This document shows positions 1 to 64,000 of a stretch of 64,000 nt of DNA, piece by piece. How positions within the stretch are numbered: the stretch's first letter is position 1; each line of letters opens with the position of its first letter. The stretch spans positions 62,001-126,000 of the IMG/VR virus record IMGVR_UViG_3300032116_000037; one strand, 5' to 3'. Made by a program: the position numbers and the translations under genes. Source of the DNA: a virus. The notes beneath the pieces were generated by a model that was not told the origin of the DNA, ran no database searches, and was given only the letters and a program-made list of their open reading frames with translations.

Positions 1-1
1 G

Positions 2-784
2 GCTGCTTCTGCACAGAACCAAAAAGATGGTATTCATAGAAAAGTATATTACATAGATGTTGAGAATAGAATCCAACCAAGAGATTTAAAGGCTTTTGGT
101 TTAAAAACAGATGAAGATAGTCTGTGTGTAATAGGTTCTGTATCTGGCAGATTATTGTCTGCTGAAGATGTTTTTAAAATCTGTGAGAAGCTTGTATCTA
201 ATGTTAGAAATGCCGTAATAATTATAGATTCTATTTCTATGCTTTGCACAAAATCAGAAATGGATTATGATTACGAAAACCAGTTCAGGCAAGACGTGCA
301 AAAATTAACAGCTATTTTTTGCAGGAAGATGGCCCAAGTATTAAGACCTAGTAAAAATACTATTTTTGGTATTTTACATATGCACGCCAATCAAAATGCT
401 AATAGTCCATATGCTCCTAAAACTATCGAACAAGGCGGCACTAAGTTAAAATATGCGGCCAACTATCAGTTTAAATTAACTCATAAAGAAGAAGTTAAGA
501 ACGGTGATGAACATATAGGTAATAAAGTACATTTTAAGTGCTTATATCATCCTGGAGAGGGTCCAGCGACTACAAGTTATTTTCAGCATAGATTTGGATA
601 TGGGATAGATATTGTGAAAGAAACAATAGAATTAGCTAAAGATATTGGCGCTATTAAGAGCGCAGGAGCTTGGTTAAAATTACCAGATGGTACACAATAC
701 CAAGGTCTGGAAAACCTAACAGAAGCTTGTCGCAATAACAAAGAAGTTTTTGATTTGATTAAAACTTCTATAGAAAATATATGA
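2..784 (+). CDS. RecA/UvsX-like recombinase (5'-truncated)
   Basis: The frame is open from the window edge, so the start and the Walker A loop lie outside; 260 residues are visible. Probable role: strand exchange in recombination-dependent replication and repair. Visible RecA-fold signs are a Walker B strand (NAVIIIDSISML), an acidic segment after a beta strand (YYIDVEN), a HMHANQN strand-end like the RecA Gln switch, and a C-terminal IEQGGTKLKYAAN segment matching the GGxALKFYAS region of RecA/UvsX. A TTG at 155 could be mistaken for a start, but the upstream codons belong to the same fold. The stop overlaps the next start (ATGA). The replication genes downstream agree. Whether it is RecA, UvsX or Sak4-like cannot be settled without the N-terminus. 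Confidence 0.8.
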   Translation, partial: AASAQNQKDGIHRKVYYIDVENRIQPRDLKAFGLKTDEDSLCVIGSVSGRLLSAEDVFKICEKLVSNVRNAVIIIDSISMLCTKSEMDYDYENQFRQDVQKLTAIFCRKMAQVLRPSKNTIFGILHMHANQNANSPYAPKTIEQGGTKLKYAANYQFKLTHKEEVKNGDEHIGNKVHFKCLYHPGEGPATTSYFQHRFGYGIDIVKETIELAKDIGAIKSAGAWLKLPDGTQYQGLENLTEACRNNKEVFDLIKTSIENI

Positions 785-1173
785 AATTAAATCTAATAAC
801 GTTAGATGGACACAGCTTATCTCATAAAATTGAATCTAATATATTAACTACAAGGTCTGAGCTGCATTTAAAAGCCAGAGAATTACTTCAACAAGAATTC
901 CCTTTTGTTTCTATATTAGAAGAAGTTTATATGCCTGTGTTAAAAAAGAAAAAACTTCCTTTTGATTTTTTTATTCCTAAAAATAATTTAATTATAGAAG
1001 TTCATGGCGAGCAACATTTTAAATACATTCCTTTTTATCATAAAACTAAATTCGACTATTTGCGAAGTAAAGTAAGAGATAATGATAAAAAAGAATGGTG
1101 CAATTTAAATAAGTTTAGGTTAGTTGAATTTTTATGGAATGAGAATATAGAAACATGGAAAATGAAGCTATAA
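781..1173 (+). CDS. Small PD-(D/E)XK (VSR/DUF559-like) endonuclease
   Basis: A 130-residue protein with the VSR/DUF559 nuclease core: LPFDFFIP supplies the first Asp and IIEVHGEQHF supplies ExxGxxH, the pattern that binds metal in the VSR-type PD-(D/E)XK fold. A basic KKKKLPF stretch precedes it. ATGA overlap with the recombinase suggests translational coupling. In phages such proteins act as recombination or repair nucleases or as homing-type enzymes; the position next to the recombinase favours recombination. It shares the core motif with the larger protein at 19352-20146, but lacks that protein's N-terminal region. The substrate is not predictable. Confidence 0.65.
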   Translation: MKLNLITLDGHSLSHKIESNILTTRSELHLKARELLQQEFPFVSILEEVYMPVLKKKKLPFDFFIPKNNLIIEVHGEQHFKYIPFYHKTKFDYLRSKVRDNDKKEWCNLNKFRLVEFLWNENIETWKMKL

Positions 1174-1616
1174 TAGAAAAAGTTACAAAACTACATAAAG
1201 ATGTTGTTGGTTTTGATAAAATAGATAAGTGCAAGCAAGAAGATATAGAAACATATCTACAATATAGTGGAGAAGATTTAAAAAATCTTTCAGAAAATGA
1301 ATGCGAGCTCATCTCAATCAAAATTTTACAACACTGCTTATTCATCCAACGAAAAGTTAATTGTATTAAAGCTGCATCTGATTGGATACAGTACGAACTC
1401 AAAAAAATCATATCAAGAGACATACAAAATATCAAAGGTGTTAGCTGGGAAAATGCGGAACAAATAGTTATTAATAATAATCCCACTGCATTAATGATGC
1501 AAGAAAAAATACAAAATTATAAAATAATGCTTAACACTTCATATAATATAGTTAACTTGTTAGATAATTTTTCTAAAAGAATAGATAGTATAAAATTTAG
1601 TAAAAAAGGAAGATAG
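1155..1616 (+). CDS. Hypothetical protein, helical
   Basis: 153 residues, no family recognised. It is Lys/Glu/Asn-rich and looks almost wholly alpha-helical, with two Cys (QHCLFIQRKVNCIK) about nine residues apart in the middle. It overlaps the nuclease gene by 19 bases and stops one base before the next ATG, so it belongs to the replication operon. A helicase loader or other replisome accessory would fit the position just before the helicase, but nothing in the sequence proves it. Confidence 0.6.
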   Translation: MENEAIIEKVTKLHKDVVGFDKIDKCKQEDIETYLQYSGEDLKNLSENECELISIKILQHCLFIQRKVNCIKAASDWIQYELKKIISRDIQNIKGVSWENAEQIVINNNPTALMMQEKIQNYKIMLNTSYNIVNLLDNFSKRIDSIKFSKKGR

Positions 1617-1617
1617 C

Positions 1618-1992
1618 ATGATTAGAATGACAGAATCTATGCTTAATAAATTAAGTAAAAAAGAATTAATACAGTTAATTCTAGATGCTCAAGAAGTAAA
1701 GGAAAAGGTTTATCCTCCTAATAAGGTTATAATTAATGAGCCTACTCAAATAATTAAACCTACACAGACTAAGCATGGTTCACAAGTATTAGCTCAAATT
1801 GATTATGATGATGTCCCTGTCGAAGTCGAGTGGAAAGAAGGCGCAAAACCTATTCCACGACGACCTTCTGATGAAACAACGTATATTTGTCGTAGATGTA
1901 CGACGAAGTTTAAAGCTAAAGCCGGACTGTTTGCTAAAGATAGAAATGAACCCATATGTAATAGGTGTATGAATGGAAGTGCTGGCGGATAG
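1618..1992 (+). CDS. Zinc-ribbon protein
   Basis: 124 residues. The C-terminal third has a CxxC-x18-CxxC zinc ribbon (YICRRCTTKF ... ICNRCMNG); the N-terminal half is a short helix followed by a proline- and threonine-rich linker. The start at 1618 follows GGAAG. The last 20 bases overlap the helicase gene. Zinc-ribbon proteins beside phage helicases often bind DNA or act as replisome or transcription adaptors; the specific role here is unknown. Confidence 0.65.
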   Translation: MIRMTESMLNKLSKKELIQLILDAQEVKEKVYPPNKVIINEPTQIIKPTQTKHGSQVLAQIDYDDVPVEVEWKEGAKPIPRRPSDETTYICRRCTTKFKAKAGLFAKDRNEPICNRCMNGSAGG

Positions 1993-3337
1993 TAATAGTG
2001 AACATTCCATAATTGGATGTTTAATTAAAAATGGTCCAGATGCATTTTTTGATTCTGCAGATATGCTGTCAATTAATACTTTTACAGACATCACAAATTC
2101 ATCTCTGTTTAAAATTATAAAAACTAGTTATGAAACTGATGTTAAAGTATTAGATGCCCCATTAATTTTGTCTTTAGCTAAACAAGAGAAATTAGATACT
2201 TTTATTAAAATAAAAGATATTAAAGATAAGATTAATACAGCTTGTGAATTATCTAGTTTACAATCTCTAGTGGCAAAAATTAGAAAGCTAGAAATAGCTA
2301 GAATTTTACATGATGAGCTTGAGAATAGAAGAAAAACAATAGAAGGTATTACTGGTGGCGAATCTATCAATAATATTTTAGCAAATATAGAATTTAATCT
2401 TGACTCATTATTTAATAATGTTAAACAAACTAAAAAGATGGGAGATGGGTTAAAAGCTAGGCTTAAAGAATTAGCTGACAATCCAGTAACGCAAGTCGGT
2501 TTATCTACTGGATATCCAATTTATGATGCAGCTATTGGCGGCGGATTAAGAGGAGGTTCAGTTAATGTTGTGGGCGCCAGAATAAAAGTAGGTAAAAGCC
2601 ATTTCTTAAATAATATAGCATTAAATACTTCGAAGAATAATATTAAAGTTCTTTATTTAGATACAGAGATGAAAACTGAAGAACAGGAAAATAGATGTGT
2701 ATCTAATTTAGCTGAAGTTGATATTAACTTAATTGAAACTGGTGTTTTTGGTGAAAAAGAGGCGACCGCTGCAAAAATATATGGGGCTGCTGATAAATTA
2801 ACAGAATTGCCTTATGAGCATATTAATGTTTCTGGTATGCCTTTTGAAGAGCAAATATCTATAATGTCTAGATGGTTAAGAAAAAACCAAGTAGTAAAAG
2901 ATGGTAAAGTAGCAGAATGTATCATTATTTATGATTATTTAAAATTAACTAGTTCAGACGGTATTAACTCCAATCTAGCAGAATATCAATTGCTGGGTTT
3001 TATGATTACTACTCTGCATAATTTATCTGTCAGATATGATATTCCTATTATGACGGCAGTTCAATTAAATAGAGATGGTATAGATAAAGAAAGTACTGGT
3101 GTCGCAGCTGGTTCTGATAGGATTCTTTGGTTGTGCTCTAATTTTTCTATATTTAAATTTAAATCTCCAGAAGAATTAGCATTAGACCCAATAGAAAATG
3201 GGAATAGAAAATTAGTTATTATGGCTGCGCGACACGGACCTGGCCTAAGTGAATTTGATTATATCAATTTCTTATTAGATACATATAAATGCAAATTAAT
3301 GGAAGGAAAGCTCAGGTCTCAGAATGTTAAAAAATAA
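1973..3337 (+). CDS. dnaB: DnaB-like replicative helicase
   Basis: 454 residues, the usual size for DnaB. The N-terminal domain (about 1-100) begins with the HSIIGCLIKNG segment that opens DnaB N-domains. The RecA-like motor follows: Walker A GARIKVGKSH (201-210), YLDTEM (motif H1a-like), Walker B strand CIIIYDYLKL (316-325), and a Q-loop region with MTAVQLNRDG. It would unwind duplex DNA 5'-3' ahead of the DnaE-type polymerase and recruit the primase encoded next. The start at 1973 follows AGGTG and overlaps the zinc-ribbon gene. The 3' end overlaps the primase start by 14 bases, an arrangement typical of phage helicase-primase pairs. Confidence 0.92.
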   Translation: MEVLADSNSEHSIIGCLIKNGPDAFFDSADMLSINTFTDITNSSLFKIIKTSYETDVKVLDAPLILSLAKQEKLDTFIKIKDIKDKINTACELSSLQSLVAKIRKLEIARILHDELENRRKTIEGITGGESINNILANIEFNLDSLFNNVKQTKKMGDGLKARLKELADNPVTQVGLSTGYPIYDAAIGGGLRGGSVNVVGARIKVGKSHFLNNIALNTSKNNIKVLYLDTEMKTEEQENRCVSNLAEVDINLIETGVFGEKEATAAKIYGAADKLTELPYEHINVSGMPFEEQISIMSRWLRKNQVVKDGKVAECIIIYDYLKLTSSDGINSNLAEYQLLGFMITTLHNLSVRYDIPIMTAVQLNRDGIDKESTGVAAGSDRILWLCSNFSIFKFKSPEELALDPIENGNRKLVIMAARHGPGLSEFDYINFLLDTYKCKLMEGKLRSQNVKK

Positions 3338-4343
3338 AGATTATATACCAAACATTATTGAGTTTTTTGGGCTAGATTTAAGATTATATGGAAATAAAAT
3401 GATAGGGTGTTGTCCAGTCCATAAAGGTGACAATAAAACAGCTTTTAATTTATGGCCGCGTTCTGGATTTTGGGTTTGTAGATCTCATAATTGCCATGAA
3501 GTTTTTGATAAAACTTTTGATGGCTTTTTAAAAGGGTTGTATGCAGCGAACTATAAAAATTGGGATGGAGGGGCAAGTATAGATATTTCTGATAAAGAAA
3601 TAGATACTTTTTATAATCAAATTATTAAAGGAAATGCTCCAACACCAATATCTATACAACCAACTATTATCAAAAAAACAAAACAATTCAAACCATTAAC
3701 AGTAGATTATTTTTTACGCAATCTTATATATCCATGCCCTTTCTTTTCTAAAAAATTCTCTGAAAAAATTATAAGAGATTTTAAAATTGGATATTGTAAT
3801 AATCCCAGATACCCAATGTTTGGGAGGAGCGTGGTCCCGATTATTGAAATGAATAAAGTAATCGGATATCAGGGGCGTTCTGTATTTGAACAGTGTAAAA
3901 AATGTTCTGGCTATCATCACCCAAATTCGATGTGCGGAGAATTTTTTGAAGGAAAATGGAAATTTAATCCAGGTTTTCATTCAAATAATCATCTTTTTAA
4001 CTATACTAATGTAGCGGTCGTCCAACCTAAAACGATCTTTCTTACCGAAAGCGTTGGTAATGTTTTTAGATTAATAGAATTTGGCATACCAAATGCGCTT
4101 GCAACTTTTGGGGCAAGATTCTCTCCTTACCAAGAAGATAAGGTTAGAATATTACAACCAGAACGTATAGTTTATATAAAAGATAAAGGTCCTGCTGGTG
4201 ATAAAATCAGCGATTTAATTAAAAAAATAACATGGGCAGAAGTAATTATCCCAGAATTAGAATATGAAGATGATGTAGCGGCAGTGACAAAAGAATATTT
4301 TCAGGATAAGTTGTTAAAAGATTTGATGGAATTAAATATATAA
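3324..4343 (+). CDS. DnaG-like DNA primase
   Basis: 339 residues, shorter than bacterial DnaG (about 580). The N-terminal CHC2-type zinc-binding domain has CC..H at 29-33 and Cys52/Cys57 after FWVCRSHNC. The TOPRIM core has its glutamate in FLTESVGN (E243), followed by YIKDKGPAGDK, a degenerate form of the usual DxD motif (only one Asp is clear). A second Cys cluster (C191, C194, C204) sits between the domains and may be an extra zinc knuckle. The C-terminal helicase-interaction domain seems to be missing or minimal. It would make RNA primers with the helicase encoded just upstream. Confidence 0.85.
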   Translation: MLKNKDYIPNIIEFFGLDLRLYGNKMIGCCPVHKGDNKTAFNLWPRSGFWVCRSHNCHEVFDKTFDGFLKGLYAANYKNWDGGASIDISDKEIDTFYNQIIKGNAPTPISIQPTIIKKTKQFKPLTVDYFLRNLIYPCPFFSKKFSEKIIRDFKIGYCNNPRYPMFGRSVVPIIEMNKVIGYQGRSVFEQCKKCSGYHHPNSMCGEFFEGKWKFNPGFHSNNHLFNYTNVAVVQPKTIFLTESVGNVFRLIEFGIPNALATFGARFSPYQEDKVRILQPERIVYIKDKGPAGDKISDLIKKITWAEVIIPELEYEDDVAAVTKEYFQDKLLKDLMELNI

Positions 4344-4344
4344 T

Positions 4345-5094
4345 ATGATTATAGCATTCTCTGGAAGAAAAACCGCAGGAAAAAATACATGCGGTAATTA
4401 TGTTCTAGGCACTATTTTATGGATGTCTGGAGTAGTAAAAAATACTTATAAGATAAGTGATAAAGGTGATTTATTAATATCTGATATTTTTGGCGACACG
4501 TCAAAAAATGGAGTATTTGATTTAAAATTAGAATCCCCGTCTTTCCAAGATTTTTTAAATAAGGAAGTCTATCCAATAGTTAAAGTATATAGCTTTGCTG
4601 ATCCATTAAAGGAGATGTGTAGAGATATATTTGGATTAGACCCTCATTTATTGTGGGGCAGTAATGAACAAAAAAATACCTCAACTAATTTAAAATGGGA
4701 AGACGTGCCAACTAAAACTTCTAAAAAAGGCTATATGTCTGTTAGAGAAGTATTAGAATACGTTGGTACTGATTTATTTAGAACAATGTATCAAAACGTG
4801 TGGTGCGATGCTTTAATAAGAAAAATTAAAAATGACAATAGTATGTTCGCAATTATTACTGATGCGCGTTTTGAAAATGAATTTGAGGCCATCCAAAATA
4901 ATGGTGGAAAAGTAATAAAATTGACCAGAGGAATAGCTGGTGAGAAAAACGATGTAGATAAATATGAAAATTATGACTATATAATCGATAATAAAAATTT
5001 AACAATACCACAACAAAATTTAGAAATAGATAAGATTCTTCAAGAAATTAGATTGCATAACTTATTTGGAATAAAGCAAAATGTATATAACTAG
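4345..5094 (+). CDS. Deoxynucleoside monophosphate kinase
   Basis: 249 residues, resembling phage dNMP kinases (T4 gp1 family). The P-loop is GRKTAGKNT (7-15). Other family segments are FADPLKEMCRDIFGL, an LLWGSNEQK substrate-lid region, REVLEYVGTDLFR, and ITDARFENEFEAIQ near the end. It phosphorylates dNMPs to dNDPs, supplying precursors with ThyX encoded 4 kb downstream. The start is 1 base after the primase stop, so the two are probably co-translated. The last 14 bases overlap the nuclease gene. Confidence 0.88.
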   Translation: MIIAFSGRKTAGKNTCGNYVLGTILWMSGVVKNTYKISDKGDLLISDIFGDTSKNGVFDLKLESPSFQDFLNKEVYPIVKVYSFADPLKEMCRDIFGLDPHLLWGSNEQKNTSTNLKWEDVPTKTSKKGYMSVREVLEYVGTDLFRTMYQNVWCDALIRKIKNDNSMFAIITDARFENEFEAIQNNGGKVIKLTRGIAGEKNDVDKYENYDYIIDNKNLTIPQQNLEIDKILQEIRLHNLFGIKQNVYN

Positions 5095-6997
5095 TATGTC
5101 TCCCTCTTCTTATAATGTTGTTGATGAGTGCCAAATGAAGTATTTCATTGGTAATATTTTAAGAATTAGAGAGCCTGAAAAAATTGCTGCTGAAAAAGGC
5201 ACCTTCATCCATGAGTATTTAGAAATACTAGCGCTGTATAAGAAAGCTCATCAAGAAGGTTTACAGACAGTTAGTAACGGCTATCATGAAGTAGAAGTTG
5301 TCCCACCAGATGAAATCGATACTCAAGCTTTGTTTGATATGTTAAAAGCAAACTTTAAGTATAAAAATACTTTTTCTGATAAAGATTATAAAGAATGCAG
5401 GGCTTCAATAGATACTGTTTTAGCTTCTTCAGAAGACCCTAGAAAATTAGAAATAGTAGAAACAGAGCATAAATTCTCTCTAGAAATAGATGAGCCTTGG
5501 GCTAACTATTATCATGAAACAGATAAGGGTATAGAAAAAGGTAAATATAAAATTAATGGTATCATTGACTTAATTACTAAAGTTGATGATGATACATATA
5601 AATTTATAGACTGGAAGCACTTACCTATAAATACCAAGATTCCAACTATAGATGGTTGGACTACTATGGGAAAAGTAAAAGTTGGCGACACTTTATTTGA
5701 TAAAGACGGCAATCCAACAAAAGTCTTAGGTAAATCAAAAACAAAAGTAAAACCATGTCTAAAGATTAAGTTCGATGATAAAACTGAAGTAATATGTTCT
5801 GAAGAACATTTATGGACTCTTGCTGATGGTTCTGTAAAAATGGCTTGCGAATTAAATTATAGAGATGAGATTCCAGTAGCTAAACCTTTACAGTTAAAAG
5901 ATATAGAATTGCCTATAGACCCATATTTACTTGGTGCTTGGCTTGGAGATGGTAGAAACAGGTCTTGCGAACTCACCAGCGGGGATTTGCAAGTTTTTAC
6001 TAAATTAAGACATAAAGAATTTAAATTAGGTAAAAATTTAGAAAAAAGAACTGATACTTATGAAACTAGAACCGTTTTAAATCAGACAGATAAGTTTAGA
6101 AAACTTGGGCTGCTAAATAATAAACACATTCCTAAAATTTATTTTCGCGCATCTGTTAAGCAAAGACTTGAGTTGCTTCAAGGTTTGATGGATACAGATG
6201 GTAATATAAATAGAGGTAGAAAACAAGCTGTTTTTACTAACTGTAGGAAAAGACTTTCTAGTGATGTAAAGGCATTATTATTAACTTTGGGCCAGCGCCC
6301 TAATATGTCTAAAATTCATAGAGATACTATCTTTAAAAAAGATATAACTGTATATCCTATAGCTTTTAGACCAATAGGTATTAATCCTTTTTCTCTTAAA
6401 AGGAAAAGTCCTGACCCTTCTTGGGGTTCTGGCAATTCTTCTGTGCGTAGAATAGTATCTATTACTAAACTTCGTAAGAATAGAGAAGTCTGTTGTATTT
6501 TAGTTGATAGTCCAAGTAATACATTCTTATGCACTAAGAATATGATACCTACACACAATTCTGGCAGTAGAAAAGATTGGATTACTGGCGAGATTAAAGA
6601 TTATGATAAATTATATAATGATATTCAGTTAAATATTTATCATTATTGTTTGCGTAGATTATATCCACAGACAAAGAATTTTATTGTTACAATTTTCTAT
6701 ACTAAAGATGGTGGGCCGTTTGATTTAGTTTTTGAAGAGAAAAATGCTCAAGAAACTTTAGAGCGTTTGAAAAAGCAATTTAGAAAAATATCAGAAATAG
6801 AAATTCCAAAATTAAGTAGGACTTGGAAATGTAAAAATTTCTGTTATTATAGCAAACTCAAGTTAGATAATGCTCCAAACGAGTTTAGAAAAAATCAATT
6901 AGATGAAATGGGCGCCCCTATGTGCGCGTGCAGTCATTTACATGAATTAGTTAAGTTAAATGGTACTTCACAAATTATAAAGGATTTTAAAAAGTAA
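5081..6997 (+). CDS. RecB/Cas4-like PD-(D/E)XK exonuclease interrupted by an intein
   Basis: The 638-residue precursor has two extein parts (1-179 and 494-638) that join to a 324-residue nuclease. Extein motifs of the RecB/Cas4 family: MSPSSYNVVDECQMKYF at the N-terminus, GTFIHEYLE (motif I), IIDLI (motif II), and the catalytic IDWK, which becomes IDWKSG after splicing (motif III). C17 plus C-terminal Cys residues (CKNFC and CAC) could hold an iron-sulfur cluster as in Cas4/AddB; this is inferred. The intein sits immediately after catalytic Lys179, so the unspliced protein should be inactive. The mature enzyme would process DNA ends for recombination. It overlaps the dNMP kinase gene and abuts the OB-fold gene. 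Confidence 0.88.
   Translation: MYITSMSPSSYNVVDECQMKYFIGNILRIREPEKIAAEKGTFIHEYLEILALYKKAHQEGLQTVSNGYHEVEVVPPDEIDTQALFDMLKANFKYKNTFSDKDYKECRASIDTVLASSEDPRKLEIVETEHKFSLEIDEPWANYYHETDKGIEKGKYKINGIIDLITKVDDDTYKFIDWKHLPINTKIPTIDGWTTMGKVKVGDTLFDKDGNPTKVLGKSKTKVKPCLKIKFDDKTEVICSEEHLWTLADGSVKMACELNYRDEIPVAKPLQLKDIELPIDPYLLGAWLGDGRNRSCELTSGDLQVFTKLRHKEFKLGKNLEKRTDTYETRTVLNQTDKFRKLGLLNNKHIPKIYFRASVKQRLELLQGLMDTDGNINRGRKQAVFTNCRKRLSSDVKALLLTLGQRPNMSKIHRDTIFKKDITVYPIAFRPIGINPFSLKRKSPDPSWGSGNSSVRRIVSITKLRKNREVCCILVDSPSNTFLCTKNMIPTHNSGSRKDWITGEIKDYDKLYNDIQLNIYHYCLRRLYPQTKNFIVTIFYTKDGGPFDLVFEEKNAQETLERLKKQFRKISEIEIPKLSRTWKCKNFCYYSKLKLDNAPNEFRKNQLDEMGAPMCACSHLHELVKLNGTSQIIKDFKK
5618..6559 (+). mobile_element. 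Intein with LAGLIDADG homing endonuclease, class 3 features
   Basis: 314 residues, in frame within the nuclease gene. The N-block HLPINTKIPTIDGW is the usual CLPxxTxxPTxxGW start, but residue 1 is His instead of Cys or Ser. Block B gives SEEHLW (His64, Trp66). The endonuclease domain has LLGAWLGDG (Asp111) and LLQGLMDTDG (Asp194), both intact. Block F has VCCILVD with Cys293 at position F:4. Block G is MIPTHN followed by Ser+1. No nucleophile at position 1 together with Trp B:12, Cys F:4 and Thr G:5 is the signature of class 3 inteins, in which the block F Cys attacks the N-terminal junction. Boundaries are supported by the restored IDWKSG active site. Confidence 0.9.
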
Positions 6998-7275
6998 TGG
7001 TTAGAATAACAATATTAGGAGTAGTTAGTTCTGTAAATTTAAGAACGGTTGGAGCAAAGCAGTTAAAATTACTTGAGGGGGTAGTATCTTCGCAAGATAA
7101 GACTATGATTGAATTTGCATTTCAAACATGGGGTAAACAAGCGGAAGCGATTTTTGAAAATATCAAAGACGGCGACCAAGTATTAATAGATGGTAAAATT
7201 GCTATCGATACTTTTGGTAAGGACAACAAGATGTATATAGATGTTTCAGATTTAAGAAAGTGTACGTACAAATAA
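6997..7275 (+). CDS. Small OB-fold, SSB-like protein
   Basis: 92 residues with a pattern of beta strands typical of an SSB OB-fold: VRITILGVVSS, then MIEFAFQTWGKQAEAIFENIKDGDQVLIDGKI, then MYIDVSDL. The AEAIFENIKDGDQVLIDGKI segment resembles the SSB signature (A...L.KGD.V.V.G.L). There is no acidic SSB tail. It starts on the last base of the nuclease stop codon. A second, unrelated-looking ssDNA-binding candidate is encoded at 20830-21231, so this one may be a repair accessory rather than the main SSB. Confidence 0.6.
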   Translation: MVRITILGVVSSVNLRTVGAKQLKLLEGVVSSQDKTMIEFAFQTWGKQAEAIFENIKDGDQVLIDGKIAIDTFGKDNKMYIDVSDLRKCTYK

Positions 7276-7943
7276 TGTTTAACACAATTAGTTATTACTA
7301 TGGTTATTTAAAGTCTGTATTAGGTTTTAATAAGATTAATCCAGATAATGTAAAAGTATTTTTAGATGAGTCTCCTGATGATGAGCCGCCAACTTCTGAA
7401 AAAATGAATTATAGTGAATATGAGGTTATGACAAATACTCAGCCTTATGCTGAAGATTTAGGAGTAGAGGCGCCTAATGAAACTTTTATGGCGGCCAAGA
7501 ATTATACTTATATGTATTATTCTTACAAAAACTATAACAGTAGTTTTGCTGTGAGAGGTTTCTCAAGAGATAAGACAAATCTAATGATACAAAATGCATT
7601 AAATGAAATGTCTAAAGTTAGTGGTTTAAAGATTGTGCCTTGGAAAAAAGGTAAGCCAGTGCATTTTAGTATTCAATTTTCATCTAAAGTATCGCAAAAT
7701 GCTTTAGCTGTTATGGATAAAAATAATATGATTATTTCAACGGTGAGACCAATGACAGAAGCAGTTGTAAAAACTGTAATTCAACATGAGACTTTACATT
7801 ATTTAAAGTATAAAGCTAATCCTCCAGCAGATAAGTGGTATCATTCGCAGGATAAAAAGTGTGTTTATAATATTAATGGCAATGCGCTTTCGTTATGTGC
7901 AGCAGAGCAGAATTGGTTGAGGAGTAAATATGGACAAGCGTAA
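7275..7943 (+). CDS. Putative zinc metallopeptidase (HExxH)
   Basis: 222 residues from the ATG at 7275, which overlaps the previous stop (TAATG). A GTG 15 bases upstream is less likely. The C-terminal half has HETLHY (H171, E172, H175), the zincin active-site motif, preceded by a hydrophobic helix (VVKTVIQ) and followed by WYHSQDKKC, which may give a third ligand. The N-terminal part is acidic and Tyr-rich without a known domain. There is no signal peptide, so it acts in the cytoplasm or virion. Target unknown; it may also be a SprT-like or virion-processing enzyme. Confidence 0.6.
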   Translation: MFNTISYYYGYLKSVLGFNKINPDNVKVFLDESPDDEPPTSEKMNYSEYEVMTNTQPYAEDLGVEAPNETFMAAKNYTYMYYSYKNYNSSFAVRGFSRDKTNLMIQNALNEMSKVSGLKIVPWKKGKPVHFSIQFSSKVSQNALAVMDKNNMIISTVRPMTEAVVKTVIQHETLHYLKYKANPPADKWYHSQDKKCVYNINGNALSLCAAEQNWLRSKYGQA

Positions 7944-8175
7944 GAAAATGAGTATGGTAACAAGAAAAGAAGAATTTTGGACAAGAAAAGATAAGCAAAA
8001 AGTAACTGTAGAAAGCATGAATGAATATCATGCAAAGAACGCTCTCAGAAAAATGCTGCGCGAAAATCGAACGCTGCGGTCTAAACTAAAGCAAACACAA
8101 AAGAATAATAAAGAAATAATTTCTTTTATCAGAGATATTGGAAAAGAATTTACTAGGATTATAAATAATGGATAA
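7930..8175 (+). CDS. Hypothetical basic coiled-coil protein
   Basis: 81 residues, strongly basic at the N-terminus (KRKKMSMVTRKEEFW), then a predicted coiled coil (NALRKMLRENRTLRSKLK) and a C-terminal helix. No family recognised. It overlaps both neighbours by 14 and 8 bases, which supports it being translated. A DNA-binding or scaffold role is possible but unproven. Confidence 0.55.
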   Translation: MDKRKKMSMVTRKEEFWTRKDKQKVTVESMNEYHAKNALRKMLRENRTLRSKLKQTQKNNKEIISFIRDIGKEFTRIINNG

Positions 8176-8458
8176 TAATTTTATGATGCAAGTGCATTAT
8201 TCTGTTGGTACAGGCGCAGGCCAAATAATAGATGAAAACGATATAGAAAAACCTATTGTAATGATGTATTTTGCAAAAAATAAAGAAATTCTAGAGCAGA
8301 TTGAAAATGAAACAGCTGAATACGATCCAACAGACACTAATAATTGGCTTGGTATAGCGCTAACTATTGATGGCGCTAGACATTTGATAGAAGATTTGCA
8401 AGAAATGATAGATGAGGCTATACAAGGTCCTCCTTTAGATAACGAAAATGAATATTAA
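8168..8458 (+). CDS. Hypothetical acidic protein
   Basis: 96 residues, acidic (pI clearly low from the many Asp and Glu). It has a short strand-rich N-terminus (MMQVHYSVGTGAGQI) and a C-terminal helix (ARHLIEDLQEMIDEAIQ). No family recognised. It overlaps the genes on both sides, so it is part of the same operon. Confidence 0.55.
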   Translation: MDNNFMMQVHYSVGTGAGQIIDENDIEKPIVMMYFAKNKEILEQIENETAEYDPTDTNNWLGIALTIDGARHLIEDLQEMIDEAIQGPPLDNENEY

Positions 8459-8828
8459 AAATTTAATTGGCGAAACTCTTGAGTATATTGATATAGACGA
8501 AGATAATAATCAAATTTTACTAACTACTAAAAGTGGTAAAAGAATTATGATTTATCATGGTCAAGATTGTTGTGAAAACGTTCGTATTGTTGATACAATC
8601 GGTAATTGGAATAATCTTATAGGTAAAGTAATCATTGATACTGATGAAGAAATTATTAGCTCTTCTGATAAAGATGGTTATGATTATAGAACTGAAATTA
8701 ATTTAACTTTTAAAGTAGATAGTGATACAGTTATTAGTAAATGGATAGGTGAGTCAAATGGCTACTACAGTGAAAACGTAGATATACAAGAGTTTTCAGT
8801 TTATGAATTATTAAAATATTTTGGATAA
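8448..8828 (+). CDS. Hypothetical protein
   Basis: 126 residues, acidic, beta-rich in appearance, with alternating hydrophobic strands such as QILLTTKSGKRIMIYH followed by a Cys pair (DCCENV). It resembles the small beta proteins of the DUF7448-like type found in phages (a 'hydrophobic strand - DCCE - V' pattern), but I cannot confirm the family. It overlaps the preceding gene by 11 bases. Confidence 0.55.
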   Translation: MNIKNLIGETLEYIDIDEDNNQILLTTKSGKRIMIYHGQDCCENVRIVDTIGNWNNLIGKVIIDTDEEIISSSDKDGYDYRTEINLTFKVDSDTVISKWIGESNGYYSENVDIQEFSVYELLKYFG

Positions 8829-8835
8829 GGGAAAA

Positions 8836-9126
8836 ATGGTTAATTATTTTGTAGGACTGCTTATTTATATAAGCCAAGGTTTTTTAGTTATATTGACTGG
8901 TGAGCCAGATATTATGTTCTGCGCCATGGCTTGGCAAAAAAGAAATGAAAGTAAATTTTGGTCTACATCAAGATATATTGTAGACAATTATGTGTGGCCA
9001 TTAAGTGTTTGGCGTTATGAAGGTATGACGCATTGTGAAAGTTGTTTTTGGGCTGAGCAAAAAAGATTAACTGAGCGTATTGAAGAATATGCAAAGTATA
9101 TAGCAGAAGGTAAACATAAGGACTAA
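8836..9126 (+). CDS. Hypothetical protein with hydrophobic N-terminus
   Basis: 96 residues if started at ATG 8836, which has GGGAAAA just upstream; a TTG 15 bases earlier overlaps the previous gene and is less likely. It begins with a hydrophobic stretch (YFVGLLIYISQGFLVIL) that could cross the membrane. The middle is Trp-rich (FCAMAWQKRNESKFW, YVWPLSVWRYEG) with a CESC motif. No family recognised. Confidence 0.5.
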   Translation: MVNYFVGLLIYISQGFLVILTGEPDIMFCAMAWQKRNESKFWSTSRYIVDNYVWPLSVWRYEGMTHCESCFWAEQKRLTERIEEYAKYIAEGKHKD

Positions 9127-9129
9127 AAC

Positions 9130-9321
9130 ATGAGAAAGTTAAAGAATTATATAGTTAATTTTACTTATTCAGATGGCCAAGTAAAAGAGGTCGCTATTAG
9201 CGCAATGAATAAGCAGACAGCAGAAAAAAAACTGCGCAAGCTGCATAGTGTAGCTGCTGTTAATAATATTGTAGAATCTACAGAAGAAAAAATAAATAAT
9301 AATGTTCCTTTTGATATATAA
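9130..9321 (+). CDS. Hypothetical small protein
   Basis: 63 residues. It has two strands (NYIVNFTYSDGQVKEVAI) followed by a helix rich in Lys (KQTAEKKLRKLH), a common small phage fold in which a beta hairpin packs on a helix. No function can be assigned. It is separated from its neighbours by 3 and 15 bases and is read with the thyX operon. Confidence 0.5.
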   Translation: MRKLKNYIVNFTYSDGQVKEVAISAMNKQTAEKKLRKLHSVAAVNNIVESTEEKINNNVPFDI

Positions 9322-9336
9322 TATAAAGGCTTCAAA

Positions 9337-10014
9337 TTGAAAAATTCAGTTGAATTATTAGGCTATTATGGTTCAGATGAAGTAATAGCTTGTAGCGCTT
9401 GGACTTCTACTAATCGTGAATTGACAGATGAAAAACGTGAGCGCATACCAAAGTTAATAAAAATGCTTTGGGAAAATGGCCATGAAACTCCTTTTGAAAA
9501 AGGCTCGGTCCATTTTCTAGTAAATTGTGATATAGCATCACATATTCATCTATTAAAACATAGAATTAGTAGCCTAAACGCTGAGTCTGCCCGATACAAA
9601 GAGTTAAAAGAAGATAAGTATTACTTGCCGGAAGATTGGAATAATATTAAAATATCACATTTAGATCTTGGCTCTCCATCAGACAGTTGGATAGATAGGT
9701 TAAAAGAATATACCGAAGAAGGAAATAGATTATATCATAAATGTCTTGAAGACCTAACGCCAGTTCTTGGTCGCAAGCGAGCAAAAGAATCGGCCCGTTT
9801 CTTCAAAACATACAACAGTCAGATTCAGGCCGATATAATGTTTAACATGCGCAGCTTTGCGAATTTCTTAAAATTAAGAAGATGCGAACACGCTCAGTTA
9901 GAGATTAAAATGATAGCCGATGAAATGTATAATATGGTTAAAAATATTGAAGGGCAGCCTTTTAAACATACTTTAGATGTTTGGGCTCAGACTGGGGTTA
10001 TTAAAAACATATAA
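9337..10014 (+). CDS. thyX: FAD-dependent thymidylate synthase ThyX
   Basis: 225 residues, typical of ThyX. It methylates dUMP to dTMP using methylenetetrahydrofolate, NADPH and FAD. The ThyX signature is present as KHRISSLNAES (74-84); the first Arg of the canonical RHRxxSxNxxS is Lys. The ETPFEKGSVHF segment and the C-terminal arginine-rich MRSFANFLKLRR region match the family. The start is TTG at 9337, placed 6 bases after AAAGG; no closer ATG would keep the conserved N-terminus. Together with the dNMP kinase it supplies dTTP for an AT-rich genome. Confidence 0.9.
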   Translation: MKNSVELLGYYGSDEVIACSAWTSTNRELTDEKRERIPKLIKMLWENGHETPFEKGSVHFLVNCDIASHIHLLKHRISSLNAESARYKELKEDKYYLPEDWNNIKISHLDLGSPSDSWIDRLKEYTEEGNRLYHKCLEDLTPVLGRKRAKESARFFKTYNSQIQADIMFNMRSFANFLKLRRCEHAQLEIKMIADEMYNMVKNIEGQPFKHTLDVWAQTGVIKNI

Positions 10015-10016
10015 TA

Positions 10017-11621
10017 ATGAAATATATACCTTTAAATTGTAAAACACATTATTCTGTAAGACAAGCGATGTCTAAACCCACAGATATCAAAACTAGATTA
10101 AATAAAATAGGTCTAGATTTGTGCGGTATTGCTGATTATAGTATTGTTAGCGGGGCGGTTAAATTTAAGGATTCAATCCCTAATGGTATTATAGGTACGG
10201 AAATTTGTGATTTAGCTGGAAATAAGACTTTAATATATGCTAAAAACTATGATGGTTGGAAGCAGTTGTTAAAAATTACTTCTGTAGCTAACAGTAAAAG
10301 CGATACTTGTCTTGACAGATATTTATTAGATGCGCTGATTACAAATGATTTACTAGTTATATATCTTTATGAGGAAAATAATCCTAAGCATAATTCTTAT
10401 TATGGTGTTGATTTAAACGCTGATAATTATGTTGAAATTAGAAGAATGGCTGCGGCAAAAAATAAAAAAACTGTCGCAGTTCATTCTTCTTTTTTCTCTT
10501 CTCCTGAAGATATAGAAGATTTTACAATATTATTATCTATCGCTCATAATATCTCTTCTGAGTTAGTAAGATCTGAATTTGCTGAAATCTATAATAAAAA
10601 GTATCATATCTTGTCTTATGAAGAAGCGTTAGAATATGGATACTTGGAACAGGAGTTGCAAAATACTCTAGAACTTGAGTTTGAAGAATATAAACTTAAC
10701 CGCAATCCTATGCTCCCAAAATTTACTGATAAAGGCGATTCAAGCGCTTTATTAAAACAAATTTGTGAAGAGAATTTAGTTGGAAAAGATGAAAGATACA
10801 AAAAACAACTAGATTATGAATTAGATGTTATAAATCAATACGGTTTAGCAGACTATTTCCTTATAGTTCAAGATGTTATTAAGTACACTAATACTAAACA
10901 TGGTATGTGTGGCATTAGAGGTTCTGGTGCTGGTTCAGTCATTTCATTTTTGTCTGGTATTACAGAAGTAGACCCAATTAAATATGGGTTATATTTTGAA
11001 AGATTTATTAATCCAGGTAGAATGTCTACTACCCATATTCAGCTTCCAGATATTGATATAGATGTCCCGGCTGAAGGGAGAGAGGACGTGATCGAATATA
11101 TTAAAGAAAAATATGGTAGAGATCGCGTAGGTCAAATTTTGACATACCAAAGAATTAAAACTCACGCCGCGTTAAAGGCGGTGTTCAGGTCTAATAATAA
11201 ATTAAGTTTTGATGAAGTCAATCAAATAACCAAGTTAATCCCAGACGAAGCTAAAGTAGCTGATAAATTAAAAGAGCATAACTATTCTTCACTTCTTTTG
11301 TATGCAATAGAAAATTCTCCTGAAGAATTCAGACAATGGGTTTATATTAATGATAGAGATGAAATTGATGGAGAATTTAAAAATGAGTTTAATCAAGCCC
11401 TTAGACTTGAAGGATTAAATTCTGCAAGATCAAAACATGCTGCCGGTGTAATTATAGGACAGGTGCCATTAGATGAAGTTTGCCCAATGATTTGGGACAA
11501 CTCAAGCAAATCTTTGATTTGCGGTATGGAAATGGGCGACCTTGAATCTTTAGGATGTATGAAATTAGACATTTTAGGTTTAAGACTGTTCGATAAATTA
11601 ATTGAAATCTTTGGAGAATAA
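10017..11621 (+). CDS. dnaE: DNA polymerase III alpha-like, N-terminal half (split DnaE)
   Basis: 534 residues covering the PHP-like domain and the first part of the polymerase palm. The nucleotidyltransferase region has GIRGSGAGSVISFLSG, the catalytic PDIDID (344-349), and the third carboxylate in MKLDILGLR (D518), 16 residues before the stop. The PHP domain is degenerate: the metal-binding HLHxHSxxS of DnaE is NCKTHYS here, so it has probably lost any nuclease activity. Translation ends just past the palm; the rest of the enzyme is encoded at 12475-13998. The two products must associate to form an active polymerase. The start is 2 bases after the thyX stop. Confidence 0.9.
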   Translation: MKYIPLNCKTHYSVRQAMSKPTDIKTRLNKIGLDLCGIADYSIVSGAVKFKDSIPNGIIGTEICDLAGNKTLIYAKNYDGWKQLLKITSVANSKSDTCLDRYLLDALITNDLLVIYLYEENNPKHNSYYGVDLNADNYVEIRRMAAAKNKKTVAVHSSFFSSPEDIEDFTILLSIAHNISSELVRSEFAEIYNKKYHILSYEEALEYGYLEQELQNTLELEFEEYKLNRNPMLPKFTDKGDSSALLKQICEENLVGKDERYKKQLDYELDVINQYGLADYFLIVQDVIKYTNTKHGMCGIRGSGAGSVISFLSGITEVDPIKYGLYFERFINPGRMSTTHIQLPDIDIDVPAEGREDVIEYIKEKYGRDRVGQILTYQRIKTHAALKAVFRSNNKLSFDEVNQITKLIPDEAKVADKLKEHNYSSLLLYAIENSPEEFRQWVYINDRDEIDGEFKNEFNQALRLEGLNSARSKHAAGVIIGQVPLDEVCPMIWDNSSKSLICGMEMGDLESLGCMKLDILGLRLFDKLIEIFGE

Positions 11622-11622
11622 T

Positions 11623-11811
11623 ATGGTCTTTAAAGAACTAGCAGTTGGTGATTTATTCACAACAAATAATAATCAAGATATAGTTTATAAAAAGATAGAG
11701 CCACAAAAAAGAAACCCAAGAGGGTGTGGTTGCGATAAGGTAAATGCTGAAAATACGGCCGATAATACAAGGTTGAAATTTTCAGATTTTATGACAGTGC
11801 AAAAGATATAG
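11623..11811 (+). CDS. Small hypothetical protein between the dnaE halves
   Basis: 62 residues from ATG 11623, preceded by GGAG 8 bases upstream; an in-frame TTG at 11602 would overlap dnaE. It begins VFKELAVGDLFTT and ends LKFSDFMTVQKI, a pattern seen in short phage proteins that open with FKxLxVGDxF. There is a GCGC motif in the middle. Not an intein or endonuclease by any motif I can see. Its position inside the split polymerase locus may be incidental. Confidence 0.6.
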   Translation: MVFKELAVGDLFTTNNNQDIVYKKIEPQKRNPRGCGCDKVNAENTADNTRLKFSDFMTVQKI

Positions 11812-11818
11812 GATAATT

Positions 11819-12502
11819 ATGGATAGTACAATAATAGTATTTGATTTTGAAACAACTCATTTGGACGCTGGAACCGCCGCGTGTGATGCAATAGAGTTGG
11901 CGGCTTGCGCGATTCACTCTAAAACTTTAGAAATTGTGAAAGACAGCGAATTTTTTGTAAATATTAGGCCAGATAATATAGAAGACCCAGATTATTACAA
12001 GAATCATAAGTCTACTATAGACTGGCATGTTGGTTTACAAAAAGGTAATACTGTAGATAGACTGATTGAAAAGTGGAAGGCTGGTACTCCTGAGAAACAA
12101 GCGTGGAAAATGTTCCATGATTATGTTAACCAGTATAATCACACTAAAACTTGGCGAACAGCGCCAATCGCAGCTGGTACAAATATTTCTGATTTCGATT
12201 TAAAGATTTATGATTATTTAAATCAAAAACATAAGATGAAACCTTGTTTTCATAAGAGGGATAAGATAGATATTAAAGATTTATGTTTTTATTGGTTCGC
12301 GTTTAATCCAGACCCACCAAAATCTTTTAAAATGGATGATTTAAGACCTTATTTTGCTCTTGGTACAGAAAAAGCTCATAATGCATTGTTTGACGTACAA
12401 CAAGAAGCAACTATTATATCTAATTTCTTAAAAGTGTTTAAGAAGTATGGTAAGCAAGTAACATTAAGAGGAATGTGCGGAAAAACTGCAAGCGCTTATT
12501 AA
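11819..12502 (+). CDS. DnaQ-like DEDDh 3'-5' exonuclease
   Basis: 227 residues. Exo I is FDFETTHLD (Asp-x-Glu), Exo II lies in AGTNISDFDLKIYDYL, and Exo III is KAHNALFDVQQEA with the His of the DEDDh subtype. This is the fold of the Pol III epsilon proofreading subunit. It lies between the two dnaE halves, so it very likely proofreads for that polymerase, whose PHP domain looks inactive. The start at 11819 follows GGATAA. The last 28 bases overlap the second dnaE half in another frame. Confidence 0.88.
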   Translation: MDSTIIVFDFETTHLDAGTAACDAIELAACAIHSKTLEIVKDSEFFVNIRPDNIEDPDYYKNHKSTIDWHVGLQKGNTVDRLIEKWKAGTPEKQAWKMFHDYVNQYNHTKTWRTAPIAAGTNISDFDLKIYDYLNQKHKMKPCFHKRDKIDIKDLCFYWFAFNPDPPKSFKMDDLRPYFALGTEKAHNALFDVQQEATIISNFLKVFKKYGKQVTLRGMCGKTASAY

Positions 12503-13998
12503 TAAATATTATGGAAATTGATTATAATTACGGACCTGCTTGGGATTTGATATGTTCCGGCAATACTATTGGTATTTTCCAATTAGAAAGTAGTATTGGC
12601 CAACATTATAGTAAACTTATTAAGCCAAGAAGTATAGAAGAATTGGCAGACGTTATCAGTCTAATTAGACCTGGTTGTCTTCAAGCATATATGGAAGATG
12701 GTAAAAATCTTACAGAACATTATGCAATGCGCAAGCATGGTCATGAAGAAGCCTCGTATCTAATTCCTCAATTAGAATCTGTATTGAAAGATACTTATGG
12801 TATCTTAGTATATCAAGAACAAGCAATTTCTATCGGTACAAAACTGGCTGGTTTATCTCCTGGCGATGCTGATTATTATATTAGAAAAGTCATCGGTAAA
12901 AAGAAAACTGATATGATAGAGCAAACTGTCAAGTTAATTCTAGATGGTTTTAAAAAGAATGGTATTAACGAGAAGAAAGGCTTAGAGTTAGTTAATTGGA
13001 TTAAAGCAGGTCAACGCTATTCGTTTAATAAGTCTCACGCAGTCGCGTTCGCATATCATTCATATAAATCAGCTTACGCAAAAGCTTTAAAGATGGAAAA
13101 GTTTTTCCAAGTTTATTTAAAGCACGCGAAGCATAAAATTAAACCGAAGATAGAAATTAGAAAGATAGTGCAAAATGCACGCGCCTCTGAAATAGATATA
13201 GGCCAGCCAGACATCAGACTTAAAAATAAAGAGTTTGATATTATTAATGGTAAAATTCATGTTGGCATAACTGATATAAAAGGTGTAGGAGATAGAATCT
13301 ATACTATCATAGAGCAGTCTGAGATACCAGACACTTGGTTTGGGTTTTTGACAAACTTGGCACCTAAATTAAAAAGCTCAGCAATTCCATTAATTCAAGC
13401 CGGATGTTGTGATTTCTATCATTTAGATAGGAAAAGAATGGAGTATGAGGTCAAGATTTTTGAGCGATTTTCGGATTTAGAAAAAAAGAAAATTAAAGAT
13501 TTAAGCAAGCCAGATTTACTTTCATCTGTATCTATGGCTGTTGATACTTTGAAATTAGCTAAAAATAGAAAAATTGTATTTGAGGCAGCTTTAAAGGATT
13601 TAGAACAACCGGCCTATACTTTAGAATATAGTTGCGAACAACTAGAAAAAATGGAAATTGACCTGATTGGCGCTCCTTTGTCTTGTACTAGATTAGATGG
13701 TAATATTAAAACAGCAGTAACAAATGTATACTGTATTGATGTTATAAAAGGAAATATTCCTAAAAAGGCTATTTTGGCTGGTATAGTTAGGGAGCCACGA
13801 TTTATCAAAACTAAAAAAGGTGATGATATGTGCTTCTTTAGTTTAGAAGATCATACAGGAACAGTATCAGATTTAGTTGCATTTAAAGAATGTGTGGAAG
13901 AATATAGATATAATATAGTTGAAGATTTAACTGTATTAGTTGAGGGCGTTAAATCAAATAAAGGAACTCTAATTATAAACAGAGTAATAGAAATATAA
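12475..13998 (+). CDS. dnaE: DNA polymerase III alpha-like, C-terminal half (split DnaE)
   Basis: 507 residues from a GTG at 12475 that follows AAGAGGA; an ATG at 12511 has no SD. The sequence resumes DnaE at the linker after the palm: NTIGIFQLESS, then the fingers (VISLIRPG, YQEQAISIGTKLAGLSPGDAD) and SFNKSHAVAFAYHSY. A helix-hairpin-helix follows (GITDIKGVGDRI), and the end is an OB fold (ILAGIVREPRFIKTKKGDD ... SDLVAF). There is no tau-binding domain. Both halves together give about 1,040 residues, close to a compact full-length DnaE. The SFNKSH motif, where cyanobacterial split DnaE inteins insert, is uninterrupted, so this split is of a different kind. Confidence 0.9.
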   Translation: MRKNCKRLLINIMEIDYNYGPAWDLICSGNTIGIFQLESSIGQHYSKLIKPRSIEELADVISLIRPGCLQAYMEDGKNLTEHYAMRKHGHEEASYLIPQLESVLKDTYGILVYQEQAISIGTKLAGLSPGDADYYIRKVIGKKKTDMIEQTVKLILDGFKKNGINEKKGLELVNWIKAGQRYSFNKSHAVAFAYHSYKSAYAKALKMEKFFQVYLKHAKHKIKPKIEIRKIVQNARASEIDIGQPDIRLKNKEFDIINGKIHVGITDIKGVGDRIYTIIEQSEIPDTWFGFLTNLAPKLKSSAIPLIQAGCCDFYHLDRKRMEYEVKIFERFSDLEKKKIKDLSKPDLLSSVSMAVDTLKLAKNRKIVFEAALKDLEQPAYTLEYSCEQLEKMEIDLIGAPLSCTRLDGNIKTAVTNVYCIDVIKGNIPKKAILAGIVREPRFIKTKKGDDMCFFSLEDHTGTVSDLVAFKECVEEYRYNIVEDLTVLVEGVKSNKGTLIINRVIEI

Positions 13999-15602
13999 TG
14001 GAAAAGAGAATATTATTATTAAATGAAGCCTCAATGTTTAATAGCGGGCTTGGTAAATATGGGAAGAATCTTTTATTTAAATTAAAAGAAAGAGGATATA
14101 AAGTCGCAGAGCTGGGTTTCGGCGCAGGTGTCAACCCTCCTAATGACCAAGATATTCCTTGGCGCACCTATTATAATGAGGTGCTAGATTCCGACCCAAG
14201 AAAGCAAGTTTATAATCAAGATCCAGATAATAGATTTGGTAAGTGGAGATTCGAAAAAACTCTACTTGATTTTAAACCACATTATGTTTTATCTATTTTA
14301 GACCCATGGAATACAATGTTTATTCCTAAGTCGCCTATGAGAAAGTATTTTAACTACATTTTTATGCCTACATTTGACTCCTTTCCAGTGAAAGAAGAGT
14401 GGATGTCTAGCATAGCCGATGCTGATAGAGTGCTTACTTATAGTGATTGGGCCGCTAAAAAGTGTCCGATACCTATATTTGGAACACCTAAATACGGCGT
14501 GAATGGATTAGAATTTTTCCCTGTGCAGAATAAGAAAATGCACAAGTCAAGATTTGGAATAAATTCCAATAAAACTATAATTGGAAGCATTATGAAAAAT
14601 CAACCTAGAAAAAAGATAGCTGATTTATTTAGAATGTATAAAATGATTCTAGATAAAAATCCTAATACTATGTTGTATTTACACGCGGAGTGGCCAGGTA
14701 AAAATCCTTGGAATATACCAAAGTTATTACTAGAGTATGAAATACAAAATCATGTATTATTAACATACTACTGTATTTCATGTGAAAAGTTTTATCCATC
14801 AGTATACCAAGGTGATTGCGCTCCATGCCAACATTGCTATAGAAATGCCGCTTATATAAAAAGCTCAGCATATTCTATATCTGACACTAGTTTTAATGAT
14901 ATATATAATCTTTTTGATTTATATGTACAATATTCTAATTCAGAAGGCGCGGGCATGCCAGTCGCGGAAGCTGCTTATTGTGGTTTGCCAACATTTGTTG
15001 TAGACTATACTGCAATGGAAGATTATAAAAATACTATAAGTTCTATTCCTTTACCAATATTAGATGATAGTTGGGATATGCAGATAGATGCTTATAGAGC
15101 TTTAGTTGATAATAAAAAATCTGCGGAAATTATTTTAGATTATATTGATAAAGGTAGCGATGTTCTTCAAGCTTGTGGAGATAGATCTAGAGCACAAGCT
15201 TTAGAAATATATAATTGGGATAGAGTTGCTGATGAATGGGAAAAGGCTATAGAGTCTATACCATTAAATGATAAATGGAATAATAAAATTGATTATATAA
15301 CAACTAAACTAGCAGATAATAGTTCTCCAACTGATATAGCTTTTTTTATAAAGAGAATTATGAAAATTAATGACCCAGTATCTTTATTAGGAATTCATGA
15401 GTCAGTTATTAATAAAGAAGTTGTTAATAAATATATGGTTAAAAATGATCCACAAAGAGTTGTTAAAGATTTAAATAATTGGATCGATTATTATAACAAA
15501 TGTGAAAATATAAGAACTGGGCTAGAAACTCAAATTGAAGAAGATTTTATAGAATATGCGCACGTAAAGGAAAAAGTCCATGAAGATAACAATATCTCTT
15601 GA
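13998..15602 (+). CDS. GT-B glycosyltransferase (GT4-like) with zinc-ribbon insertion
   Basis: 534 residues. The C-terminal Rossmann domain has the GT4 EX7E motif in NSEGAGMPVAEAAYCGLP (E316, E324), which binds the sugar nucleotide. A Cys cluster (C259, C262, C274, C277, C280) inserted before that motif looks like a zinc ribbon. The final 120 residues are helical with no clear domain. It would transfer a sugar from a nucleotide donor; the acceptor is unknown. The start overlaps the dnaE stop by one base, so the sugar genes continue the replication operon. Confidence 0.82.
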   Translation: MEKRILLLNEASMFNSGLGKYGKNLLFKLKERGYKVAELGFGAGVNPPNDQDIPWRTYYNEVLDSDPRKQVYNQDPDNRFGKWRFEKTLLDFKPHYVLSILDPWNTMFIPKSPMRKYFNYIFMPTFDSFPVKEEWMSSIADADRVLTYSDWAAKKCPIPIFGTPKYGVNGLEFFPVQNKKMHKSRFGINSNKTIIGSIMKNQPRKKIADLFRMYKMILDKNPNTMLYLHAEWPGKNPWNIPKLLLEYEIQNHVLLTYYCISCEKFYPSVYQGDCAPCQHCYRNAAYIKSSAYSISDTSFNDIYNLFDLYVQYSNSEGAGMPVAEAAYCGLPTFVVDYTAMEDYKNTISSIPLPILDDSWDMQIDAYRALVDNKKSAEIILDYIDKGSDVLQACGDRSRAQALEIYNWDRVADEWEKAIESIPLNDKWNNKIDYITTKLADNSSPTDIAFFIKRIMKINDPVSLLGIHESVINKEVVNKYMVKNDPQRVVKDLNNWIDYYNKCENIRTGLETQIEEDFIEYAHVKEKVHEDNNIS

Positions 15603-15984
15603 AAATGATTATAAGGGTGATCCTACTGAAATTTTTGAAAAGATAAAAAGGAAAGCGAAAAAAATTACAGAAGTTTATTTATTAGGTTTTAGCCAAAGTG
15701 ATAAGCAAATAGAGCGTTTTGCAAAAACAAAAAAGATAAATGTTACTACTAAACTCCCTAATTGGGACGATGTAGATATTAAGGGTGCTTCTGTCAAAAC
15801 TAAAGTTGATAAAGATGGAAAAGAAAAACAATACAACGCTAGAGCAGGCTTCCAGCGCAACGAGGAAGTTATTGCTAATACAGATATCCTCGTATGGCAA
15901 GGTGCTCCGAAAGATTATAGAGCAGATATATTGGAAAAAGCGCGGTTAGCTAATATAGAGATTATTTATTTAGATGAGGTGTAA
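15580..15984 (+). CDS. Rossmann-like protein, possibly SLOG/DUF2493 type
   Basis: 134 residues with two recognisable parts: an N-terminal strand-helix unit (ITEVYLLGFSQSDKQIERFA) and a C-terminal segment AGFQRNEEVIANTDILVWQG. In that segment the order 'aG..RN..i....D.li..' matches the nucleotide-binding half of SLOG/DUF2493 proteins. These bind nucleotides or sugar nucleotides. It overlaps the glycosyltransferase gene by 23 bases and ends just before the Nudix gene. The fold call is tentative. Confidence 0.5.
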   Translation: MKITISLENDYKGDPTEIFEKIKRKAKKITEVYLLGFSQSDKQIERFAKTKKINVTTKLPNWDDVDIKGASVKTKVDKDGKEKQYNARAGFQRNEEVIANTDILVWQGAPKDYRADILEKARLANIEIIYLDEV

Positions 15985-15985
15985 G

Positions 15986-16609
15986 ATGCAAGAAGAAGTA
16001 ATGGTTGTAAGTAGAGAAATATTTGATGATGCTGGCGCTTTTCAAGGCTTCTCGTCAGACCTAGAAAAAATAGGTCAGATTTTAGATTCTAAGAATATTT
16101 CTTTTATGCCTAGAGATGAAATGGAAAAAGACCCTTCTTATAAACAAATAATTCCTTATTGCGTGTTTGGAGTTTTTAAAGAAGGGATCCCATACTTATT
16201 CTCTTATACTAGAGGCTCAAAAGGTGGAGAAAATAGGCTACATGCTAAAAAGAGTATAGGTGTAGGAGGTCATATTAATCCTATTGATTCTAACCATATA
16301 GGAGATAAGCCATCTGATATTTATGTTAATGGAATGATGCGCGAGCTTCAAGAAGAGGTTGGTTTATACTCAGGTTTTGCGCGCAAGACTATTGGGTTAG
16401 TAAATGATGATGAGGATGACGTCGGAAAAGTCCATTTGGGCGTAGTAGAGATGTTTGAGTTGGAAAACCTATTTTTAGCCATAAAAGACGAAGCGCTAGA
16501 AAGTGGTAATTTTATCCCATTAGAAGAAATTTTACAGGATAAAGATAGTTATGAAAATTGGTCAAAACTGGTTTTGGAGTATATAGATGGCTACATTAAT
16601 AATAAGTGA
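15986..16609 (+). CDS. Nudix hydrolase
   Basis: 207 residues from ATG 15986 (preceded by GAGGTG); an ATG 12 bases earlier is less likely. The Nudix box is spread around a loop: GVGGHINPID, then about 18 residues, then MMRELQEEVGL, which supplies the RExxEExGL catalytic helix. Nudix enzymes hydrolyse nucleoside diphosphates linked to another group. In this setting the substrate could be a sugar nucleotide, an NAD-like cofactor or an mRNA cap-like end; none can be chosen from sequence. Confidence 0.8.
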   Translation: MQEEVMVVSREIFDDAGAFQGFSSDLEKIGQILDSKNISFMPRDEMEKDPSYKQIIPYCVFGVFKEGIPYLFSYTRGSKGGENRLHAKKSIGVGGHINPIDSNHIGDKPSDIYVNGMMRELQEEVGLYSGFARKTIGLVNDDEDDVGKVHLGVVEMFELENLFLAIKDEALESGNFIPLEEILQDKDSYENWSKLVLEYIDGYINNK

Positions 16610-17339
16610 GCAAGACAGTAGCCTTAATGCGTTAATAGAGGCCCTTAGCGCTTCATTAGACGCGACTTCGTGTACGATTTATACTGGAAGACCAGTAGAT
16701 AAGAATTATGTCGGCACAAGCCAAATATACGAAAATTATGACTCTACCATCCAAATCTTACCTCCAGAGGAAATGTATCAATTTCCTGGCAAAAAGAATA
16801 TAGCTCTGGTAAAGTCAAAGCTCGCAAATGACGATAAGCACTTTCTTAAAAAGTTTGACTTGGTATTACCAATAGAAAGACCTTTAGATTCGGCCATTTA
16901 TACAAAAACTGAGCAGTTATTCAATCACAAAAATGAACGTCTAAGATTATATTATGAGGAAGATGATAATGCTTATGAAGTATTAAAAGCTTATTATTCT
17001 GAATTTGTTAGGGATGAAAGTGTAATATTGTATTATATTGGTGATAATTATGATGATCATGGTAAGTATGTAAAGAAAATCTTAGATAAAGATAATTATC
17101 CACATACTATGGTATTTAATAATGCTTTGTATCATAATAAAGTATCAATCTTGCAAAATGCAAATGCTACGCTTACTGAAAACGAGGAAGCTATTTTTTA
17201 TAGCAAGCCATATATTTGGTATAATCAAATGCGCAATGCATGGCTTTCATTAAAAGATTTTGAAAATAATAGAGAGTTTGTTAAAAACCCAGATTGTAAT
17301 GAAATGATTAAGAGGATTAAATGCGCATTAGAAACGTAG
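16587..17339 (+). CDS. Hypothetical protein, Rossmann-like
   Basis: 250 residues, start with GGAG upstream. Alternating strands and helices (LIISEQDSSLNALIEALSASL, KKFDLVLPIERPLD, VILYYIGDNYDDHGKYVKKIL) suggest two Rossmann-like domains, as in GT-B enzymes. No glycosyltransferase signature is visible. It lies between Nudix and glycosyltransferase-like genes and overlaps both neighbours, so it is probably part of the same sugar-related unit. Confidence 0.5.
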   Translation: MATLIISEQDSSLNALIEALSASLDATSCTIYTGRPVDKNYVGTSQIYENYDSTIQILPPEEMYQFPGKKNIALVKSKLANDDKHFLKKFDLVLPIERPLDSAIYTKTEQLFNHKNERLRLYYEEDDNAYEVLKAYYSEFVRDESVILYYIGDNYDDHGKYVKKILDKDNYPHTMVFNNALYHNKVSILQNANATLTENEEAIFYSKPYIWYNQMRNAWLSLKDFENNREFVKNPDCNEMIKRIKCALET

Positions 17340-17788
17340 CAAATAAGTTTCTCTATCCTCATAGGATGCCAGCAGTTATAGTTGATATCCATGAAGATAA
17401 TGAGTTAATGAAAACTTTTCTAGAAGTAGCTAAAAAGAGAGATTTTTTTATATATTCTTTAGAAGAAAGCAAGATTTTAAAAAAATATAACCCCGAAACT
17501 CCGTATGATGGGTGTATAATTAATAATAGGTACAGGTACAGGAACGCAAATAAGATATCTGAATTTCTTAATATACCAATCTTTCTTCTCCAAAAAGACG
17601 AGCTGCCCGATAAAAAGGAACATGGGTATTTAATGAATAAGCAGCAGCATTTTGATGCTTCTTTCTTTTTATCTGAAAAGACCGCAAAGTCTTGGTATAG
17701 CGTTCCGACTGAAATTGTAAATTTTTACGATTCTGATGAACTTAATAGGATTATAGACATTGTCAAACAACAAAAATATAGTAGGTGA
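17321..17788 (+). CDS. Hypothetical protein
   Basis: 155 residues, start preceded by AAGAGGA. It has strand-helix repeats (AVIVDIHEDNELMKTFLEVA, FFIYSLEESKILKKY) that could form one Rossmann-like domain. No motif identifies a function. It overlaps the preceding gene by 19 and the next by 29 bases. Confidence 0.5.
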   Translation: MRIRNVANKFLYPHRMPAVIVDIHEDNELMKTFLEVAKKRDFFIYSLEESKILKKYNPETPYDGCIINNRYRYRNANKISEFLNIPIFLLQKDELPDKKEHGYLMNKQQHFDASFFLSEKTAKSWYSVPTEIVNFYDSDELNRIIDIVKQQKYSR

Positions 17789-18494
17789 AAAATTCACTTC
17801 TTGTAAAGATTGTAAATTTGCTACTTGGGATGGAAACACTCAAGTCGGTTGTGAACAAGGGGTAATGGATAAGTATAAAAATATTATTGCTGCCTATGAT
17901 GAAGAAAAAGAATTTAATATTATTAATAATGATGTATGCTTATTAAAACGCGCGACTAATTCAAAATGCTCGTTAGAACAAGCCAGAAAAGAAATAAGTA
18001 TAAGATATAATTCTATTATTTTATACAAAGAAAAAACTACTAAGAAACAGTTAGAAAAAACTATAAAAGCTTTACAAGCACAGTCAATACAACCATCTTT
18101 AATATGTATTATTATACCTTTTGGTCTTGAAGTAGATATAGAAAATATCGCTACTTTATTTAAAAAATTAGAAATTAAAAATTGGAAAGTTGAATATCAA
18201 TTAAATGAAGATTCGACAGAAAATTATATTGATCGATTTATAGAAACTACAACTGAAAAGCAGCCTTGGTATTTATTAATCAACTCAGACTATCTTTTAC
18301 CAAAAGATTATTTAGAACAGATTAATAAAAGATATACTCTAGAATTAGAACAATTTGGTTTAATAAAACCAGTAGATGAAGAGCGTAATGGATTGTTAGT
18401 AAAGACTATTTTCCATGCTTATCTTGGCGGCTCTAGACAAAAATTAATTGAAAATAAATTTAACAATACGTTTGCATATTATGAAAAAAAGTGA
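17760..18494 (+). CDS. GT-A-like protein with N-terminal Cys motif
   Basis: 244 residues from a TTG start, the only choice that keeps the N-terminal Cys motif (CKDCKF ... VGCEQG, followed by a further Cys in NDVCLLKRA), which may bind zinc. The rest resembles a small GT-A domain: ICIIIPFGLEVD, a helix, then PWYLLINSDYLLPKDYLEQIN, where the Asp of INSD sits where GT2 enzymes keep their DxD. It overlaps the next gene by 14 bases. Glycosyltransferase activity is plausible but the motif is not complete. Confidence 0.5.
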   Translation: MSNNKNIVGEKFTSCKDCKFATWDGNTQVGCEQGVMDKYKNIIAAYDEEKEFNIINNDVCLLKRATNSKCSLEQARKEISIRYNSIILYKEKTTKKQLEKTIKALQAQSIQPSLICIIIPFGLEVDIENIATLFKKLEIKNWKVEYQLNEDSTENYIDRFIETTTEKQPWYLLINSDYLLPKDYLEQINKRYTLELEQFGLIKPVDEERNGLLVKTIFHAYLGGSRQKLIENKFNNTFAYYEKK

Positions 18495-19137
18495 TGTTAT
18501 AATTTTGGCGGCTTCGCCATCAAGTTATAATATATACACTCCTCTTATGAAAGTTAAGAGGAAAACATTGATTCACAACTTAGTTAAAAAAATAAGTAAC
18601 AATCCAAATGTAAATAAGATAATAGTGGTTGGCGGTCATAATTTTGAGGAATTAAAAAGAGCTTTGTCAGACGTAGATGTACATTTTGTATATAATAAAA
18701 ATTATAGCAATGGTATTTGTTCATCTATTAAAGCTGGAGTCGCGAGTGTCGAGTCAGATTCATTAATGGTTATGCATGGAGATTTGTGGTTCAAAAATTT
18801 ACAAATTAGTAAGATTTTAAAGAATCAAAAATCCTTAATTGTAGCAACTGAATGTAGACATATGAAAGCGAAGGAAATAGGAATTAGAGATTATAATGGG
18901 CAGCTACTTTATTTTGGTTGGCGCCAAAAATTAAAATGGGGAAAAATTTTCTATATTCACCAAGATTTTCGTCAAATTTTTGAGAATGTTTTGTATAATA
19001 ATAGTACAGGGAATTGGTTCTCGTTTGAAATTTTGGGCTATATGTTAAAAGCGGGCTGTAGCTTTGAAATTTTAAACCATAAGAATAGCTTGTTTGATAT
19101 AGACTGCTATCAAGACTTAAGGAAGATAATTTTATGA
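18481..19137 (+). CDS. MobA-like nucleotidyltransferase
   Basis: 218 residues from ATG 18481; a longer frame from 18448 would overlap the neighbour by 47 bases. The fold is that of the MobA/IspD/CTP-transferase group: IILAASPSS in place of LAAGxGxR, a Lys at MKVKRKTLI, VHFVYNKNYSNGICSSIKAG (typical of MocA-like enzymes), and VMHGDLWF with the metal-binding Asp. The glycine-rich loop is altered. It probably makes or edits a nucleotide-activated sugar or polyol, consistent with its neighbours. Confidence 0.65.
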   Translation: MKKSDVIILAASPSSYNIYTPLMKVKRKTLIHNLVKKISNNPNVNKIIVVGGHNFEELKRALSDVDVHFVYNKNYSNGICSSIKAGVASVESDSLMVMHGDLWFKNLQISKILKNQKSLIVATECRHMKAKEIGIRDYNGQLLYFGWRQKLKWGKIFYIHQDFRQIFENVLYNNSTGNWFSFEILGYMLKAGCSFEILNHKNSLFDIDCYQDLRKIIL

Positions 19138-19367
19138 AATATTTTGGTTGTTATGAAGTTAACCCCGATGTGGTAGGTTTTTTATCTACAATTGAAGGCG
19201 ATAAAACTTTATTTTGTTGCTTGAATAATCATCATGGAGTTAATTTGAAAAACGTGGCCATTTTTCCTATGAGAAATGGTTACTACCATGATATAACTTT
19301 TTTAGATAAATTGTCATATGAATTGACAGAAGGTTTTTTAGGTAAAAGACAATGTTTGAAGGTATAA
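19134..19367 (+). CDS. Hypothetical small protein
   Basis: 77 residues, start preceded by GGAAG, overlapping both neighbours. Contains CC in TLFCCLNNHHGVNLKNVAIFPM. No family recognised. Confidence 0.45.
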   Translation: MKYFGCYEVNPDVVGFLSTIEGDKTLFCCLNNHHGVNLKNVAIFPMRNGYYHDITFLDKLSYELTEGFLGKRQCLKV

Positions 19368-20146
19368 ATTATAATAATATGAACTTGCAAGATCGAGGCA
19401 AGTTAATTAAAAAATACCATATAGATGGCGATTGGTCGATGAATAGATTGGCTACTGCGCTCGGTATTTATGTTAATAAAATTAAAAGAGATGCTGCTAA
19501 GCTTGGATTAAAGACAAATTCTTTATCAGAAGCTCAAAAGAAAGCTCTATCTACAGGAATTTCTAAACATCCGACTGAGGGAACTAAACGTCCTGCTGAA
19601 ACTGTCGCTAAAATGTCTAAAAATATTAGAGAGGCGTTTCTAAAATGGGATGATAAGAAGCGTGCGCAAGATAAGTTAAGAAAATCTGCTAAATTAAAAA
19701 AGCAAAAAAATAAGCCATACTTATCTGCAAAGAAAATTGAAGGTATTCAAAAAGCTGCCAGACAAGGTTCTAAATTAGAGAAGCATATCTTTAGCGAATT
19801 AGCTAAGAAATATAATGTTGAATTCCATAAGGAAGATACTTTAGGACAGACTGAATTCCATATCGACTTATTCTTACCTAAATTTAAAATAGCAATTGAA
19901 GTTGATGGTCCAGCTCATTATAAAAATATTTGGGGCGAAGATAAGTTAGAAAAAAATAAAGAAAAGGATAATAGAAAAACAGGCTATATTTTACAGAAAG
20001 GTTATTACTTAATTCGTTTTATTAATGACAAGAAGTTTTCTATAGCTTATGGTAATAGTGTTGTAGAACTATTGACTAAATATATAGAAAATATCAAGAA
20101 TAAGAATCAAAAAGAGAAGCAAATTATATGCCGCCTAGAAAGATGA
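19352..20146 (+). CDS. VSR/DUF559-like endonuclease with helix-turn-helix and NUMOD3-like linker
   Basis: 264 residues. The N-terminus (LIKKYHIDGDWSMNRLATALGIYVNKIKRDA) looks like a helix-turn-helix. A middle stretch, GTKRPAETVAKMSKNIREA, resembles the NUMOD3 repeats of homing endonucleases. The C-terminal nuclease has FHIDLFLP and IAIEVDGPAHY, the Asp and ExDGxxH of the VSR/DUF559 PD-(D/E)XK fold. The DNA-binding modules plus nuclease suggest a free-standing homing endonuclease, lying between glycan and recombination genes. It could also be a phage recombination nuclease. Confidence 0.65.
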   Translation: MFEGINYNNMNLQDRGKLIKKYHIDGDWSMNRLATALGIYVNKIKRDAAKLGLKTNSLSEAQKKALSTGISKHPTEGTKRPAETVAKMSKNIREAFLKWDDKKRAQDKLRKSAKLKKQKNKPYLSAKKIEGIQKAARQGSKLEKHIFSELAKKYNVEFHKEDTLGQTEFHIDLFLPKFKIAIEVDGPAHYKNIWGEDKLEKNKEKDNRKTGYILQKGYYLIRFINDKKFSIAYGNSVVELLTKYIENIKNKNQKEKQIICRLER

Positions 20147-20826
20147 AACAAGAATTATCTATAGAGCCTATACTGCCAGACGCAAAAATAATTGAGGGCG
20201 AATTAGTTGAACCGCCATCTTACATGGACCCTGAATGGACTGATTATGTTATTAGCCAGTTAGATGAAAGCGAGTTTTGGGAAGGTATTCCTAAACTTGA
20301 TGGTCTTAGACGATTGGTTGAAAAACTTATCAGCCCAATAGTAAGAGTTAATGTAGATATTAAACCAGTGATAGGAAATAGCGTAGCTATCATTGCTACT
20401 GCAACTGTTTTATTAAGAAATGGTGATGAATTTTCTGCTGCGTCAGACGCTACTCCTAGCTCTTCTCCAGAAGGGTTTAGGAATAGATTAACTGCGCTCG
20501 CAGATAGTCGCGCCAAATCAAAAGTTTATAGAGAAATTCTAAGACTTAGAAATATTAGTACAACTGAGGAAGTCAATCAATCTATTGACACAGATGAGCA
20601 TGAGCCTATAGTTGGAAGTCAAACAATATTAATTAACAACTTAATTAAAGATATTTCAAATACTCATAAAAAGAGAATATTTATTGGAAAATTAATTAAA
20701 GAGTTGTTCCCTAGCCAAAATGGAGATATAAATGTATTAAAATACTCTGAGGCAGGAAAGATTATTCAAAAGTTAAGTGATTTTAAAGCAAAAAGACAAG
20801 ATATCCCAGATTCAGTATTGGAGTAA
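20128..20826 (+). CDS. Probable single-strand annealing protein (Rad52/Erf-like)
   Basis: 232 residues. The region from DGLRRLVEKLISPIVRVNV through IIATATVLLRNGDEFSAASD to LTALADSRAKSKVYREILRL follows the Rad52-superfamily pattern: a helix with DGLRR, a long beta hairpin, and a late 'A.sRAk.ra.re.l.l' helix comparable to the TRAxxRAL helix of Rad52/Erf annealases. The C-terminal part is helical and may bind a partner. It is followed directly by an ssDNA-binding protein, a frequent pairing with annealases. The assignment rests on pattern only. Confidence 0.5.
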   Translation: MPPRKMKQELSIEPILPDAKIIEGELVEPPSYMDPEWTDYVISQLDESEFWEGIPKLDGLRRLVEKLISPIVRVNVDIKPVIGNSVAIIATATVLLRNGDEFSAASDATPSSSPEGFRNRLTALADSRAKSKVYREILRLRNISTTEEVNQSIDTDEHEPIVGSQTILINNLIKDISNTHKKRIFIGKLIKELFPSQNGDINVLKYSEAGKIIQKLSDFKAKRQDIPDSVLE

Positions 20827-20829
20827 AGT

Positions 20830-21231
20830 ATGATTAAAGTTAATTGTTCAATTCATTGGTGCCATCACAGCAAGCCAGGTTCTATGAGTAATAAGTATGA
20901 AGTTACTCTTGGTGGCTTATCAGAAAGCGCTGTAGCAGCATTGAAGGAAGTAGGTATTGTAGCATTAGACAAGACAGATAAAGGTATGGGCTGGTGCATT
21001 GCTCCTAAAAGCAATATCCCATTGCCAGTTTTTGACGAAGCTGGCGAATCTTTGGAAGGAGCGATTGTTGGTAATGGCAGCCGTGGCGTTGCTATTGTTA
21101 CCCCATATGAATGGGAATATAAAAATAGGTCAGGAATTTCTCCTAATCTAGCGCGCCTAATTGTTACTGATTTAATTCAGTACTCAACAGCCGCTGACAT
21201 CGCATCTAATCCAGATGTTCCAGCTCTATAA
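20830..21231 (+). CDS. ssDNA-binding protein (T7 gp2.5 / phage SSB-like OB fold)
   Basis: 133 residues. It has a beta-rich OB-type layout ending in AIVGNGSRGVAIVTPYEWEY, then KNRSGISPNLARLIVTDLIQY. The 'GNGS..V.....PYE......G.S..L..v.V.dLi.y' pattern is that of the T7 gp2.5-like/DUF2815 family of phage ssDNA-binding proteins. It is the last gene before a strong terminator, consistent with high independent expression. No acidic C-terminal tail is obvious. Confidence 0.65.
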   Translation: MIKVNCSIHWCHHSKPGSMSNKYEVTLGGLSESAVAALKEVGIVALDKTDKGMGWCIAPKSNIPLPVFDEAGESLEGAIVGNGSRGVAIVTPYEWEYKNRSGISPNLARLIVTDLIQYSTAADIASNPDVPAL

Positions 21232-21244
21232 TTTAATCCTTGGG

Positions 21245-21272
21245 GGCGCGGGTAACCCCCGCGCCTTTTTTT
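21245..21272 (+). terminator. Strong rho-independent terminator
   Basis: A perfect 8-bp stem GGCGCGGG/CCCGCGCC with a TAACC loop is followed by seven T. It closes the operon ending with the ssDNA-binding protein. The last T touches the ATG of the next gene (21273). Confidence 0.92.
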
Positions 21273-22361
21273 ATGATACCGATTTATACTCCTTGGATTG
21301 CAACAAATCAAAAGAAATATGTAAATGAATGTCTAGATACTAACTGGATATCTTCTAGAGGTGGGTTTGTTGAGCGATTTGAGGAAGAATTATCAAAATA
21401 TTTAAATGTTAAACACGTATTGACTGTATCTAATGGTACAGTATCTTTACAGCTAATATTAGCTGCGCTTGGGATAGGACATGGTGATGAAGTTCTAGTT
21501 CCAGAATTAACTTATGCTGCCTGCTTTTCTGCCATTCATTGGTCTGGCGCAAAAATTGCAACATTGCCTGTCGATGATAATGGGCAATGCATATCTAATT
21601 TAGATATTATAAAAAGATATATACAACCAAACACTAAAGCTTTATTATTACCACACCTCTATGGTAATTGTGCAGATGTTGAAGCTATTAGAAGTTTTTG
21701 TGAGTTAAAAAGAATCTATTTAATAGAAGATGCGGCCGAAGCTTTCGGTTGCGCAGTCAATGGACAAAAATTAGGAACTTTTGGTGTCGCTGGGTCTTTT
21801 TCTTTTTTCTCTAATAAAGTTATTACAACTGGAGAAGGCGGGGCGGTAGTCACTAATAATACTAACTTGTATGAAAAAATGAAATTAATGAGGTCTCAAA
21901 GCCATGTCAGCAATTTTTATCATCCAATGCCTGGTTTTAATTTTAGAATGACTAATATACAAGCCGCAATAGGCTGTGCTCAATTAGAAGATATAAATGA
22001 AATTGTATTTAGGAAAAAAGCAATAGCTGATTTTTATAGACTGTCTTTGGCCGGCCATGTAAAGTATTTTCCTAATAACTGCGAATCGACTGAGTGGATG
22101 CCTTTATTTGTTCATGATAGATATTTTTATGATACTATAAAAGATAAATTAAACAGTAAAGGTATAGATACACGTCCATGTTTTATGCCTCTTAGATCTA
22201 TGTGTTCTAGTGATAGTGATATAAAATGGAATTGTAATAAGCAATTTTATGAATCTTATTTTATTACTAGTGTATATCGCAAAGCTTTTAATTTACCATG
22301 TTATCCTAGTATGAGCAGTCAAGATTTATTAAAAGTAGTAGAAGAAGTAAGGAATATATAA
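21273..22361 (+). CDS. DegT/DnrJ/EryC1/StrS aminotransferase
   Basis: 362 residues from ATG 21273; an upstream TTG frame runs through the terminator and is rejected. A PLP-dependent sugar aminotransferase: NTKALLLPHLYGN, the IEDAAEAFG aspartate that pairs with the pyridine N, and the PLP Lys in SFFSNKVITTGEGG (K182). It would transaminate a keto-sugar nucleotide, plausibly the product of the dehydratase encoded at 27988. It has no SD because the terminator T-run abuts the start; expression may need read-through or a leaderless transcript. Confidence 0.9.
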   Translation: MIPIYTPWIATNQKKYVNECLDTNWISSRGGFVERFEEELSKYLNVKHVLTVSNGTVSLQLILAALGIGHGDEVLVPELTYAACFSAIHWSGAKIATLPVDDNGQCISNLDIIKRYIQPNTKALLLPHLYGNCADVEAIRSFCELKRIYLIEDAAEAFGCAVNGQKLGTFGVAGSFSFFSNKVITTGEGGAVVTNNTNLYEKMKLMRSQSHVSNFYHPMPGFNFRMTNIQAAIGCAQLEDINEIVFRKKAIADFYRLSLAGHVKYFPNNCESTEWMPLFVHDRYFYDTIKDKLNSKGIDTRPCFMPLRSMCSSDSDIKWNCNKQFYESYFITSVYRKAFNLPCYPSMSSQDLLKVVEEVRNI

Positions 22362-22882
22362 TGTTATTTAATTTAGATAAGTGGCGCCCAAAAATTCAAG
22401 AATATATAACAAAACATTTAGTTAATCAAAAAGATAAAACTATTCTTGATGTTGGGTTTGGAGATTCGACTGGAGTTGCTTTAGGTTTAGGTTTAAATGT
22501 CCATGCGATGGATAAAAATACTTTTGGCAAGGCGCTGCCAGAATGTGTTAAATATATAGAATCTATATTAGATCCAGATATAGATAAAAAAGTGCCTCAG
22601 TATGATATTGTTATGGCTTGTGAAATGCTAGAGCATTGTGAAGATTTAAAACTTGCGTCTCAAAATATTATGAAATTAGTTAAACCAGGAGGTTTTGCTT
22701 TAATTACTATGCCTTGTTATTTACCTTGGCATCCCGGCGGCGACTATTATGGAGATTATTATAGGGTAATGCCTACTGGTTTAGTCAAATTATTCACTCC
22801 TCATAGAGTTATAGAAACTATATACCATTCAGAGTTAAAAGATATGCCTTATGGTATCGGCGCTATAGTTTATAAGAAATAA
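22361..22882 (+). CDS. SAM-dependent methyltransferase
   Basis: 173 residues, class I fold: motif I TILDVGFGDSTG, an acidic residue after HAMDKN, then YDIVMACEMLEHCED and VKPGGFALITMP. The HPGGDYYGDYYRVMP stretch is typical of phage and capsule-cluster methyltransferases of the UbiE/11 type. It starts in the stop of the aminotransferase (TAATG) with AAGGAA upstream, so the two are coupled; it may methylate the same sugar or glycan. Confidence 0.85.
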   Translation: MLFNLDKWRPKIQEYITKHLVNQKDKTILDVGFGDSTGVALGLGLNVHAMDKNTFGKALPECVKYIESILDPDIDKKVPQYDIVMACEMLEHCEDLKLASQNIMKLVKPGGFALITMPCYLPWHPGGDYYGDYYRVMPTGLVKLFTPHRVIETIYHSELKDMPYGIGAIVYKK

Positions 22883-22885
22883 GCC

Positions 22886-23752
22886 ATGAACATTTTATTA
22901 TATATATTTGCTGGAAATGGTGATTTAATTAATACTACTGGAGTTATTAAACAACTTAAATCACAATATCCTAATCTAACAATAGATTTTCTTGTAAAAG
23001 GCAGTCAAGCTTATTTACTTAAAAATAATCTATATATCAGACAAGTTTTATCTTTAGAAGATTATGGTTTAGTTTTTACTGGCAAAGACCCACGATCTCT
23101 TGATATAAACGTATTAAATAAATTTAAAGATTATAATAAATGTATTAATATGTGGAGCAAAAAACACCATGAGGATTTTCCAATATCTAAAACTATTATC
23201 TTAAAAGAACACGGTTTTAATCTTAAATTTAATAGAGAAGATATTAATGGAATATTATATCCAGACGAAGAAGATCGGAATATTGTCTTTGATTTTATTA
23301 ATGAAAATTTGGGTTTTTGGCAAGAAAAAGAAGTTGTGCTGATAGAAGATGACTCTATTAATGGAAGAACATTTAATTTTAAAGATCAGCTGGCGCAAAT
23401 TAATCATCAAAAAAATATAGCGGCGAAATTGATTGAAAAAGGATATGCCGTAATCAGCAACAGTATACCTAATACTATTCATTGTAATAATTTATCTCTA
23501 GTACAAATAAAACTTTTATTTGAATTAGTAGGTGATATTTTTCTAGGATTAAGCTCTGGAATGACTACAGTCTTCTTCACAGAAGGTAATTATGACAATA
23601 AAATGTTTATTATTGCTGGCAGAAAAGAATGGAATTATTGTAAACATATTAAAAGTATGAAAAAACATGCTTTTATTAAAAATTATACTTGGGAGACTTT
23701 AAATGCAGACCTTGGGATCTTTAATAGACCAATTGAGCGTAGTAAATCTTAA
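22886..23752 (+). CDS. Glycosyltransferase family 9-like (heptosyltransferase-like)
   Basis: 288 residues. The N-terminus NILLYIFAGNGDLINTTGVIKQLKSQYPN matches the opening of GT9 heptosyltransferases (GD...t.p....L...yP). The C-terminal domain has SLVQIKLLFELVGDIFLGLSSGMTT, where GT9 has the 'D.....dsG..H' acceptor loop. It probably transfers a sugar to a lipid-linked or virion glycan. The last 50 bases overlap the next gene. Confidence 0.65.
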   Translation: MNILLYIFAGNGDLINTTGVIKQLKSQYPNLTIDFLVKGSQAYLLKNNLYIRQVLSLEDYGLVFTGKDPRSLDINVLNKFKDYNKCINMWSKKHHEDFPISKTIILKEHGFNLKFNREDINGILYPDEEDRNIVFDFINENLGFWQEKEVVLIEDDSINGRTFNFKDQLAQINHQKNIAAKLIEKGYAVISNSIPNTIHCNNLSLVQIKLLFELVGDIFLGLSSGMTTVFFTEGNYDNKMFIIAGRKEWNYCKHIKSMKKHAFIKNYTWETLNADLGIFNRPIERSKS

Positions 23753-24005
23753 AATGTGGAATGCGCAAGAGTCATTATATGAAGTGAGAAAAATGACTTA
23801 TGAAGAGTTTGAAAAAGAATTCTTTAATAAAGAAAATTTTGAAAAGCTTTATAATTATTTTAAGAATGCGTGTGATTTAAATGTTCAGCGAAATGATCTA
23901 ATTGACGAAATAGATGAGACGTTTGCTGAAATCGTTATAAAAGTTGTAGAAAATAAAAAAATAGATACTGATAAGTTAAAAAGAAAGAAACACAAAACAT
24001 ATTAA
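23703..24005 (+). CDS. Hypothetical helical protein next to glycosyltransferases
   Basis: 100 residues, mostly helical: TLGSLIDQLSVVNLKMWNAQ, then a central helix with KLYNYFKNACDLNVQRNDLIDEIDET. The order 'GsLiDkLsi.n.KmW..qe' and 'N.qRn.LidEID' looks like the small proteins found beside polysaccharide genes (DUF4254-like), where they may scaffold transferases; this link is from memory of the pattern only. It overlaps the GT9-like gene by 50 bases, starting inside it. Confidence 0.55.
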   Translation: MQTLGSLIDQLSVVNLKMWNAQESLYEVRKMTYEEFEKEFFNKENFEKLYNYFKNACDLNVQRNDLIDEIDETFAEIVIKVVENKKIDTDKLKRKKHKTY

Positions 24006-24006
24006 T

Positions 24007-25083
24007 ATGAAACTTTTATTCATCCCTTCTGGTCATCCTTTAATGGAGGCAGATTTATGTTTGATGTGGGAAAAGTTAGGTATAGATTGGATATCTACTG
24101 GATACTACTCTAAGTCAGAAAAGCCAGGCGATCTCCCATATATAAATTCAATGAAGCATAAAAATTTATTGAATCTATTAGATAAAGAAACTAAATGGAC
24201 TTATGATTCTGATAGGCCAAATCATCATTGTGGACAAAAAAATTTTCAATGGACCGGTCAAGTAATTAATAACTGTTTTTCTTTTTCTAGAAAATTTATA
24301 GAGAATTTTGACTGTGTAGTGGCCACTCATTTTGTTGATACTATATATAATAATATTAATGTTTTACGAAATAAAAGATTATTTTTATATACTTATGGAA
24401 TGCATTATTTAGAAGATGAGAAAAAAATTATTGAATTAAAAGAAAAACATGGGCTAACTGTTATTAGAAATTCGCCAATGGAAAAGTTGCGACCAGGAGC
24501 AATCGCGGCAAACGATCCTGTTATACGTGGTTGTATAGTTAAAGACCATGAAGAATTATCTGGGTGGAACGGTGAGACAAATAATTTTTGTACTTTTTCT
24601 TCTTTTATTAATTTGCCTGATAAATTATGCCAAACTCGTAGGAAATATTATACAGAGATTATTAAGAAAACTAAAAGAGAGTGCCATTTATTTGGCATCA
24701 ATAGTGGCACATTTTTAAAACACGAAGATAAACTTAATGTTCTTAGAAACTATAGGGCTAATCTAGTAATAGGCTCTCCTAATGCCAATAATACATACAG
24801 TTTTGTTGAAGCGTGGGTTATGGGGCAGCCAGTAGTATGCTTTGGGCCAGAAATGTGGCAAACTAAATATTCTGAGCCAGCTACATTAATTGAAAATGGA
24901 GTTAATGGTTTTATAGGAAATACTGTTGATGAATGTATTGAATACTTGAATTTATTAGGTGATGATTTTGAGTTGGCTAAGAAAATAGGCGCGGCAGGCA
25001 GAGCTTCTGCCTTACAATATTATAGTAGAGATATATTAGCTGATAAGTGGAAAACTTTATTTGTACAAAATGGATTAATTTAA
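24007..25083 (+). CDS. GT-B glycosyltransferase
   Basis: 358 residues. GT-B architecture: an N-terminal Rossmann domain opening MKLLFIPSGHP, and a C-terminal domain with NNTYSFVEAWVMGQPVVCFG, the acidic donor-binding loop of GT4-type enzymes (one Glu is clear), followed by ATLIENGVNGFIGNTVDECIEYL. A typical capsule- or LPS-type sugar transferase. The following ATP-grasp gene starts in its stop codon. Confidence 0.78.
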   Translation: MKLLFIPSGHPLMEADLCLMWEKLGIDWISTGYYSKSEKPGDLPYINSMKHKNLLNLLDKETKWTYDSDRPNHHCGQKNFQWTGQVINNCFSFSRKFIENFDCVVATHFVDTIYNNINVLRNKRLFLYTYGMHYLEDEKKIIELKEKHGLTVIRNSPMEKLRPGAIAANDPVIRGCIVKDHEELSGWNGETNNFCTFSSFINLPDKLCQTRRKYYTEIIKKTKRECHLFGINSGTFLKHEDKLNVLRNYRANLVIGSPNANNTYSFVEAWVMGQPVVCFGPEMWQTKYSEPATLIENGVNGFIGNTVDECIEYLNLLGDDFELAKKIGAAGRASALQYYSRDILADKWKTLFVQNGLI

Positions 25084-25928
25084 TGGATATTTTATTATTA
25101 GGCGCTGGAAGAAGAATATCTTTAATTGAGCGTTTTCAGAAAAAAGGGTTTAATGTTTCAGTATATGAAACTGAAGACAACGCCCCTTCAAATTTAATAG
25201 CTAAAAATTGTAAACATCTTTATAATAATGATAAAGAGGTTTGCGCGGCCCATCCTTGGTATCTAGCTTGTATGGATAAATTAACTATATTAGATTATCC
25301 TAATTATATAGGAAGCCCATTCACTGCATCTTATGCTTGTTATGATAAGGCTGGTTTTGAAGCTATTGTTGGTTTTTACTTTGCTAAATATTATCCTTTT
25401 TCCAGAATGTGGGATTCCAAAATTATTAAACCGCGTTTTGGCAATAGTAGTAAAGGGTTTAGGCCAGCTAATTGGAATGAAGATTTTAATTATAAAACCG
25501 AAGTAATGCAAAAAAAACTTGATGGGGCCGAATACTCAGTAGATTGTTATTTCAATAGAAATTCAAAATTTATTGGTGGCGTATCTAGAATTAGACAAAG
25601 AGTCGCGGGCGGCGAGGTTATAGACTCACAAGTAGATATGAAATATGATATGCTTGAAGTCACTGCCACTATTGGTGAATTTTTTAATATGAGAGGTCCC
25701 GCATGCTTCCAATATATGCTTGCTGATGATGGGTCTTTCAAATTATTTGAGATAAACGCTAGGGCCGGTGGAGGAATTATTTTATCTATGGAAGCTGGAT
25801 TAGATATCGCAGAATATATAAAACAGGAATATTATTTAGAAAAAGAAGTAAAGCCAATAGATTTAAATTCTATTAATAATGGCTTAATTATGAGAAGAGT
25901 TAATAAGGAGTTTTTCTTTAATGCCTAA
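25083..25928 (+). CDS. ATP-grasp ligase
   Basis: 281 residues from ATG 25083 (TAATG overlap). Its N-terminal pre-ATP-grasp domain is MDILLLGAGRRISLIERF. The ATP-grasp core has IIKPRFGNSSKGF (phosphate-binding loop), QKKLDGAEYSVDCYF, and the metal-binding LFEINARAGGG. These enzymes join a carboxylate to an amine or thiol through an acyl phosphate. In a sugar cluster this suggests amino-acid decoration of a sugar or a carbamoyl-type precursor; the substrate is unknown. Length is compact for the family. Confidence 0.85.
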   Translation: MDILLLGAGRRISLIERFQKKGFNVSVYETEDNAPSNLIAKNCKHLYNNDKEVCAAHPWYLACMDKLTILDYPNYIGSPFTASYACYDKAGFEAIVGFYFAKYYPFSRMWDSKIIKPRFGNSSKGFRPANWNEDFNYKTEVMQKKLDGAEYSVDCYFNRNSKFIGGVSRIRQRVAGGEVIDSQVDMKYDMLEVTATIGEFFNMRGPACFQYMLADDGSFKLFEINARAGGGIILSMEAGLDIAEYIKQEYYLEKEVKPIDLNSINNGLIMRRVNKEFFFNA

Positions 25929-26238
25929 AACTATAGTAATTGATATGGATGGAACTATATGTGAAGAGTGTAGCACTTTTGATAAGTATTGTGCGCAACC
26001 GAAGATTGGCGCGATTCAATCAATAAATCATTTATATGAAGAAGGTAATATAATTATTATTTATACGGCTCGCGCATGGCCTATGTTTAAAATGACTAAA
26101 GACTGGCTTGAAAAATATGGAGTAAACTACCATACTTTAATTTGTGGGAAGCCTCAAGCTGATTATTTTATAGATGATAGATCATTTACATCTATAAATC
26201 AATTTATGAATTATAAGAAGGATCATTTAAATGGCTAA
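25921..26238 (+). CDS. HAD-family hydrolase (small)
   Basis: 105 residues with the HAD motif I VIDMDGTI (D8, D10), motif II Thr in IIIYTARAW, motif III Lys in CGKPQADYF and motif IV in FIDDRS. It is a capless HAD phosphatase of the kind found in capsule clusters, acting on sugar phosphates or nucleotides. It overlaps the ATP-grasp gene by 8 bases. Confidence 0.85.
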   Translation: MPKTIVIDMDGTICEECSTFDKYCAQPKIGAIQSINHLYEEGNIIIIYTARAWPMFKMTKDWLEKYGVNYHTLICGKPQADYFIDDRSFTSINQFMNYKKDHLNG

Positions 26239-26956
26239 GCCAAAAATTGCAGTATGCTCAATGTTTAGAGATTCACAGGTTTGGTTTAATAAACAAACTA
26301 ATCAAGTATACAGATTGTTTTCATCTCTATTAGATCAAACATATGGATTTGAAAATTTACAATGTTATTTTTTAGAGGGTGACTCGTTAGATAACACTAA
26401 TGAAGTTTTACAAAATCTTGTAGAAAAATATAGTAATGTAAAACTCTTTAATAAAGAGGCAACATTTAACAGCGTGGTCTCAACCACTAATAAAAATAGA
26501 ATTAAATCAATGTCAAATTTAGGTTCGTATTTAATTAACCAAGTGGAAGAAGATTTAATATTTTGGGTAGAATCAGATCTTATTATAAAACCAGATATTA
26601 TACAAAGACTTTATGATAGAATGACTAAAATTCCTGAAAGTGTTAGTTCTGTTATTTCCGCTCCTTGTTATTATGGTAAAGATGGCCAATTTTATGATAC
26701 TTGGGCCTATAGGAATCTAGATGGTTCTAACTGGCGTCCAGATACTAATATGAGAAATTCTGGTATGGTAAAAATGCAGAGCGTTGGTTCTTGCGCGTTA
26801 ATACGCCGAGCTAATAATCTCGCTGTTAATTTTGGTGACGGGGCTTTTGTTGAATTGTGTGAACGAGTTAATAATTCTGGTGGAGTTGTATACGCTGATT
26901 GCAATCAATCGGTAGAGCATCCAAGAAACGAATTCATATCAGGGAGATGGATATGA
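26231..26956 (+). CDS. Glycosyltransferase (GT-A/GT2-like)
   Basis: 241 residues. A GT-A fold: IAVCSMFRDSQ, then CYFLEGDSLDNTNEVLQNL, and EEDLIFWVESDLIIKPD, in which ESD occupies the DxD donor-binding site. QSVGSCALIRRA and a late EHPRNEF are consistent with the second half of the domain. The 3' end overlaps the GT6 gene (ATGA). Confidence 0.72.
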   Translation: MAKPKIAVCSMFRDSQVWFNKQTNQVYRLFSSLLDQTYGFENLQCYFLEGDSLDNTNEVLQNLVEKYSNVKLFNKEATFNSVVSTTNKNRIKSMSNLGSYLINQVEEDLIFWVESDLIIKPDIIQRLYDRMTKIPESVSSVISAPCYYGKDGQFYDTWAYRNLDGSNWRPDTNMRNSGMVKMQSVGSCALIRRANNLAVNFGDGAFVELCERVNNSGGVVYADCNQSVEHPRNEFISGRWI

Positions 26957-27708
26957 TAGGTATAATGATAACTGCAACAAATAATTATTTCCCTTTAGGG
27001 TTAAGATTTGTTCATAGATATCTTAGGTTTTCTAAACAGGCAGAAGAAACTTTATTCTTTTTCTTTTCTGAAAAGGATCCTAGTGAATACCTTAAACAGC
27101 ATGAATCTACTAAAGTGATATGGATAAAAACAGAACATAGTAATTGGTTAGAGGGCGTAAATAATAGATTCAAAAATACTATAGATTTTGTTTTTGGAAA
27201 AAATATAGATTATATATATAATATAGATTCTGACACTAATTTTGATAAAAGTTTTGAATTGCCAAAAGTTAATGGTATTGTGGCTGGTGAACATTTTGGT
27301 AATAATAGCTGGATGAAAGATAGAAAAAATTACGATAGAAATCCTCAATCTATGTCATACGTTCCAGAAAATACTCAATTACCACAAATGTATTATTTGG
27401 GCGCGTTTTGGGGAGGTGAGGTATCAAAAGTAAAAGAGATGTGCGCAACCCTCTATTTTTGGCAAGTGCAAGATAAAACAATTAATTATGAGCCAGGAGT
27501 AAATGATGAAAGTTATTTAAATAAATATCTTCATTATAATCCTCCAAACTATACAATCTTATATAAAGATTTCCCAATGATGATATCTTGTAAAGGGGGA
27601 ATACAGAATATAAGATATAATAATCCTGCCCAAATAGAAAAACTTTTAAAAGATATTAAAATTGCTAATAATTGGAATATATTAAATGGAGTAGTACAAC
27701 ATGATTAA
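26953..27708 (+). CDS. Glycosyltransferase family 6 (ABO-type) homologue
   Basis: 251 residues from ATG 26953, with AGGGAG 6 bases upstream and ATGA overlap; an ATG at 26947 is too close to the SD. It carries all the main GT6 motifs in order: the metal-binding IDSDTNF (D92, D94; DVD in animals), YYLGAFWGG (147-155), and the catalytic NDESYLNKY (184-192; HDESHLNKY in ABO enzymes). GT6 enzymes add alpha-1,3-GalNAc or Gal with retention. Like bacterial GT6 it has no stem or membrane anchor. The DSD form of the DxD should still bind metal; many bacterial GT6 use NxN instead. Confidence 0.87.
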   Translation: MIGIMITATNNYFPLGLRFVHRYLRFSKQAEETLFFFFSEKDPSEYLKQHESTKVIWIKTEHSNWLEGVNNRFKNTIDFVFGKNIDYIYNIDSDTNFDKSFELPKVNGIVAGEHFGNNSWMKDRKNYDRNPQSMSYVPENTQLPQMYYLGAFWGGEVSKVKEMCATLYFWQVQDKTINYEPGVNDESYLNKYLHYNPPNYTILYKDFPMMISCKGGIQNIRYNNPAQIEKLLKDIKIANNWNILNGVVQHD

Positions 27709-27988
27709 AAAAATATTAAAGTTTTTATCTGAATATTGGCCATTAGCTCTTGGAAGTTTATGTGCTTTATTTTTTGTAGGAGTGTCTATTGCTTTTTATT
27801 GTTCTGTAATAGCTTTTCAAGACTCTCGAAAAGCGCATAAAAACACACAAAAATTAGAACCTTTTATTGTTCTCGGTCAAGATTTGCGTGGTTATGAAAT
27901 AAGGAAAGATCAAAGCAAATATTGGATTTTTACTAATGGTTCTGGTGAACCTGTAGTTGTAGATGTAACTTACAAGCCGGGGTTTTAA
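27701..27988 (+). CDS. Small membrane protein
   Basis: 95 residues with one strong transmembrane helix (PLALGSLCALFFVGVSIAFY) near the N-terminus and a soluble C-terminal part (YWIFTNGSGEPVVVDVTY). No signal cleavage site is clear, so it is likely an inner-membrane anchor. It overlaps the GT6 gene and shares one base with the dehydratase gene. Function unknown. Confidence 0.6.
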   Translation: MIKKILKFLSEYWPLALGSLCALFFVGVSIAFYCSVIAFQDSRKAHKNTQKLEPFIVLGQDLRGYEIRKDQSKYWIFTNGSGEPVVVDVTYKPGF

Positions 27989-28929
27989 TGAGATTATTTA
28001 TTACTGGTGGTAGTGGTTATTTAGGCAAGCACTTAATAAAACACTACTATAATAAAGCAGACATCACTATTTTTTCTAGAGATGAAGCTAAGCAGTTTTT
28101 AATTAAGCAGCAATATCCAGATGTCAAATGCGTACTTGGAGATGTAAGAAATTATGATAGTCTTTTAAGAGCAATGAGACAATATTGGCCTACGCACGCA
28201 GTGTTTGCTGCTTCTATGAAACATATAGATGCTTGTAGAGATAATTATCAAGAAGCTAATGATATTATAGTTAAGGGCGCTTTCAATAGTAGACAAGCTG
28301 CTGAAGAATGCGGAGTAGATGCTGCATGTTTTATTTCTTCTGATAAAAGTAGAGCAGCGACAACTATTTATGGCTCAATGAAATACACGGCTGGTGAAGC
28401 TTTTATTACAAATCCAACTGATATGAAAGTTAATACTTTAGTATATGGAAATGTAATGAATAGTACTGGATCTATAATTCCTAAAATTTGGGAGACTATT
28501 AGATCTAACACCAATAGTTATGGTCGTTATCTATCTTTATATCATTCAGATATGACTAGATTTTTATATGATATTAAAGATGCTGTATCTTTAATTGATT
28601 ATGCACTATCTCCGGAAGCTCCTAATGGAACTACTATGGTGCCATATATCAAAAGTTTTAAAATTATAGATTTATTTAATTTATATACCCAGCAATTTGG
28701 CTTGACATGGAATCTAAGCTCGCCAAGGCCTGGTGAAAAACTTCACGAAATTCTTATTTCTAAAGAAGAATGGGCTCGGACGACAGAAGATCCTTATAGA
28801 TCATTATATTTTATCCATAATGATTTCCAGAATAAATTAAATTTTGATACAGATTTCTCAAGTAGAGATTATTGTATAAGCAAAACAGAATTAAAAATGT
28901 ATTTAGAACAAAATGGATGGTTTAAATGA
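27988..28929 (+). CDS. UDP-sugar 4,6-dehydratase-like SDR (PseB/CapE-like)
   Basis: 313 residues. An NAD(P)-binding GGSGYLGKHL at the N-terminus, then the family segments CVLGDVRNYDSL, AASMKHIDACRDN and FISSDKSRAATTIYGSMK. The last equals the ISTDKAxxPTNxMGxTK stretch of FlaA1/PseB/CapE, with the catalytic Lys kept and the Met/Tyr position altered. A C-terminal RPGEKLHEIL motif also matches. It converts a UDP-HexNAc to a 4-keto-6-deoxy sugar, the substrate for the aminotransferase and reductase in this cluster. Confidence 0.85.
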   Translation: MRLFITGGSGYLGKHLIKHYYNKADITIFSRDEAKQFLIKQQYPDVKCVLGDVRNYDSLLRAMRQYWPTHAVFAASMKHIDACRDNYQEANDIIVKGAFNSRQAAEECGVDAACFISSDKSRAATTIYGSMKYTAGEAFITNPTDMKVNTLVYGNVMNSTGSIIPKIWETIRSNTNSYGRYLSLYHSDMTRFLYDIKDAVSLIDYALSPEAPNGTTMVPYIKSFKIIDLFNLYTQQFGLTWNLSSPRPGEKLHEILISKEEWARTTEDPYRSLYFIHNDFQNKLNFDTDFSSRDYCISKTELKMYLEQNGWFK

Positions 28930-29771
28930 AGATATTTATATTCGGCGCGAATGGAATGCTGGGGTCATATTTAAGTAATTTTTTCTCTAACGCAAATGCC
29001 GTACCAATCACAAGACAAGATATAGATATAACTAAAGTAAATGCAAGATCTATTTCTTCATTTCTTAGAAACCGAGGGCTTAAATATGGAGACGTTGTTA
29101 TTAATGCTGCTGGCATAATCAAACAACGCAAGTCAACGCCCGAGGAAATGTTTTTAGTTAATACCGTATTTCCTAAATATTTATCTGACATCTGCACAAA
29201 ACTTGGGTCCAAAAATATACATATCTCTACTGATTGTGTATTTAGTGGTTTAGACAATAGTGTATATATGGAATCAGATTACCCTACTCCTAATGATTAT
29301 TATGGTTTTACAAAATATGCTGGTGAACAGCATAATGTAACTTTAATCAGAACCTCAATAATTGGTGAAGATAAGACTGGCTTAAGTTTATTAGGCTGGG
29401 CGCGCAAAAACGCAGGTAAAGAGATAGACGGTTATATTAATCATTATTGGAATGGTTTAACTTGTTTAGAGTTGTGTAAGTATATAGATTGTTTATTAAT
29501 AAAAGATAGGTTATTTACTGGTTTACAGCATGTGGCTACTAGCATAAAAATAAGTAAATATGAATTATTAAATATATATAACGAAGTATTTGATTTAGGA
29601 TTAACTATCAAACCACTTCATGCTACCTATACTTGTGATAGATCATTATGGTCTATGAAAGAGAATACTTATGATAATATTGTTTATATTAAAAACGATT
29701 ATCACCAGCAAATGAAAGAACTTAAAGATGCGAAAAATATTTATAGTGACTTCGGTCATAGAGGCATCTAA
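28926..29771 (+). CDS. RmlD-like dTDP-4-dehydrorhamnose reductase
   Basis: 281 residues. NAD(P) loop GANGMLGSYL, DITKVN, VVINAAGI, HISTDCVFSG, and the YYGFTKYAGE catalytic Tyr-Lys pair, all in RmlD order. It reduces a 4-keto-6-deoxy sugar nucleotide, acting next to the dehydratase with which it overlaps by 4 bases (ATGA). No RmlA, B or C is in the window, so a UDP-sugar substrate (as with CapF-like reductases) is at least as likely as dTDP-rhamnose. Confidence 0.87.
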   Translation: MKIFIFGANGMLGSYLSNFFSNANAVPITRQDIDITKVNARSISSFLRNRGLKYGDVVINAAGIIKQRKSTPEEMFLVNTVFPKYLSDICTKLGSKNIHISTDCVFSGLDNSVYMESDYPTPNDYYGFTKYAGEQHNVTLIRTSIIGEDKTGLSLLGWARKNAGKEIDGYINHYWNGLTCLELCKYIDCLLIKDRLFTGLQHVATSIKISKYELLNIYNEVFDLGLTIKPLHATYTCDRSLWSMKENTYDNIVYIKNDYHQQMKELKDAKNIYSDFGHRGI

Positions 29772-30459
29772 TTCAGTATTTTCAACTGAAATTAGATTAA
29801 CCCAAACAATAGATACTATTGAATCTATAAGTAGACAGCAGCCGTCAGCAGATATTATATTTGTTGACGGCTCGCCTAATTCTTATGCTAAAATTATCAA
29901 GCGGATCAATCCAAAAATAAATTATATGCATATAGCGCGCGAGCGGCCTGATTTGCTTAATGATGTATTATATAGTGATAATAAAAGTATAGGCGAGGCT
30001 ACTTTAATTAAAGCAGTTATAGACCGTGATTTACTTAAATTATTAGATTATGATTTTATTATTAAGGCCACAGGTAGATATTATTATGAGAATTTAAATG
30101 ATAAATATTTTCAAGAATCCTCTGTTAATAAATTTCTTTTTATACAGAGCAAAGATGATGTTAGAGAATGGAATAATGGGCGTGTGGATTACTCCTTAAT
30201 TAAGGACCTAAGATACCCTGATGGCAAGCGCCATATATTTAAAACTGGTTTGTACGCATTATCTACTAAAAAACTTTGGCGTTTTAGGGATAAGCTTGCA
30301 AACATTATTACCAAACTAAAAAATCCTCTATACCAGAATTATGATATAGAGAATTTATTATATAATGAATTATTAGATGAGGTGGTGTCTAATAATATCA
30401 TCAATGTTGATTGGAAAATTTTAGGTTGGTGCGCTAATGGTATTTTTGTTAATACTTAA
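29728..30459 (+). CDS. Glycosyltransferase-like protein
   Basis: 243 residues, last gene of the + strand half. Strand-helix order resembles a small GT-A domain: IFIVTSVIEAS, ADIIFVDGSPNSYAK, and DYDFIIKATGRYYYENLN, where GT-A enzymes keep the acidic donor site. It overlaps the reductase by 44 bases in another frame. No DxD is visible, so catalytic activity is uncertain. WavE-like and hypothetical viral transferases share this kind of pattern. Confidence 0.55.
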   Translation: MRKIFIVTSVIEASNSVFSTEIRLTQTIDTIESISRQQPSADIIFVDGSPNSYAKIIKRINPKINYMHIARERPDLLNDVLYSDNKSIGEATLIKAVIDRDLLKLLDYDFIIKATGRYYYENLNDKYFQESSVNKFLFIQSKDDVREWNNGRVDYSLIKDLRYPDGKRHIFKTGLYALSTKKLWRFRDKLANIITKLKNPLYQNYDIENLLYNELLDEVVSNNIINVDWKILGWCANGIFVNT

Positions 30460-30686
30460 TCTTTGCGCCAAAAATAAGGAAATAATATATTTAATATATA
30501 CTTTCTAGTTTCACAACTACAAGTGATATTATTTATATCTCTACCCCAATTCCATGGAAGATATTTTTTCTTCCATTTAATATAAGACGCGCTGGTTATC
30601 CCTACGCAATGAAGCCAGTGCTCAACTGAGTCGCCCAAGCCACCTGGGCGGCTTTTTAATTCTTTATATTGTGGATATAGTTTCAT
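30456..30686 (-). CDS. Small Cys-motif phage protein (GLGD...CSC...FPY type)
   Basis: 76 residues from ATG 30686, overlapping the previous stop (TAATG). RPGGLGDSVEHWLHCVGI, then CSCETRKYILNILFPY at the end, matches a short phage family with the order GLGDxIxxxTxxTGI - CGCxxRxxxLNxxFPY. The function of that family is not known to me. It is the last gene of the minus-strand operon and converges on the + genes with a few shared bases. The same motif order appears in the C-terminal tail of the glycosyltransferase two genes upstream. Confidence 0.65.
   Translation of the reverse strand: MKLYPQYKELKSRPGGLGDSVEHWLHCVGITSASYIKWKKKYLPWNWGRDINNITCSCETRKYILNILFPYFWRKD
30630..30657 (+). terminator. Probable terminator of the + strand operon
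   Basis: An 8-bp stem GTCGCCCA/TGGGCGGC (one G-U pair) with a 7-base loop is followed by five T. It lies 170 bases past the last + gene and inside the minus-strand gene at 30456-30686, so it would stop rightward transcription before it runs far into the convergent tail operon. Confidence 0.55.
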
Positions 30687-31024
30687 TAATAAAACCAATT
30701 ATAAACTAGAAAAGTTAATAATATAGCTTGACATAGAGCTAGTGCATTAATTATTGTAAATGCATATTTTGGATTTAAATAAAGAATCCATCTCACGATT
30801 CCTAGTACAAGTATCGTCATAAACACTTTTATTGCTACGAACCGTGAAACGTCCCATTCATCACAATGTAGAATTAAACGAGCTATTGGATTAAGCTCAT
30901 ATTCTGGTAAATTATCACAATATTTAATTGTTAAATATACGTCTACAGAACTAACAAAACCTATGAAAAGCCAGCATAGATAAAACCAAACACATTTAAT
31001 TTTGTCTGAGTATTTTTTCAGCAT
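30686..31024 (-). CDS. Membrane protein (DUF5658-like)
   Basis: 112 residues with three likely transmembrane helices: WFYLCWLFIGFVSSVDVYLT, FMTILVLGIVRWILYL and TIINALALCQAILLTFLVY. The motif YELNPIAR followed by a Lys in AIKVFMTI resembles the DUF5658 pattern (D...T......E.NP...K). Function unknown. It overlaps the glycosyltransferase by 29 bases. Confidence 0.6.
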   Translation of the reverse strand: MLKKYSDKIKCVWFYLCWLFIGFVSSVDVYLTIKYCDNLPEYELNPIARLILHCDEWDVSRFVAIKVFMTILVLGIVRWILYLNPKYAFTIINALALCQAILLTFLVYNWFY

Positions 31025-32723
31025 TTTTTATAGCTCTTTTAACTACTAGACGCGCTCCAGCCCTAATAAATGGCAGTTTGCGCCTATCTGCTTCGCTCTT
31101 TAACCAATCTAAAATAGTTTCTATATTATTATTACACCATTCGCAGCCATTAATATTCATCATGGCGGCATATCTATTGCATGAGCAGTTAGGTGTAGCT
31201 TCTATTCCAAACATTTTAAGAACTTTTTTCAACTCAGTACCGGGCCCGATTTGAGGGTCCCATAAATAAATTGGTTTGGTTGGCCTATCTTCTTTCTGTT
31301 TAGAAAGCATTAATTGGCCAGAACCTTCAGAGTTTATTTCTGCAATAAACCACTCTGGATTCGCATCTACCCATTTCTTCACGTAAGCAATAAACTCAAC
31401 TCCACCAGAAGTGTAGTTATTGAATATAATTCTCTTTTGAGCCGAAGGTCCGGCCGCAGCTAAAAATGTATATAGATTAGTTTTATCCATTCCTAGTAAT
31501 AATAGTACATCTACAGGTTCGATTTTCTGAGGGCGTTTAAAACCAAATCTTAAATCTATTAGATTATCTTTTGGTTTAATATTTTCAATACGCTCTATAC
31601 TATTAGTATAAATCCAGTAAGTATCTGGTTTAGCTACTACTACAGGGATAGAATAATCTACAGTATCTCCAAACTCGCATACTGTTTTCATACCATCTAT
31701 CTTTGATTTTAACCAAGCAAGTTCTGGCCTGTTTTTAGATATTATATCATAGGCTTCTTCTAAAGTTAAAGGTGTTTTAGATTTGGTTTCCATTAATAAT
31801 TTTTCCCAATCCATTTCTTTAAATAAACCAGAACCAACAAAATGTTCTTTAACGGGTGTTAAATCTAACCCAAGCTCAGTGAAGCCAAGAATATAATTTC
31901 TTACTTTATTTTCTCTAGTTAGAGGATATTTAACTCCGCCCGGACGACCAAATCTATGCAACCATCTTAAAAATGGTAAACATATAGCTTTATGGCCTGC
32001 TTTTCTGAACTTCTCATGGATATAACCCTCTTCACCACCAAATCCGCGCATATCAGGATTAAACCCAAGCCACGCATGCTTCATACAAGTGAATAGACCT
32101 AATCCTTGTGCGGGAATTTCAAAAGGCTCTTCGTTGGGATCAGTAGCAAGTTCTTGATTAAACGTAAGTTTTTCTCCACAACTACATTTATTATCAACTA
32201 TAGTTTGAGGGTTTAACTCCATAGTACAAGCTTGGCCTTCATTATTCTTACTATAAATAACGCCGCATTTGCATTTATACGCACTACCCCAAGTGCCCCA
32301 CATTTCACTTCGCCAATATAAATTAAAGTGAGTGGCATAATTTTTTAAATTATCATAAAGCATTGGTCCAGAATATAAATTTTTAGTTTCTGGATCAGCG
32401 GTGTAAAATTCTATTAGTTTTTTAATAGCTTCTTTATCTAATAGAACATGACAGTCAATACATAGAACTGCATCGCCACTAGCTTCTTCAAACACCCTTT
32501 GTCTAGTTTGCGTAGTGCCGGTGCTTTCTTTCATTGCTATGTATTTAGCATTTGGCACCCAGCCCATAAATGATTTTACTGATTGGCCATGTGGCGAATC
32601 AGGAGAATTGTCAACCACTATAATTTCTACATCATTCAATTCATGATGCATTCTAAGTGATTGAATTGTAAAATAAACGCCGTCAAAATCCTCAAAATGA
32701 GCCATTCCAATTGTTAGTTTCAT
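30996..32723 (-). CDS. GT2 glycosyltransferase with zinc ribbon and extra C-terminal domain
   Basis: 575 residues. The N-terminal GT2 domain has IIVVDNSPDS and AVLCIDCHVLLDKEAIK (DxD-like DCH), then a CxC/CxC zinc ribbon (YKCKCGVIY, NKCSCGEK), then GFNPDMRGFGGEEGYIHEKF. This last resembles the GGEDxxLxxR acceptor loop of GT2/polypeptide GalNAc-transferase-like enzymes. The remainder (about 330-480) has a fold I do not recognise, and the last ~80 residues hold a Cys motif (NCSCNRYAAMMN, CEWC). AGAGGA precedes the start. It lies at the end of the tail operon, so it may glycosylate virion proteins. Confidence 0.75.
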   Translation of the reverse strand: MKLTIGMAHFEDFDGVYFTIQSLRMHHELNDVEIIVVDNSPDSPHGQSVKSFMGWVPNAKYIAMKESTGTTQTRQRVFEEASGDAVLCIDCHVLLDKEAIKKLIEFYTADPETKNLYSGPMLYDNLKNYATHFNLYWRSEMWGTWGSAYKCKCGVIYSKNNEGQACTMELNPQTIVDNKCSCGEKLTFNQELATDPNEEPFEIPAQGLGLFTCMKHAWLGFNPDMRGFGGEEGYIHEKFRKAGHKAICLPFLRWLHRFGRPGGVKYPLTRENKVRNYILGFTELGLDLTPVKEHFVGSGLFKEMDWEKLLMETKSKTPLTLEEAYDIISKNRPELAWLKSKIDGMKTVCEFGDTVDYSIPVVVAKPDTYWIYTNSIERIENIKPKDNLIDLRFGFKRPQKIEPVDVLLLLGMDKTNLYTFLAAAGPSAQKRIIFNNYTSGGVEFIAYVKKWVDANPEWFIAEINSEGSGQLMLSKQKEDRPTKPIYLWDPQIGPGTELKKVLKMFGIEATPNCSCNRYAAMMNINGCEWCNNNIETILDWLKSEADRRKLPFIRAGARLVVKRAIKNAEKILRQN

Positions 32724-32760
32724 AATATCCTCTATCTTTTATCTTAAAACACTATCTTGT

Positions 32761-35616
32761 TTATGGAGGGGTTGTAGTGGTTGTAGTAGGAGTCGCGCAT
32801 GGTAGGCTTGAAGGCCCTTCACAAGGCGATCCAATTACTCCGTATGGACACAGGCATTGAATTAATGTGCCAGCTACGCAATTACTGCTATCCAAATAAT
32901 ATTGATTAAATTCATTACATAAATAATTACATGATCCTGTACATGGTCCGTAACACACATCACAATCTGTTGCTGCTCCTTGCCATATACCTCCATTAGC
33001 TATACAGTTAGCTTCAGTAGTTTGTGTACAGCTATCTACTGGATAACCACAACAAGCGCCTTCTGGACCAGCTGTAGTGGTTGTAGTAGGAGCGGCTGTT
33101 GTAGTAGTGGTAGGTGCCGCAGTTGTTGTCGTGGTTGTAGTAGTTGTAGTTGTAGTTGCTGGAGGTTCTCCCGCGCATTCTGGATCTATAGCCCCAGAAC
33201 AAGTTTCGCCTTCTGTCCAAGTACCAGATACTAAATTACAATGCGCCTCAGAGACATATTGACAATTATCTGTTGTCCAAGGAAGATTATAACAACATCT
33301 TCCACAAGGTGGTGGGCAACTTTCAACACAAGTTTCTCCTGGGTGCCATGCTCCACTAACAGCATTACATTGTGCTAATGTATAACCTTCAATACATTCT
33401 CCACATTCACCAGCTAAAACAATGTTAAAACAACAAGCGCCAGTAGGTGCTGAGGTTGTTGTTGTGCTTGTTGTAGTACTATTAGTAGTATCGCATCTAA
33501 AATATAAGCTTTGTGCTGGAAAACACGGTCCTCTAGCGTCTGGACAAGGACATCCTACATCACAAGTATCAGAACTTTTAACCCAAACTCCAGCCCAGCA
33601 AAAATAGTAACAACCTCCATTACAAGGAGCTGAAGTAGTGCTAGTAGTAGTTGAATTACAGCATTCCCAACAAGGATCTGGAGTCGTAGTCGGTTCAAGA
33701 GTGGTTGTAGTATTTAACGGTATACATGGACTAAAAGTTTTTACACAATCTTGTAACTCAGTTGGTTGTGGACAATAACACCTGTCACCATTAGGCGCTG
33801 GCGATGCACAATTTTGCACTGACAAGCAAATACCATAGCCAGGAATTTTTAACCACATGCAACCACCACCACAGCCTGGAGGCGCTATAGTTGTTGTAGT
33901 AGTAGCCGGTAATCTGTCACAGTCTGAAGTGTATGTATCACAAAAATCATTAGGTACACGATCAGGAGGTGTACATGTACATAGTTCAGTAGTTAAACCA
34001 CCTATAGGACAATCATTATGTACAACGGCCCATGTTCTACCAGTATACCAACAATCTATATAAACCCATTCGCAATTTCCCTCGCATGGAGCTTCTGTTG
34101 TTGTTGTAGTAGTACTACCAGGATGAATAGTGGTAGTTGTTGTTGTATAACTTCCACAGTCACATGGTGGACATGTAGTAGTAGTACAATTAGGAGGCTC
34201 GCCTGGATTATATTCTGTACAAGATGTTGTAGTTTTTTGTCCAGTAAAAGTGGGACAGAATATTGGTTGAACACATTCACAATCACCAGGTGCTGGTGTA
34301 GTTGTAGTAGTGCTAGTTGTACTAGTAGTTGTTGTTTGTGATGGATTACAATCTATAGTAGTAGTTGTAGTACTAGTGGTTGTTGGCCCATCTGTTGTTG
34401 TAGTAGTAGTGCTAGTAGTTGTAGTACTTGTAGTAGTTGTAGTGGTGCCTTCACCACATGTATCACTTAATAATGTCCATGTTTTTCCATCATTAGATAT
34501 CCATTCACAAGAGCCTGTGCATTTAGTTGGATATACTGGTGATAGTGTTGTTGTTGTGGTAGTTGACTCTATAGTTTCATAGCCATTTAATACCCAATAC
34601 TCACAAGCATCAGTATCCCAATAGCAGATGACATGATCGCCGCCTTCATAAGCCTCATTTGTTTTGTTATTTACAACTATATTATTAGTACTATCTAAAT
34701 AAATAGTGTTTCCATCACTGTCCCATAATGCAGAGCCTTTATCTTGATAAGCATTAGCTGAGCCGCCTACAGCCAAATCTTCTTTAAGAGTCGCGCTAAT
34801 CATTTTATAAGCAGGTCTAGCAGTCCAAACTCTTCTGCTTCTATCCCACACTAAATCTACCGGGCCTACTGGCCAAGTTTTTGATTTTTTAAGCCAATTA
34901 TCTAAGAACTGATCTTTTAAATTTTGTGTAGTAAATATACCGCTTTCGGCATCTTCTTCTGTATCAGAAGCATTTGGCACTGGTTTTCCATCTGTATCAT
35001 AACCCCATCCTTGAATAACCATTGGGCCTTTAAAAGCGAAAAATCTATAATCTTCAGAATACGGATCTCCACTATTTAATTCTGTTACTATAGATGAAAT
35101 ATGGCTGTTAATTCCTGTATCAGCGTCCCCATCTCTAGCTATAATATCAAAATCATGGCCGCTTTGATATCCATAAGTAAAATCTGCTGGATTGGTTAGC
35201 GGGTTTAAATAATCAGCAGTGATTAGTATATCATAACTAGATAAACTTCCACTATCATAAGTAATAGGCGGTTGAGCGCCTCTAGGAGCGTGTTGCGAGC
35301 AATTTTCGCATTCAATTGGTTGAGCAAATCTAGGAAGCCCGCCACTACCGTGTAAAGATACTGGCCTAAAAATGCCATCTAATGACATTGCGGCTTTTTC
35401 ATCCCAGTCTGAAGCCATTTCCTCTCTTAAAGTCGAGGCGTTTGCTATAACTACAGTAGCCGCGTCTTCTGTTTGGCCAGTATCTCTAGGGTTCCATATG
35501 CCTATAATAACTTCACTATAGGCTAATGGCGAGCGTTGTGTGCTTTTATTTTCTCGATTTCTTCTATCGTGCGGTTTATTGCCGCCTTTTGTGAAATCAT
35601 TAAACCCTTTACTCAC
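32761..35616 (-). CDS. Thr-linker, Cys-rich fibre-like virion protein
   Basis: 951 residues, GTG start overlapping the previous stop (TAGTG). The first ~330 residues are a globular part without known family (many Asp/Tyr strands). The rest alternates Thr-only linkers with Cys-rich modules of two types: about five CxGxCxW...C..C.C units (for example CTGSCEWIS, CEGNCEWVY, CGGGCMWLK, CNGGCYYFC, CTGSCNYLC) and three GACC-type units (GACCFN, GRCCYN, GACCGY) ending GxWxxGxxC. Such chains look like rigid or O-glycosylated stalks. Position after the tape measure and distal tail genes supports a tail fibre or adhesin. Confidence 0.72.
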   Translation of the reverse strand: MSKGFNDFTKGGNKPHDRRNRENKSTQRSPLAYSEVIIGIWNPRDTGQTEDAATVVIANASTLREEMASDWDEKAAMSLDGIFRPVSLHGSGGLPRFAQPIECENCSQHAPRGAQPPITYDSGSLSSYDILITADYLNPLTNPADFTYGYQSGHDFDIIARDGDADTGINSHISSIVTELNSGDPYSEDYRFFAFKGPMVIQGWGYDTDGKPVPNASDTEEDAESGIFTTQNLKDQFLDNWLKKSKTWPVGPVDLVWDRSRRVWTARPAYKMISATLKEDLAVGGSANAYQDKGSALWDSDGNTIYLDSTNNIVVNNKTNEAYEGGDHVICYWDTDACEYWVLNGYETIESTTTTTTLSPVYPTKCTGSCEWISNDGKTWTLLSDTCGEGTTTTTTSTTTTSTTTTTTDGPTTTSTTTTTIDCNPSQTTTTSTTSTTTTTPAPGDCECVQPIFCPTFTGQKTTTSCTEYNPGEPPNCTTTTCPPCDCGSYTTTTTTIHPGSTTTTTTEAPCEGNCEWVYIDCWYTGRTWAVVHNDCPIGGLTTELCTCTPPDRVPNDFCDTYTSDCDRLPATTTTTIAPPGCGGGCMWLKIPGYGICLSVQNCASPAPNGDRCYCPQPTELQDCVKTFSPCIPLNTTTTLEPTTTPDPCWECCNSTTTSTTSAPCNGGCYYFCWAGVWVKSSDTCDVGCPCPDARGPCFPAQSLYFRCDTTNSTTTSTTTTSAPTGACCFNIVLAGECGECIEGYTLAQCNAVSGAWHPGETCVESCPPPCGRCCYNLPWTTDNCQYVSEAHCNLVSGTWTEGETCSGAIDPECAGEPPATTTTTTTTTTTTAAPTTTTTAAPTTTTTAGPEGACCGYPVDSCTQTTEANCIANGGIWQGAATDCDVCYGPCTGSCNYLCNEFNQYYLDSSNCVAGTLIQCLCPYGVIGSPCEGPSSLPCATPTTTTTTPP
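32765..34575 (-). repeat. Thr-codon (ACN) repeat tracts and tandem Cys modules
   Basis: Runs of ACA/ACT/ACC codons, seen on the + strand as GTAGTTGTTG-type tracts, lie at about 33070-33165, 33450-33490, 33890-33910, 34095-34150, 34290-34445 and 34545-34565, separated by Cys-rich modules. Such tracts invite slippage and recombination, so copy number may differ between related genomes. Confidence 0.85.
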
Positions 35617-38387
35617 TATTTCTGCCCTGTACCAAATTTATTGAATAATTCTTGTCTTATATTTCCTATCTCTTTAACTCTATCTATTTTAGCTTTAGCG
35701 AAACGTCTAAAGCCTTTAGTATAAAGTTGGAAAACATAAGTGGTGGTAATGCCATCAGCACCGTAATTAATATTCATACTAGATATAATAGGTCCTAAAG
35801 TACCGGTCCATCCTACGGCCATTAAATCTACTGTACCCCAAGTTATTCCTGGAAAACTTAAAGAACTATTAGAAGTCATTGTCCTAGTGGCTATAATTCT
35901 CTGGCCCGCAATATAGCCAGAACCATTAAAAGCCATCATTTCCTCGCCTAATCTTCCTTTTGGTATCCCCGGAACTGTTATTGTTCCACTTTGACTCTTA
36001 TACATTGTAGATACACCAAAAGTGACTTGGTCCAAGGCAGCAGCATTCAAAGCTGTCATACTCCCAAAATTCCATGGAGTTAAGCTATAATCGCTATTTA
36101 CAGCTGTTGGGCCAGAGCCGTTGCCAAAATACCAAGGTCCATAAACTTCTTCATTATTAGTTAAAGCAACTGTCGCTGCGCTAGGAGTTCTTGGTCTACG
36201 AGCGCTCCATAAACTAACTGTAGAACCGCCAACACTTCTAACGCTTGGGTCTGCTTCTTGCTGAGCTTGTCTTAATATTGGGTTTGTGCCATCTATAACT
36301 TTACCATTTCTATTCCATAAATCGAATTGACCTTTTTCATTTATGGATTGCGGCAATTCTATAACTACTCTTGGGTCTGTTAAATTAGCAGCATCTCCAA
36401 ACACGAACTGAGATTGTGTAGAGCATTTAGCCCATAAAATACCGTAATTGCCAGAATTAAAGTCTACATAACCATATTGGTCTTCATCTAAATTTTTAAA
36501 ATCTATAGTTTGACCACTATCATATCTGACAAATGGCCTAATTCTACCATCGCCCAATCTAAAGAAATCCATAGCTACAGAAGTAGTGTCTATACCTAAT
36601 AAATTAAAAAACTCAGTTCCACTATCTTCATTCCAACCGCCATCAGATACACTTCTACTAAAAGTAATTTCTCCAGTATCAGGGTCTCTTTTAGCACATA
36701 GCCAAGGTATTCTTACTTGGAACTTTTTACCATAATAATTTGATGCTAAATCTAAAACCCAGTTATACAATAAGTCTTCATCATTTTCTATAAGATTTTG
36801 TAAATCTTGGGCTGTTTTTACTTTCTTTAAATTTAAATAATGAAAGGGTTTTAGTATTTGATTTGCTACCGCTGGGCTATTATTCATTACGGTCATCCAA
36901 TGAGCCATATCCCATAAACCTAATTGTGAGGTAGCATTACCTACAGAATGAACTGCTCTCAATAACTGCGCGGTTGGCCTATTATGAGTAAAAACATAAC
37001 TTTTCCAAGACTCTTCTCCATCTAAAGCAGCTATTAGTTCATATTCTTCTAACTCTATATAATCTGGCACGTTCAATACTACTGTTTGATATTTTAAGGC
37101 TGCAGTATTAGCATCAAAATATACAGTAACAGGATCTGAAGTCATAGTTTTGGCGTCTAAATTCAAATCAACACCATTTGGTGTACACCAATCTATTCCA
37201 CGACTCATTAACACATTACCATTATTATCTAGACCCCAATAAGGTTGTATAAAATCATCACTTAAATCATAATTGTATATATCTACTTCTTCAAACTCTT
37301 GAGTTGTAGGATTCCAATACTCTCCAGTTGTTTCAGAATAACCATTTGTCCCGCGCACATTTTCAACATAATACATTTGCTCTTTTCTAGGACCAAGTGT
37401 AAAATTATTAAAAGTGCCAATTCTTAATTCTTCCCCTACATTGGCAGATATTCTTCCGCACCCGCTATTATAAGAATCTAAAAATTGCGCAAGGGTATAG
37501 CTAGTGATTGGGCCAGTTCTATCTATAGTTCTTATTTTTATAAATTTATAGACAGTATTATCTTCACATACAGGAATTAGTTCTACCATAAACTCCATAC
37601 CAGCATCTTCAATCACTTGAGAAATCATATCCCCAAGTATTGCTGATTGCCCCTCAAATCTATAATAATCTGGAGCTATAGGCACCTCTGATATATCTAA
37701 TATATATCCTACATCATCTTCTCTTATTAAACCAAAACCACCACTTAGCCCAGGGATGAATTTAATTCTATTATTTTGTAAAAAATTAGATGTTGGAATT
37801 GATCCAGTATTAGCAACTAACCCACTAAGTAACACTACAGCGGTTCTAATCTTTACCCAAGGCATGCCTTTACCATAATTAGACGCGCCACCAAAAGACG
37901 CGCACGCCTGATATTCCCATAGCCCATAAGCATTAATAACATTAGGAACTGTAAAAGTGCCACCTTTATAATCATCTAAAATAACAGAGATGGAATTTAG
38001 TATATCTGTTGGGGCAGAAATATCTACAGTATAAATATTTAAACCGCCTGTACTATCATCTTTACTTACTTTTTGCACTATTCCTGAAAATTCAAAATCT
38101 CCATGTTTAAAGCAAACAGGGACGCCAATAAGATTCTGAGACTCGCCAATAAAACCTGGGTCAGCACCTGTCCACTCTTGTGTTTGAAAACATTCATCTA
38201 AATATAATTTAGGTAAATTTTCTGGACATACCGCTTTTGGATCTTCAACTAATACTACTGTTACGTTACCGCCTCCACCGAGCGCTTGCATGTCACCAGA
38301 AAAGCTTTTAACACTCAATCCTAAAAACAACCACTGGCGCGGGCATGAATCCGCACACGGCGTACAATTTACATAAGGTCCAGGCAT
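35616..38387 (-). CDS. Large tail-associated protein (putative baseplate/hub)
   Basis: 923 residues. It begins with a Cys-bearing segment (NCTPCADSCPRQW), and has long beta-rich stretches (NIYTVDISAPTDILNSISVI, MEFMVELIPVCEDNTVYKFI) and ends with a basic helical tail (GFRRFAKAKIDRVKEIG). No named domain is recognised. Being the second gene after the tape measure, it is likely a distal tail or hub component, in the place where siphophages encode the tail-associated Tal/gp27-like protein. The gene is bounded by 1-base overlap and 1-base gap, so co-translation is likely. Confidence 0.65.
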   Translation of the reverse strand: MPGPYVNCTPCADSCPRQWLFLGLSVKSFSGDMQALGGGGNVTVVLVEDPKAVCPENLPKLYLDECFQTQEWTGADPGFIGESQNLIGVPVCFKHGDFEFSGIVQKVSKDDSTGGLNIYTVDISAPTDILNSISVILDDYKGGTFTVPNVINAYGLWEYQACASFGGASNYGKGMPWVKIRTAVVLLSGLVANTGSIPTSNFLQNNRIKFIPGLSGGFGLIREDDVGYILDISEVPIAPDYYRFEGQSAILGDMISQVIEDAGMEFMVELIPVCEDNTVYKFIKIRTIDRTGPITSYTLAQFLDSYNSGCGRISANVGEELRIGTFNNFTLGPRKEQMYYVENVRGTNGYSETTGEYWNPTTQEFEEVDIYNYDLSDDFIQPYWGLDNNGNVLMSRGIDWCTPNGVDLNLDAKTMTSDPVTVYFDANTAALKYQTVVLNVPDYIELEEYELIAALDGEESWKSYVFTHNRPTAQLLRAVHSVGNATSQLGLWDMAHWMTVMNNSPAVANQILKPFHYLNLKKVKTAQDLQNLIENDEDLLYNWVLDLASNYYGKKFQVRIPWLCAKRDPDTGEITFSRSVSDGGWNEDSGTEFFNLLGIDTTSVAMDFFRLGDGRIRPFVRYDSGQTIDFKNLDEDQYGYVDFNSGNYGILWAKCSTQSQFVFGDAANLTDPRVVIELPQSINEKGQFDLWNRNGKVIDGTNPILRQAQQEADPSVRSVGGSTVSLWSARRPRTPSAATVALTNNEEVYGPWYFGNGSGPTAVNSDYSLTPWNFGSMTALNAAALDQVTFGVSTMYKSQSGTITVPGIPKGRLGEEMMAFNGSGYIAGQRIIATRTMTSNSSLSFPGITWGTVDLMAVGWTGTLGPIISSMNINYGADGITTTYVFQLYTKGFRRFAKAKIDRVKEIGNIRQELFNKFGTGQK

Positions 38388-38388
38388 C

Positions 38389-39882
38389 TTATCCTACTCC
38401 AGTACAACAATCTGAGAATGAAAAGGAGATACTTCTAGAGTAAGCTCCAGTTTTTGGGTTCCAACTTTCCTGATCTACATCTGTATACACCGAATCATAC
38501 TGTCCAGTTAAATAATCATACCAATCATTAATTAAGTCATCTAATGTTGGTTTTGCTGGGCTAGTAATAAAACCACTATCTCCAGGGCAAAGCTTACCAC
38601 AATCTAATACTAAAGTTGCATTTATAGTTTTACTACCTTTAGTTTTGATTCCTAAACATTGTAAAATAGGGCAAGGCCTGCCTAAAATTTGCAGCTCTGC
38701 ATAAACATCTGTTGGATATTGATCTGTAACATCAATACTTTCATTTAATATCGTACAACCTGAAGGTGCTTCTAAACAGAAATTATCTGTTTCATAACTT
38801 GCTGCATAGGTTATTTGGCCAGCTACAGGAGAATGGGTGTGTGAAAATGTTGTGTAAACTGGTGTTAAACTTTCACCAGATATTGTTTGGCATCTTGTAT
38901 GTAAAATACCGCTAGTATAACCCCAATATTCTAGCGCGCTTTCATATTTATTTTTAGTAATAGTATAGCAATTGCCGCTGTAATAACCACTCTCATAACC
39001 AACGATTGTACCTTGAACACTAATATTTCTAAGGCGACTATCTCTTGATGCTTGAATATCTACAGTAAAATCTTCTCTTGCGCTGTAAATATCTCCAGTA
39101 TTTTGTGCTAATACCCAAGTTTCTGTGACTGAATACTCTCCAGCTGTAACACCAATTGAATTCGTTCTTATATGATTAAATAAATCATAAGAACCTATAC
39201 AACCACCGCCTACATTAGTATTATACCATATTCCAGTATCCCATCCTAAAGCGCTTTCTACTTTATCTTTAGCTATCTTCCATCCTTCTACAAAAGAGAT
39301 ATCTCCAGTTGTACAAGTGTCTTTAGCTTGCGCTCTTACATTGTGTGTTATATTAAAAGTGCGTTTAGGACTTAGCTCCCCGGCAATATTAAAAAAGTTT
39401 TGCTCTACATCTAAAATTATATCCCAGCTTTCATCATAGCTAGTTATAGACGAGTCTACACAACATGTAATATCTGGAGAAGATATGCTATTAGTCTCTA
39501 GTTCTATTGTATATGGTAATGAAAAGACCATATTGTCTGGACTTTGCTGAAAAGATATATTTAATACTCTACAGCAAGCTTTAAATATCTCATCACCATC
39601 GCACTCTATTAATAGATCGCCGTCGCAGTTAAAAGTATCTAATAAAGTTTTTTTGGCTTCCATTATATTAGATATGCCGGCAGCAGTATCTACATTTAAT
39701 GGAGGAAAAGCTGTTGGGTCTGGTCTTAAAATTAAACCTTGCAAACTAATAGTATATCCACACCCAATCTGCATTCCAGCTTGTGTTCTAGATATTTGTT
39801 TTGCTATAGATGTAATTAATGGACTCGGTGTTACCGGGGTTCCATTATAATATAGTATAACTGCTTGATTTTCTATTGGCAT
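38389..39882 (-). CDS. Distal tail protein (putative)
   Basis: 497 residues, first gene after the tape measure, where siphophages encode Dit-like proteins. Sequence is beta-rich with repeated segments such as NSISSPDITCCVDSSIT and RTFNITHNVRAQAKDTC, and a CCTGVG end. The two middle parts (AREDFTVDIQASRDSRLRNISVQGTI and CQTISGESLTPVYTTFSHTHS) look like Ig- or tail-tube-like beta sandwiches. No family is certain; Cys content (including CC pairs) is high for a phage structural protein. Confidence 0.6.
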   Translation of the reverse strand: MPIENQAVILYYNGTPVTPSPLITSIAKQISRTQAGMQIGCGYTISLQGLILRPDPTAFPPLNVDTAAGISNIMEAKKTLLDTFNCDGDLLIECDGDEIFKACCRVLNISFQQSPDNMVFSLPYTIELETNSISSPDITCCVDSSITSYDESWDIILDVEQNFFNIAGELSPKRTFNITHNVRAQAKDTCTTGDISFVEGWKIAKDKVESALGWDTGIWYNTNVGGGCIGSYDLFNHIRTNSIGVTAGEYSVTETWVLAQNTGDIYSAREDFTVDIQASRDSRLRNISVQGTIVGYESGYYSGNCYTITKNKYESALEYWGYTSGILHTRCQTISGESLTPVYTTFSHTHSPVAGQITYAASYETDNFCLEAPSGCTILNESIDVTDQYPTDVYAELQILGRPCPILQCLGIKTKGSKTINATLVLDCGKLCPGDSGFITSPAKPTLDDLINDWYDYLTGQYDSVYTDVDQESWNPKTGAYSRSISFSFSDCCTGVG

Positions 39883-39891
39883 CTTAAATCC

Positions 39892-42800
39892 TTAACTTAG
39901 TTTTGAATAATTCATATTATTTGCGGTGGCAAAATCACTCAAAGCTTTATCTACTACGCTTTGGACGCTAGCTAAGACTGCATCATTTGCCCCGCCTCCT
40001 CCGCCTCCAGTAACAGCTCCAGTAACAGTAACATTTCCTTCTATATTAACTTTAGCAGAAGCTAGTAAACTGGCCGCTTTTTCAAAAGTTTGAGCGGCTG
40101 CTATAGCTGGTTCAAAATTAATACTACCAAAATCAATTTTACCTAATTGTTGTACGCTTTCGTTGAGACTATTAAACGCGTTTGATATATCAGTGATTAC
40201 TTGTTTATCTTGGTCATTAAAGTATTGAGCCGCTTCTTCATTAGTTTTTAAAGCTTTTTCTAATTGATCTTTTTCTGGAGCGGTCGCGGCAACCTCATCT
40301 GTTCTTAAAGCAAGTTCGCTAATTTTTTTACCTTCGAACTCATAACCACTAGTATCTACACCTAATCTTTCGGTAGCCTTACCAAACTTATCTAAAGCTC
40401 TTCTAGCTTTTCTAGCCTGTCTAGAATCTCCACTTTGCTCTGCATTAGCTAGTTGTTCTTCTAAACGTTTCTTGATTTCACCTCTGTCAATATCAGATAA
40501 ATTACTAATATTTCCACCGGCTTGGAATTGTTGTAATGAAGCATCTCCACGAGCATCAGCAGTCCCTAAAAGAACTTGCTTTTCTAATTCTTCAGCTTTT
40601 TTAGGATCTTTCTGTCTTTCATTCTCAATTGCTGCAGATAAACTACCTCTTTCTTCTTCTGTTAATTGACTGTAGTTTATTTGTCCAGTTTCTAAAGCTT
40701 TAAGTGCCTGCTGTCTTTTTTGTATTTGCTCTCTTTGTTGGTCTGAACCTAAAGCAAATTCCAGAGCTCCCTTTCTATCAACCGCTCTTGCTCTTAGTCT
40801 CTCTTCAAATTTAGTTAAAGCTAAAGCCGCATCTGCTGTATTAGTACTTAATACATTCATTGCCGCATCAACTGCTTTTATCTCAGTTGTAAGATTTGCC
40901 ATCTCTTGCTGAGCATTTTTATTATTTATATCTAATTCATTTCTACGCTCTTCAAGTTTACTCTTTCTGTCTGTAAGTTCTTGAACAGAATAGTCTTGTC
41001 CAGTAGATTTATTAACACCTACTAAGTTTCTAACTTCTTGATTTTTTAAATCTACTTGTCGAGCTGCTAAATCAGTTGCTGTTGCTCCACTTAATGAGGC
41101 GTACTGATCTCTAAATTGAGCTGATTGTCTAACTGGATTAAATCTATTCTTTCTAGCTGTTAAACGAGCATCTGAATACTGATTCATTAATTGGACGCGC
41201 TGTCCAGTTAATTGATCTGCTGCTTGTGCTGCTTGTAATACTGTACCTTGATCTTCTGAAACTGTATCGTCAATAACTTTTTGAAAATCGCCAACTCTAA
41301 GTTTATCAGCGACTACATCTTCATTAGTACTTGTATTTCCAAGAATAGTTTGACTAAAACCTTCTCTTAATTTTTGGGCTTTTGTTGAATCATTTTCTAA
41401 ATTTCTAGATATAAAATTTTCTAAAACTTTTTTAGATGCGGATGTTACATCACGACCGCTTGTTCCAATTTCTTTTTGGACTAAATCATTAAAATTCTGG
41501 CCAAAATCTTGTACTGTCCCAACTTCATCTGCCAATTTAGCCACTCTACTACCTTTACCAAAAACACTTTTAAGTTGTTCTTGGGCTTTATCTTTTGTAG
41601 CTTGGTCATAACCACCTCTATTACCTAATACTTGAGCTATGTTTGTAGCTCTACCAGCAGATGTTAAATCCCCAGTTCTTCTTGCTTGCGCCTGCTCTTG
41701 AAAATTAGCTATATTAAAACTTGAGGCGTCAGTAATAGCTTGAATTTTTGGAGCTATACTTTTTCTATTGTAAAATTCTTGTTCAGTTAAATCTTGTACT
41801 TTATCAGAAGATTGTTTTAATTGATTATCTATATCAAGTTGTTTTAGTCCAAGATTATTTCTATTTTCTAATTCTTTCTTTGTGGAATCAAATGTATCTG
41901 CATATTTATTATATCTTTGTCTCTTAATTTTTTTAGTTTTACCAGTGCTAGGGTCAAAAAAATCAAATTCATCTTCTCTAGATGTAAATTTTTTAATTAA
42001 TTCATCTGTAGACAATTCTTGATTTTCTGCTTGCGATCTAAACGCGTCAAAAGCTGCTACGCCTTCAGTGCCTATATTGCCAAAAAATTCACTTTGTAAT
42101 TGCAATTTATCTACAGAGCCTACTCGCTCTTCTGCTTTTTTTAATCTTTCTTGATCTCTTACACTAAAACTGGCGCTGCCTTGCGTAAATCTTTTCTTTC
42201 TAAGAAGAGCTATTTCATTTCTATCGACATCAGCTTGTCGTGTTAGTTCTGGCAACTGCTCATCTAATTTACCAATATAGTCTCCAGTGATTTGTTTCGC
42301 AATACCAATATCTTCATCTCTGCTTTCATAATATCTTTCTAAAGCTCTATCTGAATAACTTTTCCCCCGTCCAACACCAGTTAAATTTGAAAAAGCGGTA
42401 GTATATGTACTTCCAGAAAGAGGATTAACAAAATCTTTTACTTGTTGTATAGCTATCCCAGTATCATCTAAAACATCATTTTTAGTAGTAAAGGATAAAT
42501 CCGCTCCTAGTTGTCCAGTATTTAATAGCGCTTGTTGTAATTGATTTTTATCATAGGAGGCTCCTGGAATACCTATATCAAAACCAAATGTTTCTTTATA
42601 ATTATTAGCACTCCCACTTCTAGAAAAATTATCAAATTGTTTCTGTAAGCCGCCATAATTACGATCTTTAACACTAGTCGTAATTTGATCAGCAAGCTGT
42701 GTTTTTTGTAAATCTTGTTGTCTTTTAATAGCTTGATTTCTTAATTCAAAAATACTTATCCCAGCACCAGCTATTCCACCAGCTATTGCGCCGGGTATAC

Positions 42801-45800
42801 CGGCGAATTGTGAACCAGTAGCTATACCACCGCCAATATTAGCAATTACAGATCCTGCTCCAGATATATATTGGTTTTCTGATGATGCTAGCACTGAACC
42901 AAGTGTAGTTGCTGCTAAACCACCTATGCCAACTTTTTGTAATCTGGCTTGTCTACGCAATTCCATACCTTGTCTTTTTTTCGCAACCGCTTTGGCTTGG
43001 CTTCTAGCTTGTTTCCTAGTTTTTTTATCGCCTTCTCCACTAGATAAAAATTCTAATGCGGCCTGCTCTTCGGCTATATCGCTATCGCTAAGTTTTTCTG
43101 ACATAACTCCAGACTTAATAGCCGCCCCAGCTCTTAATAAAGCGCCTCTAATCCTTCCAGGTTTTTTATTTTTTGAACTTCTTATATCATCTAGACTAGC
43201 CATACTATTAAAGATTGGAGATGAACTAGCTCTAACATCCGCGTATGGATCGTCGGCTAATGCAGCTCTTTTTGCTGTTGTACCGCTTTGATCTTCTATT
43301 TTACTTAATTGCTCTGCAGCTTTTGCAGCTTTTTCTTGCGAAATAGTTGTTGTTTTTGTTTGTTCAGATAGAACTTGGAAAAATTTTGTAGTATCCGCAC
43401 TTACACCTTGTAATTTAGATAAAGATATAGTGCCTTTTTGTACAGCGCTGGCAAACTCTTTAATATTATTAATGCCTGCTTTATTTAGTTCAGACCTGTT
43501 TGCTTTAAAAATTTGAGCAATATTATTTCTTAAATCTTCATTCCCGCCACCAATAACATTATTATTAGCGTCTCTTTGTATAGGAGCTAATTGAGATCTT
43601 AGCATATTTAATTTGCCTTGATCCATATCACTAACTTGTTGAGCTGCTATACTTGCAGATCTTGCTTCGTCTTCAGCATTAGCTAATTGGCCAGCATCTA
43701 AATAAGATTGAGCTCTTCCTGCGCTATAATCTCTGAAAGCTTCTGTTTTTTGCTTTCTTGTTAATGTATATGTATTTAGAAACTGTTGTCTGTTTAATAA
43801 TTTTTGTTCTTTTGCTTCTACATCAGATAACTGTTTTAATAATGGGGCTTTTTGTTGTTGATTGCGAACTTGTTGAAATGTACTATTTTTACCTGACGGA
43901 GGATTGGCTGCGTCTATAGCATCTATTTGCTGCTGCAAAGATTCTTTTTGCTTTCCTGTTTTAGATAGAGCTTTTTCTACTCTTTTTTTCTCTTCATTAT
44001 TAATAACATCTCTATTCAATGCTCCCATAGCTTTGTTAGCATTTATTGATGTGGCTCTTCTTTCACCTTCTTCTTTTACTAATCTAATGCCAAGTTCTGT
44101 GATTCTTTCTCTATTGCCTCTTATATTTGGATCTAGTTTTTCAGCTAGCCGTAAAGTTTTTTCTTCTATTGTATCATAAAAATCTAGGAATTTTTGTTCT
44201 GCTTTCGCTACTTTTTCTTTAGAAGCTCCGCTTGCTTTTAATTGTTCCGCCTCTTTTAATAAATTATCAGCTGCGAATCTTAAAGCTTGATTATATTTAC
44301 TTAAAGCTTTTGATTGACCTGTTGTAATACTAGTTGTTAAATTTTCTACTGCTTTACCAAACTCTTTATTAGTTTCTAGAAATGTAGCTATTCCTTCAAT
44401 TCTTGGAATTTGGCTAACATCTTCCATAGCTCTTTTAGCATACTTTTCTCTTTCTGGTTGAAAATAACTTCCATAGTCTTTCACTGTTGCTTTATCTATA
44501 TTTAAAGCATGCGCCATTTCATGAGGAATTGTGTTATTATCCTCATAATAAAATTTATTTTTTTTGTTAAGGCCTATAGCATTACCATTTCTTACTGCGT
44601 AACCGACTCTATTTTGTGGTTTTGTGGCTACTTCTGCTGCGGGGATTGCGGCTATGCCAGCGGCCATCATATTCATTTCATCAATATTTGGCACCTTCCT
44701 ACCAGTAGTTAAGAGGCTCATCATATTTTTGAAAAGGCCGCCCTTAGCCATTCTTCTAACTCTACCACCCCTTAACATATTTGAGGCTCTCTTATTTAAT
44801 ACATAAGAGCCTTCTGCTAAGAATGTTGGAAAGCTATCTGTATTTCCAGAACCTGGAACTGTTTTTAATCCTTGTCTATTTAATCTCTCTAAATTAGGAA
44901 GTCCTATTTGCTTAACTTCTTCTGGACTAAATACAATTTCTCCAGGCATGAGCATTGCATTAACATAGCCGCCGCGAGCGTAGCCCATATAATCATCATC
45001 ATCACCATAATCAACCGTTCTTCTTTTCCTTTTAGTTTTATTATAAATTTCATCTACCATATCTGATGGCACAACAGGAGGTCTACCTAGAAATTTATCC
45101 ATAAAAGGAATAGCGCTAACTACACCTGCCTGCCTGCGTGTAATTAAATCACTTGGGTTCTGCCCTCTCAAAATTGAAGCAGTTCCTTGAAGCACATTAT
45201 ATGCTTTTGGTGCTAAAATACTACCAACACCAGCAGCAAAACCAATTTGAAGTGTTGGGCTTAAAGTATCTATTAAAAATGTAACTGCTTGTGTTACACT
45301 TCTAATTTGATCAAGCATTATTTTAAAACCACTGCTCTCAGCAATTTTTGTACCGAAAGCTGCTAAATCCTGTCCTATTTTTGTTATTTTGACAGATAAG
45401 GATTCTGATGCTAATTCTGCATCTTTAGCTAAAGAATTATCGCCTTTTCTTGCTTCAGCTAGCGCTTCATAAGCATCTGCTACACCAGTAATAAGAGGTA
45501 TGGCAATTTTAGCTTGTCTTACGCCACCACCGATAGCATTAGCTACTTCAATATATGTCGCAGTATTAGAACCTACATCTTGTAATGCTTTATTTAATTT
45601 AAGGGCCGCTTCTAATGTTCCAATAAATTCTCCTCTAGTATCTCTAAGAGAGAGATTTGCCCCTAATATTTCTTGTACTTTTTTTTCAACTGATGGGTCT
45701 TGTAATCTATTTATGACAGTTCTTAAACCAGTAGATATAACAGTATCTGGCAAACGTGTTGTGCTACGAATACTGGTGGTTATTGCAGCAAATTTTCTTA

Positions 45801-46719
45801 ATGTGTCTAAATTTTTATTAGCGTTAGTTGATTTACCTAAACCTAAAGCATCTTCACTTAAAATACCTTCTGAAGCAGCAAAAACACCACCAGCGCTTTT
45901 AATACCTTCAATAATGTTACTGGCTTCAACAGCATATTTTTTAGATAGAGTATTTAATGTACTTAAAAATTTATCTACGTTTTTAGTAGAGCCATTTACA
46001 TCTAATAATCTAAATTGTGAAATAGCAGACACAACACCTTCAGTAGTTTTTTCTAAATTACCGAATGTAGGCACTAATTGGGTATTAGCTAAACTCTTCA
46101 TTAATCCTTGAATAGTTTTTAATCCAAAACCTGCCTGTGCTAAAGTATCTGAAGCTTCAAGCAAATCAGTTGATGCGACACCAACATTACGACTTAATTG
46201 AATAATACTAGATGAAAATCTATTAACTTCTGCTGCAGTATTACCAGTAATCTGTTGCAACTTAATTTGAGCACTATTAATTTTAATAATAGCATCAAAA
46301 CCATAATCAATAGCCTGAACAATTTTCTGAACGCCTGCAGAAGCAATAGCGAATTTAGCAAATTGCGCAAATCTTGTGCTAATACCTCCGACAAACGAGT
46401 CAAATAAGTTAACTGTTTTATTTAACTTCTTTGTTTCTTTTTCTATTTCAGATGTAAAACTTCTATAACTAGAAATAGCTTTTTGAGTATTTCTTTCAAT
46501 AGAAGATGACATTCCTTTTCCAAGATTTTCAGTCTCTCTAACAGCCTCTCTAATTTTATTTTTAATAGGGTCAATAGACTGAGCATTAACCCCTCTAACT
46601 GCCAAATCAACAGGAATAGAGCCGCCCAACTCTTTACGAATTTGAGCGGCTATCGCTGAGACACCTTTGTTCGGACTGAAGTTTAATTCAACTTGCCCGC
46701 GCAGTTTAAAATCGGCCAT
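39892..46719 (-). CDS. Tail tape measure protein
   Basis: 2,275 residues. N-terminal TP901-type signature: FAKFAIASAGVQKIVQAIDY, ITGNTAAEVNRFSSSI and GVASTDLLEASDTLAQAGFG. A GGYVNAMLMPGEIVFSPEEV segment, repeated as a variant (FLAEGSYVLNKRASNM), is typical of tape measures. A zincin-like HEMAH motif near residue 732 suggests an embedded peptidase. Long coiled-coil stretches and a Gly/Ala-rich hydrophobic patch (about 1280-1340) follow. By the usual 1.5 angstrom per residue, the tail would be roughly 340 nm. The C-terminal GGGGG linker ends near the stop. Flanked by putative chaperones and distal tail genes. Confidence 0.92.
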   Translation of the reverse strand: MADFKLRGQVELNFSPNKGVSAIAAQIRKELGGSIPVDLAVRGVNAQSIDPIKNKIREAVRETENLGKGMSSSIERNTQKAISSYRSFTSEIEKETKKLNKTVNLFDSFVGGISTRFAQFAKFAIASAGVQKIVQAIDYGFDAIIKINSAQIKLQQITGNTAAEVNRFSSSIIQLSRNVGVASTDLLEASDTLAQAGFGLKTIQGLMKSLANTQLVPTFGNLEKTTEGVVSAISQFRLLDVNGSTKNVDKFLSTLNTLSKKYAVEASNIIEGIKSAGGVFAASEGILSEDALGLGKSTNANKNLDTLRKFAAITTSIRSTTRLPDTVISTGLRTVINRLQDPSVEKKVQEILGANLSLRDTRGEFIGTLEAALKLNKALQDVGSNTATYIEVANAIGGGVRQAKIAIPLITGVADAYEALAEARKGDNSLAKDAELASESLSVKITKIGQDLAAFGTKIAESSGFKIMLDQIRSVTQAVTFLIDTLSPTLQIGFAAGVGSILAPKAYNVLQGTASILRGQNPSDLITRRQAGVVSAIPFMDKFLGRPPVVPSDMVDEIYNKTKRKRRTVDYGDDDDYMGYARGGYVNAMLMPGEIVFSPEEVKQIGLPNLERLNRQGLKTVPGSGNTDSFPTFLAEGSYVLNKRASNMLRGGRVRRMAKGGLFKNMMSLLTTGRKVPNIDEMNMMAAGIAAIPAAEVATKPQNRVGYAVRNGNAIGLNKKNKFYYEDNNTIPHEMAHALNIDKATVKDYGSYFQPEREKYAKRAMEDVSQIPRIEGIATFLETNKEFGKAVENLTTSITTGQSKALSKYNQALRFAADNLLKEAEQLKASGASKEKVAKAEQKFLDFYDTIEEKTLRLAEKLDPNIRGNRERITELGIRLVKEEGERRATSINANKAMGALNRDVINNEEKKRVEKALSKTGKQKESLQQQIDAIDAANPPSGKNSTFQQVRNQQQKAPLLKQLSDVEAKEQKLLNRQQFLNTYTLTRKQKTEAFRDYSAGRAQSYLDAGQLANAEDEARSASIAAQQVSDMDQGKLNMLRSQLAPIQRDANNNVIGGGNEDLRNNIAQIFKANRSELNKAGINNIKEFASAVQKGTISLSKLQGVSADTTKFFQVLSEQTKTTTISQEKAAKAAEQLSKIEDQSGTTAKRAALADDPYADVRASSSPIFNSMASLDDIRSSKNKKPGRIRGALLRAGAAIKSGVMSEKLSDSDIAEEQAALEFLSSGEGDKKTRKQARSQAKAVAKKRQGMELRRQARLQKVGIGGLAATTLGSVLASSENQYISGAGSVIANIGGGIATGSQFAGIPGAIAGGIAGAGISIFELRNQAIKRQQDLQKTQLADQITTSVKDRNYGGLQKQFDNFSRSGSANNYKETFGFDIGIPGASYDKNQLQQALLNTGQLGADLSFTTKNDVLDDTGIAIQQVKDFVNPLSGSTYTTAFSNLTGVGRGKSYSDRALERYYESRDEDIGIAKQITGDYIGKLDEQLPELTRQADVDRNEIALLRKKRFTQGSASFSVRDQERLKKAEERVGSVDKLQLQSEFFGNIGTEGVAAFDAFRSQAENQELSTDELIKKFTSREDEFDFFDPSTGKTKKIKRQRYNKYADTFDSTKKELENRNNLGLKQLDIDNQLKQSSDKVQDLTEQEFYNRKSIAPKIQAITDASSFNIANFQEQAQARRTGDLTSAGRATNIAQVLGNRGGYDQATKDKAQEQLKSVFGKGSRVAKLADEVGTVQDFGQNFNDLVQKEIGTSGRDVTSASKKVLENFISRNLENDSTKAQKLREGFSQTILGNTSTNEDVVADKLRVGDFQKVIDDTVSEDQGTVLQAAQAADQLTGQRVQLMNQYSDARLTARKNRFNPVRQSAQFRDQYASLSGATATDLAARQVDLKNQEVRNLVGVNKSTGQDYSVQELTDRKSKLEERRNELDINNKNAQQEMANLTTEIKAVDAAMNVLSTNTADAALALTKFEERLRARAVDRKGALEFALGSDQQREQIQKRQQALKALETGQINYSQLTEEERGSLSAAIENERQKDPKKAEELEKQVLLGTADARGDASLQQFQAGGNISNLSDIDRGEIKKRLEEQLANAEQSGDSRQARKARRALDKFGKATERLGVDTSGYEFEGKKISELALRTDEVAATAPEKDQLEKALKTNEEAAQYFNDQDKQVITDISNAFNSLNESVQQLGKIDFGSINFEPAIAAAQTFEKAASLLASAKVNIEGNVTVTGAVTGGGGGGANDAVLASVQSVVDKALSDFATANNMNYSKLS

Positions 46720-46739
46720 TATTTTTTACAACCTTATAA

Positions 46740-47432
46740 CTAAGTTGCGACAGTTTCTGCGGTAACTACTACAGGATTATCATTTTCATCAAGGAATGGT
46801 TTAAACTCTTCTGGTTTAGGAGCGTCTACAGGAGTTAAATCTTTATTATAAAACCCGTATTTAACTAAGAATTCATTCTCAGGTAAAGTAGAAAAGAAAT
46901 TACCTCTATCTGGATATAGTATTTCTACCATGGATGAAGCAGCCTTCTCTAATAACTCACTATCAGTGCAGTTCTCCCAATCTTGATATGTATTAAATAC
47001 TTTCTTGCCTTCGGCATCAAATAAGCATGAATAAACTAAGAAATTAAACTTAGCATCTTCAGCCACGCTTTCTGCAGTCAAATCATCATATTTTGTTCTA
47101 TAGCTAATCAAGCCATAAAGTTGCAATCTTAAAAGCTGCGCCTTTTCTGCACGCTCCTTCATCTCTTTAAGTTTAATTCCGCCAGTCTTTAAAGGCCTGA
47201 TAAGCTCATCAATTTCATTACGCAGCTTATCCATCTTATCATAATCTTCTTGAGATAATAGTCCTAACTCTTTAAGCTTATCATCTAACCTATCTCTAGG
47301 CACGCTATCATTCTTAAGAGCTTTGTTATACTCAGTCATATATATCTTTTTGGCCGCGCTCTCAATATTAATAGTCGGCTCTATGACTTTGTAAGACTTG
47401 CTATTCAACTCAAAAGTTTTTGTAGTATTCAT
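46740..47432 (-). CDS. Putative tail assembly chaperone
   Basis: 230 residues, helical and acidic, beginning MNTTKTFELNSKSYKVIEPT and ending in a Pro/Asp-rich tail. Location directly before the tape measure gene is where tail assembly chaperones are encoded. A GAGGATCAATAGG SD precedes the ATG, and a 1-base gap separates it from the preceding gene. No programmed frameshift site is evident, unlike many siphophages. The function is inferred from position. Confidence 0.55.
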   Translation of the reverse strand: MNTTKTFELNSKSYKVIEPTINIESAAKKIYMTEYNKALKNDSVPRDRLDDKLKELGLLSQEDYDKMDKLRNEIDELIRPLKTGGIKLKEMKERAEKAQLLRLQLYGLISYRTKYDDLTAESVAEDAKFNFLVYSCLFDAEGKKVFNTYQDWENCTDSELLEKAASSMVEILYPDRGNFFSTLPENEFLVKYGFYNKDLTPVDAPKPEEFKPFLDENDNPVVVTAETVAT

Positions 47433-47433
47433 C

Positions 47434-47757
47434 CTATTGATCCTCTTTTCTTAAATTAAAATCATAACTAAAATTTGCATGTTCAATAATAAAATAGCTA
47501 AACTCTTTTTCTACTAAAGAAATCCTGCTATTGCCTAAATCTAATATTTTTGTTCTAGTGACTTGCCAAGCATCTCGCATCTTTTTTTGATTCTCGGTCA
47601 ACTCATCATAATCTTTGCCATGTCCCCATAAAAATCCAAAATTATCTTCTATGGCGGCTAGCGCTCCTATCATTATAGTTTGCGCTTGTTTTTCTGTATA
47701 ATTAAAAAGACTCCGCTTAGCTTGCTGAGCGTATCTTTCATTTCTTTGTCTTTTCAT
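47434..47757 (-). CDS. Hypothetical protein in the tail operon
   Basis: 107 residues, helical, with FLWGHGKDYDELTENQKKMRDAW in the middle and a Tyr/Phe-rich end. It overlaps the preceding gene by 20 bases and leaves one base before the chaperone-like gene, suggesting tight co-translation. It may be a second chaperone component. No family recognised. Confidence 0.5.
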   Translation of the reverse strand: MKRQRNERYAQQAKRSLFNYTEKQAQTIMIGALAAIEDNFGFLWGHGKDYDELTENQKKMRDAWQVTRTKILDLGNSRISLVEKEFSYFIIEHANFSYDFNLRKEDQ

Positions 47758-48694
47758 TTAATTTTCCTAAAAAGTTTTTGGCAACCATTTTATTTGCCTG
47801 ATTATTCATATTATTAATTCTCTTGGCGTCGTCCGAATCTTTAGCAACAACAAATATATTACCGCCCTTTACGCCAGATCTATCTAATTGTTTGTCTATA
47901 TCTCTTTTAGCTATATCGCCGTCACGCTTTCTACTATTATTGATTAACCAACCATCTAATAAATCTGAATCGTCTAATACTTCTTTATCTGGACAATTTG
48001 GATTTTGTTGAATCGCATCAAACATTTTAGAAGTATTAATAATAGTTATTTGTTCTTCATTCAATGAATTGGCGGCACGATTAAACAAGTTATCTTTGCA
48101 TCCCCAATATAAAGACCATTCTTGATGCCTTGCTATTTTTCTATAAAAATCACTAGGTATCTGGTCAAAATTATTATACACCTTATTAACAAAAACATAT
48201 GAATCAGTATTGATTTTTACCATGTTTTTATCATATAAACATTCAGATACAGTCCATAATTTAGTATTATAATCTGCCCATGCATCAGCAGTAATATTAT
48301 AATAAGTATTCTTTTTACTTAATAATTTAGATAACTTTTTCCGCATGGCGTCTATAGTCTTTTTTAAGACCTTCATACTAAATTCAGATTTTTGCTGATA
48401 TGCGAAAAGATAATCAACCTTAATATCATCTATTTTTGCCGGCAATTGATCTATCTCGTCTAATTCATTATTTGTAACCATCTTTTTAGATAGAGCTAAA
48501 TCATAAGAATCTTCTAAAGTTATAAAACTATTAGCCAATCCTTCAAAATACTTCTCTTCATAAAAAAACTCCGCCTGGTGCAGTAAATCTACACAAGGCG
48601 GAGTATATATCACAAATTCATCGTTTAGTTTTAAATATGCTTTTCCTGAAAGCAAACGATAAATATATTTTTTTATCCTAGTATCATCAAACAT
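47738..48694 (-). CDS. Hypothetical tail-operon protein
   Basis: 318 residues. The centre has IARHQEWSLYWGCKDNLFNRAANSLNEEQITIINTSKMFDAIQQ followed by NCPDKEVLDDSDLLDGWLI, written here in parts: RHQEWSLYWGCKDNLF and DDSDLLDGWLI. A 'W..lW......LF.......n..Q......ys.mYD.v......P....i.dd..lDgWli' pattern is found in some phage tail chaperone-like proteins. I offer it as that type with low certainty. The C-terminus is charged. Confidence 0.5.
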   Translation of the reverse strand: MFDDTRIKKYIYRLLSGKAYLKLNDEFVIYTPPCVDLLHQAEFFYEEKYFEGLANSFITLEDSYDLALSKKMVTNNELDEIDQLPAKIDDIKVDYLFAYQQKSEFSMKVLKKTIDAMRKKLSKLLSKKNTYYNITADAWADYNTKLWTVSECLYDKNMVKINTDSYVFVNKVYNNFDQIPSDFYRKIARHQEWSLYWGCKDNLFNRAANSLNEEQITIINTSKMFDAIQQNPNCPDKEVLDDSDLLDGWLINNSRKRDGDIAKRDIDKQLDRSGVKGGNIFVVAKDSDDAKRINNMNNQANKMVAKNFLGKLNEKTKK

Positions 48695-48696
48695 TA

Positions 48697-49845
48697 TTAT
48701 AGCAAGAAGCTTGCTCGGTTAGTCCACCAAGTAGAACCTGAACTATGAGGATCAGCATCATGGATGACAGTAAAGTCATTGAAAGTTCTAAAAGTGTAAC
48801 TTACATTGACTGAACCACCACCAGCATCACCGCCTGAATAATTCAATGATTGAAGCTTATTCTTTTTACCAAGGTAAATTCTAGTACCTTCGCAAGAAGC
48901 TATACGGATAGTATGATTCTTCAAATTCATATCGCCATTCCAGCAAGCGCTGTTACCAGTATTAAGAATACCATTTGCGGTAGCAGACACCAAACCGTGT
49001 GAGCGAGGTACAACCTGAATTTCAGTAGTGACTTCAACTGGGAACTGAATATAACGACAAACAGGTTCTAGAGTACCTAACTGGTCAGTTCGTTCACGAG
49101 TAACGTTAGCTGAAACAGTAATACTTTGAACATTAGATTCATAAGCATTGTCTACGAACTCATTAGTGCCTGAATTGCTAATACCATCAACTATACTTGG
49201 GAGAATAGTTGCATCTGGTTCAGCAACTTGTCCATTAGAATCCAAGCTAGCGGCATCATAAGCGAATATCAAATGTTGCTTACGATTAACACCATCAGGA
49301 GGATCTTGAACGCCAGTAAACTGACCATTAACAGTAATACCAGTAGAACGAGCTTGATCAGTGGCATTAAGAATATTAGCATCATTTGATACTAAAATAT
49401 CATTACCAATGAAACCAATACTTTCACGGAAAGCATCTCCAACACTAAAAGTATAAGAAATGTTCTGATAATACATACCAGTCATCTGAACGGTAAATTC
49501 AGGAACGCCGCTAGCAGCATCATTAGTTGAATCAAAAATAGATAAAGCCAATGAGCAACGAGCATTTGCGCGACCTGCTAAAGTTGGGGTGGTCGCGTCA
49601 CGGGTGGCAAGATGATAAATCAAAGGATTGCCATCTAATACTTTGTCTACAGTAACATTAGTATCTGGCAAGTCTTCTAACTGCTGATAAACTTCTAGTT
49701 TACCTAATTCGAATATTTCCTGCAATGGAACATCTAAACCTAGTGATAAGGTTTGGGCGCCTTTTACTGCAGTATATGTGCTGCTGCCTTCTCGTGCAAT
49801 AGCTAATTGCTGGACAGCGAAATAAATACGATCACAACGAGCCAT
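48697..49845 (-). CDS. Tail tube / major tail protein (putative)
   Basis: 382 residues with an even beta-rich composition (TLSLGLDVPLQEIFELGKLE, YQQLEDLPDTNVTVDKVLDG, ISYTFSVGDAFRESI) and few Lys, as in abundant virion proteins. The position, upstream of putative chaperones and the tape measure, is that of the tail tube gene. It has its own candidate promoter (49870-49885) and a good SD (GGAGAAA), consistent with high expression. Its codon use is visibly more GC-rich than the surrounding genes (GAA/CGA/AAC). The fold assignment is by context. Confidence 0.65.
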   Translation of the reverse strand: MARCDRIYFAVQQLAIAREGSSTYTAVKGAQTLSLGLDVPLQEIFELGKLEVYQQLEDLPDTNVTVDKVLDGNPLIYHLATRDATTPTLAGRANARCSLALSIFDSTNDAASGVPEFTVQMTGMYYQNISYTFSVGDAFRESIGFIGNDILVSNDANILNATDQARSTGITVNGQFTGVQDPPDGVNRKQHLIFAYDAASLDSNGQVAEPDATILPSIVDGISNSGTNEFVDNAYESNVQSITVSANVTRERTDQLGTLEPVCRYIQFPVEVTTEIQVVPRSHGLVSATANGILNTGNSACWNGDMNLKNHTIRIASCEGTRIYLGKKNKLQSLNYSGGDAGGGSVNVSYTFRTFNDFTVIHDADPHSSGSTWWTNRASFLL

Positions 49846-49869
49846 TATTATTTCTCCAAAAAAAAAGTA

Positions 49870-49885
49870 CTATGTATTATACACC
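49870..49885 (-). promoter_or_regulatory. Candidate late promoter before the tail tube gene
   Basis: Minus-strand sequence GGTGTATAATACATAG ends 25 bases before the tail tube ATG. It differs by one base from the motif at 57157-57172. TATAATA resembles a -10 box; no clear -35 is present, as in many late phage promoters. Confidence 0.5.
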
Positions 49886-49892
49886 GGTTTTG

Positions 49893-50792
49893 CTATTTTG
49901 ATGGGTTAAATATCTCAAATCTTAACCTTACCCTACCAATGTATAAACCTGGGGTAGGACTTTCAAACGATGATGAACCAACATTAACTATTCTAGTGCA
50001 TTTCCAACCTGGTAAATCTGTGTATTGAGAGCCTGTCGGCACTCCATTGCAATTTAAGGGAAAAGCGCCGGAATCACTATTAAAAAGCGTAAAACTTTTA
50101 TCATTTTGTAGTGTTAAAATAGATACAATTTTATCTCTTAAATGTGGATTTTCTGTAACTATATTAAATACTATGTCTTGGTAAACCCAATGGGCGCTAC
50201 TGCCTAGCTGTGCCCCCTCTTGATATGAGGAAGATGTCTCTAAAACTATAGCTGGAGGTTGCACTCCATATTGTCTTAATAAATTATAAACTTCCTCATT
50301 AGATGGGGTGGTTTCTCCATTATACATACTATCTATTAATTTAAACCACCACTCTCCAGCCCCTTCCATATATACTTGCATTATTCTAAAAGAATATGAG
50401 GCTGTAATATTTCCAGATGTAATTGTACTACTTCTAACTTGTCCTAATGGATAATTGATCTCAAAATTATCTCCTGTATCTAGCACATTATTTACATAAA
50501 TTTGTGGCTCTATTGGCTGTCCACTGTTGTATGTAACTTCTTCCCAAACCCAATCTTTTCTAGGAGCGGCCCAAATTTTATATCCAACTCCCACAGGAAG
50601 ATCCACAGCAGTAAGATTGTAATAGTTTGTCCCACAGTCATTATTAACCCCAGTTTCCACGTCTTCCCACGCGCCTATTTTAAGAAACGCGTAGTCCAGC
50701 CATGCTTTAATGTTACGCTGCAACTCAGTAGCAAAATCTACTGAGGAAAAATCGGTTATATTATTAAAATCCCAATTATCGCAGCAACTCAT
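49893..50792 (-). CDS. Virion structural / connector protein (putative)
   Basis: 299 residues, Trp- and Cys-bearing (SCCDNWDFNNIT), with beta-rich segments such as YSFRIMQVYMEGAGEWWFKL and a C-terminal beta domain (RIVNVGSSSFESPTPGLYIG). Encoded just upstream of the tail tube in the position of tail-completion or head-tail joining proteins. Nothing confirms a specific family. It shares 4 bases with the preceding gene. Confidence 0.55.
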   Translation of the reverse strand: MSCCDNWDFNNITDFSSVDFATELQRNIKAWLDYAFLKIGAWEDVETGVNNDCGTNYYNLTAVDLPVGVGYKIWAAPRKDWVWEEVTYNSGQPIEPQIYVNNVLDTGDNFEINYPLGQVRSSTITSGNITASYSFRIMQVYMEGAGEWWFKLIDSMYNGETTPSNEEVYNLLRQYGVQPPAIVLETSSSYQEGAQLGSSAHWVYQDIVFNIVTENPHLRDKIVSILTLQNDKSFTLFNSDSGAFPLNCNGVPTGSQYTDLPGWKCTRIVNVGSSSFESPTPGLYIGRVRLRFEIFNPSK

Positions 50793-51481
50793 AGTTTATT
50801 TACTTTTGTTTTATTGATAATAATATCTAAAACTCTATCTTGAAAAGCGGCGCTTTCTAAAATATTATCAACAAAATTAACTTTGCCAACCGCTGGCATA
50901 GTCCAACTTTTACTTTTAGATGGCCTCATTATTAAACCACCTACGCCAGATCTAGCATTTTTACGTCTTACGCCGTCAACATGCTCCACAGTCCAGTTAC
51001 TAATAGTAATTGAATTTGCCTCTAATAATAGCCATTCCAGCCAATTGATTTCAGTGGCAGTGCCAAATCTTTTGCTGCGCCTATCATTATTAACAGATAT
51101 ATATTTAGACAGGGGTAAATTTAATACATCGCTATAATCTGAGCGTATAGCACCAATATTAATTACCATATCTAAATCTTTACCACTAGGACTTCTATCT
51201 TCTAGTGTTACTTTAATACCTTTTTGCCAAGTGTCTAATATATCATTTAAGCCTTGGTTTACTATATCATTACTTAAGCCTAAATGAGCCCTTAAATCAT
51301 TTTTACCACTAGTGGTTAATGATTGCCAAGTTTCTGTATTTCTAACAAAACTTGTAAATAGCTCGCCTACAGCTACAGTAACTGGATATATTATTTTAGA
51401 CAAAATGCGCCATACTTTTATCTTTACAGCGCGTGTCATCTCTATTTCATTTACATCAAATATTACTCTTGCATTTATCAT
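50789..51481 (-). CDS. Connector-region protein (putative)
   Basis: 230 residues with VTVAVGELFTSFVRNTETWQSL, then GLSNDIVNQGLNDILDTWQK and SVNNDRRSKRFGTATEINWLEWLL. A family is not recognisable by eye. The operon order suggests a neck or head-tail joining component like HK97 gp10. The gene overlaps its neighbours by 4 bases on each side (ATGA), indicating coupled translation. Confidence 0.5.
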   Translation of the reverse strand: MINARVIFDVNEIEMTRAVKIKVWRILSKIIYPVTVAVGELFTSFVRNTETWQSLTTSGKNDLRAHLGLSNDIVNQGLNDILDTWQKGIKVTLEDRSPSGKDLDMVINIGAIRSDYSDVLNLPLSKYISVNNDRRSKRFGTATEINWLEWLLLEANSITISNWTVEHVDGVRRKNARSGVGGLIMRPSKSKSWTMPAVGKVNFVDNILESAAFQDRVLDIIINKTKVNKL

Positions 51482-51921
51482 TGCTTAATCCAAATAATAG
51501 AGTAATATTCATAACCGGGTCCAAAACCGCATGGCTCAGGCACGCTATCTCTTCTATAAGATACACCATCTATTTTGATTTTTCCGATTTTTATTAGCTT
51601 TTCTTTATTTTCTAAATTAACTACAGTTCGTACAAAACTTTCATTAATTAAAGCTTGGTTCTTAAAAACATAAGCTTTTTCATTATAGAATACTGCTAAG
51701 TCCAGTGTTTCTTCTACTGTGGTAATATCACAAGCTGTTTGATTAATCTGCCCCGGTATACCATATTTATTAATCCCGGCAGTATTACAATTATTGTATA
51801 CAGGAATTTCATAAATCAATGTAACTGGGCGCACGCACCCGCAAGAACCATCTAAAATAGATGATATCTGTTCAAGCCATTTCTCTTTTAATTTTTTTAT
51901 AGCTCTATCTAGTGGGCGCAT
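51478..51921 (-). CDS. Connector-region protein (putative)
   Basis: 147 residues with several Cys (SCGC near the N-terminus, YNNCN, ACDI, PCG). It begins with a basic helix (RAIKKLKEKWLEQISSIL). Located before the other connector-like genes and after the PAS-like gene. Could be a head-tail adaptor or stopper by position; unsupported by motifs. Confidence 0.5.
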   Translation of the reverse strand: MRPLDRAIKKLKEKWLEQISSILDGSCGCVRPVTLIYEIPVYNNCNTAGINKYGIPGQINQTACDITTVEETLDLAVFYNEKAYVFKNQALINESFVRTVVNLENKEKLIKIGKIKIDGVSYRRDSVPEPCGFGPGYEYYSIIWIKQ

Positions 51922-52459
51922 TGATCAACTCGTCTCTATAAGCTCTACCTAAATAATAAGTTTTATCATCTATTGTTTGAGCTATTTCTTTAATTACCAT
52001 CATAGTTTCTTCGTTATTAGGAAATTTAATACCTCTTTTGACAGCTGTTTTTAAAGGGCTTAAGGCAGCTTCAGTATCTAACTCTTTTAAAGTTTTCCAT
52101 ACTTTTGGATAACCAGCAAAGATTTCTTCATCACTTTTCCCCACTGCGTCTTCACGTCTTTTCCCCATTGGTAATAAAATACAAATTTCATAAGATGTCG
52201 AAACATATTCATATATGCCACGACTATTTTTACGCCATTCTGGATGATTGCTATTGATAACAAGTAATTCTAATTGGCTTATTCGCTTTTCTTGCTCTTC
52301 TGCCATCTTTTTATACTTGTCTCTTTCCATAGCATCAAATTCACGACGGTCTTTTCTCTCAGAATCTTGTACTTCTTTACGATATTTAAGAAAAGTAATT
52401 AAACCACCACCAAGAATAAAGGTGATGAATGGCATTATATAATCTTGAATATCGCCCAT
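51905..52459 (-). CDS. Membrane-anchored PAS-like protein
   Basis: 184 residues. The N-terminus is a transmembrane helix (IMPFITFILGGGLITFLKY) followed by a charged coiled coil (ERDKYKKMAEEQEKRISQLE). The C-terminal two thirds look like a PAS fold: WRKNSRGIYEYVSTSYEICI, VGKSDEEIFAGYP, then LKTAVKRGIKF and TYYLGRAYRD, following the order 'w..d..g.....n......lg..r.dviGktd.e.f...' of PAS domains. No output domain is present, so it may be a sensor-like or regulatory membrane protein. The start follows GAGG. Confidence 0.55.
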   Translation of the reverse strand: MGDIQDYIMPFITFILGGGLITFLKYRKEVQDSERKDRREFDAMERDKYKKMAEEQEKRISQLELLVINSNHPEWRKNSRGIYEYVSTSYEICILLPMGKRREDAVGKSDEEIFAGYPKVWKTLKELDTEAALSPLKTAVKRGIKFPNNEETMMVIKEIAQTIDDKTYYLGRAYRDELINAPTR

Positions 52460-52466
52460 ATTAACC

Positions 52467-53267
52467 TCAAGGTATCATAAATATAAATTTAATAGTTGAT
52501 GCTATTTTACTATAAAGCTCTGGGAAAAGTCTCGCAAATACCGCTCTAATTAACGCCAAACCTAACAGTATACCTATAATTACACCAAATATTTTAAGCG
52601 CAATATAGAAGATTCCATTTATAATTTTATGGATCCAATTAGCTAACGCCTCTAATGGGCGCAGTCTTAAATCGACAGAATTAAGCCTTTCTTCTATATT
52701 TTTTTGCCTTGCATCTATCCGTTCAACAATTATGTCTATTAAACGTCTACGCTCTCTTTCTTGATTTATTTGCTCTATTAAATTAGGTAATAAATTTAAT
52801 CTATCATTTATATCTTTTAAAGAAGCAAGTCTATCATCAAAAAGCTGCCTAATTTTATCTAAAACACGTGCTCTCTCAAGCTCATTTTTATTAAATAATT
52901 CATCAACTTTATTAGATACTTCTTCAACTAAATTTCTAATAGGTTGAAAATCTGGCTTAAGCTCTAAATTACTTAATATCTTCTTTAACTCTTCAATTTG
53001 ATTTCTTAAAGGTTGAAAGTTATCTCTTTCAGTTAAACCTTGAAGTCTTTCGTCTATCTCTATAATTCTAGAAGAGATTAAACCTAATAGGGCGCGTTGT
53101 GTTTTAGACTCTTGCCTGATACTTTCTAATATCTTATCAAACAACCCATCTTGAATATTCTCATCTTGAGTAACTACTGGTGACGGAACTGGTAGTGGAG
53201 GAAATTCATCTTGCACTAAAGCTGTAGAAACTAAAATTCCAAATGCTACAAAAAATTCGCTAATCAT
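52467..53267 (-). CDS. Coiled-coil membrane protein (spanin-like topology)
   Basis: 266 residues. A hydrophobic signal or anchor (FFVAFGILVSTALV) is followed by a Pro-rich stretch, long coiled coils with two similar segments (FQPLRNQIEELKKIL and FQPIRNLVEEVSNKV), and a C-terminal transmembrane region (IFYIALKIFGVIIGILLGLA). Two membrane anchors joined by a periplasmic coiled coil would resemble a spanin, but no lipobox is present, so the call is tentative. GAAGG SD precedes the start. It overlaps the thioredoxin-fold gene. Confidence 0.6.
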   Translation of the reverse strand: MISEFFVAFGILVSTALVQDEFPPLPVPSPVVTQDENIQDGLFDKILESIRQESKTQRALLGLISSRIIEIDERLQGLTERDNFQPLRNQIEELKKILSNLELKPDFQPIRNLVEEVSNKVDELFNKNELERARVLDKIRQLFDDRLASLKDINDRLNLLPNLIEQINQERERRRLIDIIVERIDARQKNIEERLNSVDLRLRPLEALANWIHKIINGIFYIALKIFGVIIGILLGLALIRAVFARLFPELYSKIASTIKFIFMIP

Positions 53268-53652
53268 TAAAAAAACCTTCTAAATCAGAATTGTTCCAAA
53301 ACGTTCTGACTCCTTTCCCATTCTTATCTACTTTATATTTAAATAATTTAGGTATAGATTTATCTGTACCTTCTAGTAGTTTTTTCCTTAATGCTTCTTC
53401 TTTATCGTAATCTACTAAGACGACGCTTTTTCCTTTAGGGAATATAGTCTTCTTTAACTGTTCTTTTAATCTTTGGCATGGAGGACACCAATCTGCACTA
53501 ACTAATATATAGTATGTACCTTCTTTAAAACTATTTTTTGAGTATGATTCTTTTATAAAATCATTATAGTTTTTAAAGCCGCCAATTTTCTCTTGAGTAA
53601 AGCCTAGACAAGGCAATAAACAAAATAAAAGAACAGTTAAATACCTTACCAT
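53260..53652 (-). CDS. Exported thioredoxin-fold protein
   Basis: 130 residues with a signal peptide (YLTVLLFCLLPCLGFTQ) and a thioredoxin active site ADWCPPCQRL (C56, C59). The CPPC motif and a following strand VVLVDYD agree with thioredoxin-like SoxW/TlpA-type proteins. Signal cleavage would place it in the periplasm, where it could make or reduce disulfides. The Cys-rich virion proteins encoded in this half of the genome are possible clients. No lipobox of the usual form is present. Confidence 0.8.
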   Translation of the reverse strand: MVRYLTVLLFCLLPCLGFTQEKIGGFKNYNDFIKESYSKNSFKEGTYYILVSADWCPPCQRLKEQLKKTIFPKGKSVVLVDYDKEEALRKKLLEGTDKSIPKLFKYKVDKNGKGVRTFWNNSDLEGFFND

Positions 53653-54569
53653 AGATTATTATTAATCTCCTGAGCTGGATAGCCTTTAAAATTAGATAAA
53701 GCGTATGAATCTTGCTGCTTAAGCATTCTATCTGCTGCATCAGCATCTACCCAGAACGAGCCTTCTGGTTGATTATGGCGTTTAGGGCCATCGATCCAAT
53801 TTTCACCCCATGAATTAATACAAAGCAAACCTGGGCGTTTATACTCATCATCAACACTAGAGAATAACATACAATGGGCCCATCTACCTTGTGGTCTAGC
53901 AAAACCTTCTGAATCGCGCTTCATAGTGAAGCCTTGATTTGAGCAAACTACAACTGGATAACCATTAGCGATTGCATCACGCGCCTCTTCATACGAAGTA
54001 ACAAGAGCGGTAGTTTGGATTGGATGCTCATCAGCTGTTGGCTCCAACTCATAAGGTAATTCATTAAAACCCCAAGCCTTAGCTACTTTACCAGAATAGT
54101 TAGTTAAATCATATTTATCATATTTTTTTCTCAATAGAGTTCCGTTGTCTTTAACTGCTTTTTGAGCCCAAGAACCTAAAGAACCATCCATATTCCTTAA
54201 TCTACCTTGACCTTGAATAACTCTACTAGTACCATAAATCCATTCTGTTGCAGTTAATACTCCTGGCCATTTTTCTGATTCTTTACGAAGTAAAATTTCA
54301 ACAGCCATTAATACTTCAATGCCTTTAGCATAACCATGGCTTACACAATCGCCAATAGTTTGAGTATTAATAGGAAAAGTTCCATTCCACAACTTTGTTA
54401 AAGCTTCATGTAATAATACTATTTTCTTCTCGCCTGTGCCACTTAAATTCCAAGCCGTGCTGCCGAAAAGTTTTGAAAAACTTAAAATCTCATCATGAGC
54501 TTTCGCTACACTATAATCTCTTTCTTCAGGAGCAATCCAACCAAATTCTTGACTCATTTCAATAACCAT
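53646..54569 (-). CDS. Papain-like (C1A-type) cysteine peptidase
   Basis: 307 residues. The catalytic Cys lies in NTQTIGDCVSHGYAKG (C75), His in GRWAHCMLFSS (H232) and Asn in LLCINSWGENWIDGP (N252). This Cys-His-Asn order with Q70 in the oxyanion position is the papain fold. There is no signal peptide or propeptide, so it acts inside the cell or in the virion. It may mature structural proteins or help lyse the host; the substrate is unknown. The alternative start at 54557 is possible. It overlaps the desaturase gene by 11 bases. Confidence 0.82.
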   Translation of the reverse strand: MVIEMSQEFGWIAPEERDYSVAKAHDEILSFSKLFGSTAWNLSGTGEKKIVLLHEALTKLWNGTFPINTQTIGDCVSHGYAKGIEVLMAVEILLRKESEKWPGVLTATEWIYGTSRVIQGQGRLRNMDGSLGSWAQKAVKDNGTLLRKKYDKYDLTNYSGKVAKAWGFNELPYELEPTADEHPIQTTALVTSYEEARDAIANGYPVVVCSNQGFTMKRDSEGFARPQGRWAHCMLFSSVDDEYKRPGLLCINSWGENWIDGPKRHNQPEGSFWVDADAADRMLKQQDSYALSNFKGYPAQEINNNLW

Positions 54570-55092
54570 CTCTTTCTTCAGACATTCTCTTTACTTTTAT
54601 TCCAAACTTATCTAATATACTTTCTAATTTCGCCCATGCATTAAAATAATCTAATATAGGATTTAATATATTACTTAATACACAATAACATTTATTATAT
54701 GGAGGTTTGTGATGCTTAGCGTGTTGATATTTTGTTTGTACTATAGCTGCTTCTTGTAAATAAGTAATAAAAATATTGTTTTGACTTCTATGATTCCAAG
54801 CATGAACTTCGTTGCCCATAGAAGTAAAAAAACCAATTAATACCACCCAATATAAATCGATACCTAAAATTAATAAGAAAGGAGCTAAACAAACAGTTAA
54901 AAGAATAGGGACTAAATTCCTTGTTAGAAAAGTACCCATTCTACCCATTAAGCCAGGTTGTTTGTGATGTTCAATATTATGAACGCCTATACCAAACGGC
55001 CAATCTTTTGTAGCATAGGCATCTTCAATCCAATGAAAGAGCCCAGTAAAAAAATCAGCTATTAAAAAACACGCTAAGATTTCACCAATCAT
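54559..55092 (-). CDS. CarF/TMEM189-like lipid desaturase
   Basis: 177 residues, the length of the core of this family (PF10520-type; plasmanylethanolamine desaturase). Histidines fall in its order: DFFTGLFHWIED (H20), NIEHHKQP (H42, H43), GNEVHAWNH (H97, H101) and YQHAKHHKPP (H124, H127, H128), then YCVLSNILNPILD. Three or four hydrophobic stretches (1-20, 57-90) indicate a membrane enzyme. CarF/PEDS1 desaturates the glycerol ether lipid to make vinyl-ether plasmalogen. The family extends beyond that substrate, so the substrate here is inferred. It lies within the exported-protein cassette. Confidence 0.85.
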   Translation of the reverse strand: MIGEILACFLIADFFTGLFHWIEDAYATKDWPFGIGVHNIEHHKQPGLMGRMGTFLTRNLVPILLTVCLAPFLLILGIDLYWVVLIGFFTSMGNEVHAWNHRSQNNIFITYLQEAAIVQTKYQHAKHHKPPYNKCYCVLSNILNPILDYFNAWAKLESILDKFGIKVKRMSEERDGY

Positions 55093-55820
55093 TTAATTGC
55101 TTTTAAACCTTTCGCCACTTCCAAATAGGCTGCTATATATTCGTCCTTGTCTGGAGAAACTGTTTTCATTAAATCAACATATTTAGCATTAAAATTTGAC
55201 CATTTATTTCTAACTTCATCAGTCAATCTATCTTTTAATAAAGAAGATAATTCTGTGGCCATTTGTTGTGGAGACATATTTAAACCAGCGGCTCTAGAAG
55301 CAATAGTTTCAAAACATGTAGCTAACACTTTTGCTTCCGGGCCTTTATTATCTGATCTTACTTCTGTCGCAGCTTTATATATTTCTAAAGCCAGCCCGTC
55401 TAAATCTGGAGGATTTGGGTTTGGGTTAGGGTTAGGATTTGGGTCAGGTTCTGGACCAGGAGGCGTTGGATTAACAGTATCTCCAAGTATTTCTATATAA
55501 GAAAAAGTTTTATCAAGTTTTTCCCCATAGCTAGTAATTAATATCTTATACAAACCGGGGCGGCTTGTAAAAACATATTTACCATCTTGTAATGGGAGAC
55601 ATTCTACAGTTTCAGATTCTAAAACTTCAACATCGCGGCCAGATACTTTAATTTTATATACTCTATGTATACTGATATCTACAACTTTAGATGCTTCTAC
55701 TGGCTTATAATCAAAAACTATTAATTTATAGGCTTCGCTTTTTTCAGGCGAATCTATTTGAGCAAACACTAATGAACAACTTAAGAAAACAAATAATAAA
55801 CTTAATAATACCTTTTTCAT
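55089..55820 (-). CDS. Secreted protein with Pro-Asn linker
   Basis: 243 residues, signal peptide VLLSLLFVFLSCSLVFA with cleavage likely after VFA. An N-terminal beta domain (YKLIVFDYKPVEASKVVDI) is followed by a PNPNPNPNP linker and a helical C-terminal domain (LEIYKAATEVRSDNKGPEAK). No family recognised. The linker is encoded by a GGATTTGGGTTAGGG-type repeat. The gene shares 4 bases with the desaturase gene (ATGA) and sits 1 base from the protease gene. Confidence 0.65.
   Translation of the reverse strand: MKKVLLSLLFVFLSCSLVFAQIDSPEKSEAYKLIVFDYKPVEASKVVDISIHRVYKIKVSGRDVEVLESETVECLPLQDGKYVFTSRPGLYKILITSYGEKLDKTFSYIEILGDTVNPTPPGPEPDPNPNPNPNPNPPDLDGLALEIYKAATEVRSDNKGPEAKVLATCFETIASRAAGLNMSPQQMATELSSLLKDRLTDEVRNKWSNFNAKYVDLMKTVSPDKDEYIAAYLEVAKGLKAIK
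55408..55446 (-). repeat. Pro-Asn codon repeat
   Basis: A short tandem of CCN-AAY codons (+ strand: GGATTTGGGTTTGGGTTAGGG) encodes the PNPNPNPNP linker of the secreted protein. Confidence 0.75.
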
Positions 55821-55821
55821 C

Positions 55822-56568
55822 TTATAACCCTGTCAATTCTTTAATAATCTTTAAACTTGGACCATTTGTAGGAGCGCCAATTAAAGCTCCATTTACTCTT
55901 TCATGCCTATTACTATAAGTCACAGTAGCAACTACGCTTATAATTTCACCTTTATCATTCAATATTGGACCGCCGCTATCACCTTGCATAGCAAAACCTA
56001 ATACGCAAGTACCTTTATCATCGCATATAGCTATTTTAGAACTAAAATGTCTAACTTTATCAGACCCGCCGCCAAAACCTAAAATCTGACAATCTCCATA
56101 TAAATTTGGCAAATCTTTAGCTATCTTTAAAGGTTGTATATCATCAGGTATACATGCCTTAACTAATGCTGCGTCATTTTTATGTCCTGAAACTTCATAC
56201 ATCTCATCATATAATTTGATCTTAACAGCATTCTCGCTTTTCTTACCATTATAAAAATTGATATCCATTAAATCGCAATCTGCTACATGGGCAGCAGTTA
56301 ATATTCGACCGTAATACCAGCCTTTTGGACAACCTTCTTGATTTTCTTCTTTAAAAATAACTGATCCAGAACCTAAACCTATAAAATCGCCTTTTGGATT
56401 AGCTTCTGTTTTTTTTCTACAAGTAATCTTTACAACTGATTTTTTAATTTCAGATTCTTCTATAAAACGCCATATTTCAGGCCTGTCGATACCTACTTGA
56501 GAAAAAAGAGAGGGTGTGTTAAAAAGAAAATAAACAGAAATGAAAATAGAAAATAATAATTTCTTCAT
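55822..56568 (-). CDS. Secreted trypsin-like serine protease
   Basis: 248 residues with a signal peptide (LLFSIFISVYFLFNTPSLFS). Catalytic triad: His in ILTAAHVADC (H94), Asp in HKNDAALVKA (D132) and Ser in MQGDSGGPIL (S198). The S1 family chymotrypsin fold is clear, with Cys pairs (CPKG, CQIL, CVLG) that may form disulfides. An AGAGGTG SD lies 5 bases from the start. Signal cleavage would deliver it to the periplasm or outside the cell. Possible roles: attack of envelope proteins, or exclusion of other phages; none is proven. Confidence 0.87.
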   Translation of the reverse strand: MKKLLFSIFISVYFLFNTPSLFSQVGIDRPEIWRFIEESEIKKSVVKITCRKKTEANPKGDFIGLGSGSVIFKEENQEGCPKGWYYGRILTAAHVADCDLMDINFYNGKKSENAVKIKLYDEMYEVSGHKNDAALVKACIPDDIQPLKIAKDLPNLYGDCQILGFGGGSDKVRHFSSKIAICDDKGTCVLGFAMQGDSGGPILNDKGEIISVVATVTYSNRHERVNGALIGAPTNGPSLKIIKELTGL

Positions 56569-56619
56569 GACACACCTCTTAGATGGTTATGGCGGAAGCG
56601 AAATTTTCATAAAAACACT

Positions 56620-57129
56620 CTATTCTACAGGTCTTATAACAAATTTAACAGTCCTATCAGCGGTTTGATTTGAACTCGTGACGAGTTTTATAAACGAAGC
56701 TCCGCTAAAAACTTCAGGATCTACTGGAACATAACATCCTGTAGAAATAGTAATCGAATAATTCGAAGCGCCGCCTACGCTTTTTATTGTATTAAATGTG
56801 CCACTTGATTCATCTGAGCTGGTAAAAGTGCCAGAATTAGATGAAAAAGTGTTTGGAAAATACAAACCTACTAACTGAGATTTGTCATCTTTCCAAAAGC
56901 CACAGTCAATAACTGAACTTGTATTAGAGCCGCTATCAATAGAGCCTTCTACTATTTGATAGCTAGATAAATCAAACTCGGCGCGACTTGTCCCATCCAC
57001 ATCAAATTCAAAATTTGATTGTTTCACGCCATTTAAACTTGTTATATAATATATATCATTAACATCAGCATCTGGCTTTAATGTATAGATATACTTTTTA
57101 TTTGGATCGCTAGGTTGTAATACGGCCAT
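56620..57129 (-). CDS. Virion surface protein (putative)
   Basis: 169 residues, beta-rich, Ser/Thr-rich (TFTSSDESSGTFNTIKS), with the bland composition of small capsid decoration or tail proteins. No signal peptide or enzyme motif. Its start follows AGAGGT and has the motif GGTGTATAATATATAG 27 bases upstream, so it may be expressed late and at high level. Role inferred from composition. Confidence 0.5.
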   Translation of the reverse strand: MAVLQPSDPNKKYIYTLKPDADVNDIYYITSLNGVKQSNFEFDVDGTSRAEFDLSSYQIVEGSIDSGSNTSSVIDCGFWKDDKSQLVGLYFPNTFSSNSGTFTSSDESSGTFNTIKSVGGASNYSITISTGCYVPVDPEVFSGASFIKLVTSSNQTADRTVKFVIRPVE

Positions 57130-57156
57130 TTTTTACCTCTTTTTATATAAAAAAAT

Positions 57157-57172
57157 CTATATATTATACACC
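57157..57172 (-). promoter_or_regulatory. Candidate late promoter
   Basis: Minus-strand GGTGTATAATATATAG, 15 of 16 bases identical to the site at 49870-49885, ends 27 bases before the next ATG (57129). It overlaps the last codons of the upstream glycosyltransferase gene. Confidence 0.5.
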
Positions 57173-58789
57173 GTTATTTACTATAGTAGATAAGTAATTC
57201 TTAATATCGCCATTTGGCATATGATATACATCAAATATTTCTGGTTTATCCTTATAAATACCCGCAAAAATAGCCTCTTCTGTACCTATATATCCCATAC
57301 TTAAAGCTTTATCTAAAAAGTCATAAAAATAAGTATTTAATTCATTGATTGCATCTAACCCCCCTCCAAAAATACTAGCTCTTAATACTTTTAATGGAGT
57401 CGACTTGCAAAGTTTTTTGTACCCATCTTTTGAAAATCCATGAATTTCTGTGTATATGGGATAAGGATAAGATGCTATAAATAAATTATCTGTTTGTATT
57501 TTATTAAAGTCTACATCTTTTATAAAATTTATATTATAACTATTACATATACCAGAATCTATCCAAAAATATCTTTTTCCTTGAAAACAATACTTACTAT
57601 TATATACCGCATATTTTAAAAATTCTATTTTATGCAAGGTTAAAGATATATAGTCTGGATTAGTTATAACGCTATCATACATCCAACTAGATTGAGTTTT
57701 CCATTCTTTTGTATTTGTTATCTCAACAATCTTATTATGATAATACATTCTTCTTATATCATTTAAAGACCTAAAATGTACTATTGCTTTTTTTCCGCCA
57801 GTCATTGCGCTTATTTTTTCATAATATTTTTCATCAGCAAAAATAACAAGCGGAACGTTTGCCTCTAATAATTTCTGTAAACCATTTATATAATGATCTT
57901 CAAAACTTCTATTGTCTATTTTATCTCTATTAATATCTATTAAAGCAGTAACTAAAACATTTTCATATTCTGTATGATCTTTATCAGTGTTTCTAACTTG
58001 TAAAGCTAATTCATCATATTTATAATAATCTACCCAAGGTAAAGTTCTATTATTAGATAACTCTTTTGGAAAAAGTGTTTCTGGCGTAGTAATTTCATTT
58101 GGCCTTTTATTAACCATTATACTTTCATTATCGCCAGTATGTATCACACATTTTTTATTTAAATAAACACCTTTAAAACCAAGCCCAAAAAACTTCCTAT
58201 CTATATTCCATTCATTATAATATTTTTCTACACGCCCTAATAATATTAAATCTTCTCTTCTTTTAAGATTAGGACTCCCTTGCCAAATAAACCAATGAAA
58301 ATGATTTTTAGTTATACGCCAAGGCTTCTTATAATAAAAACTATTATCTATTAATTGATCTTCATAAGAATCAATACATTCTTCTTGAAAAGTTCTCCAA
58401 GAAATATCTATAGATCCTATATCTCTATATTTTTCTAAAATATCTTTTGATAGAGATAAATATCCTGTATCTATAAAATGCCAATCTTCTTCTAGATAAA
58501 AAATGTATTTGGTAGAGCAAAAAGATGTCATAAAATCTTGTGCCCACCAAAGACCGCGATTTTCTGGAAAGCAAATTATATCTGCTATTTCCCCGTATTT
58601 TTCGACTAATTTTTCAAAAACACCATCTATAGCGCTATCATCTACTATAACTATTTTTGTTATAATATCTCTAGTCCTAAGAAAAGACTCCATCGTTTTT
58701 TCTAACAAATGGAGTCTATTGCAACTTAAGACATATGTAGTGATTTCACTCTCTGGTTGATCAATAGTATGTATTTTAATTTTAGACAC
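57164..58789 (-). CDS. Glycosyltransferase (GT2-like) fused to HtrL/YibB-like domain
   Basis: 541 residues, two domains. Residues 1-275 are GT-A-like: TTYVLSCNRLHLLEKTMESF, IVIVDDSAIDG, and FYLEEDWHFID with an EED donor site. Residues about 278-540 match the HtrL/YibB family: VLVTALIDINRDK, then LQKLLEANVPLVIFADEKYY, and LTLHKIEFLKYAVYNSKY followed by RYFWIDSGICN. HtrL/YibB-type proteins are GT-like enzymes of surface-glycan clusters. It may act on a virion or cell-surface glycan. It overlaps the next gene by 8 bases. Confidence 0.78.
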   Translation of the reverse strand: MSKIKIHTIDQPESEITTYVLSCNRLHLLEKTMESFLRTRDIITKIVIVDDSAIDGVFEKLVEKYGEIADIICFPENRGLWWAQDFMTSFCSTKYIFYLEEDWHFIDTGYLSLSKDILEKYRDIGSIDISWRTFQEECIDSYEDQLIDNSFYYKKPWRITKNHFHWFIWQGSPNLKRREDLILLGRVEKYYNEWNIDRKFFGLGFKGVYLNKKCVIHTGDNESIMVNKRPNEITTPETLFPKELSNNRTLPWVDYYKYDELALQVRNTDKDHTEYENVLVTALIDINRDKIDNRSFEDHYINGLQKLLEANVPLVIFADEKYYEKISAMTGGKKAIVHFRSLNDIRRMYYHNKIVEITNTKEWKTQSSWMYDSVITNPDYISLTLHKIEFLKYAVYNSKYCFQGKRYFWIDSGICNSYNINFIKDVDFNKIQTDNLFIASYPYPIYTEIHGFSKDGYKKLCKSTPLKVLRASIFGGGLDAINELNTYFYDFLDKALSMGYIGTEEAIFAGIYKDKPEIFDVYHMPNGDIKNYLSTIVNNGV

Positions 58790-60407
58790 GTTTTAACACC
58801 ATTAAATTATTAACAAACCAACCCATATAATATCCTTGAGTAACATGATTAATAATAGAATTTTCTATATCATAATCTCTCTCAAAACCTTCTTTTTTAA
58901 ATTTCTCTTGCCAGTATTCTTTAGGTTGACAATTAATATGGCCTGTTCCACCTTGCCCAGGTTTTGCGGCAGTCCATATGACTACACCACCACTAGCAAC
59001 ATTTTTACAAACTGTTTTAACAACATTATCAGATAATTTTTCATGTATATGTTCAGCAACTTCTAAGCACATAACAATATTTCCAAGATCATTAACTGAA
59101 AATAGATCTGCGTGTATTAAATTTGGCTTTCCTTTTACTTTAGGATCTATATCATAACCTATTGCGTTAAAATCTTGATCTCTTAAAGCGTTAACATAAG
59201 TCCCTAAACCACAACCTAGATCAATAATTTTAGCATCTGGAATTGCGTGTTGTTTTATCCAAACAGCTAAATTTTCTGCAAAAGGTTTTTCTTCTTTATC
59301 TATTTGTTCTAAATCACAGTTTTCACTAATCTGATACCACCCATTTCCAGTGTAAACATTCATTATATCGTTAAAATATTTTTCATATTTTGGCGCTATG
59401 TTTTCTAAAGAAAATTTCTCCCCTTGTTTTCTGCAGTCGGCAGGATTAATTTTATCTATATTAAGTGCGGCATTTACAAAATCTTCAAATGTTCTACATC
59501 TATAGCCAGTAACTCCTTCTATATTATTCTCGCTGAAGGCTCCCCAGTCTGTTGTAATAGTTGGGGTTCCGCATAATAAATTCTCTATTTGGACTCCGCC
59601 AAATGGCTCTACATACATACTAGGTAAAAAACTACCTTTAGCATTTTTCATTAATTCTTTTCTTTTATTTATATCTGCATAACCAACATATTCACAATGA
59701 GGTGGTAAATAATAACCCTCTTCTTTTTGTCCAGCTATAATAAGTTTTGCGCCTATTTTTTCTGTAACTTGAATAGCTATATTTACGCCTTTACCATCAT
59801 AAACTCTTCCTAAATAAAGAAAATAATCTTGTTTTTTATCTGAATACTCAAATTCGTCTAAATCAAAATAATTAGGAATAACTACATCATACCAACTCTG
59901 TCTGCATTCTCCAACATTTTTAAGGCCGCAATAAGCATGATAGATCGCATAAGACTCAAAAACTTTCCAGTTGGCCCAATGGCCTGCTGCATAACCTATC
60001 CCAGGTTCTACACAAATTAAGTCCGAATGAGCATCGCATATTGGCTTAACACCTTGACCCCAAAAAGGTAAAATAAAATCTAGTGGTTGTTTTCTTTTTT
60101 CTATTTCTAAAATAGCGTTTTTATAGAAAGTTTGATAAGCATGATCCATGGTATCAAATTTAAAGAAATTTTTCCGCCAATCATAACTTCCATAAGCTAT
60201 TTCTAAATCTTTGTTAGTAGTTACAGTTACATGCTCATCACAAATCAGATTAGATTCCTCATGGCCATAATGTATTATATGATGACCACGGGCCTTCATC
60301 ATTTTACCAAATTTTAAAACCTTCTGAGTGTATGCACAAGCGGAATATTCTGGATTTGTAACTGTGTGTGGCAAACCCAATATGTGAAAACGAAATTTTT
60401 TACTCAT
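58782..60407 (-). CDS. GT4 glycosyltransferase fused to SAM methyltransferase
   Basis: 541 residues. The first ~350 are a GT-B enzyme with FLYLGRVYDGKGVNIAI and the EX7E donor loop in VEPFGGVQIENLLCGTP (E267, E275). From about 360 a class I methyltransferase follows: IIDLGCGLGTYVNAL (motif I near 396), YDIDPK, then NIVMCLEVAEHIHE and TAAKPGQGGTGHIN. A single chain could add a sugar and methylate it, as in capping of a chain. The AAGGA SD is followed by a GC-rich spacer (CGCGCG). It lies in the virion-gene operon. Confidence 0.85.
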   Translation of the reverse strand: MSKKFRFHILGLPHTVTNPEYSACAYTQKVLKFGKMMKARGHHIIHYGHEESNLICDEHVTVTTNKDLEIAYGSYDWRKNFFKFDTMDHAYQTFYKNAILEIEKRKQPLDFILPFWGQGVKPICDAHSDLICVEPGIGYAAGHWANWKVFESYAIYHAYCGLKNVGECRQSWYDVVIPNYFDLDEFEYSDKKQDYFLYLGRVYDGKGVNIAIQVTEKIGAKLIIAGQKEEGYYLPPHCEYVGYADINKRKELMKNAKGSFLPSMYVEPFGGVQIENLLCGTPTITTDWGAFSENNIEGVTGYRCRTFEDFVNAALNIDKINPADCRKQGEKFSLENIAPKYEKYFNDIMNVYTGNGWYQISENCDLEQIDKEEKPFAENLAVWIKQHAIPDAKIIDLGCGLGTYVNALRDQDFNAIGYDIDPKVKGKPNLIHADLFSVNDLGNIVMCLEVAEHIHEKLSDNVVKTVCKNVASGGVVIWTAAKPGQGGTGHINCQPKEYWQEKFKKEGFERDYDIENSIINHVTQGYYMGWFVNNLMVLKRV

Positions 60408-60428
60408 CGCGCGTCCTTAAAATTAGCA

Positions 60429-60782
60429 TTATTTAGGTGTAGCTGTCTCTAAACTTCCATCTTGATTCCAAGTAAAATCATATGGAGGAAGTAATCTATT
60501 TAAATCTACTAAATTTTCTTTACCTACTGCTTGAGCAACTGAATATAACATTTGTACTCTAGCCCATGCTACAGCCATAACAGTATAAGCGCTAGGGCCT
60601 AAAGCTGTTAATATATCTAAACCGCTAGGTCCACCTTGAGCTTCTAGCCCCCAAAAAGAATTAAAATCATTATATGCTGTATTTAACATACGATCAAAAG
60701 TATTATTGGCAGAAAAAATAATTTTAGCAGCTACTTGCTGTGCTGTTGGGGCATTACTAACTGATGCATTATCAAATAACAT
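60429..60782 (-). CDS. Small virion-operon protein
   Basis: 117 residues. The centre reads FDRMLNTAYNDFNSFWG and VMAVAWARVQMLYSVAQAVG, a helical pattern; the end is polar and has YDFTWNQDGS. No family recognised. GAGGT precedes the start. Its location beside structural genes suggests a virion component. Confidence 0.5.
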   Translation of the reverse strand: MLFDNASVSNAPTAQQVAAKIIFSANNTFDRMLNTAYNDFNSFWGLEAQGGPSGLDILTALGPSAYTVMAVAWARVQMLYSVAQAVGKENLVDLNRLLPPYDFTWNQDGSLETATPK

Positions 60783-60784
60783 TA

Positions 60785-61597
60785 TTATACCTCATAATTA
60801 AAAACGTCAAAATACCATCTATTGCTATTAACTATAAAACTTGAATCTTCATAAATATCTTCCCAGTCTCGCGGTTTTACTGATTTTAGTACTGGTTTTA
60901 TTGAATGGTCCCCAAAAGGGCCAAAATATTTACTATCTTCATAAACTTGTTTCTTTATATTATTAAAATCATGCTGAAAATATTCTATTTGCAAATAACA
61001 ATAAATCTTGTTCATTGTTTCGTCTGGCTTATTACATAAATCCTCATACTTAACAAATAATATATTTTTATCAATCTTCCTTTGAAAAGTATCAATAGTT
61101 CTTTGTAAAGCTAAACCGATAGGTTGTGTTGATAGCCAGTGCTCTACTCTTTGAACAACAGTCATATTTTTAATAGCTGCTGGATTATCGGGCCCTACTG
61201 GATTATGTCTATTTATACGATAAATTCTTTCAAAAGAAGCTAAAATACTTCTTAAATCTCTAACCATACATATCATTTTTGGCGCCATATTCCATTGATC
61301 AACCCATTCATAATAGTGAGTCCAGCCCCTATTTTTATCAATAATATAAGGCCTATTAGTGATTGCGCTATAATATGAGTGGGCCATCCCATGGCACATA
61401 TTAATAAAAGCTGCAGCCATAGTATGCGGCTCTTGAGACATTACTTCTGGCAAGTTATAATTAGATCTTGCGCCGTATTGATACTCAAGTAATGGAGATG
61501 TAGAAGATGCGTAAATTAGTGGATTTTGATGAAGAATAACTTGTAAAAGTTCGCTTCCGCTTCTAGGCATCGAAGAATTAAAAAACAATCTTTGCAT
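60785..61597 (-). CDS. Sulfotransferase
   Basis: 270 residues with both PAPS-binding motifs of the family: the 5'-phosphosulfate loop in SSMPRSGSELLQ (11-18) and the 3'-phosphate motif in CMVRDLRSILASFERIY (111-123). The C-terminal KPRDWEDIYEDS region is consistent. It would transfer sulfate from PAPS to a sugar or tyrosine; given the neighbouring glycosyltransferases, a glycan is likelier. The AAGGA SD is followed by a candidate promoter 21 bases upstream (61618). Confidence 0.85.
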   Translation of the reverse strand: MQRLFFNSSMPRSGSELLQVILHQNPLIYASSTSPLLEYQYGARSNYNLPEVMSQEPHTMAAAFINMCHGMAHSYYSAITNRPYIIDKNRGWTHYYEWVDQWNMAPKMICMVRDLRSILASFERIYRINRHNPVGPDNPAAIKNMTVVQRVEHWLSTQPIGLALQRTIDTFQRKIDKNILFVKYEDLCNKPDETMNKIYCYLQIEYFQHDFNNIKKQVYEDSKYFGPFGDHSIKPVLKSVKPRDWEDIYEDSSFIVNSNRWYFDVFNYEV

Positions 61598-61617
61598 AAA
61601 AAATCCTTATAAAAGTC

Positions 61618-61635
61618 CTATTATAGATATACACC
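61618..61635 (-). promoter_or_regulatory. Candidate late promoter variant
   Basis: Minus-strand GGTGTATATCTATAATAG shares GGTGTATA and TATAATAG-like parts with the two better copies, ending 21 bases before the sulfotransferase ATG. Weaker than the other two because of a 2-base shift in spacing. Confidence 0.35.
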
Positions 61636-61638
61636 AAA

Positions 61639-62214
61639 CTAATATTTGTCATAAAGATGTTTAGAAACTTTTTTGTAAAGCTCAAAATCTTTATAATAAT
61701 AATCTAAAATAAAGTTTATATGTTCTTGTTTTAATTTTACTTTTTTGTTAGATTTATTAAGATTATCTATTTTAGAGATACCTATAAAATTGGCCATTGT
61801 TTCTATTTGTTCTGGAAACTTAAATAAATGCGCTTCATTAGTTATTAGTTTAAATTGTTCCCTAAAATGCCCGTCTTCTCTAAGTCTTTTAGGTTTACTA
61901 TATATTGGAAAGTGATAATATTCATCATTTAATAAACACTTTACTGCTTCATCAATATTTATACCTGTTTCATTTATGGCTGAAGCAAATCTTTCTATTG
62001 GATCCCTGACTAAACATACTACTGGTTTATTAGGAATTTGAATTTTAGGGCATAGTAATATATATTTTGGCCCATGGAATACTGTAGAAGTATCATTTAT
62101 CTCTTTATCTATATCTGGATAAAAAGTATTTATTATAGCTTTAGCAAATGAAGTGCAACCAACTTTAGGATTAATGGCTACACAATAATTTGGCGTTTTA
62201 TAATAATATATCAT
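61639..62214 (-). CDS. Second sulfotransferase-like protein
   Basis: 191 residues. The 5'-PSB loop INPKVGCTSFAKAI (14-27) and the 3'-PB motif CLVRDPIERFASAI (67-80) are of the carbohydrate sulfotransferase type (HNK-1/chondroitin-like), shorter than the preceding gene's protein. ATGA overlap with the next gene. Two divergent sulfotransferases in one operon suggest two acceptor positions. Confidence 0.78.
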   Translation of the reverse strand: MIYYYKTPNYCVAINPKVGCTSFAKAIINTFYPDIDKEINDTSTVFHGPKYILLCPKIQIPNKPVVCLVRDPIERFASAINETGINIDEAVKCLLNDEYYHFPIYSKPKRLREDGHFREQFKLITNEAHLFKFPEQIETMANFIGISKIDNLNKSNKKVKLKQEHINFILDYYYKDFELYKKVSKHLYDKY

Positions 62215-62966
62215 CTTCTAAAAGGTATTATTCCTAAAGAACCTATTAAATCTTTTATAGTTGTTACTGCTCCTCCAACAACATCTTTAATTGCTAAATG
62301 AACAGCTGCTCTATCATCAGTTGGGCCAAAAAAGCCTACACTTCTAGCTCCAGTGCCAGCCGTTGTCTCTCTTACAACTCCACATACTCTAGTCCCAAAA
62401 TCTATTCCATGTATCCATGTGCTATTAGCACTATCTGGATATAAAGTATTAAACGCTGGAGATGATGGTAACGTAGTTCCAAAATCGTCTGCCCCACAAT
62501 TTATTGCGGCAAATCTTACTGAATTACCAGTTCCAGAACTTCCGTCTGTAACAGATTGTGATGCTATAGCTCCGTCATTTTGTAATAAAACTATACCTGC
62601 TGTATGCACATCTGAATTTTGACTAGATGTGACAGTTATTGCAACTGCATACATTTCATTAGCATTATTATTTCTATTAACTGTTACTGTTTGAGCTCCA
62701 GTTGGCACGCTACTTCCTAAAAACCATGCTTTACAATCACCAGGCTCACCGCCTGTATCAACAGCTCTCCAACCACCAACTGTTGTTAAACTAGAGCTTC
62801 CATAACTAACTGATGTCGCATCATCAGCATTTGCATTAACAAAAGTAAATACAAGAACTCCTTTTGGAGTTCCTACAGGCGTATGTGTCCAAGTAAAACT
62901 TGATTGATTTGTTGAACCAGTTGTCCCAGTATGGGATTCACTTCCAGCGTCATATGCTATAGCCAT
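62211..62966 (-). CDS. Virion surface protein (putative), beta-sandwich
   Basis: 251 residues, Gly/Ser/Thr/Ala-rich with frequent short strands (SFTWTHTPVGTPKGVLVFTF and AQTVTVNRNNNANEMYAVAI). It looks like an Ig- or jelly-roll-type capsid decoration or tail protein. No Cys-rich or enzyme motif. Location between the sulfotransferases and another structural gene suggests a glycan-bearing virion protein, inferred only. Confidence 0.55.
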   Translation of the reverse strand: MAIAYDAGSESHTGTTGSTNQSSFTWTHTPVGTPKGVLVFTFVNANADDATSVSYGSSSLTTVGGWRAVDTGGEPGDCKAWFLGSSVPTGAQTVTVNRNNNANEMYAVAITVTSSQNSDVHTAGIVLLQNDGAIASQSVTDGSSGTGNSVRFAAINCGADDFGTTLPSSPAFNTLYPDSANSTWIHGIDFGTRVCGVVRETTAGTGARSVGFFGPTDDRAAVHLAIKDVVGGAVTTIKDLIGSLGIIPFRR

Positions 62967-62968
62967 TT

Positions 62969-63835
62969 TTAACTCTCAATAGTATAATAATCTACCTGAA
63001 CTATCAAACTCCCAGTTGTTGGAACAGAACAAGTTATATATAATTCTTCTCCATCTCCTCCTATACCAACTATACCACTACCATTGCCTTTAACTACACC
63101 AGATCCTGCTGGTATATTTGGATGACTTAAAACTACTTTAGTAACAGCATCTGCTCCTGAAGTACCTTGGGCGGGTACTCCACCAGTTCCAAAACCAAGT
63201 CTAACTGATGTATTAACTGTATTTGCTGCTGATGCAGTAACAGTAATGCTTGTAATTACATATTTTGTTCCTGGTGATATTAGTGGTAAAACATTATCAT
63301 TTGTTTGGGCTCCTGTGGTAAAATATTCTGCAGATTGAATATTTGGATGACCCCCTATAGTCCATAATATTCCATGCCTATTAGCATATAAATCTGTTCT
63401 ATCGGCAGCAGCTACGGCCGCAGGGTTTGAACTATGGGCAATTGCTTTTGCGCCTATTTTTTGCGGATTCCCAGAATCGACTCCATCATGAGCAACATCT
63501 CCAACAGCAGTCACTGTGCCATCTACAGTTATTGATGCTCCTGCATCAGCTATATTTAAAGCGCCTGTTGTTGTTAACCAAAATCTACTTAAATCACCAT
63601 TAGTAACAGCTGTAGGTGTTACAGATGATCCAACTCCACCAACTAAAATGGGATTATTTCCAGATAATGGGGCATCATGGGCTTGAATGCCGCCAACAGC
63701 TATTGTTCCAGCCGTTCCTCCATTTACTACTGAGGTTCCACCCCACTGGCCAACCGCAACCTCTAATTGATTGCTTGTATTGACAGACGCAACTTCTGTT
63801 CCATCTGTAAGTTTTATTCTTTCAACGAATGACAT
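62969..63835 (-). CDS. Virion structural protein (putative)
   Basis: 288 residues, Gly/Ala/Thr/Val-rich, with repeated short segments (GDLSRFWLTTTGALNIADAG, GKYVITSITVTASAANTV type) and a C-terminal QVDYYTIES. A beta-rich virion protein by composition. AGGAAA SD. Contiguous with the preceding gene, 2-base gap. Family not recognised. Confidence 0.55.
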   Translation of the reverse strand: MSFVERIKLTDGTEVASVNTSNQLEVAVGQWGGTSVVNGGTAGTIAVGGIQAHDAPLSGNNPILVGGVGSSVTPTAVTNGDLSRFWLTTTGALNIADAGASITVDGTVTAVGDVAHDGVDSGNPQKIGAKAIAHSSNPAAVAAADRTDLYANRHGILWTIGGHPNIQSAEYFTTGAQTNDNVLPLISPGTKYVITSITVTASAANTVNTSVRLGFGTGGVPAQGTSGADAVTKVVLSHPNIPAGSGVVKGNGSGIVGIGGDGEELYITCSVPTTGSLIVQVDYYTIES

Positions 63836-63851
63836 ATTTTTTTCCTATTTA

Positions 63852-64000
63852 TTATATTATAAACCAGTTTGCATTATTACTTACTAAAGTTACACTTGTA
63901 TATTGAAATTCTATAGTTTTTGTGGCACTATCATCTACAGTTTGTGTAGAGTTAGGATCTATTATAACTGTATTTGCAGATGAATCTGTTTTTTTAATAA
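63852..64000 (-). CDS. Virion protein, C-terminal end only (5'-truncated)
   Basis: The last 49 codons of a minus-strand gene whose start lies beyond the window. The visible end reads TIEFQYTSVTLVSNNANWFII, a common close of phage tail fibre or appendage proteins. A GGTTTATAATATAAT-like stretch near its stop (63844-63867) resembles the late promoter motif and could serve the next gene. Confidence 0.55.
   Translation of the reverse strand, partial: IKKTDSSANTVIIDPNSTQTVDDSATKTIEFQYTSVTLVSNNANWFII

Follow-up and report, generated by a model that had tools for sequence, protein, structure and literature searches.

The catalytic subunit of a DnaE-type DNA polymerase III (Pol III) is encoded as two proteins in the window analysed here, a stretch of 64,000 nucleotides (bases 62001-126000) from a 128,386-bp virus contig. 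Judging from sequence comparison, it is very probable that this subunit is permanently made of two polypeptides divided at the palm/fingers boundary, giving a two-chain C-family replicase. The usual teaching is that the catalytic part of a bacterial replicase is a single large chain. In this case an entire clade of phages appears to have a two-chain replicase that is cut at the doorway of the active site, with the predicted proofreader encoded between the parts, and this suggests that C-family polymerases can keep palm and fingers as separate subunits over long evolutionary times.

Locus architecture and break point

The N-terminal part of the polymerase (N-half; 534 aa, 10017..11621, + strand) comprises PHP, palm, and thumb and contains all three catalytic Asp residues (equivalents of E. 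coli D401, D403, and D555). The C-terminal part (C-half; 12511..13998, + strand) comprises fingers, HhH, and OB-fold and is 495 aa long when read from the ATG at 12511; a GTG at 12475 is a possible but less likely start. Between them are encoded a 62-aa protein of a conserved family (11623..11811, + strand), predicted to be a small beta-barrel, and a 227-aa DEDDh 3'-5' exonuclease (11819..12502, + strand), a predicted proofreading nuclease with all five catalytic residues. The cassette runs along the + strand with almost no gaps in the order ThyX, N-half, 62-aa ORF, exonuclease, C-half, and glycosyltransferase. The ThyX thymidylate synthase gene (9337..10014, + strand) is directly upstream of the N-half, and the glycosyltransferase gene (13998..15602, + strand) starts at the stop codon of the C-half. 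In some relatives ThyX sits between the exonuclease and the C-half, and glycosyltransferase homologues are also found downstream of the C-half in relatives L005 and L010. The same replication region encodes a DnaB-like helicase (1973-3334), a primase (3324-4340), and a dNMP kinase (4345-5091), all on the + strand. Across the whole contig, where the helicase and primase are further replication genes, the N-half and the fingers half are each present only once, and neither a family A or B DNA polymerase nor a match to a beta-clamp gene was found.

The N-half ends in ...MKLDILGLRLFDKLIEIFGE, about 14 residues past the motif of the third catalytic Asp (MKLDILG), and the C-half starts about 20 residues ahead of GIFQLESS. 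When placed on solved structures and on E. coli alpha through profile alignments, the break maps between residues ~565-576 and 581-584, which is the palm/fingers boundary just after D555. The best Pfam evidence for the N-half is PF07733 (E=6e-66), the palm with the catalytic Asp triad, and its PHP match in the window is weak and below the cut-off. The C-half matches the fingers family PF17657 (E=1e-35) as well as HHH_6 and OB. Both halves match one and the same phage DNA polymerase family in PHROGs, phrog_405, the N-half covering positions 229-606 and the C-half positions 626-1058 of the 1190 in the profile. The domain order across the two halves (PHP, palm, thumb, fingers, HhH, OB) is that of DnaE. 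Modelled alone with AlphaFold2, the C-half reaches a mean pLDDT of 95, and the model matches Pol III alpha structures (E 5e-22; TM 0.71 to 7pu7). The coordinates, Pfam, PHROGs, and profile alignments bear out the initial annotation, which had the polymerase cut after the third palm Asp and resumed at the fingers segment. Its placing of a 62-residue protein and a complete DEDDh exonuclease in the gap agrees with the ORFs and with the five catalytic residues.

DnaE1-type Pol III alpha (E. coli 2HNH/5FKU, Taq 2HPI/3E0D, and M. tuberculosis 7PU7) has identical domains, order, and catalytic residues. In contrast to this single polypeptide, the window encodes two polypeptides in two ORFs with an exonuclease gene between them. 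The N-half would provide PHP, palm, and thumb together with the catalytic metal site, and the C-half would provide the fingers, which bind the template and incoming nucleotide, along with HhH and OB. Both would be produced from one compact operon and would associate non-covalently through the natural palm-fingers interface. From these comparisons we infer association in trans, polymerase activity, a partnership in proofreading, and a function for the small protein. Annotation pipelines will call each half a truncated polymerase.

Distribution and evolution of the split

Three scans of viral contigs, made with alignments of the N-half, the C-half, and the exonuclease, gave about 235 more loci. 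A locus was considered informative if both sides of the break were visible (n=238). The breakpoint described in the initial annotation recurs widely: the polymerase is split, with the exonuclease between its halves, in 237 of the 238 informative loci among the best 80 matches of each scan, a figure that may miss closely related fused forms because the probes were built from split members and only these best matches were taken. The sole fused locus (L011) is a distant relative. Since many loci overlap or are near-copies, they were collapsed at 95% identity, leaving 110 clusters with complete halves. The catalytic residues D401, D403, and D555 are kept in 108-109 of these 110, the rest being alignment gaps. 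A loose QxxPsiPhi clamp-binding pattern occurs in only 14/110 clusters, and no conserved canonical clamp-binding motif was found in the C-half across the 110.

A sequencing error, an assembly artefact, or a decaying pseudogene would also produce a broken gene, and in one of the 110 clusters (L121) there is indeed a frameshift-like break, located elsewhere in the N-half. Against this, 6 kb spanning both junctions are 100% identical in independent IMG/VR contigs from other metagenomes (L002, L003, L008, and L009, and L004 as far as the contig end). Diverged relatives with 34-37% identity have the identical break position and an exonuclease in the gap. The probability left to such an explanation is practically nil, and the recent frameshift or assembly error that the initial annotation had named as its own refutation is excluded by these identical contigs and by the 110 clusters, which belong to one supported clade. 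The median dN/dS for independent pairs is 0.044 for the N-half, 0.037 for the C-half, 0.033 for the exonuclease, and 0.146 for the small protein, values that are rough since dS is near saturation. Both halves thus appear to be under strong purifying selection (dN/dS ~0.04), as would not be expected of a pseudogene. Pairwise distances of the N-half and the C-half are correlated (0.95), which shared ancestry alone could yield.

In a tree of 26 split representatives, single-gene phage DnaE, and E. coli DnaE, the split clade is monophyletic (SH-aLRT 100) and has a long stem. The window forms a long branch at or near the base of the clade and, given this branch, may be atypical of it. The clade is a large group of uncultured phages that are mostly aquatic in appearance. 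With the exonuclease as probe no cultured members were found, the best hits being 27% matches in Bacteroides phages; these phages have DnaE as a single gene, located elsewhere. Two matches were obtained in bacterial genomes, both in draft MAG contigs of viral appearance. The split is old and stable, and the best explanation is that it arose once, in the ancestor of this large uncultured clade. As for its origin, an old DNA insertion into the palm-fingers linker, possibly driven by a homing endonuclease, would be the likeliest event, after which the split would have remained stable ever since.

Inteins, introns, and insertions in the gap

In cyanobacteria, split DnaE is encoded by two genes with split-intein ends, and the product is joined by trans-splicing. 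A hidden split intein could likewise join the viral halves after synthesis, and relatives of the window do carry inteins elsewhere in their polymerase genes. At SFNK/SH in L012 and L074, split-intein ends flank an endonuclease-like gene; L196 and L112 have such ends at GRG/S, and an uninterrupted intein lies inside the C-half of L007. At the palm/fingers break, however, the N-half tail extends only 12-30 aa past the palm Asp motif in nearly all clusters and the C-half leader ahead of the fingers motif is at most tens of residues, which leaves no room for an intein; no intein motif was detected at the ends of the two halves. Joining by a split intein is therefore extremely unlikely. The window differs from the cyanobacterial system in its break site, in the N-half having no IntN, and in the C-half having no IntC. 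SFNKSH is unbroken within its C-half, as expected from the initial annotation, which had noted that the break differs from this site and that no intein is visible at the ends. In 2009, Dassa et al. reportedly described fractured genes that carry split inteins together with a homing endonuclease; relatives L012, L074, and L196 are similar at other polymerase sites, whereas the palm/fingers break has no intein. Trans-splicing thus seems to be used by these relatives at other sites of the polymerase and was never seen at palm/fingers.

Group I introns are frequent in phage polymerase genes, and in Enterocloster phage CB473P1 pieces of DnaE lie beside I-HmuI-type genes. An intron removed from the mRNA is nevertheless a very unlikely account of the gap. 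No group I or II intron was found there by Rfam at gathering thresholds, and the gap DNA consists of two conserved genes that appear to be under purifying selection. Moreover, each half has a start of its own, their ends vary, and the gap can accommodate the insertion of multiple genes. Kilobases of DNA with ThyX, DUF1559, DUF1501, and other genes separate the exonuclease from the C-half in L057, L065, and L074, so that splicing is no explanation for these loci. Other gap ORFs include HNH-motif or HTH-endonuclease-like genes (L010, L042, L137, L140, and L196, of which L042 and L196 were called by motif only, Pfam giving no match), uracil-DNA glycosylase (L095, and by sequence also L180 and L051), and Cpn10 (L007). 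The palm/fingers break is thus best read as a permanent subunit boundary. The two-chain polymerase proposed in the initial annotation gains support from purifying selection, full motifs, a C-half that is modelled well alone, the lack of an intron match, and the lack of room for an intein.

The exonuclease and the small protein

The exonuclease matches RNase_T in Pfam (E=8e-7), and its catalytic residues place it among DnaQ/PolC-type DEDDh enzymes. All five are found in 110/110 clusters. Its best PHROG is phrog_192, annotated as DNA polymerase exonuclease subunit. Most likely, it is the proofreading subunit of the split polymerase. The residues of the PHP metal site (in E. coli, His and Asp at positions 10, 12, 83, 201, and 203) are retained in most of the clade and are replaced in the window by N, K, K, S, and F. 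With this site lost, any proofreading in the window phage should rest on the DEDDh enzyme, which would act in its place. Alternatively, the polymerase split may be real while the exonuclease is a general nuclease that came to be co-located through operon history and has no part in proofreading. Exo I and the PolC exonuclease are among its best PDB profile matches, both weakly; it appears to lack an extended tail for binding PHP such as E. coli epsilon has; and in Bacteroides phage DAC23 a distant homologue is encoded far from DnaE. This alternative deserves weight but is unlikely, as every one of the 237 split loci has the exonuclease between the polymerase halves, the best PHROG is a DNA polymerase exonuclease subunit, and the catalytic residues are invariant.

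A homologue of the small protein is found between the N-half and the exonuclease in 86/110 clusters (81 by script and 5 on inspection of coordinates), a conservation that the initial annotation had overlooked. The family consensus is FxxLxVGxxF...Y.KI...RVSCCKxxNA, with GCGCDKVNA in the window version. Clusters without a homologue have a different ORF of ~76 aa or none. AlphaFold2 gives a confident model of a small beta-barrel. No significant match was obtained for it with Foldseek against the PDB, where barrels resembling EF-P/eIF5A domains appear at E >0.1, and none in Pfam; there is a weak match to PHROG 2183, a family of unknown function. The 62-aa protein thus appears to be a conserved part of the cassette, not random filler, and this SH3-like protein of ~60 aa probably acts as an accessory or in assembly. 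A single composite site formed by the small protein together with a CxC extension on the C-half was considered and rejected, as it had no support on the tree.

In E. coli, epsilon sits on the PHP domain, and in PolC the exonuclease is inserted in PHP. A different geometry from both would follow if the phage replicase had an obligate core of four parts, with the exonuclease and the SH3-like protein docked at the palm-fingers seam and helping to hold the halves together. Such an assembly is conceivable but distinctly improbable.

Relation to other split polymerases

The group 2.2 jumbo phages have a minimal split Pol III alpha whose two proteins are thought to reconstitute the enzyme; it is without PHP or other domains, its genes lie at a distance from each other, and these phages also have a family B polymerase (Iyer et al., 2021; PMC7824862). 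In contrast, the window has full domains, one operon, and no PolB, and does not fit that type. The DnaE of cultured phages is, with few exceptions, encoded by a single gene. It is annotated as two genes in Microbacterium EF-cluster phages (Kate) and Mycobacterium phage Weiss13, with the break at PHP/palm, and in Bacillus phage Jayan, with the break just before the DxD motif; unlike in the window, none of them has an exonuclease between. In Rossellomorea phage phiT1 (gp20/gp18; PV767480) the cut in DnaE is at the matching palm/fingers point, and a 49-aa ORF separates the two genes. The phiT1 polymerase belongs to a different lineage outside the clade, the small ORF is unrelated, and no exonuclease is found between, and the phiT1 split thus appears to be convergent and independent. 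Split phage DnaE has therefore already been deposited, at other sites and, in phiT1, at palm/fingers; the clade with an exonuclease between the halves is a new variant, and no description of this arrangement was found in the literature searched, which was covered in part. The independent reuse of the breakpoint in phiT1 suggests that the palm-fingers linker is naturally permissive to cutting. The split in the clade offers a ready-made split point for engineering. In KLEB27-3, an HNH gene interrupts DnaE slightly downstream of the palm/fingers point, and in CB473P1 and Serratia phage KKP 3709 DnaE is in several pieces.

Split-Intein Breaks in Related Polymerases

In some relatives the DnaE halves carry further breaks, each bounded by split-intein ends. 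The C-terminal half (C-half) is broken a second time, at SFNK|SH, in two related loci, L012 (positions 5365-8190) and L074 (12931-15826). This is the site of the cyanobacterial DnaE intein, and in both loci an endonuclease-like gene sits between the two C-half pieces. The N-terminal half (N-half) is cut at GRG|S in loci L196 (2947-6089) and L112 (3757-6096), and in L196 a 272-aa ORF separates the resulting pieces. Inteins are also found in a nuclease gene: the window encodes a PD-(D/E)XK nuclease (5081-6994, + strand) with an intein bearing a LAGLIDADG domain, and a homologous nuclease upstream of the N-half of relative L007 likewise contains an intein.

Domain Features and Inserted Genes

The PHP domain of the window (10017-10800) has lost its metal-site residues, whereas most of the clade retains them. 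A CxC...C extension at the N-terminus of the C-half, possibly metal-binding, is conserved in 91 of 110 clusters (including L133, L142, L005, and most relatives); the window C-half is without it.

The gap between the halves can also hold other genes. A uracil-DNA glycosylase gene lies ahead of the exonuclease in L095 (identified by Pfam) and in L180 and L051 (by sequence likeness). DUF1559 pilin-like genes were placed between the exonuclease and C-half in L057, L065, and L074, and such genes also occur on the contigs of L091 and L047. DUF1559 was present in 5 of the 29 contigs tested, and there was a single DUF1501 gene; neither was found on the window contig. Both families are familiar chiefly from Planctomycetota, and these genes are a possible clue to the host.

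Occurrence in Other Records

The same cassette was found on three contigs (L252, L271, and L272) of the Lokiarchaeota draft genome JABXKB01, which are probably viral contigs binned with that genome. In Serratia phage KKP 3709 (L261), DnaE is found in at least three consecutive fragments, each annotated as a separate polymerase gene. Elsewhere in the window, the first 362 aa of a glycosyltransferase-methyltransferase (58785-60407, - strand) match Synechococcus phage ACG-2014f at 75% identity.

Follow-up and report, generated by a model that had tools for sequence, protein, structure and literature searches.

A putative phage lipid desaturase from a second, mostly viral branch of the PF10520 family

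Introduction

The closest described relatives of the phage protein reported here are CarF/TMEM189/PEDS1, which converts alkyl-ether phospholipids into plasmalogens by introducing their vinyl-ether bond, and plant FAD4, the 16:1 delta-3-trans desaturase of plastid phosphatidylglycerol. Eight essential histidines are common to all PF10520 proteins, including FAD4 and alphaproteobacterial homologues (PMC9131029). The functional PEDS1 proteins of animals, myxobacteria, and Leptospira contain a ninth histidine (mouse H131, CarF H113) (PMC9131029, PMC8960569), and alphaproteobacterial and plant homologues, which lack it, do not complement carF (PMC9131029). Furthermore, D100 of PEDS1 is essential, and the substitution F118A (mouse numbering) leaves 6% of the activity (PMC8960569). 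FAD4 is stimulated by the peroxiredoxin PRXQ (PMC12456178).

Membrane desaturases encoded by phages, for which a change of the host membrane has been proposed, as it is here, are known from Arctic brine phages (vFAD) and cyanophages. Those of cyanophages reportedly belong to the stearoyl-CoA-type family. Phage desaturases of a family other than PF10520 have thus already been described: the Arctic vFAD genes resemble stearoyl-CoA desaturase, and their products contain three histidine boxes (PMC7300359). We found no published account of a phage PF10520 protein in a search outside subscription papers. The original prediction knew of no described phage version; viral copies are, however, present in databases (UIS25202.1 and a Harvfovirus protein).

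Sequence and predicted structure of the phage protein

The window, the 64,000-nucleotide stretch of DNA analysed here, is part of a virus record of 128,386 bp (IMGVR_UViG_3300032116_000037), which encodes a DnaB helicase, primase, DNA polymerase, ribonucleotide reductase, RNA ligase, DNA ligase, and NAMPT. The gene under study is:

54559..55092, minus strand: PF10520 'N-type' lipid desaturase (putative), 177 amino acids, ATG start

Its product matches PF10520 (Lipid_desat) with a score of 110.4 bits (E 1.4e-31), above the gathering cut-off of 26.4 bits. The eight family histidines predicted originally are present in order (H20, H42, H43, H97, H101, H124, H127, and H128), as is the C-terminal end YCVLSNILNPILD, and the essential aspartate is D24 in the alignment to human PEDS1. 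The spacing pattern of the histidines and aspartate occurs once across the six frames of the 64 kb. All eight histidines are kept in 94 of 95 aligned sequences, and the aspartate position is occupied by Asp in 91 and Glu in 4 of them. A single transmembrane helix is predicted at residues 2–19, followed by a hydrophobic hairpin at approximately residues 58–95. The AF2 model of the protein has a pLDDT of 91.6 and matches one structure significantly, a lipid desaturase of the giant virus Harvfovirus in BFVD (E 5e-6), which is named 'lipid desaturase domain-containing' in the database. Searches of the PDB by sequence and by fold provided no useful match.

The protein also resembles PF04116 (FA_hydroxylase), with 26 bits against a cut-off of 31. 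This sub-threshold likeness, together with the fold common to both chemistries, could indicate a lipid hydroxylase or another di-iron oxidase, and because the superfamily includes hydroxylases, desaturation by the window protein remains putative. Nevertheless, the far higher PF10520 score of 110 bits makes such an activity improbable, and all characterised PF10520 members known to us are desaturases.

Residues that distinguish the phage protein from CarF/PEDS1

The phage protein shares with CarF/TMEM189/PEDS1 the PF10520 domain, the eight essential histidines, the essential aspartate, and its character as a membrane protein. Since every PF10520 protein has these histidines, they cannot identify PEDS1; recognising that they do not by themselves denote a plasmalogen enzyme corrects a likely future mis-annotation. 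We read the diagnostic residues after aligning human PEDS1 and Arabidopsis FAD4 with the window protein and related sequences; the human sequence used as reference matches the published residue numbering. The position of the ninth histidine is occupied by Met52 in the window protein and by methionine in its nearest relatives, and that of Phe118 by Asn39, with asparagine in 93 of the 95 sequences. Asparagine at the site of a phenylalanine whose loss leaves 6% of PEDS1 activity implies that the active site of the window protein differs. FAD4 has the phenylalanine before the HH box and an arginine at the ninth-histidine site.

The NCBIfam CarF equivalog model NF045946 scored 234 bits for human PEDS1, 155–196 bits for three bacterial proteins of the F-type (see below), 80 for FAD4, and 50.9 for the window protein. 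Since even human PEDS1 falls short of the curated cut-off of 500, only the order of the scores is informative.

Phylogeny of the PF10520 proteins

In a tree of 49 sequences, which did not include CarF from M. xanthus, Leptospira, or alphaproteobacteria, the proteins separate with support of 100/99 into two branches. The N-type branch contains the window protein, 30 other viral sequences, and 8 bacterial sequences, whereas the F-type branch contains PEDS1, FAD4, bacterial F-type proteins, and one huge-phage protein. The window protein groups with viral proteins from L018 and L019 (support 100/99). In an approximately unbiased (AU) test, its pairing with human PEDS1 was rejected (p 3.3e-5), and its placement with the whole F-type branch was rejected more weakly (p 0.018). 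The sequences thus place the window protein in a second PF10520 branch, separate from CarF, PEDS1, and FAD4. Support for the viral N-type proteins as one group is only 77/84, so that a single origin is not firmly shown.

The two branches also differ in the number of hydrophobic segments before the first histidine. There is one in N-type proteins (none was scored in three viral rows), and there are two in human PEDS1 and all the F-type bacterial proteins. The difference fits an N-type architecture in which the first upstream transmembrane helix is absent. The Verrucomicrobia and Gemmatimonadota members of the N-type branch resemble the window protein in having asparagine at the phenylalanine site and one upstream transmembrane segment, but they have longer C-termini and are encoded on cellular contigs.

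The proposal that the phage enzyme is a true CarF/PEDS1, which forms the vinyl-ether bond of plasmalogens, draws on the Pfam family and the conserved eight histidines and aspartate. The desaturase family assignment of the original prediction holds, but its plasmalogen reading does not: the ninth histidine and the phenylalanine are replaced, the CarF model score is 51 bits compared with 234 for human PEDS1 and is lower even than that of FAD4, the tree and AU test (p 3e-5) separate the protein from PEDS1, and homologues lacking the ninth histidine fail to complement carF (PMC9131029). We consider a PEDS1 activity of the window protein very unlikely.

Two further PF10520 proteins were observed alongside. 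A 595-kb uncultured phage (LR756511.1; L005:7983-8438) encodes a short F-type PF10520 protein with all nine histidines, the aspartate, and the phenylalanine. No other phage copy that we saw has the complete set of PEDS1 residues, although in the tree this protein joins FAD4, on long branches. A Gemmatimonadota PF10520 protein (L110:1294-2052) contains the phenylalanine and the ninth histidine and is a candidate bacterial PEDS1 from outside the myxobacteria and Leptospira.

Gene neighbourhood and selection

The genes around the desaturase gene in the window are:

53260..53652, minus strand: exported thioredoxin-like protein, 130 amino acids, CPPC motif, signal peptide
53646..54569, minus strand: papain-like cysteine protease candidate, 307 amino acids, QTIGDC, WAHC, and NSWG motifs
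55089..55820, minus strand: signal-peptide protein with a proline-rich linker, 243 amino acids
55822..56568, minus strand: exported trypsin-like serine protease, 248 amino acids

The desaturase gene overlaps both flanking genes and so belongs to a compact series of minus-strand genes. Its last 11 bp overlap the start of the papain-like protease gene, and the stop codon of the upstream gene overlaps the desaturase start codon in the sequence ATGA (55089–55092), so the two genes are probably translationally coupled. The papain-like protein has no Pfam match and no signal peptide; thus, of the exported proteases that had been predicted next to the desaturase, the trypsin-like protein is exported, but the papain-like neighbour does not appear to be. 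In L018, a homologue of the papain-like protease is encoded two genes downstream of the desaturase, and a PF00112 protease is encoded 0.8–1.0 kb upstream of the desaturase in a separate clade of soil phages (G338, G341, G343, G344, G347, and G350). The papain-like association therefore recurs in two lineages, the window with L018 and the soil-phage clade, which constitutes two events only. In the closely related phage L002, a LAGLIDADG-domain intein interrupts the papain-like protease gene adjoining the desaturase (L002:8537-10474); the insertion point is the presumed catalytic cysteine of QTIGDC, and the window copy has no insert.

In L019, a thioredoxin gene is located directly downstream of the desaturase. 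The proximity of thioredoxin-fold genes in the window and L019, together with the stimulation of FAD4 by PRXQ (PMC12456178), would suit a FAD4-like desaturase, which would desaturate an acyl chain of phosphatidylglycerol close to its carboxyl end and be helped by a thioredoxin-fold stimulator. FAD4 shares the PF10520 domain, eight histidines, and aspartate with the phage protein, the last histidine box is similar in both (HAxHHxxPYNxxYC), and the C-terminal motif HAKHHKPPYNKCYC of the window protein is closer to HAEHHRAPYNNNYC of FAD4 than to PEDS1. However, FAD4 contains phenylalanine and arginine where the phage protein has asparagine and methionine, carries a plastid extension, and groups with the PEDS1-type proteins in the F-type branch, apart from the window protein, although the tree joining the window protein to that branch was rejected weakly (p 0.018). 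We therefore regard a FAD4-like activity as doubtful.

The same locus is present in three virus records, the window and the IMG/VR contigs L001 and L002; of these two contigs, one is 100% identical to the window over the compared genes and the other 89% identical in the desaturase. Between the window and L002, the desaturase has a dN/dS of 0.036, the lowest among the six genes compared, at a dS of about 2, which is near saturation. Its codons are under strong purifying selection. The gene is host-like, and few named phage records contain it (2 of 50,697), so one could imagine that it stems from a misassembly or from cellular DNA, or that it is decaying cargo without a function in the phage. 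The repetition of the locus, the purifying selection, the location of dozens of diverse viral copies next to genes for portal, sheath, and terminase proteins, and a copy between phoH and portal in a cultured phage genome leave hardly any room for this explanation. The desaturase gene of the window is real, selected, and phage-borne.

Distribution in viruses and bacteria

The gene is also more widespread than could be known from the window. A profile scan of IMG/VR identified 94 stretches encoding relatives of the window desaturase, and nearly all the viral copies found are N-type, as are some genes of Verrucomicrobia and Gemmatimonadota. Within the CarF/PEDS1/FAD4 family, the N-type thus forms a second branch, which is carried by many uncultured phages and includes nearly all the viral copies. 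Genes within three positions of viral copies encode portal, terminase small subunit, tail sheath, tail completion, and baseplate proteins; a portal neighbour was individually attributed in L035 and L073. No homologues were found on plasmids.

Three different queries matched only two of 50,697 named phage records, which are the 595-kb uncultured phage and the cultured Erythrobacter phage vB_EliS-L02. The protein of the latter, UIS25202.1, is annotated as hypothetical and encoded between phoH and portal genes. Like the window protein, it is an N-type PF10520 protein, with a length of 178 residues and 34% identity, but it belongs to a separate sub-clade. The main text of the vB_EliS-L02 paper contains neither 'desaturase' nor 'lipid' (PMC9127768). 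This phage provides a system in which the function can be tested directly.

A scan for viral F-type (PEDS1-like) proteins with a bacterial profile gave 62 pattern matches, none of which was confirmed; PEDS1-type viral copies therefore look rare, although the scan relied on two short patterns. Among sampled bacterial genomes, PF10520 was detected in 1 of 195 from Verrucomicrobiota, in 5 of 121 from Gemmatimonadota, and in 11 of 148 from a single Gemmatimonadota family; every sample contained the genome used as its starting point.

Putative substrate and function

The verrucomicrobial N-type gene is located directly upstream of an LplT-Aas lysophospholipid-remodelling pair. The desaturase gene is followed by one for an MFS protein that is 32% identical to E. 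coli LplT (E 4e-36), and then by one for a fused acyltransferase/acyl-ACP synthetase that is 37% identical to E. coli Aas (E 1e-154). All nine loci with sufficient flanking sequence have both genes after the desaturase gene, with 79–98% identity to the L012 copies. In E. coli, the LplT-Aas pair moves and re-acylates lysophospholipids. Because the pair handles lysophospholipids, the simplest assumption is that N-type proteins act on a phospholipid acyl chain, and we infer this substrate mainly from the verrucomicrobial arrangement, which offers a testable hypothesis for the whole branch. No such pair was detected around the Gemmatimonadota genes of either type, and none was seen near phage copies. 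Separately, an Aas-like acyl ligase adjoins the F-type gene of L104.

It is sensible to deduce from a lipid-desaturase-family protein in a phage that host membrane lipids are changed. We think it fairly probable that the window gene encodes a small O2-dependent membrane di-iron desaturase of phospholipid acyl chains, from a distinct and mostly viral N-type branch. We know of no N-type protein that has been assayed. The enzyme would be embedded in the inner membrane of the host, its histidines facing the cytoplasm, and would use O2 and a host reductant, perhaps aided by the neighbouring thioredoxin-fold protein. Desaturation of an acyl chain of host phospholipids would then alter the properties of the membrane during infection, probably late. 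The stimulation of FAD4 by a peroxiredoxin makes the window thioredoxin an attractive but unproven partner; however, its signal peptide would take it across the membrane, away from the cytoplasmic histidines, and thus speaks against a direct contact with them, and its role as redox partner is a guess.

A broader and more speculative proposal is that the N-type is a mainly phage-borne class that makes its own late lipid product, with an unusual double-bond position or a hydroxylation, and is encoded among virion and tail-region genes, repeatedly near papain-like proteases. Such a product could serve in lysis, the exclusion of other phages, or envelope remodelling.

Other features of the phage genomes

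Shine-Dalgarno-like sites precede 30 of 56 starts, compared with 9% of random positions. The nearest phage matches of the polymerase and of a helicase/exonuclease ORF are diffuse, and host assignment failed. A DUF1501 gene is located near the desaturase of a related 126-kb viral contig (L019:6473-7702). The DUF1501 family is common in Planctomycetes, and the gene is a possible hint of a Planctomycetes host.

The DNA polymerase III alpha-type gene of the window (10017–13998) is divided into two ORFs (10017–11621 and 12475–13998), with no Rfam intron match. The ORF between the polymerase halves (11819–12502) starts with FDFETTHLD, resembling a DnaQ-type 3'-5' exonuclease. In a simple scan, a region of about 8.6 kb of the phage genome (L097:10077-18668; G000 10077-18668) contained no ORF of at least 90 residues. 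Elsewhere, genes for a ribose-phosphate pyrophosphokinase and a nicotinamide phosphoribosyltransferase adjoin each other (L098:4993-7332; G000 24993-27332), constituting a phage NAD salvage pair.
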